Positions 1-64,000 of a stretch of DNA of 64,000 nucleotides are shown piece by piece (the stretch's first letter is position 1; every line of letters begins with the position of its first letter). Under the pieces are notes generated by a model that did no database searches, was not told the origin of the DNA, and was given only the letters and a program-made list of their open reading frames with translations. Location of the stretch: NCBI RefSeq assembly GCF_020783335.1, contig NZ_CP086068.1, forward strand, positions 248,001-312,000, in the 5' to 3' direction. Source of the DNA: Mucilaginibacter daejeonensis (GTDB lineage Bacteria; Bacteroidota; Bacteroidia; Sphingobacteriales; Sphingobacteriaceae). Both the position numbers and the translations under genes were made by a program.

Positions 1-329
1 TCACCCGCCAGCGGGTAAGGCCTGAAATGAATATCGTGACCAGCGAGGTTTGTCCAAGCTGCCATGGTACCGGGGTCATTCGCCCCAGCATCCTGCTTTT
101 GGATGATATTGAAAATAACTTCAATTACATCCTTGTTGAGCAGAATGAGAAAAAGATCACCCTCTGTGTACATCCGTACATCGAGGCGTATATTAAAAAA
201 GGGCTTATCAGCCGCCAGATCAAGTGGTACTTTAAGTATAACCAATGGATCAAGGTAAAAGCGAACCCGAGCTACCAATTAACGGAGTTCCGCTTTTTGA
301 ACGCTAAAGACGAAGAGATCAAACTCTGA
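1..329 (+). CDS. rng: Ribonuclease E/G family protein, C-terminal part (partial at window edge)
   Basis: Only the last part of the gene is present. The frame is open from base 3 through the window edge, so the ATG at 27 is internal. The translation contains CPSCHGTG, the cysteine pair that forms the zinc link between subunits in RNase E/G, followed by the conserved C-terminal region (ILLLDDIENNFNYIL, then KWYFKYNQWIKVKANPSYQL). This family is an endoribonuclease acting on mRNA and rRNA precursors in the cytoplasm. The catalytic S1/DNase-like domain lies outside the window. A strong terminator follows 29 bases after the stop. The family assignment rests on recognising the C-terminal block; RNase G versus RNase E cannot be separated from this fragment, though Bacteroidota proteins are usually the shorter G-like form. 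Confidence 0.82.
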   Translation, partial: TRQRVRPEMNIVTSEVCPSCHGTGVIRPSILLLDDIENNFNYILVEQNEKKITLCVHPYIEAYIKKGLISRQIKWYFKYNQWIKVKANPSYQLTEFRFLNAKDEEIKL

Positions 330-357
330 TCCTCCTTCATCCGAACCATATTCTCCT

Positions 358-401
358 GAACGCCCCGCCTCACCCGAGAGCGGGGCGTTCGTTTTTTTTT
401 T
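358..401 (+). terminator. Intrinsic terminator of the RNase E/G gene
   Basis: An 11-bp perfect stem (GAACGCCCCGC at 358-368 with GCGGGGCGTTC at 380-390) encloses an 11-base loop and is followed by a run of ten T. It lies directly downstream of the stop codon at 327-329. Confidence 0.93.
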
Positions 402-423
402 GCTATTACCTACCTCTCCAACC

Positions 424-537
424 CGTCATGCCGAACTTGTTTCGGCATCCCACGGACAGGTGGACAGTGCGGTTAGTTGGTTACAATGTATGGTTCGTTA
501 CCTTGCATGAGAGATGCCGATATTCATCGGCATGACG
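424..537 (+). repeat. REP-like palindromic unit 1 (two hairpins)
   Basis: The unit begins CGTCATGCCGA and ends TCGGCATGACG, so its ends are inverted repeats. Each end is itself a hairpin: ATGCCGAA-loop-TTCGGCAT near 428-448 and ATGCCGAT-ATTC-ATCGGCAT near 514-533. The middle (about 65 bases) is less conserved between copies. Three more copies follow in the same orientation around the GIY-YIG gene. Confidence 0.85.
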
Positions 538-566
538 TGGTGGGTTTTGTCCCTTTCGTCTCAGAC

Positions 567-675
567 CGTCATGCCGAACTTGTTTCGGCATCCCACGGAT
601 AGGTGGACGGCGAGCTCGGTCAGTCAGCGTTATTCGTCACTTGCATGAGAGATGCCGATATTCATCGGCATGACG
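567..675 (+). repeat. REP-like palindromic unit 2
   Basis: Second copy of the two-hairpin unit, same orientation as unit 1, with intact outer hairpins and a diverged central segment. It ends 12 bases before the stop codon of the GIY-YIG gene on the other strand. Confidence 0.85.
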
Positions 676-687
676 GGGGCAATCATT

Positions 688-987
688 TCAGGGTAAATCC
701 AGGTCGCCCTTTAGATTCCTCATCTCCGGATTCATTTCCTGGATCAGCTTGATCTTCCAGTCGCGGTGCCAGTTCTTAAGTTGCTTCTCGCGGTCGATGG
801 CATCGGTGATGCGTTCATGATATTCATAGTAAAGCAGATCATGCAGTTGGTATCGTTTCACAAAGGCCGAACCTTCACCATTAATATGCTGCCAAACCCT
901 TGACCGCAGATCTGCTGTAACTCCGATATAAAATGTCGTTCGGTACTGGTTTGACATGATATAAACGTGGCCTTGCTTGAAGAGCAT
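688..987 (-). CDS. GIY-YIG domain endonuclease (UPF0213/YhbQ type), small
   Basis: This 99-residue protein is a single GIY-YIG nuclease domain. The N-terminal strand pair reads HVYIMSNQ then FYIGVT, with the expected arginine in LRSRVWQH and a C-terminal glutamate in DREKQLKNW; these are the usual catalytic positions. Small stand-alone members are common in bacteria and their cellular role is mostly unknown. I chose the ATG at 985-987, just before the first motif strand. The frame continues 63 codons upstream, but that extension merely translates REP-like unit 3 and part of unit 4 (the peptide KQVRHDG appears twice), so it is not believable protein. The gene sits alone on the minus strand between units 2 and 3. 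Linkage to the palindromes may be functional or a coincidence. Confidence 0.85.
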   Translation of the reverse strand: MLFKQGHVYIMSNQYRTTFYIGVTADLRSRVWQHINGEGSAFVKRYQLHDLLYYEYHERITDAIDREKQLKNWHRDWKIKLIQEMNPEMRNLKGDLDLP

Positions 988-1028
988 GATATTGATTTTA
1001 GGTTTATGTGATATGTTCCAGCCCAGCC

Positions 1029-1126
1029 CGTCATGCCGAACTTGTTTCGATAGGTTGACCGTTTGGCTGGTCACAAAGTGTTGATAGTTACCTTGCATGA
1101 GAGATGCCGATATGCATCGGCATGAC
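1029..1126 (+). repeat. REP-like palindromic unit 3 (first hairpin truncated)
   Basis: Same family and orientation. The first hairpin has lost about 12 bases of its right arm (CTTGTTTCG runs straight into ATAGGTTGACC), while the second hairpin is intact with loop ATGC. It lies about 40 bases upstream of the start codon of the GIY-YIG gene and may hold part of its promoter region. Confidence 0.8.
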
Positions 1127-1151
1127 CACTTTTTTATTCTACCTACCACCC

Positions 1152-1260
1152 CGTCATGCCGAACTTGTTTCGGCATCCCACGGATAGGTAGACGGTGAGG
1201 ATGGTCACCAGGTCTGATCCATTACTTTGCAAGAGAGATGCCGATATGCATCGGCATGAC
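1152..1260 (+). repeat. REP-like palindromic unit 4
   Basis: Fourth copy, with both hairpins intact. The second hairpin has loop ATGC, as in unit 3. It ends 13 bases before the stop codon of the convergent FAD oxidoreductase gene, so it probably lies in that gene's 3' untranslated region. Confidence 0.85.
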
Positions 1261-1273
1261 AACTGATCTTCCC

Positions 1274-3100
1274 TCAATTCACCAACTTACCCGTCAGATC
1301 TACCGTGCGGGCAAATGGGTTTAGGAACTTGTTGGTCAGCACGGCAAATTCGCGTCGGGTAATGGGGCGGGTCAGGTCATAGGTGCCGGTGAACTTGTAT
1401 ACATCCTTCCATTGTTTTTGGATGTTGCCTTGCAGTACTTTGGGTTCGGTGAGGGTGATCTCGCTGATGAAGGAGAGCAGGTTGCCCAAGGTGAACTGAG
1501 CTCCGGGTTTGTTCTTATTGAACCAGATGAACGCGCGGGTGTATATCTCGCGGATTACGGGCTCCACTTCGGCGGTGCTCACCAGGCTATCGGGTCTGAA
1601 CAGTACGGCGGCCGTTTTGCCGGTCACTTTTTGTACGCCCTGCAACATGCCGGTGGCGCTCACCTGCTGTATGGCGCGGAAGTTACGGTCAGATAGCGGC
1701 ACATCACTGAAAGGCATCAGGTAGCCTTTAAAGTCGAGCAACTCGCCCTGTATGCTGCGCACGTTGAGGTGTTTGGTAGTGGTCTTGTAAAAGGCACAGT
1801 AGGCGGCCACGCATCCGGCGCCCTGGCCCAATACCATTTGTACTGAAGGGTAAAAGGCGCTGGCGCTCACAAGGTGCGAGGTCGATAAACTCTTTTCGGT
1901 CACCAATAAATTCTCCAGATCTTTTACCACTACGCTGCCCAGCGCAATGCTATACGCCGGGAAGGGCGGATAAGGTGTTTGCGGTCCGCGTTTGTCCACA
2001 AAATGTTGACCGGGTGAGGCATCGCCAACGGCAATAGAGGTGCGGTATAATTTAGAGTTGCGGGCGTAAGGGGTAAAGATGTCATCCAGCACCATGCGCA
2101 CCTCGCCTTTGGCGCGGCGATACTCGCGCATGTAAGGGATGGGCGGCAACTGGTCGGGCGTACCGAATTCATCCGATAGACCAAAGTTCTTTAACCCGCC
2201 GGTGGTCTGTATAAAATAGACCAGCCCTAACACCTTGAGTCGGGTCTCCTTATAATACTGCTCGCGGTTCTTTGGGTCAAGCAACTCGGGCGACGACTTG
2301 AACGAGTTGCCCCACTCGCCCCACTTGATCATGTATTTATCGTTATAAAGCTTTCCGCCCAATACCATCTTCAGCAGGTCCTTGCCTTTAAGGCCGGCGT
2401 AAAGTTCCTCGTTGTAACCTTCGGGGCGGGCAATGGTCTTGTCGACAGCTTTGCCAAAGTCTTTCAGGATCGCGCACCAGGTAATGTCCTGCGTTACGGG
2501 GATGGCGTTCTCCGGGGCCAGTTGTTCGCCAGTGTCCTTACGGCTTTCAAAACCCGAGGTAAAAGTGGCGCCAGCCATAGCGGCCGCATCGCCGGTGGGG
2601 GTGGCATCGATCAGGATCTGTGCTTTAATGGTATTGATCTTACCGTTCTCTTTAATGGTGACCATCCAACCGGTGCCGTTCTTTTTAACACTGGTAAAGG
2701 GGGTGTTCAGCTTGAGGGTAAGGTTCTTCACGGTGTCGGTCATTTTTTTTAAAATGGCCGCACCGGTATAAGGCTCAAATTTAAGTACCGCGTTGGCGGT
2801 GGTGTCGAACCCTGGTGTTTTAGCATAAAACTCGCGCACTTTTTTGCGGAACTCGCCAAATATGCCTGCGGGCAGGTTGCGGTTGGCATCCATGATGCAC
2901 ATAGCACCCGATGTCATTTCGCCGCCCAGCCAGGCGCCGGGCTCAACCAAAATGGTCTTGACCTTACTGCGTGCGCACTGCAAGGCGGCCGAGGTACCGC
3001 TGGCAGTGCCGCCGATCACCAGTACATCGGTACGTATGGTATCGGCATGAGCATGAATAGTGCCCAGGCACAACAGGGCAACGAGTAAGTTCTTGAGCAT
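1274..3100 (-). CDS. Exported FAD-dependent oxidoreductase (FAD_oxidored family)
   Basis: 608 residues. An N-terminal signal peptide (hydrophobic stretch LLVALLCLGTIHAHA) predicts export. It is followed at about residues 25-55 by a dinucleotide-binding Rossmann fold (DVLVIGGTASGTSAALQCAR) and by WLGGEMTSGAM, the arrangement of the PF12831 family of FAD-dependent oxidoreductases. The middle holds a second FAD-contact segment (ILIDATPTGDAAAMAGA). In Bacteroidota such proteins often occur near polysaccharide degradation genes and are frequently annotated as xanthan lyase-like, but no carbohydrate gene is adjacent here. The start ATG at 3098-3100 precedes the signal peptide directly. The substrate is unknown. 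Divergently placed to the amidase gene at 3161 with a 60-base shared upstream region. Confidence 0.82.
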   Translation of the reverse strand: MLKNLLVALLCLGTIHAHADTIRTDVLVIGGTASGTSAALQCARSKVKTILVEPGAWLGGEMTSGAMCIMDANRNLPAGIFGEFRKKVREFYAKTPGFDTTANAVLKFEPYTGAAILKKMTDTVKNLTLKLNTPFTSVKKNGTGWMVTIKENGKINTIKAQILIDATPTGDAAAMAGATFTSGFESRKDTGEQLAPENAIPVTQDITWCAILKDFGKAVDKTIARPEGYNEELYAGLKGKDLLKMVLGGKLYNDKYMIKWGEWGNSFKSSPELLDPKNREQYYKETRLKVLGLVYFIQTTGGLKNFGLSDEFGTPDQLPPIPYMREYRRAKGEVRMVLDDIFTPYARNSKLYRTSIAVGDASPGQHFVDKRGPQTPYPPFPAYSIALGSVVVKDLENLLVTEKSLSTSHLVSASAFYPSVQMVLGQGAGCVAAYCAFYKTTTKHLNVRSIQGELLDFKGYLMPFSDVPLSDRNFRAIQQVSATGMLQGVQKVTGKTAAVLFRPDSLVSTAEVEPVIREIYTRAFIWFNKNKPGAQFTLGNLLSFISEITLTEPKVLQGNIQKQWKDVYKFTGTYDLTRPITRREFAVLTNKFLNPFARTVDLTGKLVN

Positions 3101-3160
3101 TGGTTTTACTTTAAATGTTAGGTCAGGAATGCTAAATTAGGGCAAAGCTTTTACTTTACC

Positions 3161-4831
3161 ATGAAAAGATCAGTAAGTAAGTACCTTGTTACGGCCGCTG
3201 TGGGCGGCGTGGGTTTTTTGGCAGGTGCATTTGTGATGAGGCATGCCGAACCCGAACCACTCACAGTAGGGGCGGTGCAGGAGGCTGGCAAGGTGATCGG
3301 TCAAAGTTTCAGCAATGCTGAGGCCGATTCTATGATCAACATGCTGCAGCAGTTCCGTACTTCGTACGATGCTTTGCATAAACTGAATATGCCTAACAGC
3401 GTGGTGCCGGCCATGCAATTTAACCCACTGCCGGTAGGTTTTGTACAGCCTGATAGCAAGAACGCCTTTAAACTCCCACAACAGGAAGCGGTAAAGCTGC
3501 CTGCTGATAAGGATGAACTGGCCTTTTACTCCATACGCCAACTGGCTTACCTGATCAAAACCAGGCAGATCAGCAGTGTACAACTGACCCGATTCTTTTT
3601 TGAACGAATCAAACGATACGACCCCAAATTGCTTTTTGCGGTCACCATCACCGATACTTATGCCTTAAAGAAAGCCGCCGAAGCTGATGCCGAGATCAAG
3701 GCCGGCCATTACCGGGGCTTATTACATGGTATCCCCTTTGGGGCAAAGGACCTGCTGGCGCAAAAAGATCACCGAACCACCTTCGGTTCCAAAGCCTTTA
3801 AAGATCAGCAACTGAACATCGACGCTACGGTGATCACCAGGCTGGAAGCCGCCGGGGCGATATTGTTGGCCAAGACCACCCTGGGCGAACTGGCCATGGG
3901 CGATGTGTGGTTCGGTGGCAAAACGCGCAACCCGTGGGATCCATCGCGTGGGTCGAGCGGATCATCGGCCGGGTCGTCATCGGCAGTGAGTGCAGGTTGT
4001 TTGCCTTATGCCATTGGGTCCGAAACCTTGGGTTCCATCGTATCGCCCGCCACTGAGTGCGGTGTCACCGGTTTGCGGCCCACTTATGGCCGCGTGAGCA
4101 AGTACGGCGCCATGACCTTGAGCTGGAGCATGGATAAGCTTGGGCCGATCACCCGCAATGCCGAAGATGCCGCGATCGTGTTCAATGCCATACAAGGTAC
4201 TGATGATAAGGACCATAGCACCATAGCTGCCAATTTTGATTACGACGCCACCGGCCGGTCGCTCAAGGGATATAAGATCGGGTACCTGAAGCGCGACTTT
4301 GAACGCAATGGCAACCATGATACCGATTCGGCCACGCTGGCCAAACTGCGTGAGTTGGGTGCCGAACTGGTGCCGCTGGAGTATCCTCCATTCAAGACCA
4401 GTTGGATGACCTTTATACTGGATGCCGAAGCAGCGGCCGCTTTTCAGGACCTGGTGCTTACTCACCGTACCGATCTGCTGGTGCAGCAAAACAAAAATGC
4501 CTGGCCTAATATCTTCAGGGCATCGCAATTTATTACCGCGGTGGAGTATCTGCAAGCTAACCGCGCACGCACGCTGCTCATCGAGGATTGGTACAAAAGG
4601 TTGAAAGGGCTCGACCTGTATGTCACTCCCACTTATAGCATCAACCTGGCCATGACCAACCTGACCGGTAACCCTTGCGTGGTGTTGCCTAACGGCTTCA
4701 ACAAAGCCGGCCGGCCGTACAGCATCACCTTTATGGGGCAACTGTTTGGCGAGGCCAAGTTATTACAGGCCGCACGCCTTTACCAAAATGCTACAAGCTT
4801 TCACAAGCAGCACCCTAAGATGAACTTTTAA
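3161..4831 (+). CDS. Amidase-signature hydrolase, exported or membrane-anchored
   Basis: 556 residues. Residues about 8-25 form one hydrophobic segment (signal peptide or anchor), then a roughly 95-residue leader region precedes the amidase-signature domain (about 120-550). The catalytic triad is visible: Lys196 in GIPFGAKDLLA, cis-Ser268 in GSSGSSAGSS and nucleophile Ser292 in GSETLGSIV; the 24-residue spacing of the serines is that of the family. The family hydrolyses amides (glutamyl-tRNA(Gln) amidotransferase GatA, fatty acid amide hydrolase and others). The secretion signal and absence of gatB/gatC nearby argue against GatA. Closest annotated type is probably an Asp-tRNA/Glu-tRNA amidotransferase-like exported amidase of unknown substrate. 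It has its own transcription unit. Confidence 0.85.
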   Translation: MKRSVSKYLVTAAVGGVGFLAGAFVMRHAEPEPLTVGAVQEAGKVIGQSFSNAEADSMINMLQQFRTSYDALHKLNMPNSVVPAMQFNPLPVGFVQPDSKNAFKLPQQEAVKLPADKDELAFYSIRQLAYLIKTRQISSVQLTRFFFERIKRYDPKLLFAVTITDTYALKKAAEADAEIKAGHYRGLLHGIPFGAKDLLAQKDHRTTFGSKAFKDQQLNIDATVITRLEAAGAILLAKTTLGELAMGDVWFGGKTRNPWDPSRGSSGSSAGSSSAVSAGCLPYAIGSETLGSIVSPATECGVTGLRPTYGRVSKYGAMTLSWSMDKLGPITRNAEDAAIVFNAIQGTDDKDHSTIAANFDYDATGRSLKGYKIGYLKRDFERNGNHDTDSATLAKLRELGAELVPLEYPPFKTSWMTFILDAEAAAAFQDLVLTHRTDLLVQQNKNAWPNIFRASQFITAVEYLQANRARTLLIEDWYKRLKGLDLYVTPTYSINLAMTNLTGNPCVVLPNGFNKAGRPYSITFMGQLFGEAKLLQAARLYQNATSFHKQHPKMNF

Positions 4832-5164
4832 AAATGTGGACCGAGGGAGGAAGAGTGAGGGCCGAAGCTGGCTGTTACATTCCGAAAAAAGTGTTTCACG
4901 GCTGTAACAGAATTCCCCAGCTTTCCCCACTTTTTGGTGTTGCGAAATTCGTAAAAACCCAACTTTTTCAAGATTTTTCAACAAAAAGCAAGAATGTAAC
5001 ACCAAATGTAACACGGAAACAACGAAATGTAACACCTGAACTGATCCATTAAGGGGAGAAGATAAGACGCTCAAATGCCTAAAGTTTCCTTTTTTGCGAA
5101 TTTGGCAAAGGGATCTTTGTACATAAAGGCTGGTAAGGGTAAGAAAAATTTCGATATTAGCCCC
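4832..5164. other. Intergenic region with repeated TGTTACATT/AATGTAACA motifs
   Basis: No gene is supported here. The nonamer AATGTAACA occurs at 4993, 5005 and 5026, each as part of AATGTAACAC, and its reverse complement TGTTACATT at 4873. A related TGTAACA stands near 4904. A possible weak promoter for the following gene has TTTGC at 5093-5097 and GATCTTTG at 5112-5119, but the spacing is short (14 bases instead of about 19). Confidence 0.5.
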
Positions 5165-5713
5165 ATGAGCCAAGCTACCCTTACTGATGAAGCCCTGCGC
5201 TACCCGATAGGCAAAGTACAAGTGCCGGATACCTACACACCTGAACTGTTAGCACAGTATATAGCCGACATCAAGACCCTGCCTGCACGCCTCAGGGCGG
5301 CAGTCATTCAGTTGAACGAGGGACAATTACGTACCACCTATCGCCCGGGAGGCTGGACGCTCAAACAAGTGGTACACCATTTAGGAGATAGCCATTTGAA
5401 TAGCCTGGTGCGCATCAAGCTGGCCTTAACTGAAGATAACCCGACCATTTTGCCTTACGATGAACCGGCCTGGGCCGAACAAGCCGACCATCAATTACCT
5501 ATTGAGGCATCTTTAAAAATGCTGGAAGGTATCCACCTGCGCCTGGTGGCCTTATATGAAAGCCTTAGTGATGAACAATGGGACCGCACCTTTTACCATC
5601 CGGGTGCCCAAAAGAATTATAGCTTGAAGTTCACGGCCGCTTTGTATGCATGGCATAGCAACCACCATCTGGCGCACATCACCACTACCATGAAACAGTG
5701 GGGTTTGGCTTAA
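5165..5713 (+). CDS. yfiT: YfiT-type putative metal-dependent hydrolase (DinB superfamily)
   Basis: 182 residues from the ATG at 5165, which places RYPIGKV near the N-terminus as in Bacillus YfiT; the frame extends 30 codons upstream but that part has no family similarity. Family hallmarks are GGWTLKQVVHHLGDSHLN (His71/His72 region) and the C-terminal LYAWHSNHHLAHI (His164, His168), which supply the three-histidine metal site of this four-helix DinB fold. Related proteins act as bacillithiol or thiol S-transferases or have no assigned activity; the true reaction here is not known. The stop codon overlaps that of the convergent phytoene-desaturase-family gene, so the two genes share their ends. 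Confidence 0.85.
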   Translation: MSQATLTDEALRYPIGKVQVPDTYTPELLAQYIADIKTLPARLRAAVIQLNEGQLRTTYRPGGWTLKQVVHHLGDSHLNSLVRIKLALTEDNPTILPYDEPAWAEQADHQLPIEASLKMLEGIHLRLVALYESLSDEQWDRTFYHPGAQKNYSLKFTAALYAWHSNHHLAHITTTMKQWGLA

Positions 5714-7182
5714 TTGACCCAGTCGCTCACGATCTTGGCTGATAGCAGTGCCAGCGGTATACCTCCGCCAGGGTGTACACTGCCCCCGCAAAAATAAAGG
5801 TTAGGCACTTTTGAGGAGCGGTTGGCATGACGCAAAAACGCTGCGAACTTATCATTCGAGCTGGTGCCATACAACGACCCCTGGTATGACGAGGTGCGAC
5901 TCTCGATAGTGCGTGGGTCTAAAATACTTTCGCAGACGATCAGCGGGCCTATATCGGTACCCAACCTTAAAGATATTTTATTGATGATGTTTTTCCTGGC
6001 TTGGGCGATCAGCGCATCCCAGTCCTGACCTTTGTTGGCCGGCACATTGATCATCACGAACCAGTTCTCGCAACCTTCCGGTGCATCTGCCGGGCAATAT
6101 TTGGAACTGATGTTCACATATACCGTTGGGTCGTTCCCGATGGTGCCCTGATCCCATATTGCCCTGAACTCGGCCTCGTAATCAGCATTAAAAAAGATGT
6201 TATGCAGGTCCAACTTGCTGAACTGCTTTTGAATACCCCAGTAGAATATCAGCGCCGAACTGCTTCGTTCCTGCTTCAATATCTTCTCAGGGAACAATTG
6301 AGGATGCTTGCTCAGCAGCTTACGATAGGTGAACCAAACGTCCATGTTCGATACCACCAGGTCGGCTGGTATCATCTTTCCATCTAACATTACCCCACCG
6401 ATCCGCTTGCCATGCAACACGATCTCATTCACCGGGGCGTTAAAATGGAAGGTCACGCCCAGATCTTTGGCCAGATCAACCAGGCTGCGGGTAATGGCAT
6501 ACATACCGCCTTCGGGAAAGTAGGCGCCAAAGTGCTGTTCCAGATGCGGGATCACATTAAGCGTGGCGGGGGCTCGGTACGGGTCTGATCCGTTATAAGT
6601 GGCATATCTGTCGAAGAACTGCACTAGGCGCTTGTCTTTAAAAAAGCTTTGGTTGGCCTTGTGCATGGTGCGCATGGCGTCGATCTTAAAAACGCTCAAT
6701 ATGGACCGCAAGGCAGGCCAGTTCAAATAAGTACGTAACCTGTGCAACGAACTTTCGAGGAACACATGGTTGGTGATCCGATATATCTGCTTGCTTTTGG
6801 CCCGGTGTTTTTTGATCGCGGTGGCCGGTTCACCCATGATGTCGCTTATTTCCTTTGCGAATTTGTCCTCATCGGCATAAGCCTTTAACGAAGTGCCATC
6901 GGGATAAAAGTAGTTACAGGTGACCTCCAGCTTTTGATAGTTGAAGTGGTCTGTTGGTCGTCGCCCGGCTAAAGCAAAAAGTTCGTCCACATACTGTGGC
7001 ATGGTGAACAAGCTGGGCCCGGCATCAAAACGAAAACCGTCCTGCTCAAATTCCGAGAGCTTGCCACCTGCGTAGCTGTTAGCCTCAAAAACTTCCACCG
7101 AATGGCCTTTTACCGCTAAACGAATGGCTGTAGCGATCCCGGCTATACCGGCTCCTATGATAATGGCTTTTTGTTGAGGCAT
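5710..7182 (-). CDS. Phytoene desaturase family FAD enzyme (CrtI-like)
   Basis: 490 residues from the ATG at 7180-7182; an in-frame start 7 codons upstream is possible. The N-terminus is a textbook FAD-binding motif (IIIGAGIAGIATAIRLA, then VEVFEANSYAGGK) and the C-terminus carries the carotenoid desaturase signature LYFCGGSVHPGGGIPLAL. Such enzymes introduce double bonds into carotenoid precursors or isomerise them. No crtB, crtE or crtY gene lies beside it, so whether it is the phytoene desaturase itself, a later desaturase such as CrtD, or a related oxidase cannot be decided from context. It is transcribed alone, ending inside the convergent YfiT gene stop. Confidence is high for family and moderate for carotenoid role. 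Confidence 0.85.
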   Translation of the reverse strand: MPQQKAIIIGAGIAGIATAIRLAVKGHSVEVFEANSYAGGKLSEFEQDGFRFDAGPSLFTMPQYVDELFALAGRRPTDHFNYQKLEVTCNYFYPDGTSLKAYADEDKFAKEISDIMGEPATAIKKHRAKSKQIYRITNHVFLESSLHRLRTYLNWPALRSILSVFKIDAMRTMHKANQSFFKDKRLVQFFDRYATYNGSDPYRAPATLNVIPHLEQHFGAYFPEGGMYAITRSLVDLAKDLGVTFHFNAPVNEIVLHGKRIGGVMLDGKMIPADLVVSNMDVWFTYRKLLSKHPQLFPEKILKQERSSSALIFYWGIQKQFSKLDLHNIFFNADYEAEFRAIWDQGTIGNDPTVYVNISSKYCPADAPEGCENWFVMINVPANKGQDWDALIAQARKNIINKISLRLGTDIGPLIVCESILDPRTIESRTSSYQGSLYGTSSNDKFAAFLRHANRSSKVPNLYFCGGSVHPGGGIPLALLSAKIVSDWVN

Positions 7183-7272
7183 GCTGAGCAAATATACAGG
7201 CAATAAAAAAGCAGAACCGTTTATGTTCTGCTTTTTGTGATCTTGTTATCTGATATGATCAGGATAGTGAGT

Positions 7273-7827
7273 TTAGTTCACGTCGTGCACGCCCTCGCCG
7301 ATCTCCTCGATGGTCTTTTTGTTAAAGGCTTCAAGGTCCTCTGGGGTGCGGCTGGTCACTAAACCGTTATCGGTCACTACTTCCTCGTCCACCCATTCCG
7401 CGCCTGCATTCTTCAGGTCGGTCTGTAGTGATGGGTACGAGGTCACTTTACGGCCACTGATCAAACCGGTCTCGATCAATAACTGTGGGCCGTGGCATAT
7501 GGCGGCCAGTGGTTTGCCTTCATCCAAAAATGCCGATGCGAAAGCTACGGCATCCTTGTTCTGGCGTAGCTTGTCTGGGTTCAATACGCCGCCGGGCAAT
7601 ACCAAGGCGTCATAATCATCCGGACTTACATCTTGCAACAATTTGTCCACTTCTACCTCAATGCCCCAGTGGTCTTTATCCCAGGCCTTGATCTTGCCAG
7701 TCTTGGTAGAGATGATGTGGACGGTGGCACCAGCTTGCTCCAGCGCCTCTTTAGGGCTGGTCAATTCTACTTGCTCAAATCCTTCTTCTGTTAGTATCGC
7801 TACTTTGCGGTTGCTTAAGTTTGCCAT
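7273..7827 (-). CDS. PfpI/DJ-1 superfamily protein (YhbO-like deglycase or protease type)
   Basis: 184 residues. The nucleophile elbow is AICHGPQLL with Cys111 followed by His112, and the acidic partner lies in LTEEGFEQVEL (Glu near 15-18). This is the class I glutamine-amidotransferase-like fold of PfpI, YhbO and DJ-1, cytoplasmic enzymes variously reported as proteases, glyoxalases or protein deglycases under stress. Length and motif spacing match the YhbO/PfpI subgroup. No operon partner is evident: the phytoene desaturase-like gene starts 90 bases downstream and the LysR gene ends 77 bases upstream. Confidence 0.88.
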   Translation of the reverse strand: MANLSNRKVAILTEEGFEQVELTSPKEALEQAGATVHIISTKTGKIKAWDKDHWGIEVEVDKLLQDVSPDDYDALVLPGGVLNPDKLRQNKDAVAFASAFLDEGKPLAAICHGPQLLIETGLISGRKVTSYPSLQTDLKNAGAEWVDEEVVTDNGLVTSRTPEDLEAFNKKTIEEIGEGVHDVN

Positions 7828-7903
7828 GTTATGTATGTTTTTATAGCGGCTAAAATGGTCGCTATGATACTACAAAGGCAAAATTTTAAAGTTTTAAGAA
7901 ATG

Positions 7904-8803
7904 TTAATATGTTCTATGCTCCAAGGCATAGTTCATAAAGTTGCTGGTAAGTCCGTAGTCCTCCGTGCCTTTTCGTCGGATGAAGTAAAAATTACGGGTG
8001 ATCTTCAAACCTTCTACAGGCACTTCTACCAGATCACCTTCACGCAATTCGCGCAAAATGGACGGGCGAGGCATAAAGCCCAGGCACTGATCAGCCAGTA
8101 AAAAGTTCTTTAAAGCTTCGGTACCACCTAAACGGATCTTTAATGACAGATCTGCTGGTTTGATATGCAGGTCAGATAGTGCTTTGAGCAGCGCGTTCAG
8201 CGTACCCGAACCACGCTCGCGCAAGGCCAGTGGCGTTTTAAGTAGCTGCTTCAAGGTAAGCGACCGCCCCGCCAGCGGACTTTTGGCTGAACATACCGGT
8301 ATCACCTCGTCGGTCATGAACGGTTGGTATGATACATTGGTAAGCTTATTATCTACTTCGATGATGCCGATATCTACCTCATGATCGAGCAAGGCGTTCA
8401 AGATATATTCGGAGTTACGATTGACCAGCTGCACACCAACATTAGCGAACTGGCGCTGAAACCCGGACAATATGGGTGGTAATATATATAGTGCGATAGT
8501 GGTACTGGCCCCCAAACGCAAATGCCCCGCCGCGTACGACTGATTACTAAGCAGCGCCAAGTCGTACTCTGCCTTGCGCTCGATCTCGGTGGCCTGTTGC
8601 AGATACTCATTCAACTTTTTACCGGCCTCGGTGAGCACTATGCTATTCCCTTTGCGCTCAAATAGCGGCAGTTTATACTGATCTTCCAGCGCCTTAATGT
8701 GTTTACTGATGGCCGGCTGAGTAATGAACAGCACCTGTGCCGCCTTCGAGAAACTCAGATTGGCAGCCACCTCGAGGAACACACGATGAGCAAAGGATAT
8801 CAT
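7904..8803 (-). CDS. LysR-type transcriptional regulator
   Basis: 299 residues from the ATG at 8801-8803, which places the winged helix-turn-helix at the usual N-terminal position (FSKAAQVLFITQPAISKHIKALE, residues about 17-39). The upstream in-frame extension of 17 codons runs into the RsmF-like gene and is unlikely. The C-terminal substrate-binding domain (about 90-295) has the periplasmic-binding-protein-like fold of the family (LRLGASTTIALYILPPIL). The effector and targets are unknown. It is on the same strand as, and 51 bases downstream of, the rsmF-like gene, so they may be co-transcribed; there is no divergent partner gene, which is the more usual place for a LysR target. Confidence 0.9.
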   Translation of the reverse strand: MISFAHRVFLEVAANLSFSKAAQVLFITQPAISKHIKALEDQYKLPLFERKGNSIVLTEAGKKLNEYLQQATEIERKAEYDLALLSNQSYAAGHLRLGASTTIALYILPPILSGFQRQFANVGVQLVNRNSEYILNALLDHEVDIGIIEVDNKLTNVSYQPFMTDEVIPVCSAKSPLAGRSLTLKQLLKTPLALRERGSGTLNALLKALSDLHIKPADLSLKIRLGGTEALKNFLLADQCLGFMPRPSILRELREGDLVEVPVEGLKITRNFYFIRRKGTEDYGLTSNFMNYALEHRTY

Positions 8804-8854
8804 TAATATATATAGTAGCGTGTCAAAAGTAGCAGTTTTGCTTCGTCGGTACAA

Positions 8855-10240
8855 TTATTTACCCGGCAGCTGCGATATGATCCTTAGCTCTTTTGGATAA
8901 TAGTTATTGATACGGTTAGGCAATAATTTGGCCCATCCCAAAGAATGCCCCTGATAATTCATCAGGCTCCAGCCTTTAGCCGTGGATGCAAGATCATCTA
9001 TATTATCCTTGCGCAGATAAGCGATGGCTTGCTCATAGGTAAGCTCCGTCTGCACAAAGAGATCTTTATTGATCAACAGGCTTTGGGCTAGTTCATGGTC
9101 AGGTATCAGCTCTTTTCCGGCAAGCTTACCCAGCCTCACGCCCGATTTTTTGATATAAAGATATTGCTGCAAGGTCTCCATACTTTCGCGCAGTGCCTTA
9201 GGAATAGCCAACTGATCATCGGCCTGTTTGAAAAAGTAAAGATCCTGTGCATCCTTCACATACGGTTTTAGCTGGTCTATTTTTTTATAATCAGGCTTAG
9301 GCTGATCCTTGTTCTTGCGGATGTGTAGTCGGCCGTTGTCATCGCGCTTGCGCAAACATGCTGCGAACAGCCCTTCGCCTTTTACCCGTCCCGGGTAGAA
9401 CCGATAGCCCCATGCGCCCTGCTTATCTGAACGGCTTTCCAAGATCCCCCAACTCTCATCTACCGGGATCAGAACGCTCTCCAGGTCGAACTCTTCACAC
9501 AGCCAATCCAGCACCGCCTCATCTTCCTGTACCGAATAGGAGCAGGTAGAATATATCAGGTAGCCATCCTGTTTTAGCGCCGGATAAACATCGGCCAGTA
9601 TGCGCTCCTGCCGTTGCTGGCAAAGGTCAACATTGGCTTCCGACCATTCGTTCATGGCTTGCGGATCCTTCCTGAACATGCCCGAACCAGAGCAGGGGGC
9701 ATCAACAACAATAACGTCAAAGAAACCTTTCACCCTCGCAAAGGCTTTAGGGTCATTATTGGTCACGATCACATTGGCATTTCCCCAGCGGTTCAAATTA
9801 TCGGTCAGAATAGGTACCCGTGTTTTGATGATCTCGTTCGATACCAATAAACCCTCACTACCAATGGCCGAACTTAGCAGCGTGCTCTTGCCGCCGGGCG
9901 CTGCACAAAGGTCAAGCACATTAACGGGGCCGTCGGTTATATTATATATGTGCCTAAACATATGGTCGATGAACATGGATGATGCCTCCTGTACATAATA
10001 ACAACCTGCATGAAATAAGGGGTCGAACGTGAACGACGGACGCTGAGCAAGATAAAAACCATTATTGCACCATGGCACCGGCGATGTATCAGGCAAGGTA
10101 ACAGCTTTGGCCGGATTGATGCGTACCGAGGTCGGTGCATCCTGCTGTTGATGCGTTTCGATAAAGTTTTGCTCGTTAAAACCCGGTGCCTGCTGTAAAG
10201 AGGCAATAAAGCCCTCGGGAAATGATGCCGTGTTATTCAT
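8855..10240 (-). CDS. rsmF: rRNA (cytosine-C5)-methyltransferase, RsmF/NOL1-NOP2-Sun family
   Basis: 461 residues from the ATG at 10238-10240 (a TTG three codons upstream is possible but not needed). The SAM-binding motif is VLDLCAAPGGKST (about 108-120). The two catalytic cysteines of this family are seen in DAPCSGSGMFRKD (Cys183) and YSTCSYSVQEDE (Cys233). The C-terminal region after about 290 matches the RsmF-type extension that contains the RNA-binding domains. The enzyme forms 5-methylcytosine in 16S rRNA, position 1407 in E. coli RsmF; the exact site is inferred. The gene lies immediately beside the rRNA operon but is read in the opposite direction. Confidence 0.9.
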   Translation of the reverse strand: MNNTASFPEGFIASLQQAPGFNEQNFIETHQQQDAPTSVRINPAKAVTLPDTSPVPWCNNGFYLAQRPSFTFDPLFHAGCYYVQEASSMFIDHMFRHIYNITDGPVNVLDLCAAPGGKSTLLSSAIGSEGLLVSNEIIKTRVPILTDNLNRWGNANVIVTNNDPKAFARVKGFFDVIVVDAPCSGSGMFRKDPQAMNEWSEANVDLCQQRQERILADVYPALKQDGYLIYSTCSYSVQEDEAVLDWLCEEFDLESVLIPVDESWGILESRSDKQGAWGYRFYPGRVKGEGLFAACLRKRDDNGRLHIRKNKDQPKPDYKKIDQLKPYVKDAQDLYFFKQADDQLAIPKALRESMETLQQYLYIKKSGVRLGKLAGKELIPDHELAQSLLINKDLFVQTELTYEQAIAYLRKDNIDDLASTAKGWSLMNYQGHSLGWAKLLPNRINNYYPKELRIISQLPGK

Positions 10241-10358
10241 GCATTTCAAAGGTACACATTATATACAGGAAGCTCATGATTCGCCGGGATCAACAGATCG
10301 GCAACAAAGACGTGTAAATGCGCCTCTTTTTTGCGTAGATGACAAAATGTGAAAATAA

Positions 10359-10391
10359 TTTGTGTGACCGAAACAAATCTCCTTATCTTTG
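10359..10391 (+). promoter_or_regulatory. rRNA promoter P1
   Basis: -33 element TTTGT at 10359-10363 and -7 element TATCTTTG at 10384-10391, a full match to the Bacteroidota consensus TAnnTTTG with about 20 bases between. It is the most distal of three promoters before 16S. Confidence 0.65.
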
Positions 10392-10458
10392 ATGCCCTGC
10401 AAGCGAGTAGGGTAGTTATTTGAGGAATAAGGGCGGAAAAAAAAGTTGCAAAAAGGGC

Positions 10459-10490
10459 TTGACACGAATAGTAAAAAGTTCGCATCTTTG
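10459..10490 (+). promoter_or_regulatory. rRNA promoter P2
   Basis: -33-like TTGACA at 10459-10464 and -7-like CATCTTTG at 10483-10490 (one mismatch to TAnnTTTG), spacing 18 bases. Confidence 0.65.
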
Positions 10491-10592
10491 CAGCCGCTCT
10501 CGCAACGAGATCGGAAAACTGAAAAGCAGCGAATAGGGTAAAACAAGATGATTTTTCATCTGAAAGCCCCGCAAAATAAATAAAAAATAAAT

Positions 10593-10623
10593 TTTGCAAA
10601 TAACAAAAAGCTTTCTACCTTTG
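10593..10623 (+). promoter_or_regulatory. rRNA promoter P3 (best match)
   Basis: -33 TTTGC at 10593-10597, 18-base spacer and -7 TACCTTTG at 10616-10623: a complete Bacteroidota housekeeping promoter, preceded by an A/T-rich stretch that could act as an UP element. Transcription should begin near 10628. Confidence 0.85.
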
Positions 10624-10996
10624 CACTCCCAAACGGAACGAACGAAAGTTCAGAAAGAAAGGGAACAAGAAGTAAGAGGCACGATGTCTCTGAAAGCTCC
10701 GGAAGGAGCGAAACAAAACAAATGAAGATCGGCCACCGCAATGGTGAGAAGATATAAAAGCTGAACCGAGACGGGGAAGCGACAAAGTTCTTTTAAGAAG
10801 TAACATGTAGCGTAGCGGGAGAGACATCGAGAGATGTCGGTAACTCCAAGTCAAGTTAAAGAAGACCTTTCAGGTCAACAAATAAACCAACTTTTCGGAT
10901 ACTGTATAAAGATACAAAGATGAGCTTTAGGGCTTATCATTATTAATACAGATTTCTATTTGAGAGAATAGGGTCATGTATCGAACAAAACATTTT

Positions 10997-12520
<1,524 letters not shown>

Positions 12521-12524
12521 GGAG

Positions 12525-12542
12525 CAGTATCCAAGTGAAAAG
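12525..12542 (+). other. Right arm of the 16S precursor processing stem
   Basis: CAGTATCC followed by AAGT and GAAAAG pairs with CTTTTCGGATACTG at 10891-10904 in the leader, leaving a four-base bulge. Such stems bring the 16S ends together for RNase III cleavage. Confidence 0.7.
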
Positions 12543-12677
12543 AGAGAGGTCGAAGTAACCTTGATAAAGAGTGAAACTGCTACGCACATGTATTTCTTAA
12601 GAAGTTAAAAAAGAAGAGGAAAGAGAAACCCTTAAAAAAGAAGAGGCCATATCAGTAAAGTGGCTACATCAAACCAT

Positions 12678-12752
12678 AGTCTCGTAGCTCAGTTTGGTTA
12701 GAGCACTACACTGATAATGTAGGGGTCAGCAGTTCAAATCTGCTCGAGACTA
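12678..12752 (+). tRNA. ileT: tRNA-Ile (GAT)
   Basis: The acceptor stem AGTCTCG pairs with CGAGACT; the D-arm is GCTCAGTTTGGTTAGAGC; the anticodon stem CTACA/TGTAG encloses loop CTGATAA with anticodon GAT at 12713-12715; the T-arm is AGCAG-TTCAAAT-CTGCT. CCA is not encoded. Typical position in the 16S-23S spacer. Confidence 0.96.
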
Positions 12753-12779
12753 CTACAGGGTAACGACATCTTTTTGAAA

Positions 12780-12853
12780 GGGGAATTAGCTCAGCTGGCT
12801 AGAGCACCTGCCTTGCACGCAGGGGGTCAACGGTTCGAATCCGTTATTCTCCA
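12780..12853 (+). tRNA. alaT: tRNA-Ala (TGC)
   Basis: Acceptor GGGGAAT pairs with ATTCTCC (one G-T pair). The anticodon stem CCTGC/GCAGG encloses CTTGCAC with anticodon TGC at 12814-12816; the T-loop is TTCGAAT. CCA is not encoded. It follows tRNA-Ile by 27 bases. Confidence 0.96.
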
Positions 12854-12913
12854 CATTGTACACTACAGTCATCTCACAAGGGGATGACGTTACAGATGCG
12901 TACGAAAGTTCTT

Positions 12914-12931
12914 TGACATATTGGAAGAAGT
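12914..12931 (+). other. Left arm of the 23S precursor processing stem with boxA-like sequence
   Basis: TGACATATTGGAAGAAGT is complementary to 16069-16089 (ACTTCTTCCAATAATATGTCA) except for a three-base bulge. It overlaps GTTCTTTGACATATTGG, a well-known conserved spacer sequence of Bacteroidota rRNA operons. Confidence 0.75.
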
Positions 12932-12975
12932 AATTGTAAAAACTGAATCAAACAACAGTGAAGGACGTTGAGATC

Positions 12976-13043
12976 AGTAGCAGGTACGAAGTAGCAAGTA
13001 GCAGGACCTCGGTCTTGATACGAGATACTAACTACTTGATACC
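12976..13043 (+). repeat. GTATCAAG-type hairpin element R1 in the tRNA-Ala/23S spacer
   Basis: The left side has AGTAGCAAGTAGCAG and the right arm at 13012-13042 (starting GTCTTGATAC, ending ACTACTTGATAC) is the reverse complement, at 28 of 31 positions, of the arm at 49155-49185 before the four-helix-bundle gene. It contains no gene and probably folds within the rRNA precursor. Confidence 0.75.
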
Positions 13044-13094
13044 AGAGCAACATCTAAATAAAACATACCGCCCCGAGCAAAAGCGGGGTGCGTA

Positions 13095-15976
<2,882 letters not shown>

Positions 15977-16068
15977 AATAACAGATAAGGTGGTGAGATC
16001 TTTCCGGTCTCACCACCGAACTCAAAAACACAAATAGTACTGTAATCTGATCTCAGTATAATAAGATC

Positions 16069-16089
16069 ACTTCTTCCAATAATATGTCA
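16069..16089 (+). other. Right arm of the 23S precursor processing stem
   Basis: Complementary to 12914-12931; together they form a long stem at the base of the 23S precursor, the usual RNase III substrate. Confidence 0.75.
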
Positions 16090-16100
16090 TTGTTCCGTGG

Positions 16101-16168
16101 AGTAACAAGTACATAGTAGCAAGTAACAAGATAAAATGTCTTGATACTTGATACCAGATACTCACTAT
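16101..16168 (+). repeat. GTATCAAG-type hairpin element R2 in the 23S/5S spacer
   Basis: CAAGTAACAAGA at 16120-16131 pairs with TCTTGATACTTG at 16139-16150 at 11 of 12 positions, and the right arm continues GATACCAGATACTCACTA. It has the same architecture as R1 and the metH leader element R3. Confidence 0.7.
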
Positions 16169-16189
16169 CCTAACGAACATTAAGATATT

Positions 16190-16300
<111 letters not shown>

Positions 16301-16312
16301 TTTACTACAAAT

Positions 16313-16344
16313 AGCCCCAAGGTCAACAAGACCTCGGGGCTTTT
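16313..16344 (+). terminator. Terminator of the rRNA operon
   Basis: GCCCCAAGGTC (16314-16324) pairs with GACCTCGGGGC (16330-16340), with one A-C mismatch, followed by TTTTGT. It separates the rRNA operon from the molybdenum cofactor operon. Confidence 0.88.
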
Positions 16345-16356
16345 GTCGTTTATGGA

Positions 16357-16387
16357 CTTGGGAAGGCTACGTACTATCGTATCTTTG
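16357..16387 (+). promoter_or_regulatory. Promoter of the molybdenum cofactor operon
   Basis: -33-like CTTGG at 16357-16361 and -7 TATCTTTG at 16380-16387 with 18 bases between. It leaves a leader of roughly 45 bases before moaC. No molybdenum-cofactor riboswitch is recognisable in so short a leader. Confidence 0.65.
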
Positions 16388-16439
16388 CCCTGACTTGCTA
16401 ATGCCGCATAACATAGTAGCTTTGTACCATATACATAGC

Positions 16440-16946
16440 ATGGCATCTCCCGAATCAACGTTTACTCACATCGACCCGACCAATAACTTCCCTTCAATGG
16501 TGGATGTTGGCGATAAGCAGATCAACAAACGAATGGCCAAAGCGCAAAGCGTTGTGGTGTTACCATCAGAAGTGATCGCTTTACTTTCCAATAACGATAT
16601 AGGTACCAAGAAGGGGCCCGTATTTCAAACGGCTATCATTGCCGGCACCATGGCCGTTAAACGTACGGCCGAACTCATACCTCTTTGCCACCCGCTGCCG
16701 ATCGATAATTGTAAGATCAAGATCAACCTTAACGAGAAGAACGAGGTGGTCATTGAATGCATCGTATCGATGACCGGCAAAACAGGCGTCGAGATGGAGG
16801 CCTTGACCGGCGCCAGCATAGCGGCGTTAACTATCTATGATATGTGCAAATCATTTTCGCATAACATTGTTATCAAGGAAACCAAATTATTGGAAAAGAC
16901 CGGAGGCAAAAGTGACCACAACATCGCATCACCACAAACACCCTGA
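16440..16946 (+). CDS. moaC: Cyclic pyranopterin monophosphate synthase MoaC
   Basis: 168 residues from the ATG at 16440; the in-frame ATG at 16401 would add 13 non-conserved residues. Conserved MoaC blocks are FTHIDPTNNFPSMVDVGDK, then ELIPLCHPLPIDNCKI with the active-site histidine region, and TGVEMEALTGASIAALTIYDM with KTGGKS at the end. MoaC works with MoaA to convert GTP into cyclic pyranopterin monophosphate, the first step of molybdenum cofactor synthesis in the cytoplasm. It is the first gene of a 13-gene operon that runs to 26668; the next gene overlaps it by 35 bases. Confidence 0.96.
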   Translation: MASPESTFTHIDPTNNFPSMVDVGDKQINKRMAKAQSVVVLPSEVIALLSNNDIGTKKGPVFQTAIIAGTMAVKRTAELIPLCHPLPIDNCKIKINLNEKNEVVIECIVSMTGKTGVEMEALTGASIAALTIYDMCKSFSHNIVIKETKLLEKTGGKSDHNIASPQTP

Positions 16947-18066
16947 ACTTGTCCGTCCCGAACAGGGAAATTTCCATCGCAATGAACTGGGTATATTAGG
17001 TACTAACTGCGGCCAGATCAATTCGTTGGTCACTGCGCTAATGGCCGAGTTGTCTCCATTATACAAAGTAGGCTACGTAGATGCCGATCACCGATCTTCC
17101 GCTGCAGATGATGACCAGTTGCTGATCAATGGCTGTTCGGGTTATCTAATGGACCATATTTCACATCGTTCGTTCGATACCAGGCAAGTGATCGAGCCTT
17201 TTAGCAGCCGGGCTATGTTAGTGCACCAGGACCTGGTGTTGGTAAATGGTAATCACTTTGCGGCGAACGCACAGATCGTAGTAATAGACCCCGCCAAATC
17301 TCTTGAAGCAAAACTGGACAAGCTCACCAATGTAAGGTTGATATTGTTGACGGAAAGGGCCGAAGGCATACCCCAGTATCTAAGCGATCATCTTCCGGTA
17401 GGGCATTCTGTATCGGTACCTAAGATCAGTGACGTACTGTCGATAGCGTCGTTCATTCAAAAATATCTGGAAGAGCGTCTTACGCCAATTAAGGGATTGG
17501 TTTTAGCGGGTGGCAAAAGCACGCGCATGAAAGAAGATAAGGGCAGCATTGAATACTTTGGCAAAAGTCAGCGTGTGCATGTATATGAAATGCTGAACAA
17601 GCATTGTGCAGGTACCTATGTGTCGTACGATGATATAGCCTCCATCGATGACAACGAATCAATACCCGTGATCACTGATAGCTTTTTGGGGCTGGGGCCG
17701 TTAGGTGGTATCTTATCGGCCATGCGTACCGACCCAAACAGCGCGTGGCTTACTGTGGCCTGCGATCTGCCTTTCCTTTCTGCTGAAACCCTGGAGTACT
17801 TAGTAGCCCATCGTGATACGTCGAAGGTGGCTACGTGTTTTATGGACAGTAATGGCAAATTCCCAGAGCCTTTGATCACTATTTGGGAGCCTCGCGCTTA
17901 TGCTGTTCTTTTGCAATTCCTGGCTCAGGGATATGCTTGTCCGCGCAAAGCGTTGATCAATACCGACGTGGCCATTCTGCAAGCACCGGATGTAAGTGAG
18001 TTCGCTAACATCAATAACCCCGAAGAACGCCAAATGGCTATGCAACGGTTACATCCTGATAGCTGA
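16912..18066 (+). CDS. mobA: MobB-like/MobA fusion: molybdenum cofactor guanylyltransferase
   Basis: 384 residues from a GTG at 16912 with a clear GGAGG five bases upstream (unusual in this phylum and decisive for the start). The C-terminal half (from about 190) is MobA: GLVLAGGKSTRMKEDKGSI is the nucleotide-binding signature and LTVACDLPFLS the metal-binding strand. It transfers GMP to molybdopterin to make the MGD cofactor. The N-terminal half resembles MobB but its P-loop is degenerate (GILGTNCGQINSL instead of GxxxxGKT), so it may have lost GTP binding. Translationally coupled to moaC by the 35-base overlap. MobA assignment is strong; the MobB-like assignment of the first half is moderate. 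Confidence 0.87.
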   Translation: MTTTSHHHKHPELVRPEQGNFHRNELGILGTNCGQINSLVTALMAELSPLYKVGYVDADHRSSAADDDQLLINGCSGYLMDHISHRSFDTRQVIEPFSSRAMLVHQDLVLVNGNHFAANAQIVVIDPAKSLEAKLDKLTNVRLILLTERAEGIPQYLSDHLPVGHSVSVPKISDVLSIASFIQKYLEERLTPIKGLVLAGGKSTRMKEDKGSIEYFGKSQRVHVYEMLNKHCAGTYVSYDDIASIDDNESIPVITDSFLGLGPLGGILSAMRTDPNSAWLTVACDLPFLSAETLEYLVAHRDTSKVATCFMDSNGKFPEPLITIWEPRAYAVLLQFLAQGYACPRKALINTDVAILQAPDVSEFANINNPEERQMAMQRLHPDS

Positions 18067-18108
18067 AAAACGGCTATATTGCAAGCCTAAACAAACCTAA
18101 CATCATTG

Positions 18109-18594
18109 ATGAACAAATTTCTTCTCGCGTTCGCCCTGCTGACCTGTATCGGCATGCAGCTGCAAGCGCAAACTATCACCATTAGTGGCGATGGGATAGC
18201 GGTACCCGTACTGATCACAAAAAGCATGCTGGCCGAACCAAGGCAAGCTGTAGTGATGGCCAAGGCGCACGACGAAAAGGTGCACCGTTACAGCGGGGTC
18301 CCCGTCGCTAACTTGCTAGCCAAGGCCGGGTTGCTTTTAGGCGATACCGCTAAGCGGGCTACGATCAAAACATACGTGGTCATTACTGCTGCCGATAATT
18401 ACAAAGTAATATTCGCCTTGCCCGAGATCGACCCGCTTTTTGCCAACCGTACCATCATACTGGCCGATCGCGCCGATAAGAAAGCACTTCCAGCCGAAGA
18501 CGGACCTTTCCAGATCATTGTTCCGGGCGAGAAAAAACATGCGCGTTGGATACGCCAGGTGACCAGTATACAAGTAGTAAAACTGAATATATGA
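18109..18594 (+). CDS. Exported SUOX-fold (molybdopterin-dependent oxidoreductase-like) domain protein
   Basis: 161 residues from the ATG at 18109. A signal peptide (FLLAFALLTCIGMQLQAQ) is followed by a single small domain with YSGVPVANLLAKAGL, YVVITAADNYKVIFALPEID and GPFQIIVPGEKKHARWIRQV, the pattern of the oxidoreductase molybdopterin-binding domain. The mature part has no cysteine, so the residue that ligates molybdenum in sulfite oxidase is missing, and the protein is too short to be a complete enzyme. It lies between mobA and modA and overlaps modA by ATGA. It may bind a cofactor or molybdate in the periplasm; that is inference. Confidence 0.72.
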   Translation: MNKFLLAFALLTCIGMQLQAQTITISGDGIAVPVLITKSMLAEPRQAVVMAKAHDEKVHRYSGVPVANLLAKAGLLLGDTAKRATIKTYVVITAADNYKVIFALPEIDPLFANRTIILADRADKKALPAEDGPFQIIVPGEKKHARWIRQVTSIQVVKLNI

Positions 18595-19328
18595 AAAAGA
18601 TATACTACCGGCTCCTGATAGCTGTACTGATCATGCCACTTTGTGCCACAGCGCAAAAAGTAAGGGTAGCAGTAGCAGCCAATGCCCAATTCGTGAGTGA
18701 GGCGCTAGCCACCGAGTTCAAGAGAACGACCGGGATCACTGCCGAGATGATCGTGGGTTCCTCAGGCAAATTGACGGCACAGATCGAGCAAGGGGCACCT
18801 TTTGATGTGTTCCTGTCTGCCGATACAAAATATCCGCAGGCCTTATATGATAAGGGTCTGACCACACAAAAACCCAAGACTTATGCCTTGGGCGTGCTGG
18901 TGCTTTGGACGATCAAGGATATCCGTCCATCGCTGCCTATCCTGGCGCGGTCGCAGGTAAAAAAGATCGCGATCGCCAACCCCGAACTGGCTCCTTACGG
19001 CCAGGCGGCTATGGAATGCTTGAAGGTGAACCGGATCAGCGGACTATTAAAGGATAAGCTGGTGATCGGGGAAAGCATAGCCCAAGTGAACCAATATTTG
19101 CTGACCGGCGCTGTAGAGGCAGCTTTTACCGCACGTTCGGTAGTGATGGATCCCGAGCTAAAAGATAAAGGTAACTGGACCGTTATCGACCCTCGTACCT
19201 ACCATCCGATGAGGCAGGGCGTGGTCATACTGAAGACAGCTGCTAATGCTGAATCAGCTCAAAAATTCTACGACTTCCTGTTCAGCGATGCCGCCAAAAA
19301 GATATTCGAACAATACGGCTACAGATAA
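18591..19328 (+). CDS. modA: Molybdate ABC transporter, periplasmic binding protein ModA
   Basis: 245 residues starting at the ATGA overlap with the preceding gene. Signal peptide, then VRVAVAANAQFVSEALATEF and IVGSSGKLTAQIEQGAPFDVFLSAD, the characteristic ligand-site strands of ModA, and the C-terminal FYDFLFSDAAKKIFEQYGY. It captures molybdate (and probably tungstate) in the periplasm and delivers it to ModBC encoded next. The in-frame upstream extension overlaps the preceding gene and was rejected. Confidence 0.94.
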   Translation: MKKIYYRLLIAVLIMPLCATAQKVRVAVAANAQFVSEALATEFKRTTGITAEMIVGSSGKLTAQIEQGAPFDVFLSADTKYPQALYDKGLTTQKPKTYALGVLVLWTIKDIRPSLPILARSQVKKIAIANPELAPYGQAAMECLKVNRISGLLKDKLVIGESIAQVNQYLLTGAVEAAFTARSVVMDPELKDKGNWTVIDPRTYHPMRQGVVILKTAANAESAQKFYDFLFSDAAKKIFEQYGYR

Positions 19329-19358
19329 AAGATAGGCTTACATCCTGACACGATACAC

Positions 19359-20039
19359 ATGGCCGACCTTCAACCGCTTTGGCTTACCCTGAAACTGGCA
19401 TCGGTCACTACCGTTTGCCTGTTGCTTATTGGAGTACCCATCGCGGCCGCCCTGGCTACAACGCGCTACCGCATCAAGCCGTTCGTGGAAGCGGTCGTGA
19501 GCTTACCCTTAGTACTGCCACCATCGGTGTTGGGTTTTTATCTGCTCCTGGCGTTTAGCCCTGCACAAGGGTTAGGAAAGTTCCTGAGTGATCACTTCAA
19601 TATTCATCTGCTTTTTTCCTTCCCAGGGTTGGTGGTCGGGTCCGTCATCTACAGTTTGCCTTTTATGGTCCATCCCATTCAGTCGGGGTTAGAGGCTTTA
19701 CCATCCAGTTTGCGCGAAGCTTCTGCCACTCTGGGGAAGACGAACATGCAAACCCTGTTCCATGTGCTGTTGCCTAATGTCAAACCGGCACTGCTCACAG
19801 GCATTGTACTCACCTTTGCTCACACATTGGGCGAGTTCGGTTTGGTGTTGATGATCGGTGGTAACCTGCCCAGTGTAACGCGTGTGGCCAGTATCGCTAT
19901 CTATAACGAGGTAGAGGCGTTAAATTTCCATAACGCTCACGTTTATGCGGCTATTCTACTCATTGTGTCGTTCATTATCCTGCTCACGGTCTATAGCCTT
20001 AATAAGCGCACCACTAAACACCTCCGCTCGCCATTATGA
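19359..20039 (+). CDS. modB: Molybdate ABC transporter permease ModB
   Basis: 226 residues with five or six membrane segments (for example TTVCLLLIGVPIAAALATT and LVVGSVIYSLPFMVHP) and the permease EAA loop ALPSSLREASATLGKTNMQT that contacts the ATPase. It forms the membrane channel for molybdate import in the inner membrane. The stop overlaps the modC start as ATGA, which supports coupled translation. Confidence 0.94.
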   Translation: MADLQPLWLTLKLASVTTVCLLLIGVPIAAALATTRYRIKPFVEAVVSLPLVLPPSVLGFYLLLAFSPAQGLGKFLSDHFNIHLLFSFPGLVVGSVIYSLPFMVHPIQSGLEALPSSLREASATLGKTNMQTLFHVLLPNVKPALLTGIVLTFAHTLGEFGLVLMIGGNLPSVTRVASIAIYNEVEALNFHNAHVYAAILLIVSFIILLTVYSLNKRTTKHLRSPL

Positions 20040-20878
20040 TCAGGCTACGCATCCAGAAGGAGCTGAACATGGTCAACGGGAAAAAGCTATTGACCATCGA
20101 TACTCATATCGCTCAGGGGGACTTCACTGCCTTGTATGGTCCTTCAGGAGCGGGTAAGACCACCATCTTACGCATACTGGCCGGCCTATTAAAACCGGAT
20201 GAAGGTCATATAGAGGTGGACGGTGAGGTATGGCTGGATACGACAAAAAACATCAGCTTACCGCCCCAACAACGCGGCATCGGGTTCGTTTTTCAGGACC
20301 ATGCGCTGTTCCCTAACATGACGGTGCGTCAAAATCTGCTTTATGCCTTACCTGCTGGGGCACCGAAAAGCCAAGCCGATGAACTGCTCGAATTGACCGG
20401 ACTGACAGCATTGGGCGCACAAATGCCTCAAACCCTCTCAGGCGGACAAAAGCAGCGCGTAGCACTGGCCCGTGCATTAGTGAGACGACCTAAGCTCCTG
20501 TTGCTTGATGAGCCCTTTTCATCCTTAGATGATGCCATGAGCGAGGCTCTAAGGATAGAACTGAAGAAGATCCATCAACTTTATGGCATTACCACTTTAA
20601 TGGTGAGCCATAACATGGCCGAGATATGCCAGCTTGCGCAACACGTGATCAGTACCGATCAGGGGCAGGTCATCAACACTGGCACCCCTGCAAAGGTGTT
20701 CGGCTTGCAAAGGGCCGAAGGCGAATTGATGGGGCAGGTGATTGCGGTGGATGCTGAAAAGGCGACGGTCATGATCGGGAATAACGTGATCGATATACCC
20801 TTACCTGACCCAACGATCGCCGTGGGTGATCGCGTAACACTACATACCGCCGACCTTTCTTTCAAAAAGCTTTTGTAA
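20036..20878 (+). CDS. modC: Molybdate ABC transporter ATPase ModC
   Basis: 280 residues. Walker A GPSGAGKTT (about 35-43), Q-loop FVFQDHALFPNMTV, signature LSGGQKQR, Walker B LLLLDEPFSSLD and switch histidine in LMVSHN. A short C-terminal region of about 60 residues (GQVIAVDAEKATVMIGN) is a TOBE-like molybdate-binding segment, shorter than the tandem form in E. coli ModC (352 residues). It powers molybdate uptake through ModB. Confidence 0.94.
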   Translation: MIRLRIQKELNMVNGKKLLTIDTHIAQGDFTALYGPSGAGKTTILRILAGLLKPDEGHIEVDGEVWLDTTKNISLPPQQRGIGFVFQDHALFPNMTVRQNLLYALPAGAPKSQADELLELTGLTALGAQMPQTLSGGQKQRVALARALVRRPKLLLLDEPFSSLDDAMSEALRIELKKIHQLYGITTLMVSHNMAEICQLAQHVISTDQGQVINTGTPAKVFGLQRAEGELMGQVIAVDAEKATVMIGNNVIDIPLPDPTIAVGDRVTLHTADLSFKKLL

Positions 20879-20924
20879 CTTTATACTTGTGGGCAAACAG
20901 AATAGCGTTGTTCGCATTCTATCA

Positions 20925-21164
20925 ATGAAGATCTTATTATTTGGCATCACGCGCGACATCATTGGGCAAACCCAACTGACCGTTCCCGAAGGAGCATCAT
21001 TACATACCGTAAAGCAATTAAAGGACTGGCTGGGACAACAATATCCGGCTATCAATACGCTTAGTTCGCTGGCGGTGTCGGTAGATAGTGAGTACGCCGC
21101 CGATGATGATGAGCTGACCGCCGGACAAGAGATCGCTTTGATACCGCCTGTAAGCGGCGGTTAA
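20925..21164 (+). CDS. moaD: Molybdopterin synthase small subunit MoaD
   Basis: 79 residues from the ATG at 20925 (a GTG 12 codons upstream is in frame but adds non-family sequence). It has the ubiquitin-like fold of MoaD and ends in IPPVSGG; the terminal Gly-Gly is adenylated by MoeB and carries the thiocarboxylate sulfur. Its partners moaE and moeB are in the same operon. Confidence 0.94.
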   Translation: MKILLFGITRDIIGQTQLTVPEGASLHTVKQLKDWLGQQYPAINTLSSLAVSVDSEYAADDDELTAGQEIALIPPVSGG

Positions 21165-21168
21165 TAAT

Positions 21169-21579
21169 ATGCTGATCAAATTAGTTGAACATATCGACCT
21201 AAACGAGGTATATGCCCATTTGCATGATACGGGTGCAGGTGCCGTTAACCTTTTTGTAGGTACGGTCCGTGATCACTCCAAAGGCAAAAAAGTGATCAGG
21301 CTAGATTTTGAGGCGTATGATGCCATGGCGCTGAAGCAAATGCATCACCTGGCCGATCAGGCCATGCAGCAATGGCCGTTGGTCAAGCTGGCTATCGTAC
21401 ATGCCGTTGGAGCTAAGGATCCCGGCGTACCCGTGGTAGTGATCGGCGTGTCATCGGCACACCGGGAGGCGTCTTTTGAGGCCTGCCGTTTCCTGATCGA
21501 TGAATTAAAAAAGACGGTGCCGATCTGGAAGAAGGAATTTTACGAGGATAACAGCGTTTGGGTAAATGCCCATCCGTAA
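21169..21579 (+). CDS. moaE: Molybdopterin synthase catalytic subunit MoaE
   Basis: 136 residues. Conserved MoaE features are FVGTVRDHSKGKKV near the N-terminus, EAYDAMALKQM, the HREASFEACRFLIDELKKTVPIWKKE block with the active-site lysines, and W near the C-terminus. With MoaD it inserts two sulfurs into cyclic pyranopterin monophosphate. It begins 4 bases after the moaD stop. Confidence 0.96.
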   Translation: MLIKLVEHIDLNEVYAHLHDTGAGAVNLFVGTVRDHSKGKKVIRLDFEAYDAMALKQMHHLADQAMQQWPLVKLAIVHAVGAKDPGVPVVVIGVSSAHREASFEACRFLIDELKKTVPIWKKEFYEDNSVWVNAHP

Positions 21580-21586
21580 CGTACAA

Positions 21587-22582
21587 ATGAACGACAACAA
21601 ACTGGTAGACAGATACGGCAGGCAGCTTAATTACCTGCGGCTTTCGGTGACCGATCGCTGCAACTTCAGGTGTTACTACTGCATGCCCGAAGAAGGGATC
21701 GACTTTGCATCGCGTAAAGAGCTAATGAGCTTTGACGAGATGCTGCGCCTGTCGTCCGTGTTTTGCCAGTTGGGGATATCCAAGATCCGCATCACTGGCG
21801 GAGAGCCCTTTGTGCGTAACGGCATTATGCCTTTTTTGGATGAATTGCGCCAGTTGGATGGACTGAACGAGATCACGGTGACCAGTAACGGTACGCTCTC
21901 GAGTCGCTACCGCAAGCAGTTGCTGGGTATGGGCATCAAAAAGATCAACATCAGTCTTGATTCGTTAGACCGCGAGCGTTTTCACCGCATCACCCGTCGT
22001 GACAGTTTTGAGGAAGTTTATCAAAGCATCTTTGATCTGCTGAACGATGGTTTCGAGGTAAAGCTCAACTGCGTGGTTGCCAGCAACAAGAATATACAGG
22101 ACATCATTCCGTTCATCGAGCTTACCCGTGATCAGGCATTATCGGTCCGTTTTTTGGAGGAGATGCCGTTTAACGGCACCGATGGTAAGCAGCCCCTGTT
22201 CGAGTGGGATCATAAGCGCATCGCTGATCACATCCATCAATATTACCCTGACACGGTACGCCTGATCAGCGAGGCCAACTCAACATCGGTCAATTACCAA
22301 GTGCCCGGCCACCGCGGTAGTTTCGGGATCATACCCTCGTTCAGTCGTACCTTTTGCGGAACTTGCAACAGGGTAAGGCTATCAGCCACCGGCGAGTTGC
22401 GTACCTGTTTGTATGGCCCTCCGGTAGCTAATCTGCGTGATCTGTTGCGCAGTGGTGCTTCATCTGCCAATGTAGCTAACGAAATACTGGTAGCCGTGGC
22501 CAACCGCGAACGCGACGGCCATGCGGCCGAGCTGGCCAGCCAAGGCAATATCCATACTTCCATGTCGGTGCTGGGTGGTTAA
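21587..22582 (+). CDS. moaA: GTP 3',8-cyclase MoaA (radical SAM)
   Basis: 331 residues from the ATG at 21587, eight bases after the moaE stop; the in-frame ATG at 21566 overlaps moaE and is less likely. The radical-SAM cluster is CNFRCYYC (Cys25, Cys29, Cys32), with ITGGEPFVR after it. A second 4Fe-4S site is formed by CGTCNRVRLSATGELRTC. The C-terminus ends in LGG, the double glycine needed for activity in MoaA. It catalyses the first rearrangement of GTP towards the pterin with MoaC. Confidence 0.97.
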   Translation: MNDNKLVDRYGRQLNYLRLSVTDRCNFRCYYCMPEEGIDFASRKELMSFDEMLRLSSVFCQLGISKIRITGGEPFVRNGIMPFLDELRQLDGLNEITVTSNGTLSSRYRKQLLGMGIKKINISLDSLDRERFHRITRRDSFEEVYQSIFDLLNDGFEVKLNCVVASNKNIQDIIPFIELTRDQALSVRFLEEMPFNGTDGKQPLFEWDHKRIADHIHQYYPDTVRLISEANSTSVNYQVPGHRGSFGIIPSFSRTFCGTCNRVRLSATGELRTCLYGPPVANLRDLLRSGASSANVANEILVAVANRERDGHAAELASQGNIHTSMSVLGG

Positions 22583-22603
22583 AAGCCGCTCATACTACTA
22601 TCA

Positions 22604-23761
22604 ATGAACGACCCTATGATCACCGACGATACTCTCTATAATACCAACTCCCCCACCAAAAGAGGTGGGGAGAGATATTCCCGTCAAACCGCTTTAAACA
22701 ACTTAGGCGAAGCTGGTCAGCAAAAGCTCAGGAACGCTAAAGTGCTGGTGGTGGGTGCCGGAGGTTTGGGCGTGCCGGTATTACAATACCTGGCGGGTAT
22801 GGGTATAGGCACTATCGGTATCGTTGATGCTGATACCGTTTCGTTAAGTAACCTGCACCGCCAAATATTATATAGCGAGCAAGACATCAACAAAAAGAAA
22901 GTGGCCGCTTCGGCTGAAAGATTAAGGGCGCTCAACAGTGAGATAAAGATCGATACTCACGATACATTCCTGGATGCTGGTAACGCCATGACCTTGCTGA
23001 GTGGATATGATGTGGTCGTTGATGCCACCGATAATTTTAGCGCCCGCTATTTGCTGAATGATGCCTGTGTCATGCTGAATAAGCCCTGCGTATATGGTGC
23101 CGTGCAGCAATATGAGGGGCATGTGAGCGTATTCAACTTCAATAACGGGCCCACTTACCGCGATCTTTATCCTGAACCACCCCAAGCCAATGAGATACCC
23201 GACTGCAACACAGCAGGCGTATTAGGCGTGGCACCAGGTATAATCGGTTGTCAGCAAGCTTTGCAGGTGGTCAAGATCATTACCGGTATCGGCACTACCT
23301 TGTCGGGCTACTTGCAGATCTTTGACCTGCTGACCGACGAACAATATAAGATCAAATTAAAGGTAAGACCCGATAACAAGATGATCGATCGCTTACAGCA
23401 GAGTTATGAAACACCTGTTTGCAATTCGGTGCAGCAATTGACCGTAGAAGAACTATACGACCGCTACGAGAAGCAGGAACACTTCGACCTGATCGATGTG
23501 CGGGAGATACATGAATTTGAGGAAGAACACCTGCTCCATGCACGTTGCATGCCAGCTTTACAATTTGACCCAAAGTCGATCACTGTTGATGCCGGCGTGC
23601 CGGTGATCCTATTTTGCCAGAAAGGAGCACGAAGCAACAAAGCGGCACAGACCCTTCAAAGGCGATATCCTTCGGCGCAGATCTTCAGTGTGCTGGGCGG
23701 TATGGAATACTGGCAGGATGAATTTGACGACGCATACTTAGTGAAAGGCCCAACGATATGA
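22604..23761 (+). CDS. moeB: MoaD adenylyltransferase MoeB fused to a rhodanese domain
   Basis: 385 residues. Residues about 24-270 are an E1-like adenylating domain (RYSRQTAL, VLVVGAGGLGVPVLQYLAGMG, DADTVSLSNLHRQILY, DATDNFSARYLLNDAC, and PDCNTAGVLGVAPGIIG). Residues about 283-385 are a rhodanese domain with active-site Cys338 in FCQKGARS, so the protein can both activate MoaD and supply persulfide sulfur. Zinc-binding Cys pairs typical of E. coli MoeB are not obvious. The first 23 residues are encoded partly by a palindromic element (22649-22672) and look inserted. It overlaps moeA as ATGA. It may also serve thiamine synthesis, since MoeB and ThiF are close. Confidence 0.9.
   Translation: MNDPMITDDTLYNTNSPTKRGGERYSRQTALNNLGEAGQQKLRNAKVLVVGAGGLGVPVLQYLAGMGIGTIGIVDADTVSLSNLHRQILYSEQDINKKKVAASAERLRALNSEIKIDTHDTFLDAGNAMTLLSGYDVVVDATDNFSARYLLNDACVMLNKPCVYGAVQQYEGHVSVFNFNNGPTYRDLYPEPPQANEIPDCNTAGVLGVAPGIIGCQQALQVVKIITGIGTTLSGYLQIFDLLTDEQYKIKLKVRPDNKMIDRLQQSYETPVCNSVQQLTVEELYDRYEKQEHFDLIDVREIHEFEEEHLLHARCMPALQFDPKSITVDAGVPVILFCQKGARSNKAAQTLQRRYPSAQIFSVLGGMEYWQDEFDDAYLVKGPTI
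22649..22672 (+). repeat. G/C-rich palindrome inside the moeB N-terminal coding region
   Basis: CTCCCCCACC, a five-base loop and GGTGGGGAG form a stem of nine pairs with one bulged base. It encodes NSPTKRGGE, just before the conserved RYSRQ start of the adenylating domain. Confidence 0.7.
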
Positions 23762-24945
23762 TCAGTGTCGAACAAGCATTACAATTGGTAGCCACCGAAG
23801 CCAACGTTTTTACGACCGAGGATGTCGCGCTGCTCCATTCCAATGGACGCATAATTGCCCAGGATGTAGTGGCCGACCGGGATATGCCACCGTTCGACCG
23901 GGCCACCATGGATGGAATCGCGATCGACAGCAGTGTGTTCCAGGGCAATGGTCAGCGGTTCTTGATAGAAGATATACAGCCCGCCGGTCACCCGCAAAAG
24001 CAACTCCAGGACCCGCTCAACGCCTTAGAGGTGATGACCGGGGCAATGCTCCCCCAAGGCACCGATGCGGTGATCCGGTATGAGGATATAGCGATCAGTG
24101 ATGATACAGCCACCGTACATCTGGAGGAGGTGAAGCCTAAACAGAACGTACATTTACAGGGAGCCGATGAAAAGGCAGGAGAGGTACTGGTCTGCAGCGG
24201 CAGCAGGATAACGCCGGCTATCGTAGCGACCATGGCTTCGGTGGGAATGGCCAGCGTAGAGGTGTATCGTTTGCCCCGGATAGCGGTATGCTCCACGGGC
24301 GACGAATTGGTGGATGTAGAGCAAGTGCCTGAAGCGCATCAGATCCGCCGCTCTAACAGTTACATGTTGCTGGCCGCCTTACAACAGGAAGGTATCACGG
24401 CTAACGCCTATCACCTGCCTGATGAGCCAGAGGCCATGACCCAACAGATCAGTGCCATGTTGGCCTATCACGAGGTGTTGCTGTTCTCCGGGGCGGTATC
24501 GAAGGGGAAGTTCGACCACTTACCTGGGGTACTGGCAAGCCGCGGAATGCAGACCATTTTTCATAATATCGCCCAAAAGCCGGGTAAACCTTTGCTGTTC
24601 GGTAAGATGCCGCAGGGAACTATCGTTTTCGGGTTTCCTGGTAACCCGGTGTCTACCTGGGTATGTTACCAGCTCTATTTCAGGCACTGGCTTGATCGTT
24701 CGCAAGGGTTAGATACCGCTAAAGTGCAAGCAACTTTGTCACGACCGCTTACCTTTAAACCGGCGCTTACCCATCATGTATTGGTAAAATTGAATAAAGA
24801 GCAAGGTTTCCTGAAAGCGGTGCCGGTCAGCACTTCCACCTCGGGCGATATGGTAAATCTCATGCAGGGCGAAGGGCTGATCAGCCTGCCAGCCAACGAA
24901 GAATATTTTGAAGCGGGCCGTGTTTTTGACGTGCTGACCTTTTGA
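23758..24945 (+). CDS. moeA: Molybdopterin molybdenumtransferase MoeA
   Basis: 395 residues. Landmarks: DMPPFDRATMDGIAI near residue 45 (MoeA N-terminal motif), VMTGAMLPQGTDAVIRYED, VCSTGDELVD, SGAVSKGKFD and FGFPGNPVSTWVCYQL. These mark domains 1-3 in order, with the shorter domain 4 after about 320. It inserts molybdate into adenylylated molybdopterin. The adenylating partner (MogA/MoaB) is not encoded in this window and must lie elsewhere or be replaced. Confidence 0.96.
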   Translation: MISVEQALQLVATEANVFTTEDVALLHSNGRIIAQDVVADRDMPPFDRATMDGIAIDSSVFQGNGQRFLIEDIQPAGHPQKQLQDPLNALEVMTGAMLPQGTDAVIRYEDIAISDDTATVHLEEVKPKQNVHLQGADEKAGEVLVCSGSRITPAIVATMASVGMASVEVYRLPRIAVCSTGDELVDVEQVPEAHQIRRSNSYMLLAALQQEGITANAYHLPDEPEAMTQQISAMLAYHEVLLFSGAVSKGKFDHLPGVLASRGMQTIFHNIAQKPGKPLLFGKMPQGTIVFGFPGNPVSTWVCYQLYFRHWLDRSQGLDTAKVQATLSRPLTFKPALTHHVLVKLNKEQGFLKAVPVSTSTSGDMVNLMQGEGLISLPANEEYFEAGRVFDVLTF

Positions 24946-24948
24946 TCA

Positions 24949-26094
24949 ATGAAAGAACTGGAAGATATCATTAAAGCATTCGATGCTGCTCAGCAACAGG
25001 GCAAGCTCACCGCATTGGCTACCGTGGTGCGGGTGGAAGGCTCATCCTACCGCAGGGCAGGTGCCCGTATGCTGGTGACCGAGGACGGCGAACTGACCGG
25101 TGCCATCAGCGGCGGGTGCCTGGAAGGTGATGCCCTACGCAAGGCCCGCCTGGTAATGGCCCAGCAACGCCCAATGCTGGTCACCTATGATACCACCGAC
25201 GATGATGATGCTAAACTGGGTGTAGGCTTGGGTTGCAACGGCATTATCCATATCCTGATCGAACCGATCGACGCCAATAGCAACGACCATGTGATCACCT
25301 TCTTTAAAGGTTTCCTGGCCAAAAGGCAAAATGTGGTGGTGGTGACGCTATTCTCACTGGCCGACCGCCGGGCCGCACAGCCCGGTAGCTGCATGCTTTT
25401 AGGGGCCGATCAGTACGTGGCCAGATTGCTTCACCCGGCTATGGAGCCCGAGGTAAAAGCTGATGCTCTGGATGTATGGAACAGTGGTCGCTCCGTGATC
25501 AAAGAATATGATCAGGGGCTCACGGCCTTTATCGAATTGCTGCGACCGCCCATGTCGCTCATCATATTTGGCGCGGGTAATGACGCCATACCGTTGGTAC
25601 AAACGGCAGCGGTATTAGGGTGGCATACCACCGTGGTTGATGGCCGGGCCAACTATGCCGTGCCGGCACGTTTCCCGTTAGCCAAAAGGATATTGATCGC
25701 ACGGCCCGAAGAAGCCCTGCCTCAGCTCGACCTGGATAGCCGCACCGCCGTGGTACTCATGACCCATAATTACAATTATGATCTGGCCATGCTGCGTCTA
25801 CTCCTTCCGTTGCAACTGACCTATGTAGGCAGCTTAGGACCGAAAAAGAAACTGCAACGCATGTTGGACGAACTGCAGGAAGAAGGCATACAGCCTTCGC
25901 CCCAACAGTTGCAAAGCATTTATGGCCCTACCGGTCTCGACATCGGTGCGGAAACTTCTGAAGAGATAGCCCTATCCATCATTGCCGAGATACAGGCCGT
26001 GATACAAGGCCGTAACGGACAGAACTTGCGGTTGCGCGAAGGTGCCATTTATGACCATAGCCGCATCTTATCCATTGGTCAAGGTCATGGCTGA
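24949..26094 (+). CDS. XdhC/CoxI family molybdoenzyme maturation protein
   Basis: 381 residues. The N-terminal XdhC_CoxI domain shows ATVVRVEGSSYRRAGARMLV, ISGGCLEGD and GLGCNGIIHILIEP; the C-terminal Rossmann domain begins LIIFGAGNDAIPLVQTAAVLGW and contains MTHNYNYDLAMLRLLL with SLGPKKKLQRML. In known systems this family binds molybdenum cofactor, protects it and assists its sulfuration and insertion into xanthine-dehydrogenase-type enzymes. No such enzyme is in the window, but the presence of this gene and the next predicts one in the genome. It begins 3 bases after the moeA stop. Confidence 0.9.
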   Translation: MKELEDIIKAFDAAQQQGKLTALATVVRVEGSSYRRAGARMLVTEDGELTGAISGGCLEGDALRKARLVMAQQRPMLVTYDTTDDDDAKLGVGLGCNGIIHILIEPIDANSNDHVITFFKGFLAKRQNVVVVTLFSLADRRAAQPGSCMLLGADQYVARLLHPAMEPEVKADALDVWNSGRSVIKEYDQGLTAFIELLRPPMSLIIFGAGNDAIPLVQTAAVLGWHTTVVDGRANYAVPARFPLAKRILIARPEEALPQLDLDSRTAVVLMTHNYNYDLAMLRLLLPLQLTYVGSLGPKKKLQRMLDELQEEGIQPSPQQLQSIYGPTGLDIGAETSEEIALSIIAEIQAVIQGRNGQNLRLREGAIYDHSRILSIGQGHG

Positions 26095-26668
26095 TTATAC
26101 CACTGGCATTATTATATTGGCCGCAGGCAGCTCATCACGATTAGGGCAGCCTAAGCAATTGGTGAAATATCAGGGTAAGACCTTATTAACGCGAGCCACT
26201 GAGGCGGCAAAGGAAGTTGCTGACGGTGCAGTGATAGTTGTGACAGGCGCTCATGAGCAATTGATCAAGGCAGAGGTAGCAGAAATAGACGTGCACATTG
26301 TACATAACCCTCTTTGGCAGCAGGGCATGGCTTCTTCCATCAATGCAGGCATCAGTGCGCTACCATCAGGCACGCAGCAGGCGATCATCATGTTATGTGA
26401 TCAACCCTTTGCCGATGCCGCTCTTCTAAAAGAAATGATTGATCAGCAACGGCTTCACGATAGCAAATTGGTGGCTTGTACCTATGGCGGTTCAACAGGC
26501 GTACCGGCTTTGTTCGATCAAACCCTCTTTGCCGAACTGCTCGAACTCAAAGGACAAGAGGGCGCCAAAAAGATCATTCAAAAATATCGGGAGCAGGCCA
26601 CTATCATACCATTCGAGAAGGGAAGCATTGATATCGACACGCCCCCCGATCTTGAACACCTCCGATAG
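26087..26668 (+). CDS. MocA-like molybdenum cofactor nucleotidyltransferase
   Basis: 193 residues from the ATG at 26087, which overlaps the xdhC-like stop by 8 bases. The N-terminus is GIIILAAGSSSRLGQPKQLV, the NTP-transferase motif of MocA, followed by MLCDQPFADAALL with the metal-binding aspartate and IDIDTPPDLEHL at the end. MocA attaches CMP to molybdopterin for xanthine-dehydrogenase-family enzymes, which fits the neighbouring XdhC. It is the last gene of the operon and ends 5 bases before the stop of the convergent dehydrogenase gene. Cytidylyl versus another nucleotidyl specificity is inferred from context. Confidence 0.87.
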   Translation: MADYTTGIIILAAGSSSRLGQPKQLVKYQGKTLLTRATEAAKEVADGAVIVVTGAHEQLIKAEVAEIDVHIVHNPLWQQGMASSINAGISALPSGTQQAIIMLCDQPFADAALLKEMIDQQRLHDSKLVACTYGGSTGVPALFDQTLFAELLELKGQEGAKKIIQKYREQATIIPFEKGSIDIDTPPDLEHLR

Positions 26669-26673
26669 TCAGC

Positions 26674-27654
26674 CTAAACGCGGTTCACCAGCTCACGCTG
26701 GCCTGCGTAGGCATCAATGTTATTGAACGTCGTGGTGGCGATCTGCTCCATGGCTTCTTTCGTGAAAAAGCCCTGATGAGAGGTGATCAGTACGTTAGGG
26801 AACGAGATGAGCCGCATAATGAGGTCGTCCTGAATGATATCTTCCGACAGGTCATGAAAGAACAATTTCCCTTCCTGCTCATAAACATCCAACCCTAAGT
26901 AACCCAGTCTACCATGCTTAAGGGCATCGATCACCGCTATAGTATCGATCAATCCGCCGCGGCTGGTGTTGATCAGCATCGCTCCGGGCTTGAACAATTC
27001 AAGCGTATGCTTATTGATCAGGTGTTTGGTGCTCTCCATAAGCGGGCAGTGTAACGATACCACATCCGCATCGGCCAGTGTCTCTTCCAGTGACCCATAA
27101 GTAACACCATTAGCCTGTAGCTCAACGTCTGGATAGATGTCGTAAGCATGGATACGACAGCCAAAGCCCTTTAGGATGTGGCAAAGCGCCTTACCGATAT
27201 TGCCTGTACCGATCACGGCGACCTTACGGCCATGCAGGTTAAAGCCCATCAGTCGTTCCAACGAAAAATTACCCTCGCGGATGCGGTTGTAAGCTTTGTG
27301 CGTTTTGCGGTTGAGGGTAAGGATCAGGGCCATAGCATGCTCGGCCACCGCCTCGGGCGAGTAAGCCGGAACCCTCAGCACAGGGATATCCAGTTTTTTG
27401 GCCGCCTCAAGGTCAACGTTGTTGAAGCCCGCACAACGAAGCACGATGAGCCTCACCCCATTTTGCTGCAAGGTATTCAACACGATTGCGTTCACCTGGT
27501 CATTCACAAAGATGCATACGGCATCAAAACCCGCGGTAAGCTGAGCGGTCTGCTCGTTCAGGGGCAGCACGAAAAATTCCAGCTCATGGCCGGTATTATG
27601 GCGGGTCAGAAAGTCACGGTCGTATTGATAGGTACTAAATACAGCGATCCTCAT
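26674..27654 (-). CDS. ldhA: D-lactate dehydrogenase type 2-hydroxyacid dehydrogenase
   Basis: 326 residues from the ATG at 27652-27654, which gives MRIAVFSTYQYDRDF, the standard start of D-LDH. The NAD-binding motif is VAVIGTGNIGKALC (about 145-158). Catalytic positions are the Arg in INTSRGGLID, the Glu in DVYEQEG and the His in LITSHQGFFT. The enzyme reduces pyruvate to D-lactate with NADH in the cytoplasm. It is transcribed alone; the divergent phospho-sugar mutase gene starts 213 bases away. Confidence 0.92.
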   Translation of the reverse strand: MRIAVFSTYQYDRDFLTRHNTGHELEFFVLPLNEQTAQLTAGFDAVCIFVNDQVNAIVLNTLQQNGVRLIVLRCAGFNNVDLEAAKKLDIPVLRVPAYSPEAVAEHAMALILTLNRKTHKAYNRIREGNFSLERLMGFNLHGRKVAVIGTGNIGKALCHILKGFGCRIHAYDIYPDVELQANGVTYGSLEETLADADVVSLHCPLMESTKHLINKHTLELFKPGAMLINTSRGGLIDTIAVIDALKHGRLGYLGLDVYEQEGKLFFHDLSEDIIQDDLIMRLISFPNVLITSHQGFFTKEAMEQIATTTFNNIDAYAGQRELVNRV

Positions 27655-27867
27655 GATAAATAGCGTTAAAATGGATAAGATATGATAAGCCAAGTTATGA
27701 ACAAAAGCGCACATCAAATGTTATGAATATCCTATATTCAAGTGATGGCCGTCATATACGTCGCCAGCTTAAATATTTCATCTTAAGTTGATCTTAGAGA
27801 TATTTTTTATTATCATATTTGAACTCAACTGATATCATATATATCCGCTAATCACACAATTTTGAAC

Positions 27868-29604
27868 ATGCAGGAATTAGATCCCACCATTTTACAAAAA
27901 GCTAACGCATGGCTTGAAGGAAACTACGACGCTGACGTTAAACAGCAGATACAAAAATTACTGGACGATAAATCATACGCCGAACTGACCGACGCATTTT
28001 ACAAGGACCTGGAATTCGGTACCGGCGGTTTGCGTGGCACCATGGGCCCCGGATCTAACCGTATCAATAAATATACTATCGGCGCTGCCACTCAAGGTTT
28101 GGCCAATTACTTGAAAAAGACCTATCCGGGCGAGCAGATCAAGGTCGCTATCGCACATGATAGCCGCAACAATTCTGACCTGCTGGCCGGCATCACGGCC
28201 GACGTATTCTCGGCCAACGGCATTTACGTTTACTTCTTTAAAGCGCTTCGCCCAACACCCGAGCTGTCTTTCGCGGTTCGTCACTTTGGCTGTAAAAGCG
28301 GTGTGATGCTTACCGCATCACATAACCCTAAAGAGTACAACGGTTACAAAGCTTACGGTCATGATGGTGGCCAGTACGTATCGCCTGCCGATAAGGACGT
28401 GATGAAGGAAGTTGCCGCGATCACCAGCATCGACGAGATCAAATTTGAGCGTAACCAAGCCAACATCGAGCTGATCGGCGAAGAGGTTGATCAGTTGTAC
28501 CTGGATAAGATCAAGGCCTTATCAGTATCTCCGGATGCCATCCAACGTCAAAAAGATCTGAAGATCGTTTACTCACCGCTGCATGGTACCGGTATCACGA
28601 TGGTGCCTAAGGCACTGGCCGAGTTCGGTTTCGAGAACGTGACCGTGGTTGAAGAGCAGGCCACACCTGATGGTAACTTCCCTACCGTGGTGTACCCTAA
28701 CCCGGAAGAGAAAGAAGCGTTGACCCTGGCCATGAAAAAGGCCGCTGAGATAGATGCCGACCTGGTGATGGCAACCGACCCTGACGCCGATCGCGTTGGT
28801 ATAGCGGCCAAGAACCCCGACGGCGAGATTGTATTGATGAACGGTAACCAGGCGGCCAGCTTGCTGATTAACTACCTGCTTACTGCATGGCAGGAGAAAG
28901 GCAAACTGACCGGTAACGAATACATCGTGAAAACGATCGTGACCTCATACCTGCTGGATAAGATCGCTGCCGATAAAGGCGTGGAGTGCTACAACACCCT
29001 TACCGGCTTCAAATACATCGGTGAGCTGATGACCAAGTTCGAAGGTAAAAAGACCTTTATTGGTGGTGGCGAAGAAAGCTATGGCTACCTGATCGGCGAT
29101 ATCGTTCGTGATAAGGATGCTGTAGTATCGGCAGCGTTCATCGCCGAGATGACCGCTTTCTACAAAGACAAGGGTAGCAGCTTGTTCGAGGCACTGATCG
29201 AGACCTACCTGCAATATGGTTTCTACAAAGAGACTCTGATCTCGATCACCAAGAAAGGTCAGTCGGGTGCCGAAGAGATCAAGGCCATGATCGAGAAGTT
29301 CCGTACCAATCCGCCGGCCACTTTGGGCGGCTCAAAGGTGGTTGCTTTGAAAGATTACGAGAAACAGGTGGAGACCGACTTGAACACAGGTGCCACCAAA
29401 CCGCTTGACCTGCCGGTGTCTGACGTATTGCAGTTCTTTACCGAGGATGGCAGCATCATTTCGGCACGCCCTTCAGGTACTGAGCCTAAGATCAAGTTCT
29501 ATTGCAGCGTGAACACCAAGCTGGCCAGCAAAGAAGCTTTCAAAGCTACCGAGGCTGAGCTGGATGCCAAGCTTCAAAATATCATGAAGGATCTGGGTGT
29601 GTAA
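27868..29604 (+). CDS. Phospho-sugar mutase (phosphoglucomutase/phosphomannomutase family)
   Basis: 578 residues from the ATG at 27868. The phosphoserine loop is MLTASHNPKEYNG with Ser151, the metal loop is TDPDADRVGI, the sugar-binding loop is GGGEESYGY and the phosphate-binding loop is SARPSGTEPKIKFY: all four functional loops of the alpha-D-phosphohexomutases are present in order. The length of about 580 matches the PGM2-like subgroup common in Bacteroidota. It interconverts hexose 1- and 6-phosphates in the cytoplasm. A weak promoter candidate is CATATTTG at 27814-27821. A clear terminator follows. Confidence 0.93.
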   Translation: MQELDPTILQKANAWLEGNYDADVKQQIQKLLDDKSYAELTDAFYKDLEFGTGGLRGTMGPGSNRINKYTIGAATQGLANYLKKTYPGEQIKVAIAHDSRNNSDLLAGITADVFSANGIYVYFFKALRPTPELSFAVRHFGCKSGVMLTASHNPKEYNGYKAYGHDGGQYVSPADKDVMKEVAAITSIDEIKFERNQANIELIGEEVDQLYLDKIKALSVSPDAIQRQKDLKIVYSPLHGTGITMVPKALAEFGFENVTVVEEQATPDGNFPTVVYPNPEEKEALTLAMKKAAEIDADLVMATDPDADRVGIAAKNPDGEIVLMNGNQAASLLINYLLTAWQEKGKLTGNEYIVKTIVTSYLLDKIAADKGVECYNTLTGFKYIGELMTKFEGKKTFIGGGEESYGYLIGDIVRDKDAVVSAAFIAEMTAFYKDKGSSLFEALIETYLQYGFYKETLISITKKGQSGAEEIKAMIEKFRTNPPATLGGSKVVALKDYEKQVETDLNTGATKPLDLPVSDVLQFFTEDGSIISARPSGTEPKIKFYCSVNTKLASKEAFKATEAELDAKLQNIMKDLGV

Positions 29605-29626
29605 CACCTCATTCCAAATACTGCTA

Positions 29627-29660
29627 AGATCCCGGGACCTGTTCCGGGATCTTTGTGTTT
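29627..29660 (+). terminator. Terminator after the phospho-sugar mutase gene
   Basis: AGATCCCGGGA (29627-29637) pairs with TTCCGGGATCT (29642-29652) and is followed by TTGTGTTTT. Confidence 0.85.
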
Positions 29661-29671
29661 TAAGCTGAACC

Positions 29672-30148
29672 ATGAACAAGCAACATCATTACACTACTAA
29701 CCTGACCTGGACGGGCAACACGGGTACGGGCACGGCCAATTACCGCGCATACGAACGGGCGTTCGAGGTGCATATAGACGGCAAGCCGGTGCTCAAGGGT
29801 TCTTCAGACCCGGCCTTTAGAGGTGACGCTACGCGATATAACCCTGAGGAGCTTTTGCTGGCCTCATTATCGAGCTGCCATATGTTATGGTTCCTGCATT
29901 TTTGCGCGGAGGCCGGAGTGATGGTGACCGCCTACACCGATGCAGCGACGGCCATTATGCAGGAAGACGCCGACGGTAACGGTCGTTTTACCGAGGCTAC
30001 TTTACATCCCAATGTGACCGTGACCGATGAGGCCATGGTCGCCCGGCTGGATGAACTTCATAAAAAGGCTAATAAGTTTTGCTTTATAGCCAATTCGGTC
30101 AATTTTCCGATCAAGCATGAGGCTGTTGGTCTGGTAGGTGCCAGCTAA
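29672..30148 (+). CDS. OsmC/Ohr family peroxiredoxin-like protein
   Basis: 158 residues. NPEELLLASLSSCHMLWFLHFCAEAG carries the first reactive cysteine region and NKFCFIANSVNFPI the second, the two-cysteine layout of OsmC/Ohr proteins, which reduce organic hydroperoxides. DPAFRGDATRYNPEE is the conserved segment before the first cysteine. It starts 12 bases after the mutase terminator and its own promoter is not obvious, so read-through is possible. Confidence 0.9.
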   Translation: MNKQHHYTTNLTWTGNTGTGTANYRAYERAFEVHIDGKPVLKGSSDPAFRGDATRYNPEELLLASLSSCHMLWFLHFCAEAGVMVTAYTDAATAIMQEDADGNGRFTEATLHPNVTVTDEAMVARLDELHKKANKFCFIANSVNFPIKHEAVGLVGAS

Positions 30149-30216
30149 ATATAACGACCTGTTAAACCCTGTTGCTGCAAAAGCATCATACTTTTACAAC
30201 AACTAACCCTTATCAC

Positions 30217-30885
30217 ATGCTGCACAGGTTCACATTATCACTGCTTTTTTTATTATTCTTTCTATTTACTACCGCTCAAGCCCAAAGGCTGTCGCGCATT
30301 GTGGTAGATCCTATGCTGGTCAATACCGTAGCCTCCCCGGTCAGGTTCATTGAGTTCAGGGAGAAGGACGTGATCATCAGGGTGAATGCTAATGGATCGG
30401 TAAAAGTATTTCCGGTGCGAGGGGTACGGGTAAGCTATTATTCAACCTTTGACGGTGATCACCGGAACGGCAAACTGAAAAGAGCAGGCGAAACGCTGAT
30501 CGATTATGACGATGGCTTTAATGATGCCGCCAACCTGGGCAAACCTAAGCTCGTGGGCAACCTTAAGCTGATCTATAATGATAAGTTCAGCATGGATAAT
30601 ATCGGTAAACTGAGCATGTTCGGGAACATGATGATCAAATACGTAGATAGGTTCGATGGCTTTGACACGCCTAAAGGACTTATTAAAGCCATAGGTAACA
30701 TGCCGGTGGTCTATTATACCAAGTTCGACGGGTTCGATAATATTGGCAAGATCAGGAAGGTGGGCGATGCAGAATTCATTTACTTCGACCGTTTTTCTGT
30801 AGGCGAGCGTATCGGCGATATCAAGTCCATTAGTGCCGATAAAAATCCCTTCCTCGAACTGGCCGACGACGAACGCTACTACTAA
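30217..30885 (+). CDS. Secreted protein with imperfect internal repeats, function unknown
   Basis: 222 residues from the ATG at 30217, which begins a clear signal peptide (long leucine/phenylalanine core, cleavage near AQAQ). I do not recognise the family. The mature protein contains at least four imperfect repeats of about 26 residues built on the pattern G-N-x3-IYY-x-(K/R)F-D-G-x3-GK, for example GNLKLIYNDKFSMDNIGKL, GNMMIKYVDRFDGFD and GNMPVVYYTKFDGFDNIGK. Such periodicity suggests a beta-rich repeat fold. The C-terminus is acidic and ends DDERYY. It converges on the DinB gene with a 4-base overlap of the stop codons. Confidence 0.7.
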   Translation: MLHRFTLSLLFLLFFLFTTAQAQRLSRIVVDPMLVNTVASPVRFIEFREKDVIIRVNANGSVKVFPVRGVRVSYYSTFDGDHRNGKLKRAGETLIDYDDGFNDAANLGKPKLVGNLKLIYNDKFSMDNIGKLSMFGNMMIKYVDRFDGFDTPKGLIKAIGNMPVVYYTKFDGFDNIGKIRKVGDAEFIYFDRFSVGERIGDIKSISADKNPFLELADDERYY

Positions 30886-31388
30886 GCCGCCAGCGACAAA
30901 TAGATCTTCTGTAACTGGTGAATGTGCCGTTGCGTGTGATAGGTCACGGCGTACATCCACTCCAAACGCGTGAGCAAGCCCAGTCCCGGGAACTCGATCT
31001 CCAGACACTCTTCGGCAGGGTCGCAAGCCTGCGCCGCTTTGATGATACTTCGTGTGATGTCATCCAGCTCGATCATGATACTACCTTGCGCCATCGGCCT
31101 GTTTGACGGCCGCGTGGCCTCCGGTGTGGTATATTTGAGCTCATGATTCAAATAAACGCTGGCCAATTGCTTCTGCAGGGCATCGGCCGGCCTTTGAATA
31201 GGCCGTGCCTCGCCTGCCAACAGCTCAGGGATACCTTGCTGAAACAATACGATGTGATCCGCTATTTGGCCAGGTGTCCAACTGCCCTCATAAGGTATCT
31301 GATTAAACCGATCTTCCGGAAAACTCTGTAATATACCGGTGAGCTTTTTCATCGTCATCCGGTGATCATTAATGGCTTGTTGCATCAT
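30882..31388 (-). CDS. DinB family protein
   Basis: 168 residues from the ATG at 31386-31388; the frame remains open up to an ATG at 31443-31445 that would add 19 residues, so the start is uncertain. DinB-fold features are SWTPGQIADHIVLFQQG with the first metal histidine and MYAVTYHTQRHIHQLQKIY with the C-terminal histidine pair. The family is a four-helix bundle with a possible metal site; activity here is unknown. Convergent with the secreted protein gene. Confidence 0.85.
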   Translation of the reverse strand: MMQQAINDHRMTMKKLTGILQSFPEDRFNQIPYEGSWTPGQIADHIVLFQQGIPELLAGEARPIQRPADALQKQLASVYLNHELKYTTPEATRPSNRPMAQGSIMIELDDITRSIIKAAQACDPAEECLEIEFPGLGLLTRLEWMYAVTYHTQRHIHQLQKIYLSLAA

Positions 31389-31578
31389 ACGATGACGAGC
31401 TGTGCAAGAACCCGGCCACTGATCATGGCCCGATAAAGTGATCATGAAAAAGCGTAGCTTTAACCGGCTTTGAACTTAACCCTATTTACGGGATCTCGTT
31501 GATCTGTGTGTTCTATCCAACATCTTTTAGAACGACCATAGCTGGGCCAACCACAAGGAAAAAGAATAAAAATATTTT

Positions 31579-31619
31579 TACTAATTTTTTTAGTATTCAT
31601 ACAATTATATTTATATTTG
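31579..31619 (+). promoter_or_regulatory. recA promoter with overlapping palindrome
   Basis: The -7 element TATATTTG at 31612-31619 matches the Bacteroidota consensus. A palindrome TACTAATTTTTTTAGTA (31579-31595) covers the place where the -33 element is expected and could be an operator for a repressor. The leader before the recA ATG is only about 12 bases. Confidence 0.6.
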
Positions 31620-31636
31620 TTATATAAACAAAGACA

Positions 31637-32653
31637 ATGAGCAACGTTAATGCAGATAAATTAAAAGCACTTCAGCTTACCCTTGATAAGTTGGAGAAAT
31701 CATACGGTAAGGGTACCATCATGAAATTGGGTGATACCACTATCGAGAAGATGGAAGTGATCCCTACCGGATCGCTTACGCTTGATCTGGCCCTTGGGGT
31801 AGGTGGTTTGCCTAAAGGCCGTATCGTTGAGATATATGGTCCTGAATCATCAGGTAAGACCACACTGGCTATCCATGCCATCGCCGAGGCGCAAAAGAAC
31901 GGTGGTATAGCTGCCTTCATTGATGCGGAGCACGCCTTTGACCGTTTTTATGCACAAAAACTGGGTGTTGATGTGGAGAACCTACTGATCTCGCAACCGG
32001 ACAATGGTGAGCAAGCTTTGGAGATCGCTGATAACCTGATCCGTTCGGGGGCTATCGATATCCTGGTGATCGACTCGGTGGCCGCGTTGGTACCAAAAGG
32101 CGAGATCGAGGGTGAGATGGGTGACTCGAAGATGGGTTTGCAGGCACGTTTGATGTCGCAGGCCTTGCGTAAGCTTACCGGTACCATCAGCAAGACCGGA
32201 TGCTGCTGTATATTCATCAACCAATTACGTGAAAAGATCGGTGTGATGTTCGGTAACCCGGAGACCACTACCGGTGGTAACGCTTTGAAATTCTACGCTT
32301 CGGTACGTTTAGATGTACGTCGTATATCGCAGATCAAAGATACTGATGAGGTATCAGGTAACCGCGTGAAGGTGAAGATCGTGAAGAACAAAGTTGCGCC
32401 ACCCTTCCGTTTGGCCGAGTTCGATATCATGTTCGGTGAGGGTATCTCTAAAGCCGGCGAGATCATTGACCTGGGTGTGGAGCACAACATCATTAAAAAA
32501 TCAGGTTCATGGTTCAGCTACGGCGACAGCCGCTTAGGACAGGGCCGTGATGCCGTTAAACAACTGATCATGGACAACCCGGAACTTGCCGAAGAACTGG
32601 AGAACAAGATCAAGGAAGTAGTGTCAGGCGAGAGCATGACCGAACAAGCATAG
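31637..32653 (+). CDS. recA: Recombinase RecA
   Basis: 338 residues, full length. The P-loop is [19 protein letters not shown], Walker B is [15 protein letters not shown], and the L1/L2 DNA-binding loops are [23 protein letters not shown] and [20 protein letters not shown]. It catalyses strand exchange and activates LexA-type cleavage in the SOS response. It is a single-gene transcription unit between its own promoter and a terminator. Confidence 0.99.
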
Positions 32654-32675
32654 TTTTAAGTTAAGCAATACAATG

Positions 32676-32710
32676 AAGGCGTTACTTTGAAGAGTAACGC
32701 CTTTTTTATT
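32676..32710 (+). terminator. recA terminator
   Basis: AAGGCGTTACT (32676-32686) pairs with AGTAACGCCTT (32693-32703) followed by a run of T. Confidence 0.93.
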
Positions 32711-32783
32711 TGTTGGTCGTGTGTTTACTAAAAGAATGCCGTTAATACGTGTCAAGCGACAACGACCATTCTTTTCAGCAGGC

Positions 32784-33554
32784 CTATTGCTCTTCGTAAT
32801 GATAGGTCAGGCCGCCATCCACAAAGTAAGTAGAGCCGGTCACGTACTTGGCATCATTAGAGGCCAGGAAGGCTACCAGCGCGGCCACATCTTCCGGCTC
32901 GCCCAGCTTGCGCATCGGGATATTCTCCAATACGTTGTTCAGCAATTCAGGCGTCTCCATTAGCTTTTTGTTTATTGGCGTGGCAATAGCACCCGGAGCT
33001 ACGTTATTCACGCGAATATTGAGCGGAGCCAACTCTGTGGCCAGGTTACGGGTAAGCATCTTCAACCCTCCTTTACTGGCGCAATAAGCAGCAAAATGCG
33101 GGAAAATGATCTCCTCGTGCACCGAGCTCATGTTGATCACCACACCACCGCGTTTTTGCGCCATGCAATATTTAACAAAGGCCTGTATACCAAAAAATAT
33201 CCCTTTTAGGTTAGTATCCATCACCAGGTCGTATTCTTCTTCGGTAACGTTCCAAAAATCGTTGTTCTTTTCTACACCGGCGTTGTTCACCAGTATATCC
33301 AGCTGACCCCAAACGGCAATGGCATCGTTCACCATTTTTACCACGTTGCTGGTTTGGCTTACGTCGGCCACCAGGAAATGCGCCTTGCGGCCCATGTCGT
33401 TGATCTCTTTGATCAGGTCCTCGCCACGCTCGTCAAGCGTGCGGCCATTCAGGATCACGTCGGCGCCATCGGCGGCCAGGCGTAGGGCACAGGCGGCACC
33501 GATGCCCTGGCTGCTGCCGGTAACTAAAGCTACTTTGTTCTCAAATCGGGTCAT
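32784..33554 (-). CDS. Short-chain dehydrogenase/reductase (glucose 1-dehydrogenase-like)
   Basis: 256 residues. The cofactor motif is TGSSQGIGAACA (TGxxxGxG) at about 12-23; NNAG is in ILVNNAGVEK; the catalytic Ser is in INMSSVHE and the Tyr-Lys pair in AAYCASKGG. The C-terminal LASNDAKYVTGSTYFVDGGLTYHYEEQ is typical of classical SDRs of the glucose 1-dehydrogenase/3-oxoacyl reductase subgroup. The Asn in LNGRT after beta2 suggests NADP use. The substrate is unknown. The promoter lies in the 53-base gap before the aquaporin gene end, or it is read with the upstream glycosidase-aquaporin genes. Confidence 0.9.
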   Translation of the reverse strand: MTRFENKVALVTGSSQGIGAACALRLAADGADVILNGRTLDERGEDLIKEINDMGRKAHFLVADVSQTSNVVKMVNDAIAVWGQLDILVNNAGVEKNNDFWNVTEEEYDLVMDTNLKGIFFGIQAFVKYCMAQKRGGVVINMSSVHEEIIFPHFAAYCASKGGLKMLTRNLATELAPLNIRVNNVAPGAIATPINKKLMETPELLNNVLENIPMRKLGEPEDVAALVAFLASNDAKYVTGSTYFVDGGLTYHYEEQ

Positions 33555-33607
33555 AGTATTTGATATTGATCGAAGTTATAAGATAAAAGAATAGACGTTG
33601 GTTTGGC

Positions 33608-34381
33608 TCATGATGAAGTTTTTATGGCTTCAGGTGCCGGGTGGTCGTGGTAGCTCAACCTGGCCGCACCAATGTGCCAATGCCATTTGATGCTGAACAG
33701 GCGGATCACGCCCAATACCAGCAACACACCACAAACAGGCGCCACAAAGTATAGCCACAAAGCATCGTAAACCCCGCTGATCACCGCCGGGCCCAGGCTG
33801 CGCGCCGGGTTGGTACTGCAGCCTGATAGTGGACCTTCGGCCCACACCATGAAACTGTACAGAAAAGGGATGGTAAAAGGCGTGTAAGTACGAAGCAATT
33901 TATGGCCAACAAAGAAATACAGCAATGAGATAAGTGCCGCCGTGGTGACCACCTCACCTGCAAAGGCCGGCCAAATGCCGCCGCTGCCGGGTACGGTATT
34001 GCCATAGCCCACGCTGGCGCCCTGTTGGCCCCAAAGCAATAAGGGGAGGCAACCGACCATCGCCCCGAGGAACTGGCTGATCAGGTAACCTGCCAGCGCA
34101 TGATCTTTCATTTTACCGCATAGCCAAAAGCCAAAGCTCACCGCCGGATTGATATGCGCACCGCTTATCTTGCCCACCGGTGATAAGGTGATCAGGCAAC
34201 CAGTGGTTCCGAACAGGAAACCAGTGACCGCCCGGCGGACACCTGCGTCGGGTATCCATTGGTCCATCACGGTGCCTTTGCCCCAGTCAAAGATCACGAA
34301 GCTTAGCCCTACGGCAAGCAATAGCGCCGTGCCGATGAACTCGGACACGTAAAGCTTAAAGTTGGATGTAGTTGCCGACAT
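33608..34381 (-). CDS. Aquaporin/MIP family channel
   Basis: 257 residues from the ATG at 34379-34381. Six membrane segments and both half-helix NPA motifs are present (SGAHINPAVSFG and GCSTNPARSLGPAV). The residue after the second NPA is Arg, as in the family selectivity filter. A Pro-rich, Ser-rich short C-terminal tail follows. It may pass water or small solutes such as glycerol; the NPA surroundings do not allow a firm choice. It starts 8 bases after the stop of the upstream glycosidase gene, so the two form an operon. Confidence 0.92.
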   Translation of the reverse strand: MSATTSNFKLYVSEFIGTALLLAVGLSFVIFDWGKGTVMDQWIPDAGVRRAVTGFLFGTTGCLITLSPVGKISGAHINPAVSFGFWLCGKMKDHALAGYLISQFLGAMVGCLPLLLWGQQGASVGYGNTVPGSGGIWPAFAGEVVTTAALISLLYFFVGHKLLRTYTPFTIPFLYSFMVWAEGPLSGCSTNPARSLGPAVISGVYDALWLYFVAPVCGVLLVLGVIRLFSIKWHWHIGAARLSYHDHPAPEAIKTSS

Positions 34382-34389
34382 ACGATGAC

Positions 34390-36996
34390 TCAAATGATCA
34401 GCGCGATCAAACCCGTCCAACCGGTTTGGTGCGATGCACCCAGGCCCTTGCCGGTATCGCCATTAAAGTACTCGTGGAACAGGATATGGTCTCTAAAATG
34501 CTCGTCATGGTCAAGCTTCGGGTGACCGCCAAATACCGGTCGTTGGCCTTTTTCGTTACGTAGAAAGATGCTTTTGAGCCGCTGACCCAACGCATCGCCG
34601 ATCTGTGCCAACGAAAAATATTCGCCCGAGCCGGTCGGGTATTCTACCTTAAAATCGTCGGTATAATAGTCATGGAACCAGTATAACGACATCATGAGCA
34701 AATAGTTGATCGGCATCCAGATAGGGCCTCTCCAGTTACTGTTACCACCGAACATGTTGCTGTCACTCTCGGCAGGCAGGTATCGTACTGACAGGTCCTC
34801 GCCACCCAGCCAGTACCTGAACGGCTGTTGCTCGTAAACTTTGGATACCGAACGTATACCATGGTCAGACAAAAACTCGTTAGGGTCAAGCATCCGCCGA
34901 AGCAGTAATTTCATGCGATGGCCGCGTAGCAGGGAGAATAAGTGTTGCTGGTCGCCCTTGGTGTCTTTCCAGCGGCTTACCAAATTCACCAGGTCAGGCC
35001 GTTGTTTCATGAACCAGTCGAGCCGTTGCGACAGGAGGGGCAGGTTCTTCCACTTGGCCTCGTCAAATATGGTGACCGCGAACATAGGGATCAAGCCCAC
35101 CAGCGTTCGCAATCTCAATCGGTCCCAACTGCAATCGGGGTGGCGTAGCAGGTCGTAGTAAAAACCGTCCTCATCGTCCCAAAGGCCTAACGAATCCTCG
35201 CCCATATGAGCCAGCGAGCCGGCAATGTACAGGAAGTGTTCGGCAAATTTAACGGCCATACTCTCGTAAACCGGGTTGTGCAGGGCCAGCTCCATGGAGA
35301 TGCGCATCATGTTGAGGGCATACATAGCCATCCAACTGGTACCATCGGCCTGCTCCAAAAAACCGCCTCCGGGCACCGGTGCACTACGGTTGAAGATGCC
35401 AATATTGTCGAGACCTAAAAAGCCGCCTTCAAATATGTTGTTGCCCTCGCTGTCCTTACGGTTCACCCACCAGGTAAAGTTCATGGTGAGCTTTTGGAAG
35501 ATGCTTTCGAGAAACTGGATATCATCCTTGCCTGTGGCCTTACGGTCTATCTCATATACCTTCCAGGTGGCCAATGCATGCACCGGAGGATTCACGTCGC
35601 TTAGGTCCCACTCATAAGCCGGTAACTGCCCATTAGGATGGATAAAGTTGGCACCCACCAGCAGTTGCAATTGTTTTTTAGCAAAGCCTGCATCTACAGG
35701 AGCCAGTGCGATGCAATGGAAGGCCAGATCCCACGCCGCGAACCACGGATACTCCCATTTATCGGGCATCGAAATAATATCCTCGGCCACAAAATGGCGC
35801 CAATGGTTGTTACGGCCCTGGCGTCGGTTTTGTGGTGGCTGGGGTTCGCCAGCATCACCGTCAAGCCATTCCATCACGTTATAATGGTAATACTGCTTGC
35901 TCCATAACATACCGGCCCAGGCCTGCCGTTGTATCAGGCGCTCATCGTCCGTAGCTTCCTTGCGGTGAAGCGAGGCATAGAACTCATCGGCCTCGGCTAT
36001 GCGAGTATCAAATAGCTGATCAAAGCCGTCGAATGGTTTAGCCTGCTGGCCCATACACAGCCGGAGCTTAACGGTCACGCTTCCCTTGGCCGGCACGTTC
36101 AGTTGATACCAAAAGGCAGCCTTAGTGCCCTCGTTCTTAGGGTTCACGGCTTCTGTGTTACCGTGTACCACCCGCTCATTGAACGCATCTTTTACATAAG
36201 GTGTACGGTTAGCCGAGCCGTAAAGGCGCTGGTTATTGGTGTCGTTCTCGGTGAACAGTACGTGCGGTGTACCATCGGCGTAACAGTAGTTATCATGGCC
36301 CAACTGAGCCGACCGAACCAATATGGTGTTGTTGCCTTGAAACAGCAGTTGGGAGGCTGGTTGATCATTCAACCATGTATTGCGAAACCATAGTTGGGGC
36401 AGCAGGTGTATGCTCGCATCATGCAGGCCACGGTTGTGTACGGTGTACCGGATCAGGACATCGTCAGGGCCTTGCTTGGCGTGCTCAACAAACACATCAA
36501 AATACTCATCATGGTCAAAAAGGCCAGTATCGATCAGCTCGAACTCGGGCTCATGCTTACCGCGCCTGGCATTCTCTTCGATCAGTTGTTGGTAAGGGAA
36601 CGCCTGCTGCGGATACTTGTACAGCATTTTGAGGTAACTGTGTGTAGGGGTACTATCCAGGTAATAGTAAAGTTCTTTCACATCTTCACCATGGTTACCT
36701 TCATGGTTGGTGAGGCCGAACATGCGCTCCTTCAATATCGGGTCTTTCCCATTCCACAAAGCCAGACCGACTGATAGCTCCTGACAGTGATCGCTGATGC
36801 CGGCTATGCCTTCCTCGCCCCAGCGGTATGCCTTGCTGCGGGCCATATCGTGGGTGATATAGTTCCAGGCGTCGCCATTGGCGCTGTAATCCTCGCGTAC
36901 GGTTCCCCATTGCCGTTCAGACAAATATGGGCCCCACTTTAACCAGTCGGCCTCGCCGTTATAATGTTGTTGTGATCTTATCTTTTCTGCATCCAT
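34390..36996 (-). CDS. GH63-like glucosidase (MGH1/mannosylglycerate hydrolase-type)
   Basis: 868 residues without a signal peptide. The N-terminus (QHYNGEADWLKWGPYLSERQWGTVREDYS) and later blocks such as WEYPWFAAWDLAFHCIALAP, ADGTSWMAMYALNMMRI and GGNSNWRGPIWMPINYLLMM are those of the large cytoplasmic glucosidase group related to GH63 with an (alpha/alpha)6 barrel in the C-terminal half. The substrate is not known; related enzymes act on alpha-glucosides or mannosyl/glucosylglycerate. First gene of a two-gene operon with the aquaporin, which hints at osmolyte metabolism, but that is only inference. Divergent to the sigma-factor gene. Confidence 0.85.
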   Translation of the reverse strand: MDAEKIRSQQHYNGEADWLKWGPYLSERQWGTVREDYSANGDAWNYITHDMARSKAYRWGEEGIAGISDHCQELSVGLALWNGKDPILKERMFGLTNHEGNHGEDVKELYYYLDSTPTHSYLKMLYKYPQQAFPYQQLIEENARRGKHEPEFELIDTGLFDHDEYFDVFVEHAKQGPDDVLIRYTVHNRGLHDASIHLLPQLWFRNTWLNDQPASQLLFQGNNTILVRSAQLGHDNYCYADGTPHVLFTENDTNNQRLYGSANRTPYVKDAFNERVVHGNTEAVNPKNEGTKAAFWYQLNVPAKGSVTVKLRLCMGQQAKPFDGFDQLFDTRIAEADEFYASLHRKEATDDERLIQRQAWAGMLWSKQYYHYNVMEWLDGDAGEPQPPQNRRQGRNNHWRHFVAEDIISMPDKWEYPWFAAWDLAFHCIALAPVDAGFAKKQLQLLVGANFIHPNGQLPAYEWDLSDVNPPVHALATWKVYEIDRKATGKDDIQFLESIFQKLTMNFTWWVNRKDSEGNNIFEGGFLGLDNIGIFNRSAPVPGGGFLEQADGTSWMAMYALNMMRISMELALHNPVYESMAVKFAEHFLYIAGSLAHMGEDSLGLWDDEDGFYYDLLRHPDCSWDRLRLRTLVGLIPMFAVTIFDEAKWKNLPLLSQRLDWFMKQRPDLVNLVSRWKDTKGDQQHLFSLLRGHRMKLLLRRMLDPNEFLSDHGIRSVSKVYEQQPFRYWLGGEDLSVRYLPAESDSNMFGGNSNWRGPIWMPINYLLMMSLYWFHDYYTDDFKVEYPTGSGEYFSLAQIGDALGQRLKSIFLRNEKGQRPVFGGHPKLDHDEHFRDHILFHEYFNGDTGKGLGASHQTGWTGLIALII

Positions 36997-37131
36997 AGGT
37001 AATGGGTAAACATCAGGATCAAGATATGCTTTTTGGTTGTGCCTTTTTGACCCAGAACCGATATTTTACCGAAAATTAATTTGAACTTTTAGGGTGATGT
37101 TCTTCATGATCCATACACTTACCTGATAACT

Positions 37132-37677
37132 ATGATGATCGAGGCAATGGCAACAGCAACATCTACCCGCGAGCAGCAACTGACCGAACTTTATCTGAAG
37201 GCCTTCCCGGCAGTGGCTGCCATGGTGAGTAAACAGGGCGGTACGCTTGATGAGGCAAAAGATATTTTTCAGGATGCGCTGGTGATCCTGTACGAACGCG
37301 ACCTGCGTAACGACAGAGGCACCATTCAGGATAAAAAGGCCTACCTTAAAGGGATAGCCCGGCATTTATGGTATCACTACCGGCAAGGGCAGCAAAGGCT
37401 GGTAAGCATGGATCAGTTGACTCACGACCTGGCCGCCGATGTGCCCGAGCCCGTACCATCGGCCAATAGGTTGTTACGCTATCTGGAAGCAGCAGGTAAG
37501 CGTTGCCTTGATATGTTGCAAGCCTTTTATTACGACAAGGCCAGCATGCGTGAGATAGCCGAGCGGTTCCAACTCTCGGGCGAGCGATCGGCCACGGTGC
37601 AAAAGCATAAGTGTTTGGAAAAGGTACGCGAACAGGTAAAAGAAAGATCATTGATGTATGAGGACCTCTGTAACTGA
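37132..37677 (+). CDS. ECF-type RNA polymerase sigma factor
   Basis: 181 residues. Region 2 is seen in LDEAKDIFQDALVILYERD and KAYLKGIARHLWYHYRQGQQ; region 4 in MLQAFYYDKASMREIAERFQLSGERSATVQKHKCLEKVRE, where the HTH binds the -35 element. The ATG at 37132 has a second ATG next to it and another four codons later. The following gene overlaps its 3' end by 20 bases and is its likely partner. Target genes are unknown; the divergent glycosidase operon is the nearest candidate. Confidence 0.88.
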   Translation: MMIEAMATATSTREQQLTELYLKAFPAVAAMVSKQGGTLDEAKDIFQDALVILYERDLRNDRGTIQDKKAYLKGIARHLWYHYRQGQQRLVSMDQLTHDLAADVPEPVPSANRLLRYLEAAGKRCLDMLQAFYYDKASMREIAERFQLSGERSATVQKHKCLEKVREQVKERSLMYEDLCN

Positions 37678-37927
37678 CACCCGGCAAATAGACCATTACC
37701 TGCTCGGCCAGATGCCAGCAGAAGACCGCCTGATATTTGAGGCGCACACCATTATACGCCCTGAACTGAACGAGGCATTGCAGTGGCAGGCCACGGTTCA
37801 TGAACTGATCAGGCTAAGGGGACAGCGTGCTTTGCGAAACGAGATACGGTCGGTAGAACAAAAGCTTTTTGAACAGCCGCAGCATCAGAGCTTCAGGCAG
37901 CGGATCATGCGCATGTTCGGTAAATGA
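37658..37927 (+). CDS. Small cytoplasmic partner of the ECF sigma factor (putative anti-sigma)
   Basis: 89 residues, beginning ATG inside the sigma gene (20-base overlap). The sequence IDHYLLGQMPAEDRLIFEAH resembles the start of anti-sigma N-terminal domains in Bacteroidota (a helical segment with YLxGxMxxEER). There is no transmembrane helix and no zinc HC motif, so it is not a classic membrane anti-sigma factor. It ends with FRQRIMRMFGK. Function is inferred from position and the short motif only. Confidence 0.6.
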   Translation: MRTSVTDTRQIDHYLLGQMPAEDRLIFEAHTIIRPELNEALQWQATVHELIRLRGQRALRNEIRSVEQKLFEQPQHQSFRQRIMRMFGK

Positions 37928-37936
37928 TCATACCAA

Positions 37937-37968
37937 AAAAGGACCAGCTCATAAGCTGGTCCTTTTCG
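37937..37968. terminator. Bidirectional terminator between the sigma operon and the GLPGLI gene
   Basis: AAAAGGACCAGCT and AGCTGGTCCTTTT form a 13-bp stem around a four-base loop. T-tracts occur on both strands, and converging genes end on either side (37927 and 37970). Confidence 0.9.
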
Positions 37969-37969
37969 T

Positions 37970-38746
37970 TTATAACGTAAAGCCTTTTAACTCTTCCTGG
38001 GCATACTCGCCCCAATCCTTCATGGCCTCTTTCAAGGTGGCGTTCAGTTGTTTGTTGTTCACCGGCTTGCCTTTGGCCGGCGGGGCCAGCTCTTTTGGGG
38101 TAACGGCCTTATCGGTCACCTTGGTAGCGAACCAGGTCACATGTTCATGCGGCAGCGCCACCCCCAGGATCATACCCGGTAAACCGGTGAATGACTCTGG
38201 GCCACCGGTCACGGCTATCTGATCGGTATAAAAAGCTACCACGTATATCGAATCCATGATCACCGCATTGGCGCGTCTGCAGTTGTAGCCAGCAATCTCG
38301 CGGGTCTCATCAGTGATCTTCCAGTTGATCTTGCGTAAAGTATCCTTTACTAAAAAGTTCTCCTCGTAAACCAATTTGGCAGTGCTCGATGCCCCGGTGC
38401 TGAGGTCGGCACTTACGGTATTGGTTTGCTGAACGATGGGGGTGTTGAACCAGCCGTTCATGGGGCCGTCCTCCGGTAAGGGTTTGTAGAGCGTGCGGTC
38501 GCCGTCAAAATATAGCTCACTCTTCAATTTCTTGAATTGTGGCTGGCTCTTGCGAAACGATTCATAAGCGGGCTGCATGTAACTTTCGTTACGTTTATTG
38601 ATCCGCTTTTGAAGCAAGGCATACATGTTCACGCTCTTTTCAAATTCGATGGTGCCGCTGGTGGTAAAGTGTGCGTTCTGGGCAAAGCTGTTGGTACTGA
38701 TCAATGCCAGCAGGCAAATAGTGATGATGCGTAAGGTGGTTGTCAT
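37970..38746 (-). CDS. GLPGLI family exported protein
   Basis: 258 residues from the ATG at 38744-38746. Signal peptide (IITICLLALISTNSFAQ) and the family signature FTGLPGMILGV near residue 180 identify the GLPGLI family, a Bacteroidota-specific exported group of unknown biochemical function. It starts 4 bases after the stop of the upstream beta-barrel gene, a common pairing in this phylum, which suggests that the two work together in the outer envelope. Confidence 0.88.
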   Translation of the reverse strand: MTTTLRIITICLLALISTNSFAQNAHFTTSGTIEFEKSVNMYALLQKRINKRNESYMQPAYESFRKSQPQFKKLKSELYFDGDRTLYKPLPEDGPMNGWFNTPIVQQTNTVSADLSTGASSTAKLVYEENFLVKDTLRKINWKITDETREIAGYNCRRANAVIMDSIYVVAFYTDQIAVTGGPESFTGLPGMILGVALPHEHVTWFATKVTDKAVTPKELAPPAKGKPVNNKQLNATLKEAMKDWGEYAQEELKGFTL

Positions 38747-38750
38747 GATC

Positions 38751-41606
38751 TTATTTTTTTGCTGCGCCGCCACCCATCTTACTAAAGTCGTAAATGAGCG
38801 AGAACAACGCGTATCGTTTGATAGTGGTGTTAGTGGTTTGGGTGATGTAAGCGCCGTAGGCGTTACGCGAAAAGCCCTGGTTCTGGTTGAACACATCGTT
38901 CACGGTGACCTTTAATTTCAGGCTCTCATCTTTTAGGAATGATTTGGTCAGGTAAACGTTAGCGATAAAGCGCTTGAAATCTTCGTTGAACGATCTTGTA
39001 GGAGCACGGTACTCGTAATAACCATCGGTGCCTAACACCAATTTGGCTGGCAGGTAAAAGTTGATGTAATGGTTAGTAGTAAAGCCAAAGCCGTTGTTAT
39101 TAAGGTCAGGGTTAAGCGATGATCTACCGGTGTTATAGGTAGGACCGAACGACGCCCAGATATCGAATTTCTTTTCTACAAAGCGCTGTATGCTTAAACC
39201 GCCGCCCAGATTGTTGGAAACGGTGCGGTTAAGGGCCTCGCTAACGGTATTGTTGTTCACTGTACGCACCATGTTAAAAGAGGTACTACCGTTCACACTG
39301 GTGTAAATACCGATATTCATACTCCACAAGAACTTGACCTTGCTATCGGTGCTGGCGTAAACCGAATAATTGGTAGGCGTTTGTCCGCTCAAATTCACCG
39401 ACTGGCTAACGGTATAGCCATTGGCGGCGTTGGTGGTTATATTGCTTACGATCGGGTTACTGGTGAACGAATAGGAGCCGTTGATCCAAAGCGAGCGGTT
39501 GCTCAACACTTTGTAGGTGTTGTAAGTGACCTGGAAACGGTTGGTGAACGATGGACGCAGATCAGGGTTACCCAAGATCAGGTTGGTAGGGTCGATGTTG
39601 ATGATGATCGGCTGTATTTGATCAATAGTAGGTTGACGGGTGTTACCGTTATAATTGAACCTGAATGACTTTTGCTGCGAGAACCGGTATTGGTAGCTGA
39701 GCTGAGGGTTCCAGTTCACAAAGTGGCGATCGAACTCGCGGTCGTTCACTTTGTTCAGTTGCTGAAAGTCGACCACCGCCAGCTTGGTGCCAAAGTTAAA
39801 GGTGGTCTTATCCTTTTTATAGTTAAAGATAGCACCGCCCTGCTGGGTGAACTGATCTAAACGGTAATTGTTACTCAACGAGTCGACAAGTGCATCATAC
39901 CTGCCCGTGCCCGACTTGTTGAACGAACGGCGGTCGGCAGTGCTGTTACTGACGCCAATACCGTAATTCAATAATATAGATGTTGATTTAGAGAAGGGCT
40001 CGCTGTAAGCGATGTTACTGTTAAAGATGTTGGTGTTGATATCATTCACCTTGAACTGATCCACCTTTTGCGATGATGCCAGGCCGCCCGCGGTATTGTA
40101 CACCTCGGTATTTGATAACAGGAAACCGGTATTGTCATTACGGTCGATCGTTTGTGAAACGGTAGCCGATATGGTACGTCCTACTTTCTTGAACTTTTTG
40201 GTGTACAATGCGCTAAAGTTGAACGTTTTCTGGTCACCATCGGTGCTCAGGTCACGGCTGTTGTTATTCAGTAACTTCTCTTCAAGCGTTTCGGTGTTTT
40301 TACGGTTGCTGGTGGCACGGTACGAGCTTTCGGTATCGCTGCTTTTTAAGGTGCCATCAAAAGCGATCTTCAGGTTCGATAAGCTATCGAGCTTGAAATT
40401 AAAGGCACCATCGGCCTTTTGCCTGAATACGTAGTTCTTGAAATTTTGGTCGGAGTTAGTGATGATCGAGCTGGCAGGGATAGCCGCAGTGCCAGCGATG
40501 TTATTTTGCGATAACACGTTGCGGTCGCCTGTCACGGTCAATGAACCGATCTTGTAGTTGCCGTTCACGGTCACTTTGTCGCCATTCCATTTATTGTCAT
40601 AGTGTGCGCCACCGGCCCTGGCCACCGGTAAGCCATCACCACTGTAACGGCCGCTCCATCCCTCTATATCGTCATTACCGTTGCCCGAAATGTTGATGCC
40701 CCCATCCACAAATTCAACGTTGTTGCCGCCGGTACCGTATTTATTGGCATCCTCCCAGCCCAGGCCTGTTTTGCCCGTATTGGCCAAAGTTCCATAAGCC
40801 GATATCTTTTCCTTGCCCCTGAATTTGTTAAAGGCCGCTTGTTCCTGGTAAAATTTCTTTGTCCCTATACCGGCCTCTACCTTACCGAAGTAGCCGTTCT
40901 TCTTGTCCTCCTTCAATTTGATATTGATGGTCTTGGATTTATTGCCATCATCGATACCCGTAAAAGCAGCCTGATCGCTCGATTTATCATAGAGTTGTAC
41001 TTTATCTACCATGTCTGCGCGAAGGTTCTTGGTCACCAGGGTAGGGTCATCACCAAAAAACTCTTCGCCGTCTACCAATACCTTGTTCACGGTTTGGCCC
41101 TGGGCGGTGATCTTGCCATCCTTATCTACGGTGATGCCGGGTAGCTGTTTAAGGAGGTCTTCCACCTTGGCGTTAGGTTGTACGGTAAAGCTGGAGGCAT
41201 TGAATTCGGTGGTGTCGCCCTTGATCTTGATGGCAGCGCGGGTACCCTTTACCATTACGCTGGCTAACAGCATCGACCGCAACATGAGGTTGAGCTGCCC
41301 GGCGTTGTAAGTGGTATGCGCCGAATCAAGTGTGAAATCTTCTACGTAATCGGCGTACTTAGGGTAGGTCACCAACAAGATGAACTTACCTGTATTGAGC
41401 GGACCGATGTTAAAAACGCCATTAGCGCCGGCACGGGCAAATTTACGCAAGGTAGAATCCTTGGCGTTCAGCACCATCACGGTGGCATTGGTGAGTTTGG
41501 CATTGGAAGCAGTGTCGACCACGCTTCCTTTTACAGCGTAATTGTTTTGTGCGAATAAAAAAGTACTGAATAGACAGAGGAATAGTGTTGTGAATAGATA
41601 TCTCAT
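38751..41606 (-). CDS. Outer-membrane beta-barrel protein with carboxypeptidase-regulatory-like domain (TonB receptor-like)
   Basis: 951 residues. Signal peptide (LFTTLFLCLFSTFLFAQ), an Ig-like carboxypeptidase-regulatory domain (about 22-100: YAVKGSVVDTASNAKLTNATVMVL), a plug-like domain (KVEDLLKQLPGITVDKDGKITAQGQ) and a large C-terminal barrel rich in aromatic-alternating strands to the end. There is no recognisable TonB box. This is the OMP_b-brl family that in Bacteroidota often precedes a GLPGLI protein, as here. The ligand is unknown. The gene ends in a glycine/lysine tail, GGGAAKK. Confidence 0.87.
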   Translation of the reverse strand: MRYLFTTLFLCLFSTFLFAQNNYAVKGSVVDTASNAKLTNATVMVLNAKDSTLRKFARAGANGVFNIGPLNTGKFILLVTYPKYADYVEDFTLDSAHTTYNAGQLNLMLRSMLLASVMVKGTRAAIKIKGDTTEFNASSFTVQPNAKVEDLLKQLPGITVDKDGKITAQGQTVNKVLVDGEEFFGDDPTLVTKNLRADMVDKVQLYDKSSDQAAFTGIDDGNKSKTINIKLKEDKKNGYFGKVEAGIGTKKFYQEQAAFNKFRGKEKISAYGTLANTGKTGLGWEDANKYGTGGNNVEFVDGGINISGNGNDDIEGWSGRYSGDGLPVARAGGAHYDNKWNGDKVTVNGNYKIGSLTVTGDRNVLSQNNIAGTAAIPASSIITNSDQNFKNYVFRQKADGAFNFKLDSLSNLKIAFDGTLKSSDTESSYRATSNRKNTETLEEKLLNNNSRDLSTDGDQKTFNFSALYTKKFKKVGRTISATVSQTIDRNDNTGFLLSNTEVYNTAGGLASSQKVDQFKVNDINTNIFNSNIAYSEPFSKSTSILLNYGIGVSNSTADRRSFNKSGTGRYDALVDSLSNNYRLDQFTQQGGAIFNYKKDKTTFNFGTKLAVVDFQQLNKVNDREFDRHFVNWNPQLSYQYRFSQQKSFRFNYNGNTRQPTIDQIQPIIINIDPTNLILGNPDLRPSFTNRFQVTYNTYKVLSNRSLWINGSYSFTSNPIVSNITTNAANGYTVSQSVNLSGQTPTNYSVYASTDSKVKFLWSMNIGIYTSVNGSTSFNMVRTVNNNTVSEALNRTVSNNLGGGLSIQRFVEKKFDIWASFGPTYNTGRSSLNPDLNNNGFGFTTNHYINFYLPAKLVLGTDGYYEYRAPTRSFNEDFKRFIANVYLTKSFLKDESLKLKVTVNDVFNQNQGFSRNAYGAYITQTTNTTIKRYALFSLIYDFSKMGGGAAKK

Positions 41607-41834
41607 GGTCAGGTTTGAGGCAACAAGGTATAACTAAAGTGTTAGTATTCAAAAAGAACACCCGTATTATTCTGCCTTTTTAACATTTATTAACGTTATC
41701 GTAATAAGTGCATAGCTGTAGCAACACCTAAAGGCAGGACGTTACACCCATAAGAGTACTTTTATATCAAATGGTTACACTACGGTGCATTTATTCTGAT
41801 ATTTGCTGTCATAAACAGTTAAGTGAGTCCTGAC

Positions 41835-42779
41835 ATGAATCGCATCGATCGAATATCGGCCATTTTGATACACCTGCAATCACGCAGGCTGGTGAAGGCA
41901 CAGGCCATTGCCGACCGCTTCGGGATCAGCTTGCGTACCGTGTACCGCGATATACGCACCTTGGAAGAAGCCGGCGTACCGATCATTGGCGAGGCTGGTG
42001 TGGGGTATTCCCTGGCTGATGGATACCGCTTGCCGCCGGTGGCCTTTACGCTGGAAGAGGCTATGGCCTTTATCACGGCCGAGAAGCTGGTAGAGAAACT
42101 GACCGATGATACCAACAGCAGCAGTTACCGCTCGGCCATGTATAAAGTAAGAGCCGTATTGCGTAACGCTGAGAAGGATCACCTGGCCGGTATCGACAAC
42201 AGTATAGAGGTGATGAAAGGGAACAGGCCCGCGCACCTTAATCAGGGTTTAGATCCTTTGCAGACCTTGTTGAACGCCATAGCCTTAAAGAAGGTAGTAT
42301 CGCTCACCTATTTTTCTTATTACCGGCAGCAGCATAGCCAGCGTGATGTGGAACCCATAGGCGTATTTTACCTGGACCGTTACTGGCACCTGATCGCTTA
42401 TTGCCGCGCCAAGCAAGATCACCGTGATTTCAGATTCGATCGCATGATGGACCTCAAGGTGACCGATGAATGTTATACCAAAGAGCATCCGCCGTTAAAA
42501 GATCACTTGCAACGGGTGTACGACCGGCATGAACTGATACCGGTGGTGATCCGCATCGATAAGGCATCTGCGCTGTACCTGGGCGAGCAGCGCTACTACA
42601 TGGGTTATGTTAGCGAAGTGGATAGGGGCGACGAACTGGAGATGACCTTCATGACCATGTCGTTAGAGGGTTTTGCGCGATGGTATATGATGTTCGCCGA
42701 TAGGGCTGAGATACTGGAACCGCCTGCCCTGCTCGATAAGGTGAAAGGTATCGCCCAAAAAATATTTTCAAAAGCCTAA
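41835..42779 (+). CDS. YafY/WYL-domain transcriptional regulator
   Basis: 314 residues from the ATG at 41835 (a GTG four codons earlier is in frame). The N-terminal HTH_11 wing helix is RRLVKAQAIADRFGISLRTVYRDIRTLEEAGVPI; the WYL domain begins about 135 with SLTYFSY and carries GVFYLDRYWHLIAYCRAKQDHRDFRFDRMMDL. A WCX-like C-terminal extension follows. WYL domains bind ligands or nucleic acid. It is followed after 68 bases by a DinB-family gene on the same strand, a neighbour pair often seen in Bacteroidota. Confidence 0.9.
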   Translation: MNRIDRISAILIHLQSRRLVKAQAIADRFGISLRTVYRDIRTLEEAGVPIIGEAGVGYSLADGYRLPPVAFTLEEAMAFITAEKLVEKLTDDTNSSSYRSAMYKVRAVLRNAEKDHLAGIDNSIEVMKGNRPAHLNQGLDPLQTLLNAIALKKVVSLTYFSYYRQQHSQRDVEPIGVFYLDRYWHLIAYCRAKQDHRDFRFDRMMDLKVTDECYTKEHPPLKDHLQRVYDRHELIPVVIRIDKASALYLGEQRYYMGYVSEVDRGDELEMTFMTMSLEGFARWYMMFADRAEILEPPALLDKVKGIAQKIFSKA

Positions 42780-42847
42780 AAGCTGCTGACATAGGGTTGT
42801 CACTACCCCATGGTTTCTTTGTATCAACATCAAAAAACAAAGAAACC

Positions 42848-43366
42848 ATGAACATTATCGAAGCACTTTTGAAAGAGTTGACCAACGAAGGCAATAACAC
42901 CCGTAAAATGCTGGAGCGCATCCCTAACGAAGATCACGACTGGCAACCTCACCCTAAAAGCATGACCGTGCGCCGTTTGGCCGCCCATATAGCTGATCTG
43001 GGTAACTGGATCGGTATGACGGTGAACAGCCCCGGCCTTGACTTTGCCACCGGCGAGTGGAAAGAGGAAGAATTTGAGAACACCGCCGGCCTGCTCGATT
43101 ACTTTGAACGCTCACTGGCCGATGGCATTGCCCAACTGGGAAAGACCACTGAAGAAGTGCTGACCGAGACCTGGACCCTGCAAAACGGCGAGCACATCAT
43201 CATGGTGTGCACCAAGTACGAGATGATACGTATCGTGCTCGCACAAATGATCCATCATCGTGCGCAAATGGGTGTTTACCTGCGTCTGCTTAACATACCT
43301 ATCCCTGGCAGCTATGGCCCAAGTGCCGATGAGTTGGAAGAGATGCAAAAATATCAGACAGCCTAA
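42848..43366 (+). CDS. DinB family protein
   Basis: 172 residues from the ATG at 42848. DinB-fold marks are MTVRRLAAHIADLGNWIGM with the first histidine and LAQMIHHRAQMGVYLRLLNIPIPG with HHR near the C-terminus. Likely a metal-binding four-helix bundle; substrate unknown. The frame extends 17 codons upstream without family similarity. A terminator follows. It is the third DinB-superfamily member in the window (with 5165-5713 and 30882-31388). Confidence 0.88.
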   Translation: MNIIEALLKELTNEGNNTRKMLERIPNEDHDWQPHPKSMTVRRLAAHIADLGNWIGMTVNSPGLDFATGEWKEEEFENTAGLLDYFERSLADGIAQLGKTTEEVLTETWTLQNGEHIIMVCTKYEMIRIVLAQMIHHRAQMGVYLRLLNIPIPGSYGPSADELEEMQKYQTA

Positions 43367-43372
43367 ACCTCT

Positions 43373-43398
43373 TAAGCCCCTCAACAAGGGGCTTTTTT
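43373..43398 (+). terminator. Terminator after the DinB gene
   Basis: AAGCCCCT and AGGGGCTT form an 8-bp stem with a short CAACA loop, followed by a run of T. Confidence 0.88.
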
Positions 43399-43438
43399 GT
43401 GGCCAGAAAATGCTTTATAATCGTTATCGATCAATTGT

Positions 43439-43446
43439 TATATTTG
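43439..43446 (+). promoter_or_regulatory. -7 element of the oxyR promoter
   Basis: TATATTTG, a perfect TAnnTTTG, 25 bases before the oxyR start codon. The -33 region (TTTATAA near 43415) is weak. Confidence 0.6.
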
Positions 43447-43471
43447 CCATAGAGATATACTATAGGCCAAA

Positions 43472-44407
43472 ATGACCATTACCCAACTGGAATACATCGT
43501 TGCTGTTGATACTTATAAAAGCTTTGTATTAGCTGCCGAAAAGTGTTTTGTGACGCAGCCCACCCTGAGCATGCAGGTTCAAAAGCTGGAAGACATGCTG
43601 GGCGTAAAGATATTTGACCGCACGCGTCAGCCCATCGTTCCTACCGAGGTGGGTACCGAGATCATTGCCCAGGCCCGGGTCATGCTGGCCGAAAGCTATA
43701 AGATCAAAGAGATCGTGACCGACCGGCAAACCGAACTTTCGGGGGAGTTACGTATCGGGATCATCCCTACCATAGCGCCATACCTGTTACCGCGCATCAT
43801 CAGCCGTTTTGTAGAGCAGTACCCGCAGGTCAAATTGGTGGTGTGGGAACAAACCACCGAGAACATCATTCAGCAGCTCAAATTAAGCACGATCGATTGC
43901 GGCATCTTATCGACACCATTGCACGAAAGCGGCCTGACCGAGATACCGGTATTCTACGAAAATTTTGTGGCTTATGTATCCAAAAGCAGTAAGCTGCACA
44001 AGCAAAAGAACATCAGTCCTGAGGATATAGATGTAGAAGAATTATGGGTACTTGACGAAGGTCATTGCATGCGCGAGCAGGTGTTGAACATTTGCCAACG
44101 CCGTAAAAGCACTAAGGGCTTTCAGCACTTTGAATACAACACCGGTAGTGTGGATACCCTAAAGCGCATGGTAGACCAAAATAATGGTGCCACCATTTTA
44201 CCTGAGTTGGCCCTTGACGACCTGAGCGATAAACAGCTCGACCGTATCCGTTACTTCCGCTCGCCCGAGCCGGCACGTGAGGTAAGCATCGTGATCCAGC
44301 GTAATTTTTTAAAACGCCGCATGATAGAGGCCCTCAAGACCGAGATCCTGCATTTTATCCCCAAAAGGTTAAAGAGCAAGAAAAAGAAAGAATTGATGGA
44401 CATTTAA
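43472..44407 (+). CDS. oxyR: Hydrogen peroxide-inducible regulator OxyR (LysR family)
   Basis: 311 residues. HTH at about 18-40 (VLAAEKCFVTQPTLSMQVQKLE). The two redox cysteines are at positions 199 and 208 in EGHCMREQVLNICQRR, the same numbering and spacing as E. coli OxyR, so the protein should form the H2O2-induced disulfide. The C-terminus is very basic (RLKSKKKKELMDI). It controls peroxide defence genes; none is adjacent. It has its own promoter and terminator. Confidence 0.94.
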   Translation: MTITQLEYIVAVDTYKSFVLAAEKCFVTQPTLSMQVQKLEDMLGVKIFDRTRQPIVPTEVGTEIIAQARVMLAESYKIKEIVTDRQTELSGELRIGIIPTIAPYLLPRIISRFVEQYPQVKLVVWEQTTENIIQQLKLSTIDCGILSTPLHESGLTEIPVFYENFVAYVSKSSKLHKQKNISPEDIDVEELWVLDEGHCMREQVLNICQRRKSTKGFQHFEYNTGSVDTLKRMVDQNNGATILPELALDDLSDKQLDRIRYFRSPEPAREVSIVIQRNFLKRRMIEALKTEILHFIPKRLKSKKKKELMDI

Positions 44408-44411
44408 CCAG

Positions 44412-44437
44412 CAAAAGCCGGAAATATCCGGTTTTAT
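44412..44437 (+). terminator. oxyR terminator
   Basis: AAAAGCCGGA and TCCGGTTTT pair (one bulged base) and TTTTAT follows immediately. It is a modest terminator. Confidence 0.65.
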
Positions 44438-44456
44438 AAAGCGATCATAAAAGCTT

Positions 44457-44464
44457 TACCTTTG
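44457..44464 (+). promoter_or_regulatory. -7 element of a promoter five bases upstream of the start codon
   Basis: TACCTTTG at 44457-44464 is identical to the rRNA P3 -7 element, and the ATG of the following gene is at 44469. The transcription start should fall on or next to that ATG. The -33 region (TTTTAT near 44432) is weak. Confidence 0.6.
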
Positions 44465-44468
44465 GGCC

Positions 44469-45104
44469 ATGGCTACCATCAAAGCATTTTTAAACAATCC
44501 GTACCAGGAAAATACTTATCTGTTATATGACGAGACCGGCGAATGTGCCATCATCGATCCGGGTATGTATACCGCTGCCGAGCAGGATGCGGTGGTCAAC
44601 TTCATTAAGGCCGAAGGCTTAAAGCCGGTACTGCTGCTCAATACTCACTGCCACATCGACCATGTGCTGGGCAATAAGTTCGTATTTGATCAGTATGGGT
44701 TAAAGCCGCAGTTCCACAAAGGCGAACTGGTGGTTCTAGAGGCCATGCCGGTATGGTCGCAGCAGTCGGGCCTGAGGTATGAGTTATCGCCCTTGCCTGA
44801 TACCTATTTGCCCGAGAGCGGTAGCATAAGCTTTGGCAATACCACCTTGGAGCTGATCTTTGCTCCGGGTCATTCACCTGCACACTTGTGCTTTTATGAT
44901 GTGCAAAATGGTATCGTGATCGGTGGTGATGTGCTTTTCAGAGGCAGCATTGGCCGCACCGACCTCCCGGGCGGCAACCATCAGCAATTACTTACTAACA
45001 TCCAGCAAAAGCTGTTCATATTGCCCGATGAGCTGGTGGTTTACCCAGGCCACGGTCCCGAGACCACCATTGGCCGCGAGAAAGAGACGAATCCTTTCTT
45101 CTAA
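44469..45104 (+). CDS. Metallo-beta-lactamase-fold hydrolase (glyoxalase II-like)
   Basis: 211 residues. Metal ligands: NTHCHIDHVLG (THxHxDH), the downstream His in FAPGHSPAHL, the bridging Asp in IVIGGDVLFR and the last His in VYPGHGPETTIG. The fold and length (about 210) fit the hydroxyacylglutathione hydrolase-like group common in Bacteroidota. The N-terminus MATIKAFLNNPYQENTYLL is the normal start of the family, so the ATG at 44469 is right even though it lies at the predicted transcription start. Confidence 0.9.
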   Translation: MATIKAFLNNPYQENTYLLYDETGECAIIDPGMYTAAEQDAVVNFIKAEGLKPVLLLNTHCHIDHVLGNKFVFDQYGLKPQFHKGELVVLEAMPVWSQQSGLRYELSPLPDTYLPESGSISFGNTTLELIFAPGHSPAHLCFYDVQNGIVIGGDVLFRGSIGRTDLPGGNHQQLLTNIQQKLFILPDELVVYPGHGPETTIGREKETNPFF

Positions 45105-45178
45105 GATCATATCGCCGATCAGCAACCCAAACACCGTTCGCATCAACGCACAAGGAGGTAAATAAGGCTGCCTGCTCA

Positions 45179-45210
45179 TTTGCAAATCATCGGCGTATTT
45201 TGCAAATTTG
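45179..45210 (+). promoter_or_regulatory. Promoter of the metH-metF operon
   Basis: -33 TTTGC at 45179-45183, 19-base spacer and -7-like CAAATTTG at 45203-45210 (one mismatch). It starts transcription right at the 5' edge of the SAM riboswitch. Confidence 0.7.
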
Positions 45211-45213
45211 TAC

Positions 45214-45328
45214 CGCTTATAGAGAAAGACGGAGGGATTGGACCCTGCGAAGTCTTAGCAACCTGTGCTTACAAGGTGCTACATTCTACTTGAGACCGCC
45301 AACTGACAGGTTTCAAGACGGATAAGCG
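45214..45328 (+). ncRNA. SAM-I (S-box) riboswitch
   Basis: Core elements are visible in order: P1 left arm CGCTTAT (45214-45220), AGACGGAGGGATTGGACCC, GCGAAGTCTTAGCAACC, AAGGTGCTACATTCTAC, the P4 hairpin around ACTGACAGG, and P1 right arm ATAAGCG (45322-45328). It matches the S-box layout that binds S-adenosylmethionine, and it precedes metH. The expression platform is not obvious: no terminator follows, and a repeat element (R3) lies between it and the metH start. Confidence 0.93.
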
Positions 45329-45379
45329 AGAGTCAATGAGAACTCCAAACCTCCATGGCCTTTCGATATAAGCTGTTTT

Positions 45380-45475
45380 AGTATCTGGTATCAAGTATCT
45401 CGTATCAAGAGCATGCGATACTTGAAAGCAACAGTAGTACACTGTCTTGATACTTTATACTAACTACTTGTTACT
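45380..45475 (+). repeat. GTATCAAG-type hairpin element R3 in the metH leader
   Basis: The left arm 45380-45410 and right arm 45445-45475 pair over AGTATCTCGTATCAAGA/TCTTGATACTTTATACT (14 of 17). The first part, TTTAGTATCTGGTATCAAG, matches arm R4 at 17 of 19 positions. The element ends four bases before the metH ATG, so it forms a 5' UTR hairpin. Confidence 0.72.
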
Positions 45476-45478
45476 TCA

Positions 45479-48400
45479 ATGGACATTAGAGAACAATTAC
45501 AGAAACGCATACTGGTGATCGATGGCGCCATGGGTACCATGATACAGCGCTATCAGCTCACCGAAGAGGATTTTAGAGGGGAGCGTTTTAAGGATCACCC
45601 GAGCGATCTGAAAGGGAATAACGACCTGCTCAATATCACTCGCCCGGATGTCATCAAGGCCATCCATGCCGAGTATCTGGATGCCGGTGCTGATATCATC
45701 GAGACGAATACCTTTAGTACCCAGCGCATATCACTGGCCGACTACCATATGGAGGAGCTGGGCTACGAGCTGAGCTTTGAAGGTGCGCGCCTGGCCCGCG
45801 AAGTGGCCGACATCTATACCAAAAAGAACCCGGAAAAACCGCGCTTTGTGGCCGGTGCGGTAGGCCCTACTAACCGTACGTCGTCGCTATCGCCCGATGT
45901 GAACGATCCGGGTTACCGTGCCGTTACTTTTGATGACCTGGCCGAAGCTTATTATGAGCAGATCCGCGGCCTGGTGGATGGCGGCTCACACCTGTTGCTC
46001 ATCGAGACCATTTTTGATACCCTGAACGCCAAAGCAGCATTATTTGCTGCACAACGATATGCCGAAGAAAGCGGCAAGAATCTGCCGATCATGATATCGG
46101 GTACCATTACCGATGCGTCGGGTCGTACCCTTTCAGGCCAAACGGTAGAGGCATTCTGGAACTCGATACGTCATGCCAACCTTTTATCGGTGGGGTTGAA
46201 CTGCGCCTTAGGCGCCCGTGAGATGCGTCCTTATTTGGAGGAACTATCCAACAAAGCTGATGTATATATCTCCGCTTATCCCAACGCAGGATTACCTAAC
46301 GAATTTGGCGCTTATGATGAGACCCCGCATGAAACTGCCCACCAGGTAGATGATTTTATCAAGGCTGGCATCGTGAACATCGTTGGCGGTTGCTGCGGTA
46401 CCACGCCCGATCACATCAAGTGCATTGCCGATAAAGCGGCTAAATACCCACCCCGCCAGTTGCCGGAGGTTGAAAGCTACATGCGCCTGAGTGGCTTGGA
46501 GGCGATCAATATTACGCCGCTTACCAACTTTGTGAACGTGGGCGAGCGTACCAACATAACCGGGTCGCCCAAATTCTCGAAACTGATACTGGCCGAAAAT
46601 TATGAGGAAGCACTTACCGTTGCCCGCCAGCAGGTAGAGGGCGGTGCGCAGGTGATCGATATCAATATGGACGAAGGTATGATCGATTCGGAGGCGGTGA
46701 TGGTCAAGTTCCTGAACCTGGTGGCCTCTGAACCTGATATCGCCAAATTGCCCATCATGGTCGATTCATCTAAATGGACGGTGATCGAGGCCGGGTTAAA
46801 ATGCTTGCAGGGTAAGGGTATCGTTAACTCTATTTCGCTTAAAGAGGGCGAAGAAAAATTTAAGGAACATGCCCGCAAGATCTTAAGCTACGGTGCTGCC
46901 ACCGTGGTGATGGCTTTTGACGAACAAGGCCAGGCCGACAATTACGAACGCCGGATCGAGATCTGCAAGCGCTCTTACGATATACTGGTGAACGAGATCG
47001 GTTTCCCTCCGCAGGATATCATTTTTGACCCTAACATCCTGACCGTGGCTACCGGTCTGGAAGAACATAACAATTATGCGGTAGACTTTATTGAGGCTAC
47101 GCGCTGGATCAAACAGAACCTTCCGCATGCCAAGGTGAGCGGTGGGGTAAGTAATATCTCTTTTTCGTTCCGCGGTAATAACGTGGTACGCGAGGCCATG
47201 CACTCGGCCTTTTTATACCATGCCATCCAAGCCGGTATGGATATGGGCATCGTGAATGCCGGTATGCTGGAGGTTTATGAGGAGATACCAAAAGACCTAC
47301 TCGAAAGGGTAGAGGACGTGCTGCTGAACCGCCGTCCCGATGCTACCGAGCGTTTGGTAGAGTTCGCCGAAACGGTGAAAGCCAAGGGTAAAGAGATCGT
47401 GAAGGATGAGGCCTGGCGTAACGAGCCGGTGCAAAAGCGCCTGTCGCACGCGTTGGTAAAAGGCATCGTTGAATATATCGATTCTGACGTAGAAGAGGCC
47501 CGCCAGCAATATGCGCGCCCGCTCGAGGTGATCGAGGGTCCGCTGATGGACGGCATGAACATCGTGGGCGACCTGTTCGGCGCCGGTAAGATGTTCCTGC
47601 CCCAAGTGGTAAAATCGGCCAGGGTAATGAAAAAGGCGGTAGCTTATTTGCTGCCTTACATTGAGGCCGAAAAAGCAAAGAACGCCACACCTGGCGAACG
47701 CAGCAATGCCGGTAAAGTGTTGTTGGCCACCGTTAAGGGAGATGTGCACGATATTGGTAAGAACATTGTAGGCGTGGTACTGGCCTGTAACAACTTCGAG
47801 ATCATTGACCTTGGCGTGATGGTGCCTGCACAACGCATCATTGAAGAAGCGAAGAAACAAAACGTCGATATCATTGGCCTAAGTGGGCTCATCACTCCAT
47901 CATTAGATGAGATGGTGCATTTTGCCAAGGAGATGGAGCGGGAAGGTTTCACCATGCCGCTGATCGTGGGTGGGGCCACTACCTCGCGCATTCACGCTGC
48001 GGTGAAGATCGCCCCTAATTATTCTGGCGCCGCCATACACGTACTGGATGCCTCGCGCAGTGTGACCGTGTGCAGTGCGCTCATGAACAAAGCCACGCGC
48101 GACGAATACATCAACGGTATCAAGTCCGAATACGAAAAGGCCCGCGAAGCGCATTTGAACAAGCGGTCTGACAAACGTTTCCTGAGCCTCGAAGAAGCAC
48201 GCGCGCTACGCTATCAGATCGACCTCAGCACGGTCGCGCCAAAGCCGACCGTCACCGGAACAAAAGTTTTTGAAGCCTTTCCGTTAAAGGAATTGGTGCC
48301 TTATATCGACTGGACCCCATTCTTTCATACCTGGGAGCTGCGTGGCAGTTACCCCAAGATATTTGATGACAAGAACGTAGGCGTTGAGGCACGTAAGCTG

Positions 48401-49150
48401 TTCGATGATGCACAGGAGATGCTGAACAAAGTGATCAGCGAGAACCTGCTGCAGGCCAATGGGGTGATCGGCTTTTGGCCGGCCAACAGCGTGGGCGACG
48501 ATATTGAACTTTATACCGACGAAAGCCGCACTCAACTGCTTACCCGCATCCACACCTTGCGCCAGCAAGCCGAAAAGGCCAAAGGCGAACCGCACTATGC
48601 TTTGGCCGACTTTATAGCGCCTAAAGAAAGTGGTATTGCCGATCATTTCGGCGGCTTTGCCGTGACCACCGGTTTGGGCTGCGATGAATTGGTAGCCCAG
48701 TACGAGGCCGACCACGACGATTACAATAGCATCATGGTGAAGGCTATTGCCGACCGTTTGGCCGAGGCCTTTGCCGAAAAGATGCACGAACTGGTACGTC
48801 GCCAATACTGGGGTTACGCCCACGATGAGCAACTGAGCAACGAGGAGCTGATCAAAGAGCAATACCAAGGCATTCGCCCGGCACCGGGCTATCCGGCTTG
48901 TCCGGAACATACCGAAAAGGTGACGCTATTTGATTTGTTGAAGGCCGAAGATAACGCACATATGCACCTGACCGAAAGCATGGCCATGTTGCCAACGGCA
49001 TCCGTAAGCGGCTTCTATTTCGCTCACCCGCAGTCGCGCTACTTTGGTTTAGGCAAGATCGGCAAAGATCAGATCGAGGACTACGCCCACCGCAAGAACA
49101 TGTCGGTAGAGACCGTAGAACGCTGGTTAGGACCGAATTTGAATTATTAG
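45479..49150 (+). CDS. metH: Cobalamin-dependent methionine synthase MetH
   Basis: 1223 residues, full length. Domain order: homocysteine-binding barrel (about 1-330) with zinc cysteines Cys242, Cys305 and Cys306 ([10 protein letters not shown] and [10 protein letters not shown]); pterin-binding domain (about 350-620); Cap and B12 domain with DVHDIGKNI, where His757 is the cobalt ligand (E. coli His759); and the C-terminal reactivation domain (about 900-1223). It transfers a methyl group from methyl-tetrahydrofolate to homocysteine. It is controlled by the SAM-I riboswitch upstream and is followed by a repeat-flanked gene and metF. The start is the first ATG after the leader element. Confidence 0.98.
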
Positions 49151-49154
49151 GAAA

Positions 49155-49185
49155 GTAGCAAGTAGTTAGTATCAGGTATCAAGAC
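49155..49185 (+). repeat. Inverted arm R4 before the four-helix-bundle gene
   Basis: A 31-base arm beginning GTAGCAAGTAG and ending GTATCAAGAC. Its reverse complement is found at 28 of 31 positions in rRNA-spacer element R1. It forms an inverted pair (25 of 29) with arm R5 at 49528-49556. It begins 4 bases after the metH stop and ends exactly at the ATG of the next gene. Confidence 0.8.
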
Positions 49186-49539
49186 ATGCATAATTTCAAG
49201 GAACTTAAAGTTTGGAAGGCTGGAATAGAGGTAAGTAAGATCGTATTCGAGCTAACCCGGAACTTTCCGACCGACGAACGCTTTGGCTTGATATCGCAAA
49301 TGACACGGGCCGCGGTCTCGATACCATCCAATATCGCCGAAGGTTGTGGAAGACGTTCAGCTAAAGAGTTCTCTCAATTTCTGTCAGTTTCGTTAGGTTC
49401 TGCGTTCGAATTGGAGACTCACATCATCCTTGCTAAAGAATTTAATTACATCTCCGATGGGCAGCTTTTAAGCCTTACAAGTAAGATCACAGAAGTCCAA
49501 AAAATGTTAAGTGGCTTGCAGAAGAATCTTGCTACTTGA
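49186..49539 (+). CDS. Four-helix-bundle protein (23S rRNA intervening-sequence/S23 family)
   Basis: 117 residues. FKELKVWKAGIEVSKIVFELT, GLISQMTRAAVSIPSNIAEG and FLSVSLGSAFELETHIILA mark the IVS (S23/TIGR02436) family of four-helix bundles, best known from intervening sequences inserted into 23S rRNA genes and related to Avd. Its cellular role is unclear; it is thought to bind nucleic acid or a partner protein. The last residues (LAT and the stop) are encoded by repeat arm R5, so the gene and its inverted arms form one unit. It is in the same direction as metH and metF and probably transcribed with them. Confidence 0.9.
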   Translation: MHNFKELKVWKAGIEVSKIVFELTRNFPTDERFGLISQMTRAAVSIPSNIAEGCGRRSAKEFSQFLSVSLGSAFELETHIILAKEFNYISDGQLLSLTSKITEVQKMLSGLQKNLAT

Positions 49540-49556
49540 TACTAAATACTTGATAC
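49528..49556 (+). repeat. Inverted arm R5 at the end of the four-helix-bundle gene
   Basis: The 29-base arm (CTTGCTACTTGATAC then TAAATACTTGATAC) is the reverse complement of R4 at 25 of 29 positions. It overlaps the end of the four-helix-bundle coding region and ends 4 bases before the metF ATG. Confidence 0.8.
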
Positions 49557-49560
49557 TAAC

Positions 49561-50517
49561 ATGAAGATCACTCAACATATAGCCAACGCTAACGGCAAGA
49601 CCTTATTTTCTTTTGAATTGCTTCCGCCGATGAAGGGGCAGAGCATGGATGGCATCTACAAAGCGATCGATCCGCTGATGGAGTTCAAGCCGCCGTTCAT
49701 TGATGTGACCTCCTCACGCGAGGACCTTTTTTACAAAGAATTACCCAACGGCAATATTCAGAAAGCCACGTACCGCAAACGCCCGGGAACCGTGGCGGTA
49801 TGCGCGGCCATCAAGCATAAGTACAATGTAGATACCGTGCCGCACCTGATCTGCGGTGGTTTTACCAAGGAAGAAACGGAGTATGCGCTTATCGACCTGC
49901 AATTTTTAGGCATCGATAACGTGCTGGTGTTGCGCGGCGATGCCCGTAAGACCGACCCCGGTTTCATCCCTACCCCAGGTGGTCACTGCTATGCTACCGA
50001 ACTGTTGGAGCAGGTGGTGAACATGAATAACGGCATCTACCTGCACGAATATCAGGATTCTTCCTACAAGACCGATTTTTGCGTGGGCGTGGCCGCGTAT
50101 CCCGAAAAGCACTTTGAAGCCCCCAACCTGAAAAGCGACTTCAAGTACCTCAAACAAAAGATCGATGGCGGCGCCGATTTTATCGTGACCCAAATGTTCT
50201 TCGACGTGAGTAAGTACAAGCAATTCGTTAACCTTTGCCGCGAGAACGATATTAACGTACCCATCATACCCGGACTCAAACCGATCACCACGGCCAAGCA
50301 GCTGATCAACCTGCCCAAGATCTTCCACATCGATATACCCGAGGATCTTTGCGATGCGGTGAATGCCTGCAAAGACGACAAACAAGTAAAAGAAGTAGGC
50401 ATCGAGTGGATGGTCAACCAGTGCAAAGAGCTGGTGGACTTTGGCGTACCCGTACTACACTTTTATACCATGGGCAACCCTGAACCTACCAAAAGAATAG
50501 CACAAGCCATATTTTAA
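49561..50517 (+). CDS. metF: 5,10-methylenetetrahydrofolate reductase MetF
   Basis: 318 residues, the normal length of a bacterial MetF barrel. FSFELLPPMKG at the N-terminus, FIDVTSSREDLFYKELPNG, NVLVLRGDARK (FAD/folate site), and GGADFIVTQMFFD are family blocks. It makes the methyl-tetrahydrofolate used by MetH and sits in the same riboswitch-controlled operon, separated from metH only by the inverted-repeat cassette. The ATG follows arm R5 after four bases. Confidence 0.96.
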   Translation: MKITQHIANANGKTLFSFELLPPMKGQSMDGIYKAIDPLMEFKPPFIDVTSSREDLFYKELPNGNIQKATYRKRPGTVAVCAAIKHKYNVDTVPHLICGGFTKEETEYALIDLQFLGIDNVLVLRGDARKTDPGFIPTPGGHCYATELLEQVVNMNNGIYLHEYQDSSYKTDFCVGVAAYPEKHFEAPNLKSDFKYLKQKIDGGADFIVTQMFFDVSKYKQFVNLCRENDINVPIIPGLKPITTAKQLINLPKIFHIDIPEDLCDAVNACKDDKQVKEVGIEWMVNQCKELVDFGVPVLHFYTMGNPEPTKRIAQAIF

Positions 50518-50520
50518 CAT

Positions 50521-50564
50521 TTGATAAGGAGTAGTTATCTTCGGGACGCTATTCCTTATCAACA
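50521..50564 (+). other. Long hairpin between metF and the next gene
   Basis: TTGATAAGGAGTAG (50521-50534) pairs with CTATTCCTTATCAA (50551-50564), 14 bases with one G-T pair. No T-run follows; the ATG of the next gene comes one base later. It may stop or stabilise the metF mRNA or regulate the next gene. Confidence 0.7.
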
Positions 50565-50565
50565 A

Positions 50566-51795
50566 ATGAAAATATTCAAGCTTTGGCTATGTACTCTTTT
50601 TTTAGCCCTTACCGTACACGCACAATCCAACTATAAGCCAGGGTATATCATCAAGGCTAACGGTGATAGCATAAGAGGATTCATCAATTACCGTGAATGG
50701 AACAGGTCGCCGCTAGTCATCGAGTTCAAAAGCTCGGCTGTAGACGCTACCCCGACCACCTATGGAGCAGCCGCACTACAGGCTTTTGAGGTGACCGGAA
50801 TGGATAGTTATGTTACTTATCGCGGTCCATTGAGCATGGACAAGACCCATTTCCCAGATCTGCCATCAGGCCTGGATACTACCACCAGAATGGATACTGT
50901 GTTCTTACAGGTGGTTTACAAGGGGGTGCCATTAAGCCTCCTCAAGCACAGAGATTTTAAGACAAGGCTTTTCATAAAGAACAAAAATGAGTTACCCACC
51001 GAGCTAAAATACTACGAATACTATGGAATGGACGGAAGGAGTGTGGAAAAAGTAGGGCTTTACACCAATACCTTACGGTCATATTGTGCACAATATCAGG
51101 TAGCAGACGATAAGGTAATGACCAATATAGAGCGGTCGCAGTATGATGAAGATGAGATCCGGAAGATCCTTAAACACATTAACCATGATGACCGTGCTGT
51201 CACCGCATCAACTTTCGGAAAGCGATTTTTTGTAGGCGTAATGGCTAACCGTATAACCACTGAGTTCAATGACCAAAATGACTTTGTCGGCATACCAGGT
51301 CATACCTATCTGCCTCGTATATCAGGCGGCATGGATTTCTTCTTGAATAAGTTCGTGCAGCGGACTTATTTCAGAACCGAACTTGCAGTGGCTATGGCCA
51401 GACCAACTATTGTAAAAACGGTCGGATCTTTCAATTATAGCTACAAACTGGGGCAATCCATCATTAGTCTCTCGCCGCAGATGTTTCTCAACCTGTATAA
51501 TGCAGAGAAGTTCAAGGTGCACATAGGCGGAGGCTTTGGACTTAACTATCTGATCAACAGTAAAAATGACCTGGTGGTCGAGAACGCTTCTTCTAAGGCT
51601 GTGTCAACTATCAATAACGTTTATGATTATGAGAAATTTGTTATTAACTTCTTGTTCCGTGCAGGTGTTACATTGAATAAGCGGGTTGAGATCTCTGCTT
51701 TGTATTCTCCTAAGGCATCAATGACCAGGTATGTGAACTACTCCATAAGCAACAGGTCATTGGGTGTTGGTATCAATTACCTTTTTGGTAAATAA
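50566..51795 (+). CDS. Outer-membrane protein with C-terminal PorT-like beta-barrel
   Basis: 409 residues from the ATG at 50566 (signal peptide FKLWLCTLFLALTVHAQ). The first half (about 20-200) is a soluble region, GYIIKANGDSIRGFINYREW being its most characteristic stretch; I do not know its function. The second half (about 220-409) has alternating beta strands ending GINYLFGK, as in small outer-membrane barrels. It follows metF directly but a hairpin separates them. Role unknown. Confidence 0.72.
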   Translation: MKIFKLWLCTLFLALTVHAQSNYKPGYIIKANGDSIRGFINYREWNRSPLVIEFKSSAVDATPTTYGAAALQAFEVTGMDSYVTYRGPLSMDKTHFPDLPSGLDTTTRMDTVFLQVVYKGVPLSLLKHRDFKTRLFIKNKNELPTELKYYEYYGMDGRSVEKVGLYTNTLRSYCAQYQVADDKVMTNIERSQYDEDEIRKILKHINHDDRAVTASTFGKRFFVGVMANRITTEFNDQNDFVGIPGHTYLPRISGGMDFFLNKFVQRTYFRTELAVAMARPTIVKTVGSFNYSYKLGQSIISLSPQMFLNLYNAEKFKVHIGGGFGLNYLINSKNDLVVENASSKAVSTINNVYDYEKFVINFLFRAGVTLNKRVEISALYSPKASMTRYVNYSISNRSLGVGINYLFGK

Positions 51796-51797
51796 CA

Positions 51798-52475
51798 TCA
51801 CTTACAATACTTTGCAATAAAGCTATCGGCCATATCGCTGCCGGTGTTCTTGATGAAGTTCCAGTCTTTACAGGCGCCCTCGGTGTCGCCTTGTTTGTAC
51901 TTTTGGTCGGCCCGGTCCAGGAGTTCTTTGTAGAGTTCTTCGTCAAAGCCTAACTGTGTCTTGAGGGCCAGTATGGTGCCTTCCTTCTGCGAATCGGCGG
52001 TGCCCTTGTATTTATTGATGTAGTAGTTGGTCACGGCGTTCTCCAGTTCCTGGCGTTTTTGGTAGGCGGCAATGGCCTCTTGCATGCTCATCATCGGTCC
52101 CTGGCGGTTCTGGCAGCGGGCCTGATCAGGCCTGAAGCGGATGGGCAGTACCAAACGTACCGGGTGGTCATACCCGGAAGGCATGGTCCATTTACCCGAG
52201 GTAAGTTTGATCACCCTCACGGCTTCCTCGTCCAAGTCGATGCCCGGGCCTTGGGTCACTTTGGCCTCGGTCACTTTGCCGGCCTTGTTCACCACAAAAC
52301 TGACTTTGATATCGGCCGCTATGCAGTTGGCGCTGGCAAAATCGGGGTAAATGATCTTGCTGGCAATGAACTGATCCAATGCTGCTGCTCCCCCTTTAAA
52401 TACAGGCTGTGCCTGCGCCGTCATGATCCAGCAGCACATGGCCGCAAGCATATATCCAAACCTGTTCATACTCAT
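51798..52475 (-). CDS. Exported protein with TonB C-terminal-like domain
   Basis: 225 residues. After a signal peptide (MLAAMCCWIMTAQAQ) a TonB_C-like domain spans about 25-115 (YPDFASANCIAADIKVSFVVNKAGKVTEAKV, then LTSGKWTMPSGYDHPVRLVLPIRF). The remainder is helical with KYKQGDTEGACKDWNFIKNTGSDMADSFIAKYC, resembling a tetratricopeptide-like end. Stand-alone TonB_C domains are common in this phylum. A possible role in energy coupling is inference. There is no transmembrane anchor after cleavage, so it may be periplasmic. Confidence 0.75.
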   Translation of the reverse strand: MSMNRFGYMLAAMCCWIMTAQAQPVFKGGAAALDQFIASKIIYPDFASANCIAADIKVSFVVNKAGKVTEAKVTQGPGIDLDEEAVRVIKLTSGKWTMPSGYDHPVRLVLPIRFRPDQARCQNRQGPMMSMQEAIAAYQKRQELENAVTNYYINKYKGTADSQKEGTILALKTQLGFDEELYKELLDRADQKYKQGDTEGACKDWNFIKNTGSDMADSFIAKYCK

Positions 52476-52507
52476 CCTAAGCTAACGTTAGGAGTTTAAC
52501 AGATAAC

Positions 52508-53215
52508 TTAGCGTATAGTTGCAGTGTTCAACCGAAGGATGATCTCGGGGTCAGGGACGTTATGTTGATAAAGGTCCTTTTCGGCATATCGGCAAACGCC
52601 GGGATAGTCGCCCGCGCAGCCCTGCATATCGAACATCAGTTGGAAATGAAGATGCGGTGGCCAGCTACCGTTCTCGTCCATATGGCCAAAGGTGGCGATC
52701 TGCTGGCCTCGTCGAATGGCTTGACCTACCACCAAGTCGGCCAGACTTTGAGCGCTCAAGTGGCCGTACAAACTGTACAAGACAAGTCCATCCAGGTCAT
52801 GCTCGAGGATGATGGTGGGGCCGTAGTCGCCAAAGTGGTCATTATTTTGAAAGCTGTGTATGCGGCCGCTGAGCGGGGCGTATACCGGTGTGAGGGCAGG
52901 CCCCCATATATCGGTGCCTAAGTGGAGCCGGCGCGGTTCCTGGCCCGGAGTATCGAACAGTGCGCTACGGGCATATAAGGTGCGGTGCTCCATATAACCG
53001 CCAATACCGTAACGACACTGACGGTTTTGTAATTCATTCTCTACCCAGCGGGCAAAGGCTGGCGTGTCGGCAACGGTATCCGCATCGAGCGAGGTATTGG
53101 TGGCCGTAAAGTTGAAAAGCAGCAGGCGGTCGTTTTGGCGATCGATATCTATCACATCACTTACCGCCTGTGGGTTACCGGCTATGTAAGCCGCCAGTTG
53201 CTGGTGCTTATCCAT
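52508..53215 (-). CDS. M23 family metallopeptidase
   Basis: 235 residues from the ATG at 53213-53215; a GTG three codons upstream is also possible. The zinc site is HLGTD (H and D of the HxxxD motif) with YGHL and PPHLHFQL (HxH) further on, as in LytM-type endopeptidases that cut peptidoglycan cross-links. There is no signal peptide, so export or cytoplasmic location is unclear. Possibly acts on glycine-rich or cell-wall peptides. It starts 19 bases after the rbfA stop and is probably in the same operon. Confidence 0.88.
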   Translation of the reverse strand: MDKHQQLAAYIAGNPQAVSDVIDIDRQNDRLLLFNFTATNTSLDADTVADTPAFARWVENELQNRQCRYGIGGYMEHRTLYARSALFDTPGQEPRRLHLGTDIWGPALTPVYAPLSGRIHSFQNNDHFGDYGPTIILEHDLDGLVLYSLYGHLSAQSLADLVVGQAIRRGQQIATFGHMDENGSWPPHLHFQLMFDMQGCAGDYPGVCRYAEKDLYQHNVPDPEIILRLNTATIR

Positions 53216-53233
53216 TCGGGGCACTTGAATGGC

Positions 53234-53605
53234 TTATTCTTCGTCGGGCTGGCGTGGCTCTTTGCTGATCTTATCGAACAGTTTGTCCATGCGCTCCACG
53301 TACTCGTTGGTATCATCCACAAAGAACTCCAGTTGCGGGATCACCCTTACCTGATCTTTAATGCGAGCACCTAATTTATAGCGGATCTCGGCCGCGTGTG
53401 AGCGTACTGTCTGCAGACTTTTTTGCGTATCGGTATTGTTAAAAAAGCTCAGGTAAATGCGGGCTATGGCCAGATCAGGCGTTACCCGTACCTTGGTAAT
53501 GGTCACCAGGGTGTTGGGCAGGTAATTCATACCCTCACGCTGAAATATAGCGGCCAGGTCCTGTTGCAGTACACCGGCAAATTTTTGTTGACGTTTCGAT
53601 TCCAT
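53234..53605 (-). CDS. rbfA: Ribosome-binding factor A
   Basis: 123 residues from the ATG at 53603-53605. MESKRQQKFAGVLQQDLAAIFQRE is the start and VTITKVRVTPDLAIARIYLSFF is the central KH-like block of RbfA. It aids 16S 5' end maturation and cold adaptation. The frame extends 25 codons upstream without family similarity. It lies in a minus-strand series with lolE-like and M23 genes. Confidence 0.92.
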   Translation of the reverse strand: MESKRQQKFAGVLQQDLAAIFQREGMNYLPNTLVTITKVRVTPDLAIARIYLSFFNNTDTQKSLQTVRSHAAEIRYKLGARIKDQVRVIPQLEFFVDDTNEYVERMDKLFDKISKEPRQPDEE

Positions 53606-53736
53606 GATTCTCAGATCAAATGGGGTTAGTTCAGGTGAAAAGGTCAATGGTAAAAGGATCAGGGATGGGTTTGGTTTCACCTGCGGGTGCTGTTTTATTT
53701 ACGCCCTCTCCGCCTTTTACCGGTAGTGCTTTTACC

Positions 53737-54096
53737 TTAGTTGCAGAGGTCCTGCGGTATCTCCTTGGTTATTTTCAGTACTTTCTTCACTACCAGTGTG
53801 CTATCGTACTCCGATCCCATACCGTCAGTGCCTGAGCGTACCTTGTGGCCTTCCACCTCAATGTACACGGGCTCGTAGGGCTTTTCGAAGTTGAGTTGCG
53901 AGTACTGTAGTTCGAGTTGGGCCGAGCTGTCGGCTACCCAGTATTCGTGCGTATCGTCGCAGTTCTTGAACGATCTTACCTCGGGGCCAAAGCTGTACAG
54001 GCCTTTATACACCACCGGTTCATCTTTCTTCTTGTCCCAGCAAGAAGAGATGACCGCGATCAAGACCGCCCCTAATATCATTAGCCTATACCGCAT
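53737..54096 (-). CDS. Small putative lipoprotein
   Basis: 119 residues. Lipobox region MILGAVLIAVISSC with Cys at about 19, then a charged linker (WDKKKDEPVV) and a small acidic domain. I do not recognise the family. It starts 9 bases after the stop of the lolE-like gene upstream and may be co-expressed with it; function unknown. Confidence 0.72.
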   Translation of the reverse strand: MRYRLMILGAVLIAVISSCWDKKKDEPVVYKGLYSFGPEVRSFKNCDDTHEYWVADSSAQLELQYSQLNFEKPYEPVYIEVEGHKVRSGTDGMGSEYDSTLVVKKVLKITKEIPQDLCN

Positions 54097-54105
54097 CTTG
54101 CAAAT

Positions 54106-55332
54106 TTACAGATCCTGTTTAATTTCGTCCAATCCTTTTACACTTAACCTTGCGCTGATGCCCGATGCGATCACCGATATGCCCGTAACGGTCAAAAATA
54201 CCAGGATCAGGTCGGTAAATTTCATGTTAACCGGATAAGCATCGATCACCATTAGCTGGCCACCCATTTTGATAAGGCCGAACTGCTGCTGCAACAAACA
54301 AAAGATCACCCCTACGATGATACCTGCCACGCAGCCCGTAATGGCGATCATCATCCCCTCAAAAAAGAAGATGCCTTGTATAAGCGGCCTTCCGGCGCCC
54401 AGGCTGGTCAGTACAGCAATGTCCTTACGCTTATCCATCACCAGCATGGTGAGCGAGCCAATAATGTTGAATATAGCGATGATGAGTACGAACGTGAGGA
54501 TCAAAAAAGTGAACCAGCGTTCATAATTCAACGTTTTGTATAGCTCGGTATTTTGTTGATAACGGTCTTTCACCAGGAACTTTTCGCCCAGCTTATCCTC
54601 GATCTGTTTTTGAATATTGGCTACACGTGTGCCCGGTTTAAAATTGATCTCGATAGAGGAGACCTCCTCGGGTTCATCAAGCAGTAAACGGGCAAAGGAT
54701 AGCGGGGTGACAATGATGTCGTCAAAATCCTGCTGTATCGAAAAGATGCCCGATACGTTGATCGGCTGATGTACAAAATTATCTGCCGGGTTAACGGTGC
54801 TTACCTCTTTCTTTTTGGGCGAATAGATCTGCAACGATGATAGCTGATCATTGATGTTAACGCCCAAGCTGTTCTGCACGGTGGCACCGATCACGGCGTA
54901 AGGCATATCATTCACCTTAAGCGTGAACGAGCCGTTCTGGATGGTGCTGTCAAGCTGCTTGTTCTTCAAAAAATCATCGCTCACGCCGCGCACCGTACCA
55001 ATGAACTGGCGGTCACCGTAGCGGATAAGGGCCTTTTCCTGCAACGCCTGCGTATACGAGAAAATGCTCGGGTCGTTACGGAGCTGTTTAAAGTAGGGTG
55101 TGTTAGGGTCGAACGTTTTGCTTTGCGCCGGCTCGATCTTCAACTCCGGCGTGAATTTGTTATACAAGGCCAGGATCACCTTCTCGAACCCGTTGAACAC
55201 CGACAAGATGACGATGAGCGCAGCGCTGCCCACAAATACCCCCAGCATAGATATGCCCGAGATGATGTTGATGGCATGCATCTTTTTCCTGGAGAACAGG
55301 TAGCGCTTGGCGATGTAGATAGATGTGTTCAA
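54106..55332 (-). CDS. ABC transporter permease, LolC/LolE (FtsX) family
   Basis: 408 residues. Transmembrane helix 1 is INIISGISMLGVFVGSAALIVILSVF; a large periplasmic domain (about 45-260) follows, then three helices (FLILTFVLIIAIFNIIGSL, MIAITGCVAGIIVGVIFC and LILVFLTVTGISVIASGISA). This four-helix plan is that of LolC/LolE, which extract lipoproteins for transfer to the outer membrane. The ATPase partner LolD is not in the window. A terminator-like hairpin separates it from the upstream Bax gene. Confidence 0.88.
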   Translation of the reverse strand: MNTSIYIAKRYLFSRKKMHAINIISGISMLGVFVGSAALIVILSVFNGFEKVILALYNKFTPELKIEPAQSKTFDPNTPYFKQLRNDPSIFSYTQALQEKALIRYGDRQFIGTVRGVSDDFLKNKQLDSTIQNGSFTLKVNDMPYAVIGATVQNSLGVNINDQLSSLQIYSPKKKEVSTVNPADNFVHQPINVSGIFSIQQDFDDIIVTPLSFARLLLDEPEEVSSIEINFKPGTRVANIQKQIEDKLGEKFLVKDRYQQNTELYKTLNYERWFTFLILTFVLIIAIFNIIGSLTMLVMDKRKDIAVLTSLGAGRPLIQGIFFFEGMMIAITGCVAGIIVGVIFCLLQQQFGLIKMGGQLMVIDAYPVNMKFTDLILVFLTVTGISVIASGISARLSVKGLDEIKQDL

Positions 55333-55346
55333 GTAGGTAGCAGATC

Positions 55347-55393
55347 AAAGCAGCCAATGATCAGGCAACAGTTGCCCGGCCATTGGCTGCTTG
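55347..55393 (-). terminator. Terminator after the Bax inhibitor gene
   Basis: On the minus strand, AAGCAGCCAATGG pairs with TCATTGGCTGCTTT around a loop that can itself pair (GGGCAAC/GTTGCC). A short T-rich run follows. The lolE-like gene begins 15 bases further on, so read-through may occur. Confidence 0.72.
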
Positions 55394-55420
55394 TAAGTTT
55401 TCAAGTAAGTGCCCTGATAA

Positions 55421-56152
55421 TTACCTGCGGCGGCCAAATATGCGCAGCAGCGACAGGAACAGGTTGATAAAGGTGATGTAGAGTGACATCGCGCCCATCA
55501 GCGCCAGCTTTTTGCCTTCAGCCTGGCCCATCTCTACACCGGTGCCAATGCGTTTCAGCATTTGTACCTTGTAAGCGGTAAGGCCCACAAACACGGCCAC
55601 GCCTACGTAGCTGATGATCTTGCTCAACTCATCACTCACCAGGAACATGTTCACGACCGATGCGATAACGAGGCCTATCAGGCCCATCACCATTAATGAA
55701 CCAAATTTGGTAAGATCGGTGTTAGTGGTGTAACCAGCTATTGCCATTAGCGCGAATACGGCAGCAGCCGTAACAAATACACCAAATACCGATCCCGAAG
55801 TGTACGCCAGCAGGATAAAGCTCAGGCTGATGCCCATTAACGAAGCATAGGCCAGGAACAATACCACTAATACCGGGTATGATATGCGGTTCAAACCAAA
55901 GTTCATGACCAGTACAAAGGCCAGTGGAGCGAAGATGGTAACGGTACCAAAGCCGGTCAACTTACCGGTGGTCAGGTTCACGATCATACCCAGCAGCTCC
56001 GCATTGGTAGCGAACAGGTATGCGAATACGCCCGATATGCCCAGAGCCACGAACATCCACATAAATACATTGGAAATGAATGTACGTGATGAGCCGGCCT
56101 CTTCTAACTGAATGATGTTACTGTATTGGTGATCAAATTTATTGTCTTCCAT
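55421..56152 (-). CDS. Bax inhibitor-1/YccA family membrane protein
   Basis: 243 residues with seven membrane segments (for example VFMWMFVALGISGVFAYLF and FVTAAAVFALMAIAGYTTN). The family includes YccA, an inhibitor of the FtsH protease, and eukaryotic Bax inhibitor-1. The C-terminus ends with a basic tail LLRIFGRRR. It is the first gene of the minus-strand series 51798-56152 and is preceded by a gene-free region of repeats. Confidence 0.9.
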   Translation of the reverse strand: MEDNKFDHQYSNIIQLEEAGSSRTFISNVFMWMFVALGISGVFAYLFATNAELLGMIVNLTTGKLTGFGTVTIFAPLAFVLVMNFGLNRISYPVLVVLFLAYASLMGISLSFILLAYTSGSVFGVFVTAAAVFALMAIAGYTTNTDLTKFGSLMVMGLIGLVIASVVNMFLVSDELSKIISYVGVAVFVGLTAYKVQMLKRIGTGVEMGQAEGKKLALMGAMSLYITFINLFLSLLRIFGRRR

Positions 56153-56305
56153 TTTCAGAGATAATTATATGAGTAAAGGTATGATATTTTTAAAATAAAC
56201 AAGTGTAATTGCAAAGGCCACGCCTATAGTTGGAACGTGATCTGAAGGCAGATCATTATACTTTTTTGCGGGTCAGAGAGCGTTAAGTAAGGTTATTGAT
56301 CACCA

Positions 56306-56404
56306 CGTCATGGCGAGGCACGAAGCTATCTCTGCACAGGATATTCACAGCCCCAAACACCAAGTCATGCTGATGGCTATCACCATCTCTCAAGCAAGGC
56401 GATC
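56306..56404 (+). repeat. REP-like unit A of the second locus
   Basis: Begins CGTCATGGCGAGGCACGAAGC (first hairpin, ATGGC/GCCAT type, here with one change) and contains GTCATGCTGATGGCT as the left arm of a second hairpin, then CATCTCTCAAGCAAGG. Arrangement differs from the 424-1260 locus: the second hairpin is in the opposite orientation. Confidence 0.75.
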
Positions 56405-56423
56405 GGTCCACCCATATCCCTGC

Positions 56424-56515
56424 CGTCATGGCGAGGCACGAAGCCATGACGTGGTGGAGGATATGCCCACTCCAAGATCAAGTCATGCTGATGACTATCA
56501 GCATCTATCATGGAA
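56424..56515 (+). repeat. REP-like unit B of the second locus
   Basis: CGTCATGGCGAGGCACGAAGCCATGACG gives a hairpin with ATGGC/GCCAT, and GTCATGCTGATGACTATCAG gives a second with ATGCTGAT/ATCAGCAT. Confidence 0.75.
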
Positions 56516-56596
56516 ATTCACAAAGTTGTGCTGTGCTGGTACTTCTTCTTGTGCCCTGTTAGGACAGGTAAAGTGAGTTTAACACTACTTGTGGAT

Positions 56597-56629
56597 GTAC
56601 TTTTTCTTTTATACAAAAGAAAAAGGTAC
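56597..56629 (+). repeat. A/T-rich palindrome
   Basis: GTAC-TTTTTCTTTT, loop ATAC, AAAAGAAAAAGGTAC: a 14-base stem with one bulge. No T-run or gene boundary explains it. It lies in the repeat region between two REP-like units. Confidence 0.7.
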
Positions 56630-56797
56630 CAAAAAGAAAACTTGCGGCTACGTCCTGTTGCTACTCATTGCTGTGCTTGTAGTTGGGTTTGTGCTACCCG
56701 CAACATTCCTGATGCCGCGAGAGGACGTTGGCGTTAGGTCTGTGCTTCTCCTCGCTGCCGTCAGCCCCCTCTTTACCGCAAACATCCATAAACCTAC

Positions 56798-56893
56798 CGT
56801 CATGGCGAGGCACGAAGCCATCTCTGCACAGGATATCCACAGCCTCAAAAACCAGGTCATGCTGATGGCTATCAGCATCTCTCATGCAAGGTG
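56798..56893 (+). repeat. REP-like unit C of the second locus
   Basis: The best preserved copy here: CGTCATGGCGAGG...GCCATCTCTGC and GTCATGCTGATGGCTATCAG followed by CATCTCTCATGCAAGG, whose reverse complement begins CCTTGCATGAGAGATG as in units 1-3 at the first locus. Confidence 0.8.
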
Positions 56894-56914
56894 ATTGATC
56901 CGCCCATCTTCACC

Positions 56915-56950
56915 TTCATGGTGAGGTACGAAGCCATCTCTGCTTAGGGC
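56915..56950 (+). repeat. REP-like partial unit D
   Basis: TTCATGGTGAGGTACGAAGCC followed by ATCTCTGC: a decayed first hairpin with no second half. Confidence 0.55.
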
Positions 56951-57070
56951 TTCAAATCAAGTCTGTTAAGCGAACTGTCCTTCAAATTCATTACAACAAA
57001 AAACGGGGCACCGCTCGCCGGTCCCCCGTTATCAACAAAAACACACTCAACCAAAACCATATTACTATGG

Positions 57071-60000
57071 TTAAGAACTTATTGCACCGATCTTTCTAAG
57101 CAGTTTACGATTGGCCCTTCTGTGGGTCAGCTTATAGATCATGGTGTATATGATAGGTAATATCAGTAAGGTCAATATGGTGGCGGTCACCAGTCCGCCG
57201 ATCACTACTATGGCCAATGGCTTTTGAGTTTCAGAACCGATACCTGTAGATATCGCTGCCGGCATCAAACCAATGGCGGCCATCAGAGCGGTCATCACCA
57301 CCGGGCGTACCCTCGAGATCACGCCTTGCAATATGGCATCTTCCAGGTGCATGCCGTCTTCCAGGTTCTTTTTGAACACTGATACCAGGATCACCCCGTT
57401 TTGTATACACACTCCGAACAAGGCAATGAAACCTATACCGGCCGATATACTGAAGTTGGTGCCGGTGATGTGCAGGGCCAGTATACCGCCAATGAGGGCA
57501 AATGGTACGTTCATGATCACCAGTATGGCATCCTTGGCGTTGCCAAAGGTCACGAACAGGATCAGGAAGATCACCACCAAACAGATCGGCACTACGTGAG
57601 CCAAAGTGTTGGATGCACGGATCTGGTTCTCAAATTCACCGTTCCAGGTAAAGGTGTAGCCCTGGTCAAGCTTAACGGCCTTGCCCACTTTTTGCTGAGC
57701 CTCAGCAATGGTGCTGCCCAGGTCGCGGCCACGTACCGAAAATTTGACGGCGATGTAGCGGCTGTTGTTATCACGGAAGATAAAGGCCGGGCCTGTGATC
57801 TTCTTGATGTTGGATATCTCTTTTATCGATATCTTGGAACCGGTCAGCGTAGGTACCATCAGGTTCTCGATCTTGTCCTGGGTATCGCGGTATTCTTTAC
57901 CGTAACGGATACGGATGTCGAACTTGCGCTCACCCTCGTACAGTTGTGAGGCTGCTTTACCGCCTATAGCCATCTCGATCACGGCGTTGGCATCGGCAGT
58001 AGCCACGCCATAGCGGGCCATTTTCTTTTGGTCGAGCTCGATCCTGAATTCAGGCTGGCCCAGGTTGCGCAGTACGCCAAGGTCTTCCACACCGTTGATG
58101 TTCTTGAGTACAGCCATCACGGCGTTGGCCTTTTGATCAAGCACATTAAAGTCGGGGCCAAATATCTTAACGGCCATAGATGCAGGTACACCGGCAACGG
58201 CCTCGGCCACGTTATCAATGATCGGTTGCGAGTAGTTGTAGATGATGCCCGGGAACTGGCTCAGTTTTTTATCCATCTGGGCGATCAGCTGCTCCTGGGT
58301 AATGTGGCGTTTCCACTGTTTCTTAGGCAACAGGTCCACCTGGATCTGCACATTAAAGAAACCTTTAGGGTCGGTACCGTCGTTGGTACGGCCCACTTGC
58401 GATAGCGTTTGTTTCACTTCAGGGAAGCTCATCAGGATGTCGCGCATCTTGTTGGTCACATCTACCGAACTTTCGAGCGAGGTGCTCATTGGCAACTGAG
58501 CGGTCACCCATAAGGCGCCTTCGTTCAGTTGCGGCAGGAACTCCGTACCCAGGAACTTGGCCGAGATAAAGGTGAGGGTCATGAACGCGATCGACACGAT
58601 CAGACTCAGCTTTTGGTTACGGTAAGTGAAATTGAACATGCGGCGGATACCGTTCTCGAAAAAGATCACCACCGGGTTGTGTTTCTCTTTCACATTCTTA
58701 CGCAGCAGGATGCTCGATAGGGCAGGCACCAGTGTCAAAGTGAACAATAGCGCACCAAGCAAGGCAAAACCCAGAGTGTAAGCCAGCGGCGAGAACATTT
58801 TACCTTCCACCTTTTGGAAAGCGAAGATCGGCACCAGGCAGGTCAGGATGATCAGCTTGGAGAAGAAGATGGCCTTGCCCATTTCGGCGCCCACATTCTT
58901 GAACAGGCCCAACTTGGCCAGTTTGTTGAATTTCTCCATGCCTACCTCGTGCGCCTTATGGTCAAGCGCCACAAAGATCCCTTCAACCATCACCACCGCT
59001 CCATCTATGATGATACCGAAATCGACAGCACCCATAGAGAGCAGGTTGGCACTCATGCCTTTCAACTTAAGGCAGATAAAGGCGAACAACAGTGCCAGCG
59101 GAATGATGATGGCCACGGTAACAGTGGTGCGCCAGTCGGCCATGAAGAGGAACACGATCACGGTCACCAGTATGATACCTTCAAAAAGGTTATGCAGTAC
59201 GGTCTCGGTACAAAAATCGATCAGGTTAGTACGGTCGTAAAAGGTCGATATTTTGACATCCTTAGGCAACACATTATTGTTCAGGTCATCGACCTTGGCG
59301 CGGATGCGTTGCAGCACGTCGGCCGGGTTCTCACCTTTACGCATCACCACTATACCCTCGATCACGTCGTTCTTTTTGTCGCGGCCTACCTGTCCTAAGC
59401 GTGGCAGCCCGCTCTCTTTGATCTGGGCAACGTTCTTGGTCAGGATCGGTACGTTGTTCACGTTCTTGATGATCACGTTCTCCAGCTCGCTGATGTTGTT
59501 GATCAGGCCTATACCACGTACCACAAAGGCCTGGTCGTTCTTCTCGATCACATCGCCACCTACGTTGATGTTGCTGCGGTTAACGGCATTGTACACATCA
59601 AGCGAGGTAAGGCCATATTTTTGAAGTAATGACGGGTTAACACTTACCTCGTAGGTCTTTTCTTCGCCACCAAAGCTGTTCACGTCGGCAACGCCGGGGA
59701 TAGATTTGAACTGGCGATCAAGCACCCAATCCTGAATGGCGGTAAGCTCGTGCAATGATTTGGTGCGGCTCTTTAGCGTGTAGCGGAAGATCTCGCCGGT
59801 GGGTCCATATGGAGGCTCTATCTCCGGCTTAACTCCATCAGGAAGTTCGGCGTTGATGATGCGGCTCATTACCTGTTGGCGGGCAAAGGAGTCGTCAACA
59901 TCATCATCAAAAATGATACGCACGTACGACAGGCCAAAGGATGAGGTGGTACGCAGGTTCGATTTCTTTTGTACCGAGTTGAGCACGGTCTCCATTGGGA

Positions 60001-60208
60001 TGGTCACCAGTTTCTCCATTTCCTCGGCGCTGTGGCCGGGCCATTGCGCAATGATGATGATCTGGGTATTGGTCACATCAGGAAAGGTCTCGATGGGGGT
60101 ATTCAGGTAGCTCCATACTCCTAAGATGGCCAGTACTCCTGTCATGAAGAATACCATTGCCCGGTGGCGGAGTGAGAAGTATATTATATTTTTAATGAGC
60201 TTATTCAT
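57071..60208 (-). CDS. czcA: RND heavy-metal efflux pump, inner-membrane transporter (CzcA/CusA family)
   Basis: 1045 residues, the usual RND length, with the N-terminal helix, two large periplasmic loops and 12 predicted membrane helices. The helix-4 motif reads DFGIIIDGAVVMVE, the pattern of the divalent-cation (Co/Zn/Cd/Ni) pumps rather than the copper/silver CusA type. GXXX-rich C-terminal helices (SAGIGFIALFGVCIQNGVILV) match too. It exports metal with proton exchange. It is the third gene of an operon with czcC and czcB. The exact metal is inferred. Confidence 0.93.
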   Translation of the reverse strand: MNKLIKNIIYFSLRHRAMVFFMTGVLAILGVWSYLNTPIETFPDVTNTQIIIIAQWPGHSAEEMEKLVTIPMETVLNSVQKKSNLRTTSSFGLSYVRIIFDDDVDDSFARQQVMSRIINAELPDGVKPEIEPPYGPTGEIFRYTLKSRTKSLHELTAIQDWVLDRQFKSIPGVADVNSFGGEEKTYEVSVNPSLLQKYGLTSLDVYNAVNRSNINVGGDVIEKNDQAFVVRGIGLINNISELENVIIKNVNNVPILTKNVAQIKESGLPRLGQVGRDKKNDVIEGIVVMRKGENPADVLQRIRAKVDDLNNNVLPKDVKISTFYDRTNLIDFCTETVLHNLFEGIILVTVIVFLFMADWRTTVTVAIIIPLALLFAFICLKLKGMSANLLSMGAVDFGIIIDGAVVMVEGIFVALDHKAHEVGMEKFNKLAKLGLFKNVGAEMGKAIFFSKLIILTCLVPIFAFQKVEGKMFSPLAYTLGFALLGALLFTLTLVPALSSILLRKNVKEKHNPVVIFFENGIRRMFNFTYRNQKLSLIVSIAFMTLTFISAKFLGTEFLPQLNEGALWVTAQLPMSTSLESSVDVTNKMRDILMSFPEVKQTLSQVGRTNDGTDPKGFFNVQIQVDLLPKKQWKRHITQEQLIAQMDKKLSQFPGIIYNYSQPIIDNVAEAVAGVPASMAVKIFGPDFNVLDQKANAVMAVLKNINGVEDLGVLRNLGQPEFRIELDQKKMARYGVATADANAVIEMAIGGKAASQLYEGERKFDIRIRYGKEYRDTQDKIENLMVPTLTGSKISIKEISNIKKITGPAFIFRDNNSRYIAVKFSVRGRDLGSTIAEAQQKVGKAVKLDQGYTFTWNGEFENQIRASNTLAHVVPICLVVIFLILFVTFGNAKDAILVIMNVPFALIGGILALHITGTNFSISAGIGFIALFGVCIQNGVILVSVFKKNLEDGMHLEDAILQGVISRVRPVVMTALMAAIGLMPAAISTGIGSETQKPLAIVVIGGLVTATILTLLILPIIYTMIYKLTHRRANRKLLRKIGAISS

Positions 60209-60292
60209 TATCGTAAAGCTTGGCAGGCGCGGGCCTGCTGGTCAGGTAACATCGTTCGTTGTAATTAGGGAAAAGTATTACGATCAGCTTGA

Positions 60293-61390
60293 TCAATCGC
60301 CAACAAGGGCGTTGTATAACAGCAGCTGATTTTTCGAGATCACCCTTTCGCCCGGCTTAATGCCAGCCGCTACATAAGTGGTATCCTCCACCGATTTGAT
60401 CACATTCACTTCGCGCACGCTCAGGTTGCACTTGTCGCGGTAGATCACCACATAGTTCTTACCACTATCAAAAACCACTGCGCCTGCCGGAATGGCCACG
60501 GCTTGTGCGGCCTCGTTGTTGCTCACCATCACGTTGGTGAACATCTCTGGTTTTAGCAGCATATCAGGGTTAGGAAGTGATATACGTACGGTCAGTACCT
60601 TGCTGTCTGAGTCCAGTACCGAACCCACATTATCGACCTTACCGGTGAACACTTTGCCAGGGTAAGCCAGTGTGGTGATGTGGGCAGTGTAGCCTACGCG
60701 CACCTTGGCAATGTCAGACTCAAATACGTTGGCCTTGATCCAAACATCCTTCATGTCAGATATGGTGAACATGCTGCTACCATTATCAGGACGGATGTAG
60801 TTACCCGAGGTGATGTTCTTTTCAACGATGTAGCCACTACGAGGGGCTTTTACCACCAGCGTCCCGGCTGCATTGGTGTTACCGCCCCCGTTTATGGCGA
60901 TCTGTTCGCGCAGCTTGTTATCAGCAGCTACGGCTTTATTATAGTTCTCTTTAGCTTCGGTGTAATCACGCTCGCTCGATATACCATTTTTGTACAGGTA
61001 TTCGGCTTGTTGCAACTGGCGTTTGCTGATGGCCAGATCGGCTTTGGCCGATGTCAGGTCGGAGTAGTTGCCGGCCACATCGGCGCTGCGTATAACGGCC
61101 AGTACCTGGCCTGCGGTAACCTTATCACCTAATGATACGTTCACCTTCATGACTTGGCCGCTGGCAAAAGGGAATACTTTTACCACATTGTTCTCATCGA
61201 AAGATACCTCACCGGTAAGGTTCAGCTCATTCTTCATAGCCGATTCGCGGGCGGTATCCACCTCGATCATTTTAGCCAGCGAGTCGCTCACGCAAACCTG
61301 CTTGCTTTCCATGGTGCCGGTCTTTTTCTCTTCGCACGAGGCAAGCGCCACCACGGCGGCCATTACCAGGTATATTGCTTTAATTCTCAT
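60293..61390 (-). CDS. czcB: RND efflux periplasmic adaptor protein (CzcB/HlyD family)
   Basis: 365 residues. Lipobox at ALASC (Cys19) suggests a lipoprotein. Then the barrel-sandwich strand FPFASGQVMKVNVSLGDKVTAGQVLAVI, an alpha-hairpin (about 130-180: AKADLAISKRQLQQAEYLYKNG), and the second half of the lipoyl-like domain (APRSGYIVEKNITSGNYI) followed by beta-barrel domains. It joins the RND pump to the outer-membrane channel. A CzcB-type histidine-rich metal sensor is absent. Confidence 0.92.
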   Translation of the reverse strand: MRIKAIYLVMAAVVALASCEEKKTGTMESKQVCVSDSLAKMIEVDTARESAMKNELNLTGEVSFDENNVVKVFPFASGQVMKVNVSLGDKVTAGQVLAVIRSADVAGNYSDLTSAKADLAISKRQLQQAEYLYKNGISSERDYTEAKENYNKAVAADNKLREQIAINGGGNTNAAGTLVVKAPRSGYIVEKNITSGNYIRPDNGSSMFTISDMKDVWIKANVFESDIAKVRVGYTAHITTLAYPGKVFTGKVDNVGSVLDSDSKVLTVRISLPNPDMLLKPEMFTNVMVSNNEAAQAVAIPAGAVVFDSGKNYVVIYRDKCNLSVREVNVIKSVEDTTYVAAGIKPGERVISKNQLLLYNALVGD

Positions 61391-61433
61391 TTTGAAATGC
61401 TTTATTGGGGTGTGTTCTTGGTTAGCTGTTGAT

Positions 61434-62711
61434 TTATTTCTCCGCCACTACGTTAGTGCCTACGGCGTAGTTAAGATCGGCAATGGCTTTTTGCAGATTA
61501 AGCTGCTGTTGTATGATCTTGATCTTGGTCTCTTTATAGGAGTCAAAAAAGTCGATGAACTCGGGCAGGCTGATCTGGCGTTGCTGGAAGCTCTTCATCA
61601 TGGCATTAAAGATCTGATCGTAACGCTCGTAAAAATCGATCTCGTTCTTGTTCAGTAACTGCTGGCTCAGTTTGTATTGGGCAACGGCCTCATATACATC
61701 ATTACGTACCTGCAGCTCGTTGTTCTTCACCACTAATTCCTGGCCTTGCGCCTGTAACCTGGCCGACTTGATGTTGCCCTGGTTGCGGTTAAAGAACGGC
61801 AGCGGAGCACTGATCTGTAAGCCCACGTAGTTGTTGGCATAACTGCTGCGTTGGTCAAAAGCGGCACCCACGGTAATGTCGGGCACGGCCAGCGCTTTTT
61901 GCAGGTCCAGGTTATGGTTGTTTTGATCTAATGTATAGCGGTTGCCTAAGTAATCGGCGCGGTTGGTAAGCGCCTGATCAGCTAACGATCTCGGGTCAAG
62001 CGGCACTTCACCCGGAGGGATCACCGCGATCTGCGGAACGATGTACTGCGATTCCTTAACGGCCAGTATGGTCTTTAGCTCAGTTTGCAGCTGGTTTAAC
62101 TGGCGCTCATTGTCAACCATCTCATTTTGCAGGCCAAATAACAAGGCCTTTAAACGTACCAGGTCCTTTAAGGAGGTGTTACCTGACTGGTAAGCCTTGT
62201 CTGACGCGCTGACCAAATTTTTGGCCGAAGCGATCTCTACCGCGTATACTTGGCGCTGGGCGATCAGGTTGGCCACCTGGGCCATATCCAGTTGCAGGTT
62301 GTAACGCAGGTTACGCAGCAGGTCATCAAAGGCGGCCTGTTGTATGCGGGTGCCGTCCTCGGCGATCTTCACCTGTTTACCACGTTTGCCGGCGGTTTGG
62401 ATCAGCTGGCTCAACTGAACAAAGATCTGCCCGGTGTTGCTGTTATGTTGAAAGTATTTGCCGCTTACGTCGGTGATGTTCTGATCGGTGGCCAGCACGG
62501 GGTTGTCCCACAGTTTGGCTTGTTTTACTAATGCCTGTGCAGCATCAACATTGTATTTTTGGGCAAGCAGGCTGAAGTTGTTCTGAATGAACATTTTTTC
62601 CGCATCCTTAAAGGTGATGCGAAGGCTGTCGGTTTGCCCGAAAGCGCTTGCCGAACTTGCAAGTATGATGAATAACAATAGGGCTCTCACCCCCTTAACT
62701 AACGCTCTCAT
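61434..62711 (-). CDS. czcC: TolC-family outer-membrane channel (CzcC-like)
   Basis: 425 residues from the ATG at 62709-62711, which starts a signal peptide (LLLFIILASSASAFGQ). Two TolC-like coiled repeats (about 40-220 and 230-420) with the usual NLIAQRQVYAVEIASAKNLV and LQVRNDVYEAVAQYKLSQQLL segments identify an outer-membrane efflux protein. It is the first gene of the czcCBA operon and exports through the outer membrane. The 12-codon upstream extension was rejected. Confidence 0.92.
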   Translation of the reverse strand: MRALVKGVRALLLFIILASSASAFGQTDSLRITFKDAEKMFIQNNFSLLAQKYNVDAAQALVKQAKLWDNPVLATDQNITDVSGKYFQHNSNTGQIFVQLSQLIQTAGKRGKQVKIAEDGTRIQQAAFDDLLRNLRYNLQLDMAQVANLIAQRQVYAVEIASAKNLVSASDKAYQSGNTSLKDLVRLKALLFGLQNEMVDNERQLNQLQTELKTILAVKESQYIVPQIAVIPPGEVPLDPRSLADQALTNRADYLGNRYTLDQNNHNLDLQKALAVPDITVGAAFDQRSSYANNYVGLQISAPLPFFNRNQGNIKSARLQAQGQELVVKNNELQVRNDVYEAVAQYKLSQQLLNKNEIDFYERYDQIFNAMMKSFQQRQISLPEFIDFFDSYKETKIKIIQQQLNLQKAIADLNYAVGTNVVAEK

Positions 62712-62735
62712 GTGTGTCTTGAAATATTGATAATT

Positions 62736-62743
62736 CAAAACTA
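62736..62743 (-). promoter_or_regulatory. -7 element of the efflux operon promoter
   Basis: On the minus strand TAGTTTTG (TAnnTTTG) lies 24 bases before the czcC start codon. A -33 element is not obvious, which may mean that an activator is needed. Confidence 0.5.
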
Positions 62744-62904
62744 TCACAGCCGAATTGGATCAGCATTAAACCTGCATTAGAATGACATTAAAAAAAATGC
62801 ACAGGCCAAAAAGCAAGAAAATAAGAAGAAGTAATGGTTTTAAGTATTTGATATTCAGTTATTTGTGGTTATTGAAACATCGGGATAAAAACCCCGTAAA
62901 ACAG

Positions 62905-62934
62905 CAAAGCCCCCTGATGGGCAGGGGACTTTTA
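62905..62934 (-). terminator. Terminator of the tRNA-like RNA gene
   Basis: On the minus strand AGTCCCCTG and CAGGGGGCT form a 9-bp stem (one T-G pair) with loop CCCAT, followed by TTGCTGTTTT. It lies 34 bases downstream of the tRNA-like domain. Confidence 0.82.
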
Positions 62935-62967
62935 CTAACCAATTATAAACCTAAATTATGAGAAGAG

Positions 62968-63076
62968 CTGTTGGGGAAGGATTCGAACCTTCAAAGAGTG
63001 GTTAGCCCGAGGGTTTCCCATTATCTCCGCCACCGGGACAAGGAGGTGTGTCTGCCAAAAATTTCACCACCCAACA
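62968..63076 (-). ncRNA. tRNA-like RNA of unknown identity (109 nt, non-canonical)
   Basis: On the minus strand the acceptor arms TGTTGGG and CCCAACA pair perfectly (7 bp). A D-arm of leucine-type layout (GTG, loop with GGCAGA, CAC) follows, and the T-arm is GAAGG-TTCGAAT-CCTTC, directly joined to the acceptor as in a tRNA. The rest does not fit: the 17-base anticodon arm CCTCC-TTGTCCC-GGTGG has a central T-T mismatch and would give anticodon GTC, and about 37 bases separate it from the T-stem. CCA is not encoded. It has a strong promoter and a terminator. It could be a decayed tRNA, a type II tRNA with an insertion or a regulatory tRNA mimic. It is not tmRNA. Confidence 0.65.
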
Positions 63077-63123
63077 TTTTGTTTTTTAGAACGAACGATC
63101 GGCATTTTTCCGACCGCTTGATA

Positions 63124-63155
63124 CAAAGTTAAGTCGATCATCATTTTCTTGCAAA
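63124..63155 (-). promoter_or_regulatory. Promoter of the tRNA-like RNA gene
   Basis: On the minus strand -33 TTTGC (63155-63151), a 19-base spacer and -7 TAACTTTG (63131-63124): a full consensus match. The predicted transcript runs from near 63118 to the terminator at 62905, about 210 nt, with a small leader hairpin (CGGTCGG/CCGATCG). Confidence 0.82.
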
Positions 63156-63228
63156 TATTTCAATAAAATATTTGCATTTTTATTCAAATTTTAATTATCC
63201 TTGTGTATAAATATATTAATAAGAATTT

Positions 63229-63705
63229 ATGCCGCACAGAAAAGCTCAAAATTTAGAAATTGATAATTTGGATATACAGATCCTGTCTATCCTGATGAAA
63301 AACGCAACAACTCCCTACACCGAGATCGCTAAAGACCTTATCGTATCAGGCGGTACCATACACGTACGTATGAAAAAGTTAGAGGAAATGGGAGTGATCA
63401 AAGGCGCCAGCTTAGAGGTGAACCCGCAAAAGCTTGGTTTTGACGTGACCGCATTTTTAGGCATCTACCTTGAAAAAGGCTCACAATACCACGAGGCCGT
63501 TAAAAAGCTGAAAGAGATCAACGAGATCGTTGAGCTGCATTACACCACCGGCGAGTGGAGTATATTTGCCAAGATCGTATGTCATGATACCAACCACCTG
63601 CGCGAGGTGTTGAACGAGAACATCCAGAGCGTACCCGGCATACAACGCACCGAGACCTTTATATCATTAGAGGAATCGATCAAAAGGCAGATCACTTTAG
63701 AGTAA
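63229..63705 (+). CDS. Lrp/AsnC family transcriptional regulator
   Basis: 158 residues. N-terminal HTH (LDIQILSILMKNATTPYTEIAKDLIVSGGTIHVRMKKLEEMG, residues about 14-55) and C-terminal RAM ligand domain (about 70-155: VTAFLGIYLEKGSQYHEAV, then ELHYTTGEWSIFAKI). Such proteins respond to amino acids and regulate amino acid metabolism; the effector is unknown. It is divergent from the tRNA-like RNA gene with a shared 110-base upstream region. A -7-like TATCCTTG lies near 63196. Confidence 0.92.
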   Translation: MPHRKAQNLEIDNLDIQILSILMKNATTPYTEIAKDLIVSGGTIHVRMKKLEEMGVIKGASLEVNPQKLGFDVTAFLGIYLEKGSQYHEAVKKLKEINEIVELHYTTGEWSIFAKIVCHDTNHLREVLNENIQSVPGIQRTETFISLEESIKRQITLE

Positions 63706-63744
63706 CAGCTGGTAGCGGCATAGCTATCAAGCATATATTGATAT

Positions 63745-63782
63745 AAAAAAAGCACCGGGCGTTAAGCGTCCGGTGCTTTTGT
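63745..63782. terminator. Terminator between the Lrp gene and the small membrane protein gene
   Basis: AGCACCGGGCG (63751-63761) pairs with CGTCCGGTGCT with one G-T pair around a short TTAAG loop, flanked by A- and T-runs on both sides, so it can work for both converging genes. Confidence 0.9.
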
Positions 63783-63800
63783 GCTATCATGCGGAACAGT

Positions 63801-63995
63801 CTATTTTTTGACCGGCCGCTGCGTGTTTTTTACTTCTTTCAGCAATTGTACCTTGAGGTATATAAAGATACCGGCTATGATCACCGCCCCGGTCAAAAAG
63901 TCGTAACGGTGGTTGGTAAAGCCCCAGTATACCGTATACAGGCATATGAATATGCCAATGTTATACAATACACTTAGTAACATTTTTTTGCCCAT
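63801..63995 (-). CDS. Small membrane protein, unknown function (DUF6358-like)
   Basis: 64 residues with two hydrophobic segments (LLSVLYNIGIFICLYTVYWGF and LTGAVIIAGIFIYLKVQLL) and a basic C-terminus KNTQRPVKK. The layout of two helices with a short loop (TNHRYDF) resembles a small family known mainly from Sphingobacteriaceae. The name is a tentative match from memory and no function is known. It starts five bases from the window edge and is complete. Confidence 0.7.
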   Translation of the reverse strand: MGKKMLLSVLYNIGIFICLYTVYWGFTNHRYDFLTGAVIIAGIFIYLKVQLLKEVKNTQRPVKK

Positions 63996-64000
63996 ACGAT

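Follow-up and report, generated by a model that had tools for sequence, protein, structure and literature searches.

The window, the 64-kb stretch of DNA that was analyzed, lies in the 4.81-Mb genome of Mucilaginibacter daejeonensis (G000:C1:248001-312000) and carries a methionine operon on its forward strand. The operon starts with a SAM riboswitch at 45214..45328 (RF00162, 64.1 bits), followed by the open reading frames metH (45479..49150) and metF (49561..50517), the latter with relatives in 59 of the 61 genomes of the genus. As the original prediction had stated, the spacer between the metH stop at 49150 and the metF ATG at 49561 (49151-49560) is made up entirely of an arm, an intact S23/IVP gene and an inverted arm, with 3 nt of spare sequence per side. 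The arms, at 49154-49184 and 49527-49557, are complementary at 27 of 31 positions (87%); the predicted length of 31 nt held for the left arm, and the right arm, given there as 29 nt, also measured 31 nt. The left arm ends 1 nt upstream of the ATG of the S23 gene (49186..49539, forward strand), which encodes a four-helix-bundle protein of 117 aa, occupies the hairpin loop and is codirectional with metH and metF. Its last codons and stop are overlapped by the right arm, which ends 3 nt short of the metF ATG.

Both arms are built from arrays of the degenerate heptamer GTATCAA, a feature that the first reading of this locus had missed and that recurs at most S23 genes examined. The left arm consists of four inward-reading heptamers (GTAGCAA GTAGTTA GTATCAG GTATCAA; period-7 identity 0.71), and the right arm of inverted heptamers of the TTGATAC type, including the direct repeat TACTTGATACTAA with copies at 49533 and 49547. 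With a score of 50, the cassette was the top inverted repeat of the window, ahead of six others scoring 30-37; Markov-shuffled windows yielded 0-1 repeats scoring at least 30. A further inverted repeat of the window, CCCGTCATGCCGAACTTGTTTCGGCATCCC ... GATGCCGATATTCATCGGCATGACGGG at 422-677, is unrelated and lacks a 7-nt period.

In profile searches the cassette protein matched the whole of PF05635 (131.7 bits, cut-off 33.8, model positions 1-106 of 106) as well as TIGR02436 (123.3 bits, cut-off 24) and is thus a member of the S23/IVP family. Related solved structures are PDB 2rld and 2gsc, the second of which is the Xanthomonas S23 protein. A homopentameric form is described for the Xanthomonas relative (PMC4990558). 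The profile searches (PF05635, TIGR02436 and others) assigned the protein to S23 only and found no transposase domain in it; weak, distant matches to bAvd (E=8.5e-6) and Avd (E=8.5e-5) stayed under the cut-off. No mobility-type catalytic motif was found in S23, and we know of none for this family. A search of phage records for S23 relatives found none. The dN of S23 was 0.13-0.31 with saturated dS, for which reason ratios are not quotable, and the gene is under purifying selection. Three S23 copies at the met site are broken (genomes G019, G021, and G032), as expected if the element comes and goes.

The geometry of the cassette matches that of the intervening sequences that RNase III excises from rRNA (PMC4990558). 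By analogy, the arms might pair in the mRNA and the stem be cut by RNase III so that the metH and metF messages separate, with S23 as a passive or barely expressed cargo that spreads by rare recombination. The arms are indeed paired in the predicted fold of the spacer, but the fold energy of the whole spacer was unremarkable (z=-1.5), and the purifying selection on S23 argues that the protein matters. Together with the evidence from the repeat words given below, this makes the cargo explanation unlikely.

The arms were compared at about 100 S23 loci from 61 Mucilaginibacter genomes, of which 98 loci were testable. Inverted arms scored above the best of 50 shuffles at 93 of the 98 loci and more than 3 points above it at 90, mostly with a period of 7. 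Base identity in the 90 armed loci was 0.63 at lag 7 and 0.60 at lag 14, compared to about 0.25 at most other lags, and the median arm length was 32 nt, that is, 4 to 5 units. The repeat words included GTATCAA, GTTCATA, GTCCATA, AGAGATT, AAAGCTG, AAAGGTT, AAAGTTG, TACGTTT, GTTGCGG, AGAATCA, TATGAGA, and ATTGCGT; by reading, one S23 clade had an 8-nt unit (AGTCCGAA) and one clade member a 9-nt unit (AGTCAGTAA).

The repeat word is specific to the S23 clade. Word similarity tracked S23 protein similarity (Mantel r=0.51; the largest value in 2000 permutations was 0.12), and the relation persisted when pairs at different sites alone were considered (r=0.40, reached by 0 of 2000 permutations). This tracking across sites is not expected of a passive cargo. 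The left and right arms of the same locus matched each other with a score of 41.3, versus 29.0 for arms swapped between loci of the same type (fixed windows; 0 of 5000 within-type permutations reached the own-locus value), which indicates that both arms of a locus change together.

Several arrangements of the arms and elements were observed besides. At the GTTCATA-type loci L116, L109, L103, and L002, the right arm appears to give the next gene its start codon, with predicted N-termini such as MNHEPST.. and MNHELLSMN.., so an arm can turn coding. Paired S23 elements were present in one gene cluster at L102 (G021:C1:632812-637753) and at L136 (G051:C306:18746-22851), and the double cluster of G021 adjoins argG.

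Among 99 S23 loci with readable flanks, 91 were codirectional with both neighbors, 8 were mixed, and none was directed against both. The S23 gene starts at a median of 51 nt downstream of the preceding stop, and the following gene starts at a median of 42 nt past the S23 stop; this orientation and spacing fit S23 being expressed solely from the host transcript. The strict placement between genes and the operon orientation would also suit an RNA cargo excised by RNase III. In total, 97 loci were distributed over about 31 sites, with metH-metF used 19 times. The sites often lie within core operons, and the flanks of the other copies are mostly metabolic genes. Named by recognizing the flanking proteins, the sites are presumably metH-metF, argC-argD, nitrilase-agmatine deiminase, sdhA-sdhB, and purK-purE, and further ones adjoin what we take to be argG, purN, and miaB.

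The recurrence of core metabolic sites, the purifying selection on S23 and the covariation of protein and repeat are all features of a host regulatory module, in which S23 would bind mRNA hairpins and tune the methionine, arginine, purine, and sdh operons, and in which the repeat type would drift with a vertically inherited protein as binding sites drift with their regulator. The turnover at single sites speaks against such a module. When the metH-metF spacers of 30 Mucilaginibacter genomes were mapped onto a metF tree, at least nine state changes were required between a GTATCAA-type S23, a GTTGCGG-type S23, a third type, and no S23. The sister species G030 and G024 carry GTTGCGG-type versus GTATCAA-type S23 at this site, G013 and G031 (metF 92.7% identical) have S23 versus none, and the sister pair G019 and G041 differs likewise. 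Relics were also found: in G007 the remains of a GTATCAA right arm lie beside a GTTGCGG element, and in G053 nothing but such right-arm remains is kept. At sdhA-sdhB, G013 has an S23 gene with TATGAGA arms, and G031, whose flanking proteins are 100% identical, has another repeat hairpin and a right-arm remnant, ATAACTCAAATCTAA. S23 genes with the same word, 80-86% identical, were present in unrelated operons. With types gained, lost or swapped between sister species at one site and the same type serving unrelated operons, we give the regulatory module a low probability.

The same unit is found at different sites and is present or absent in close relatives, the combination by which mobile elements are recognized, and this sequence evidence supports mobility of the cassette family. 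Sister species differ, which is not the uniform presence with ordinary divergence that would have spoken against the original prediction, and the cassette varies at a fixed site as a whole in presence and type, in favor of the proposal that gene and arms are one unit. The variation expected among relatives was therefore observed, but the clean empty site expected with it was not: none was found to the base among the compared spacers, as the arms fill the spacer and the S23-free spacers mostly hold other inverted repeats in their place. Target-site duplications were not found either, and no shared flank duplication was seen. The inverted repeats in S23-free metH-metF spacers were of the form CCCCC..CCCCCTAAAGGGGGA / TCCCCCTTTAGGGGG at L018, L023, L024, L026, and L029-L032; the spacers of L015, L020, L025, and L034 carry the inverted repeat CGTCATTGCGAGG..GCAATC / GATTGC..CCTCGCAATGACG, and the families are sometimes nested.

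Repeat hairpins also occur on their own, without a gene in the loop. In the window, pattern matches combined with reading located three of them (an automatic scan misses weaker ones): a GTATCAA-type hairpin in the metH leader between the SAM riboswitch and the metH ATG at 45380..45475 (arms 45380-45410 and 45445-45475), a heptamer hairpin in the rRNA spacer between the second tRNA and 23S at 12976..13043 (arms about 12976-13007 and 13012-13043; fold z=-2.7), and one between 23S and 5S at 16101..16170 (arms about 16101-16131 and 16139-16170; fold z=-3.8). Three more stand-alone GTATCAA hairpins were found at other sites of the same genome. The stand-alone arms always read inward as GTATCAA, and the loops, of 15-154 nt, differ in each copy as judged by eye. 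The metH-leader hairpin has a paired-repeat counterpart with different words in most of 19 relatives. In the 23S-5S spacer, where the comparison had the correct orientation for about half of the loci, the hairpin of relatives was of another type or absent; that of G046 (L215) is of the AAGGTCA type, and it is missing from G036 (L218), the sole genome without any S23. Hairpins in rRNA spacers would again be compatible with an RNA cargo; the stand-alone hairpins between convergent and divergent genes, which were present too, do not suit the regulation of operon messages.

The stand-alone hairpins are associated with their cognate S23. Of the 19 genomes with window-type S23, 18 had exact GTATCAA repeat pairs, versus 14 of the 42 without it (p=5e-6), and at least four copies were present in 17 of 19 versus 7 of 42 (p=8e-8); these p-values are optimistic, as related genomes were treated as independent, and the reversed-pattern control matches the GTTCATA/GTCCATA type and gives no clean null. 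It had been held against the original prediction in advance if arms occurred genome-wide without association with S23 genes. This objection holds by half: arms without S23 do exist, but their occurrence is associated with the cognate gene. An exception is G022 (6.8 Mb, 40 contigs), with 122 exact GTATCAA pairs and no GTATCAA-armed gene among its eight S23 genes; its hairpins are either a relic population or served by another factor. G036, too, has a few hairpins.

The persistence of hairpins without cognate S23 in G022 and G036, their dispersed intergenic positions and their high copy number in some genomes are what conventional non-autonomous palindromes of a REP or MITE-like kind would show, if they were moved by an unrelated transposase from elsewhere with S23 as an occasional cargo. 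Such palindromes would be expected to share a loop sequence, and none was seen by eye; the repeat type follows the S23 clade, and the account would need a transposase whose target code shifts along with S23 across four phyla, which is less easily explained. We regard this origin as very unlikely.

G046 offers a natural test of the link between gene and hairpins. The S23 at its metH-metF site shares 64% identity with its counterpart in the window, and GTAGTAA, GTAAAAA, and GTACTTA replace GTATCAA as arm words. Stand-alone hairpins elsewhere in G046, including the orthologous one in the metH leader, carry the same altered words, with a word cosine to the S23 arms of 0.89, compared to at most 0.06 for the hairpins of other genomes. 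Hairpins at unlinked sites have therefore changed in step with the arms of S23, a pattern that comes from one genome and that neither a passive cargo nor neutral repeat dynamics would predict.

Outside the genus, S23 was present in 116 of 148 Bacteroidota genomes. Significant inverted arms were found at 74 of 101 S23 loci of this phylum (the period was 7 at 67 of them and 8 at 6), and 27 failed. On plasmids, all 18 S23 loci had inverted arms, in Cyanobacteria (15 of the sample), Alphaproteobacteria (Azospirillum, 7-nt units), Gemmatimonadota (Gemmatirosa, 8-nt units), and Flavobacteriia (Riemerella), the last three with one locus each. Cyanobacterial arm heptamers were, for example, GTAGGGA, AACAGGG, AAAAGCT, and AGTCAGG. 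The pairing of S23 gene and repeat is present in four bacterial phyla, and an S23 cassette outside rRNA, described as new in the original prediction, is neither rare nor unique and belongs to a widespread family.

A polymerase-related bias was proposed for bacterial heptamers (PMC4692102); in a neutral account, slippage would yield 7-nt repeats and strand switching quasi-palindromes, with S23 present by chance. Arms were present at 92 of 119 S23 loci versus 13 of 162 neighbor genes of the same records (Fisher 1e-34, with loci that are not independent), and particular S23 clades have 8- or 9-nt units. Chance placement is on these grounds highly improbable.

Armed S23 genes were also seen between cas6 and cas4 or cmr2 and cmr3 in Pseudanabaena (L363), Anabaena (L378), and Picosynechococcus (L383), the arms of L383 having an 8-nt and not a 7-nt period. 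S23 genes in cas loci have been reported (PMC3936711). These cases are more simply read as insertions of this element between the genes of an operon than as a CRISPR function.

Taken together, we lean toward S23 being the trans-acting partner of short-repeat hairpins, with gene-bearing and gene-free hairpins of each type forming one system. It would be a widespread element with the S23 gene inside a hairpin loop and with arms of inverted short-repeat arrays, usually of 7 nt, whose gene would be expressed off the host operon transcript. The protein, a pentamer in a solved relative, may recognize the repeat hairpin as RNA or as single-stranded DNA, and by analogy with RAYT proteins and REP palindromes, the cognate S23 may assist the spread or the rewriting of hairpins at the junctions between genes. 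In the met transcript, the predicted fold makes it plausible that the arms pair and leave the gene in a loop, after the manner of the intervening sequences of rRNA, and cleavage or excision of the paired arms by RNase III is a candidate step modeled on the same sequences. Binding, S23-driven mobility, RNA pairing, and cleavage are steps that we infer rather than observe. The copy-specific loops count against this system, being unlike a normal transposed unit, as do the G022 pairs without cognate S23, the hairpins of G036 and the 27 unarmed loci of the phylum.

To our knowledge, S23/IVP proteins have no known function, and bacterial heptameric repeats have been noted repeatedly without a cause. 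In a broader and more tentative form, to which we give slightly less than even weight, S23/IVP proteins of several phyla might be sequence-specific trans-acting factors for hairpins whose repeats are 7-9 nt long. Every clade would read its own word, perhaps with one unit per pentamer subunit, given arms of 4-5 units, and drive both the spread and the concerted rewriting of the hairpins. On this view, the unexplained heptameric repeats of Cyanobacteria, Xanthomonas, and Bacteroidota would have their missing partner in S23, and the intervening sequences of rRNA would be one particular instance of the system. If so, the function of S23 and the origin of heptamer repeats would become a single testable system made up of a small protein and a code of seven letters, with natural variants numbering in the thousands. 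S23 intervening sequences would extend from rRNA into ordinary operons, a REP/RAYT-like system would be added without the known transposase chemistry, and S23 genes in cas operons would find a simpler explanation.

Among known systems, the rRNA intervening sequences of Leptospira and Coxiella resemble the cassette in that an S23/IVP gene lies in the loop of complementary arms, is read with the host transcript and is present sporadically at fixed sites (PMC4990558). Unlike them, the cassette lies between protein genes and not inside 16S or 23S rRNA, and the gene-free hairpins near rRNA genes are in the spacers, outside the rRNA itself; the 23S rRNA of the window (13095-15978) matched its model end to end with no insert. 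Set beside those sequences, the arms of the S23 loci described here are repeat arrays with clade-specific words. With REP/REPIN-RAYT (TnpA-REP) systems the cassettes share inverted repeats around a gene, matching gene-free palindromes dispersed between genes, and a type-specific partnership of gene and repeat. Unlike RAYT, S23 is a four-helix bundle and no Y1/HUH tyrosine transposase, and unlike REP/REPIN, the repeat units are 7-9 nt long and the loops are unique. MITEs and insertion sequences have a conserved internal sequence or a transposase, together with a target-site duplication; here each hairpin has its own loop, the gene carried is S23 only, and no shared flank duplication was seen. 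Avd/bAvd of diversity-generating retroelements is a distant homologue of S23, but neither a reverse transcriptase nor a template/variable repeat adjoins the cassette.

Heptameric repeats have been described as the STRR of Calothrix, GGGAATC of Xanthomonas, with 70-75 convergent pairs per genome, and GGGGATT of Nostoc (PMC4692102), and as TAACTGA in Beggiatoaceae, Cyanobacteria, and Bacteroidetes (PMC4679880). The arrays described here are likewise intergenic 7-nt tandem repeats, and several cyanobacterial S23 arms are similar G-rich heptamers. No partner gene was named in the published accounts found, with S23 absent from PMC4679880 and PMC4692102, and searches of the open-access literature for heptamer repeats and for S23 genes located outside rRNA found no description of repeat-armed S23 genes. 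Located outside rRNA and without a Y1/HUH transposase, the cassettes fall fully under neither definition; their nearest known counterparts are rRNA intervening sequences by family and geometry and REP/RAYT by behavior.
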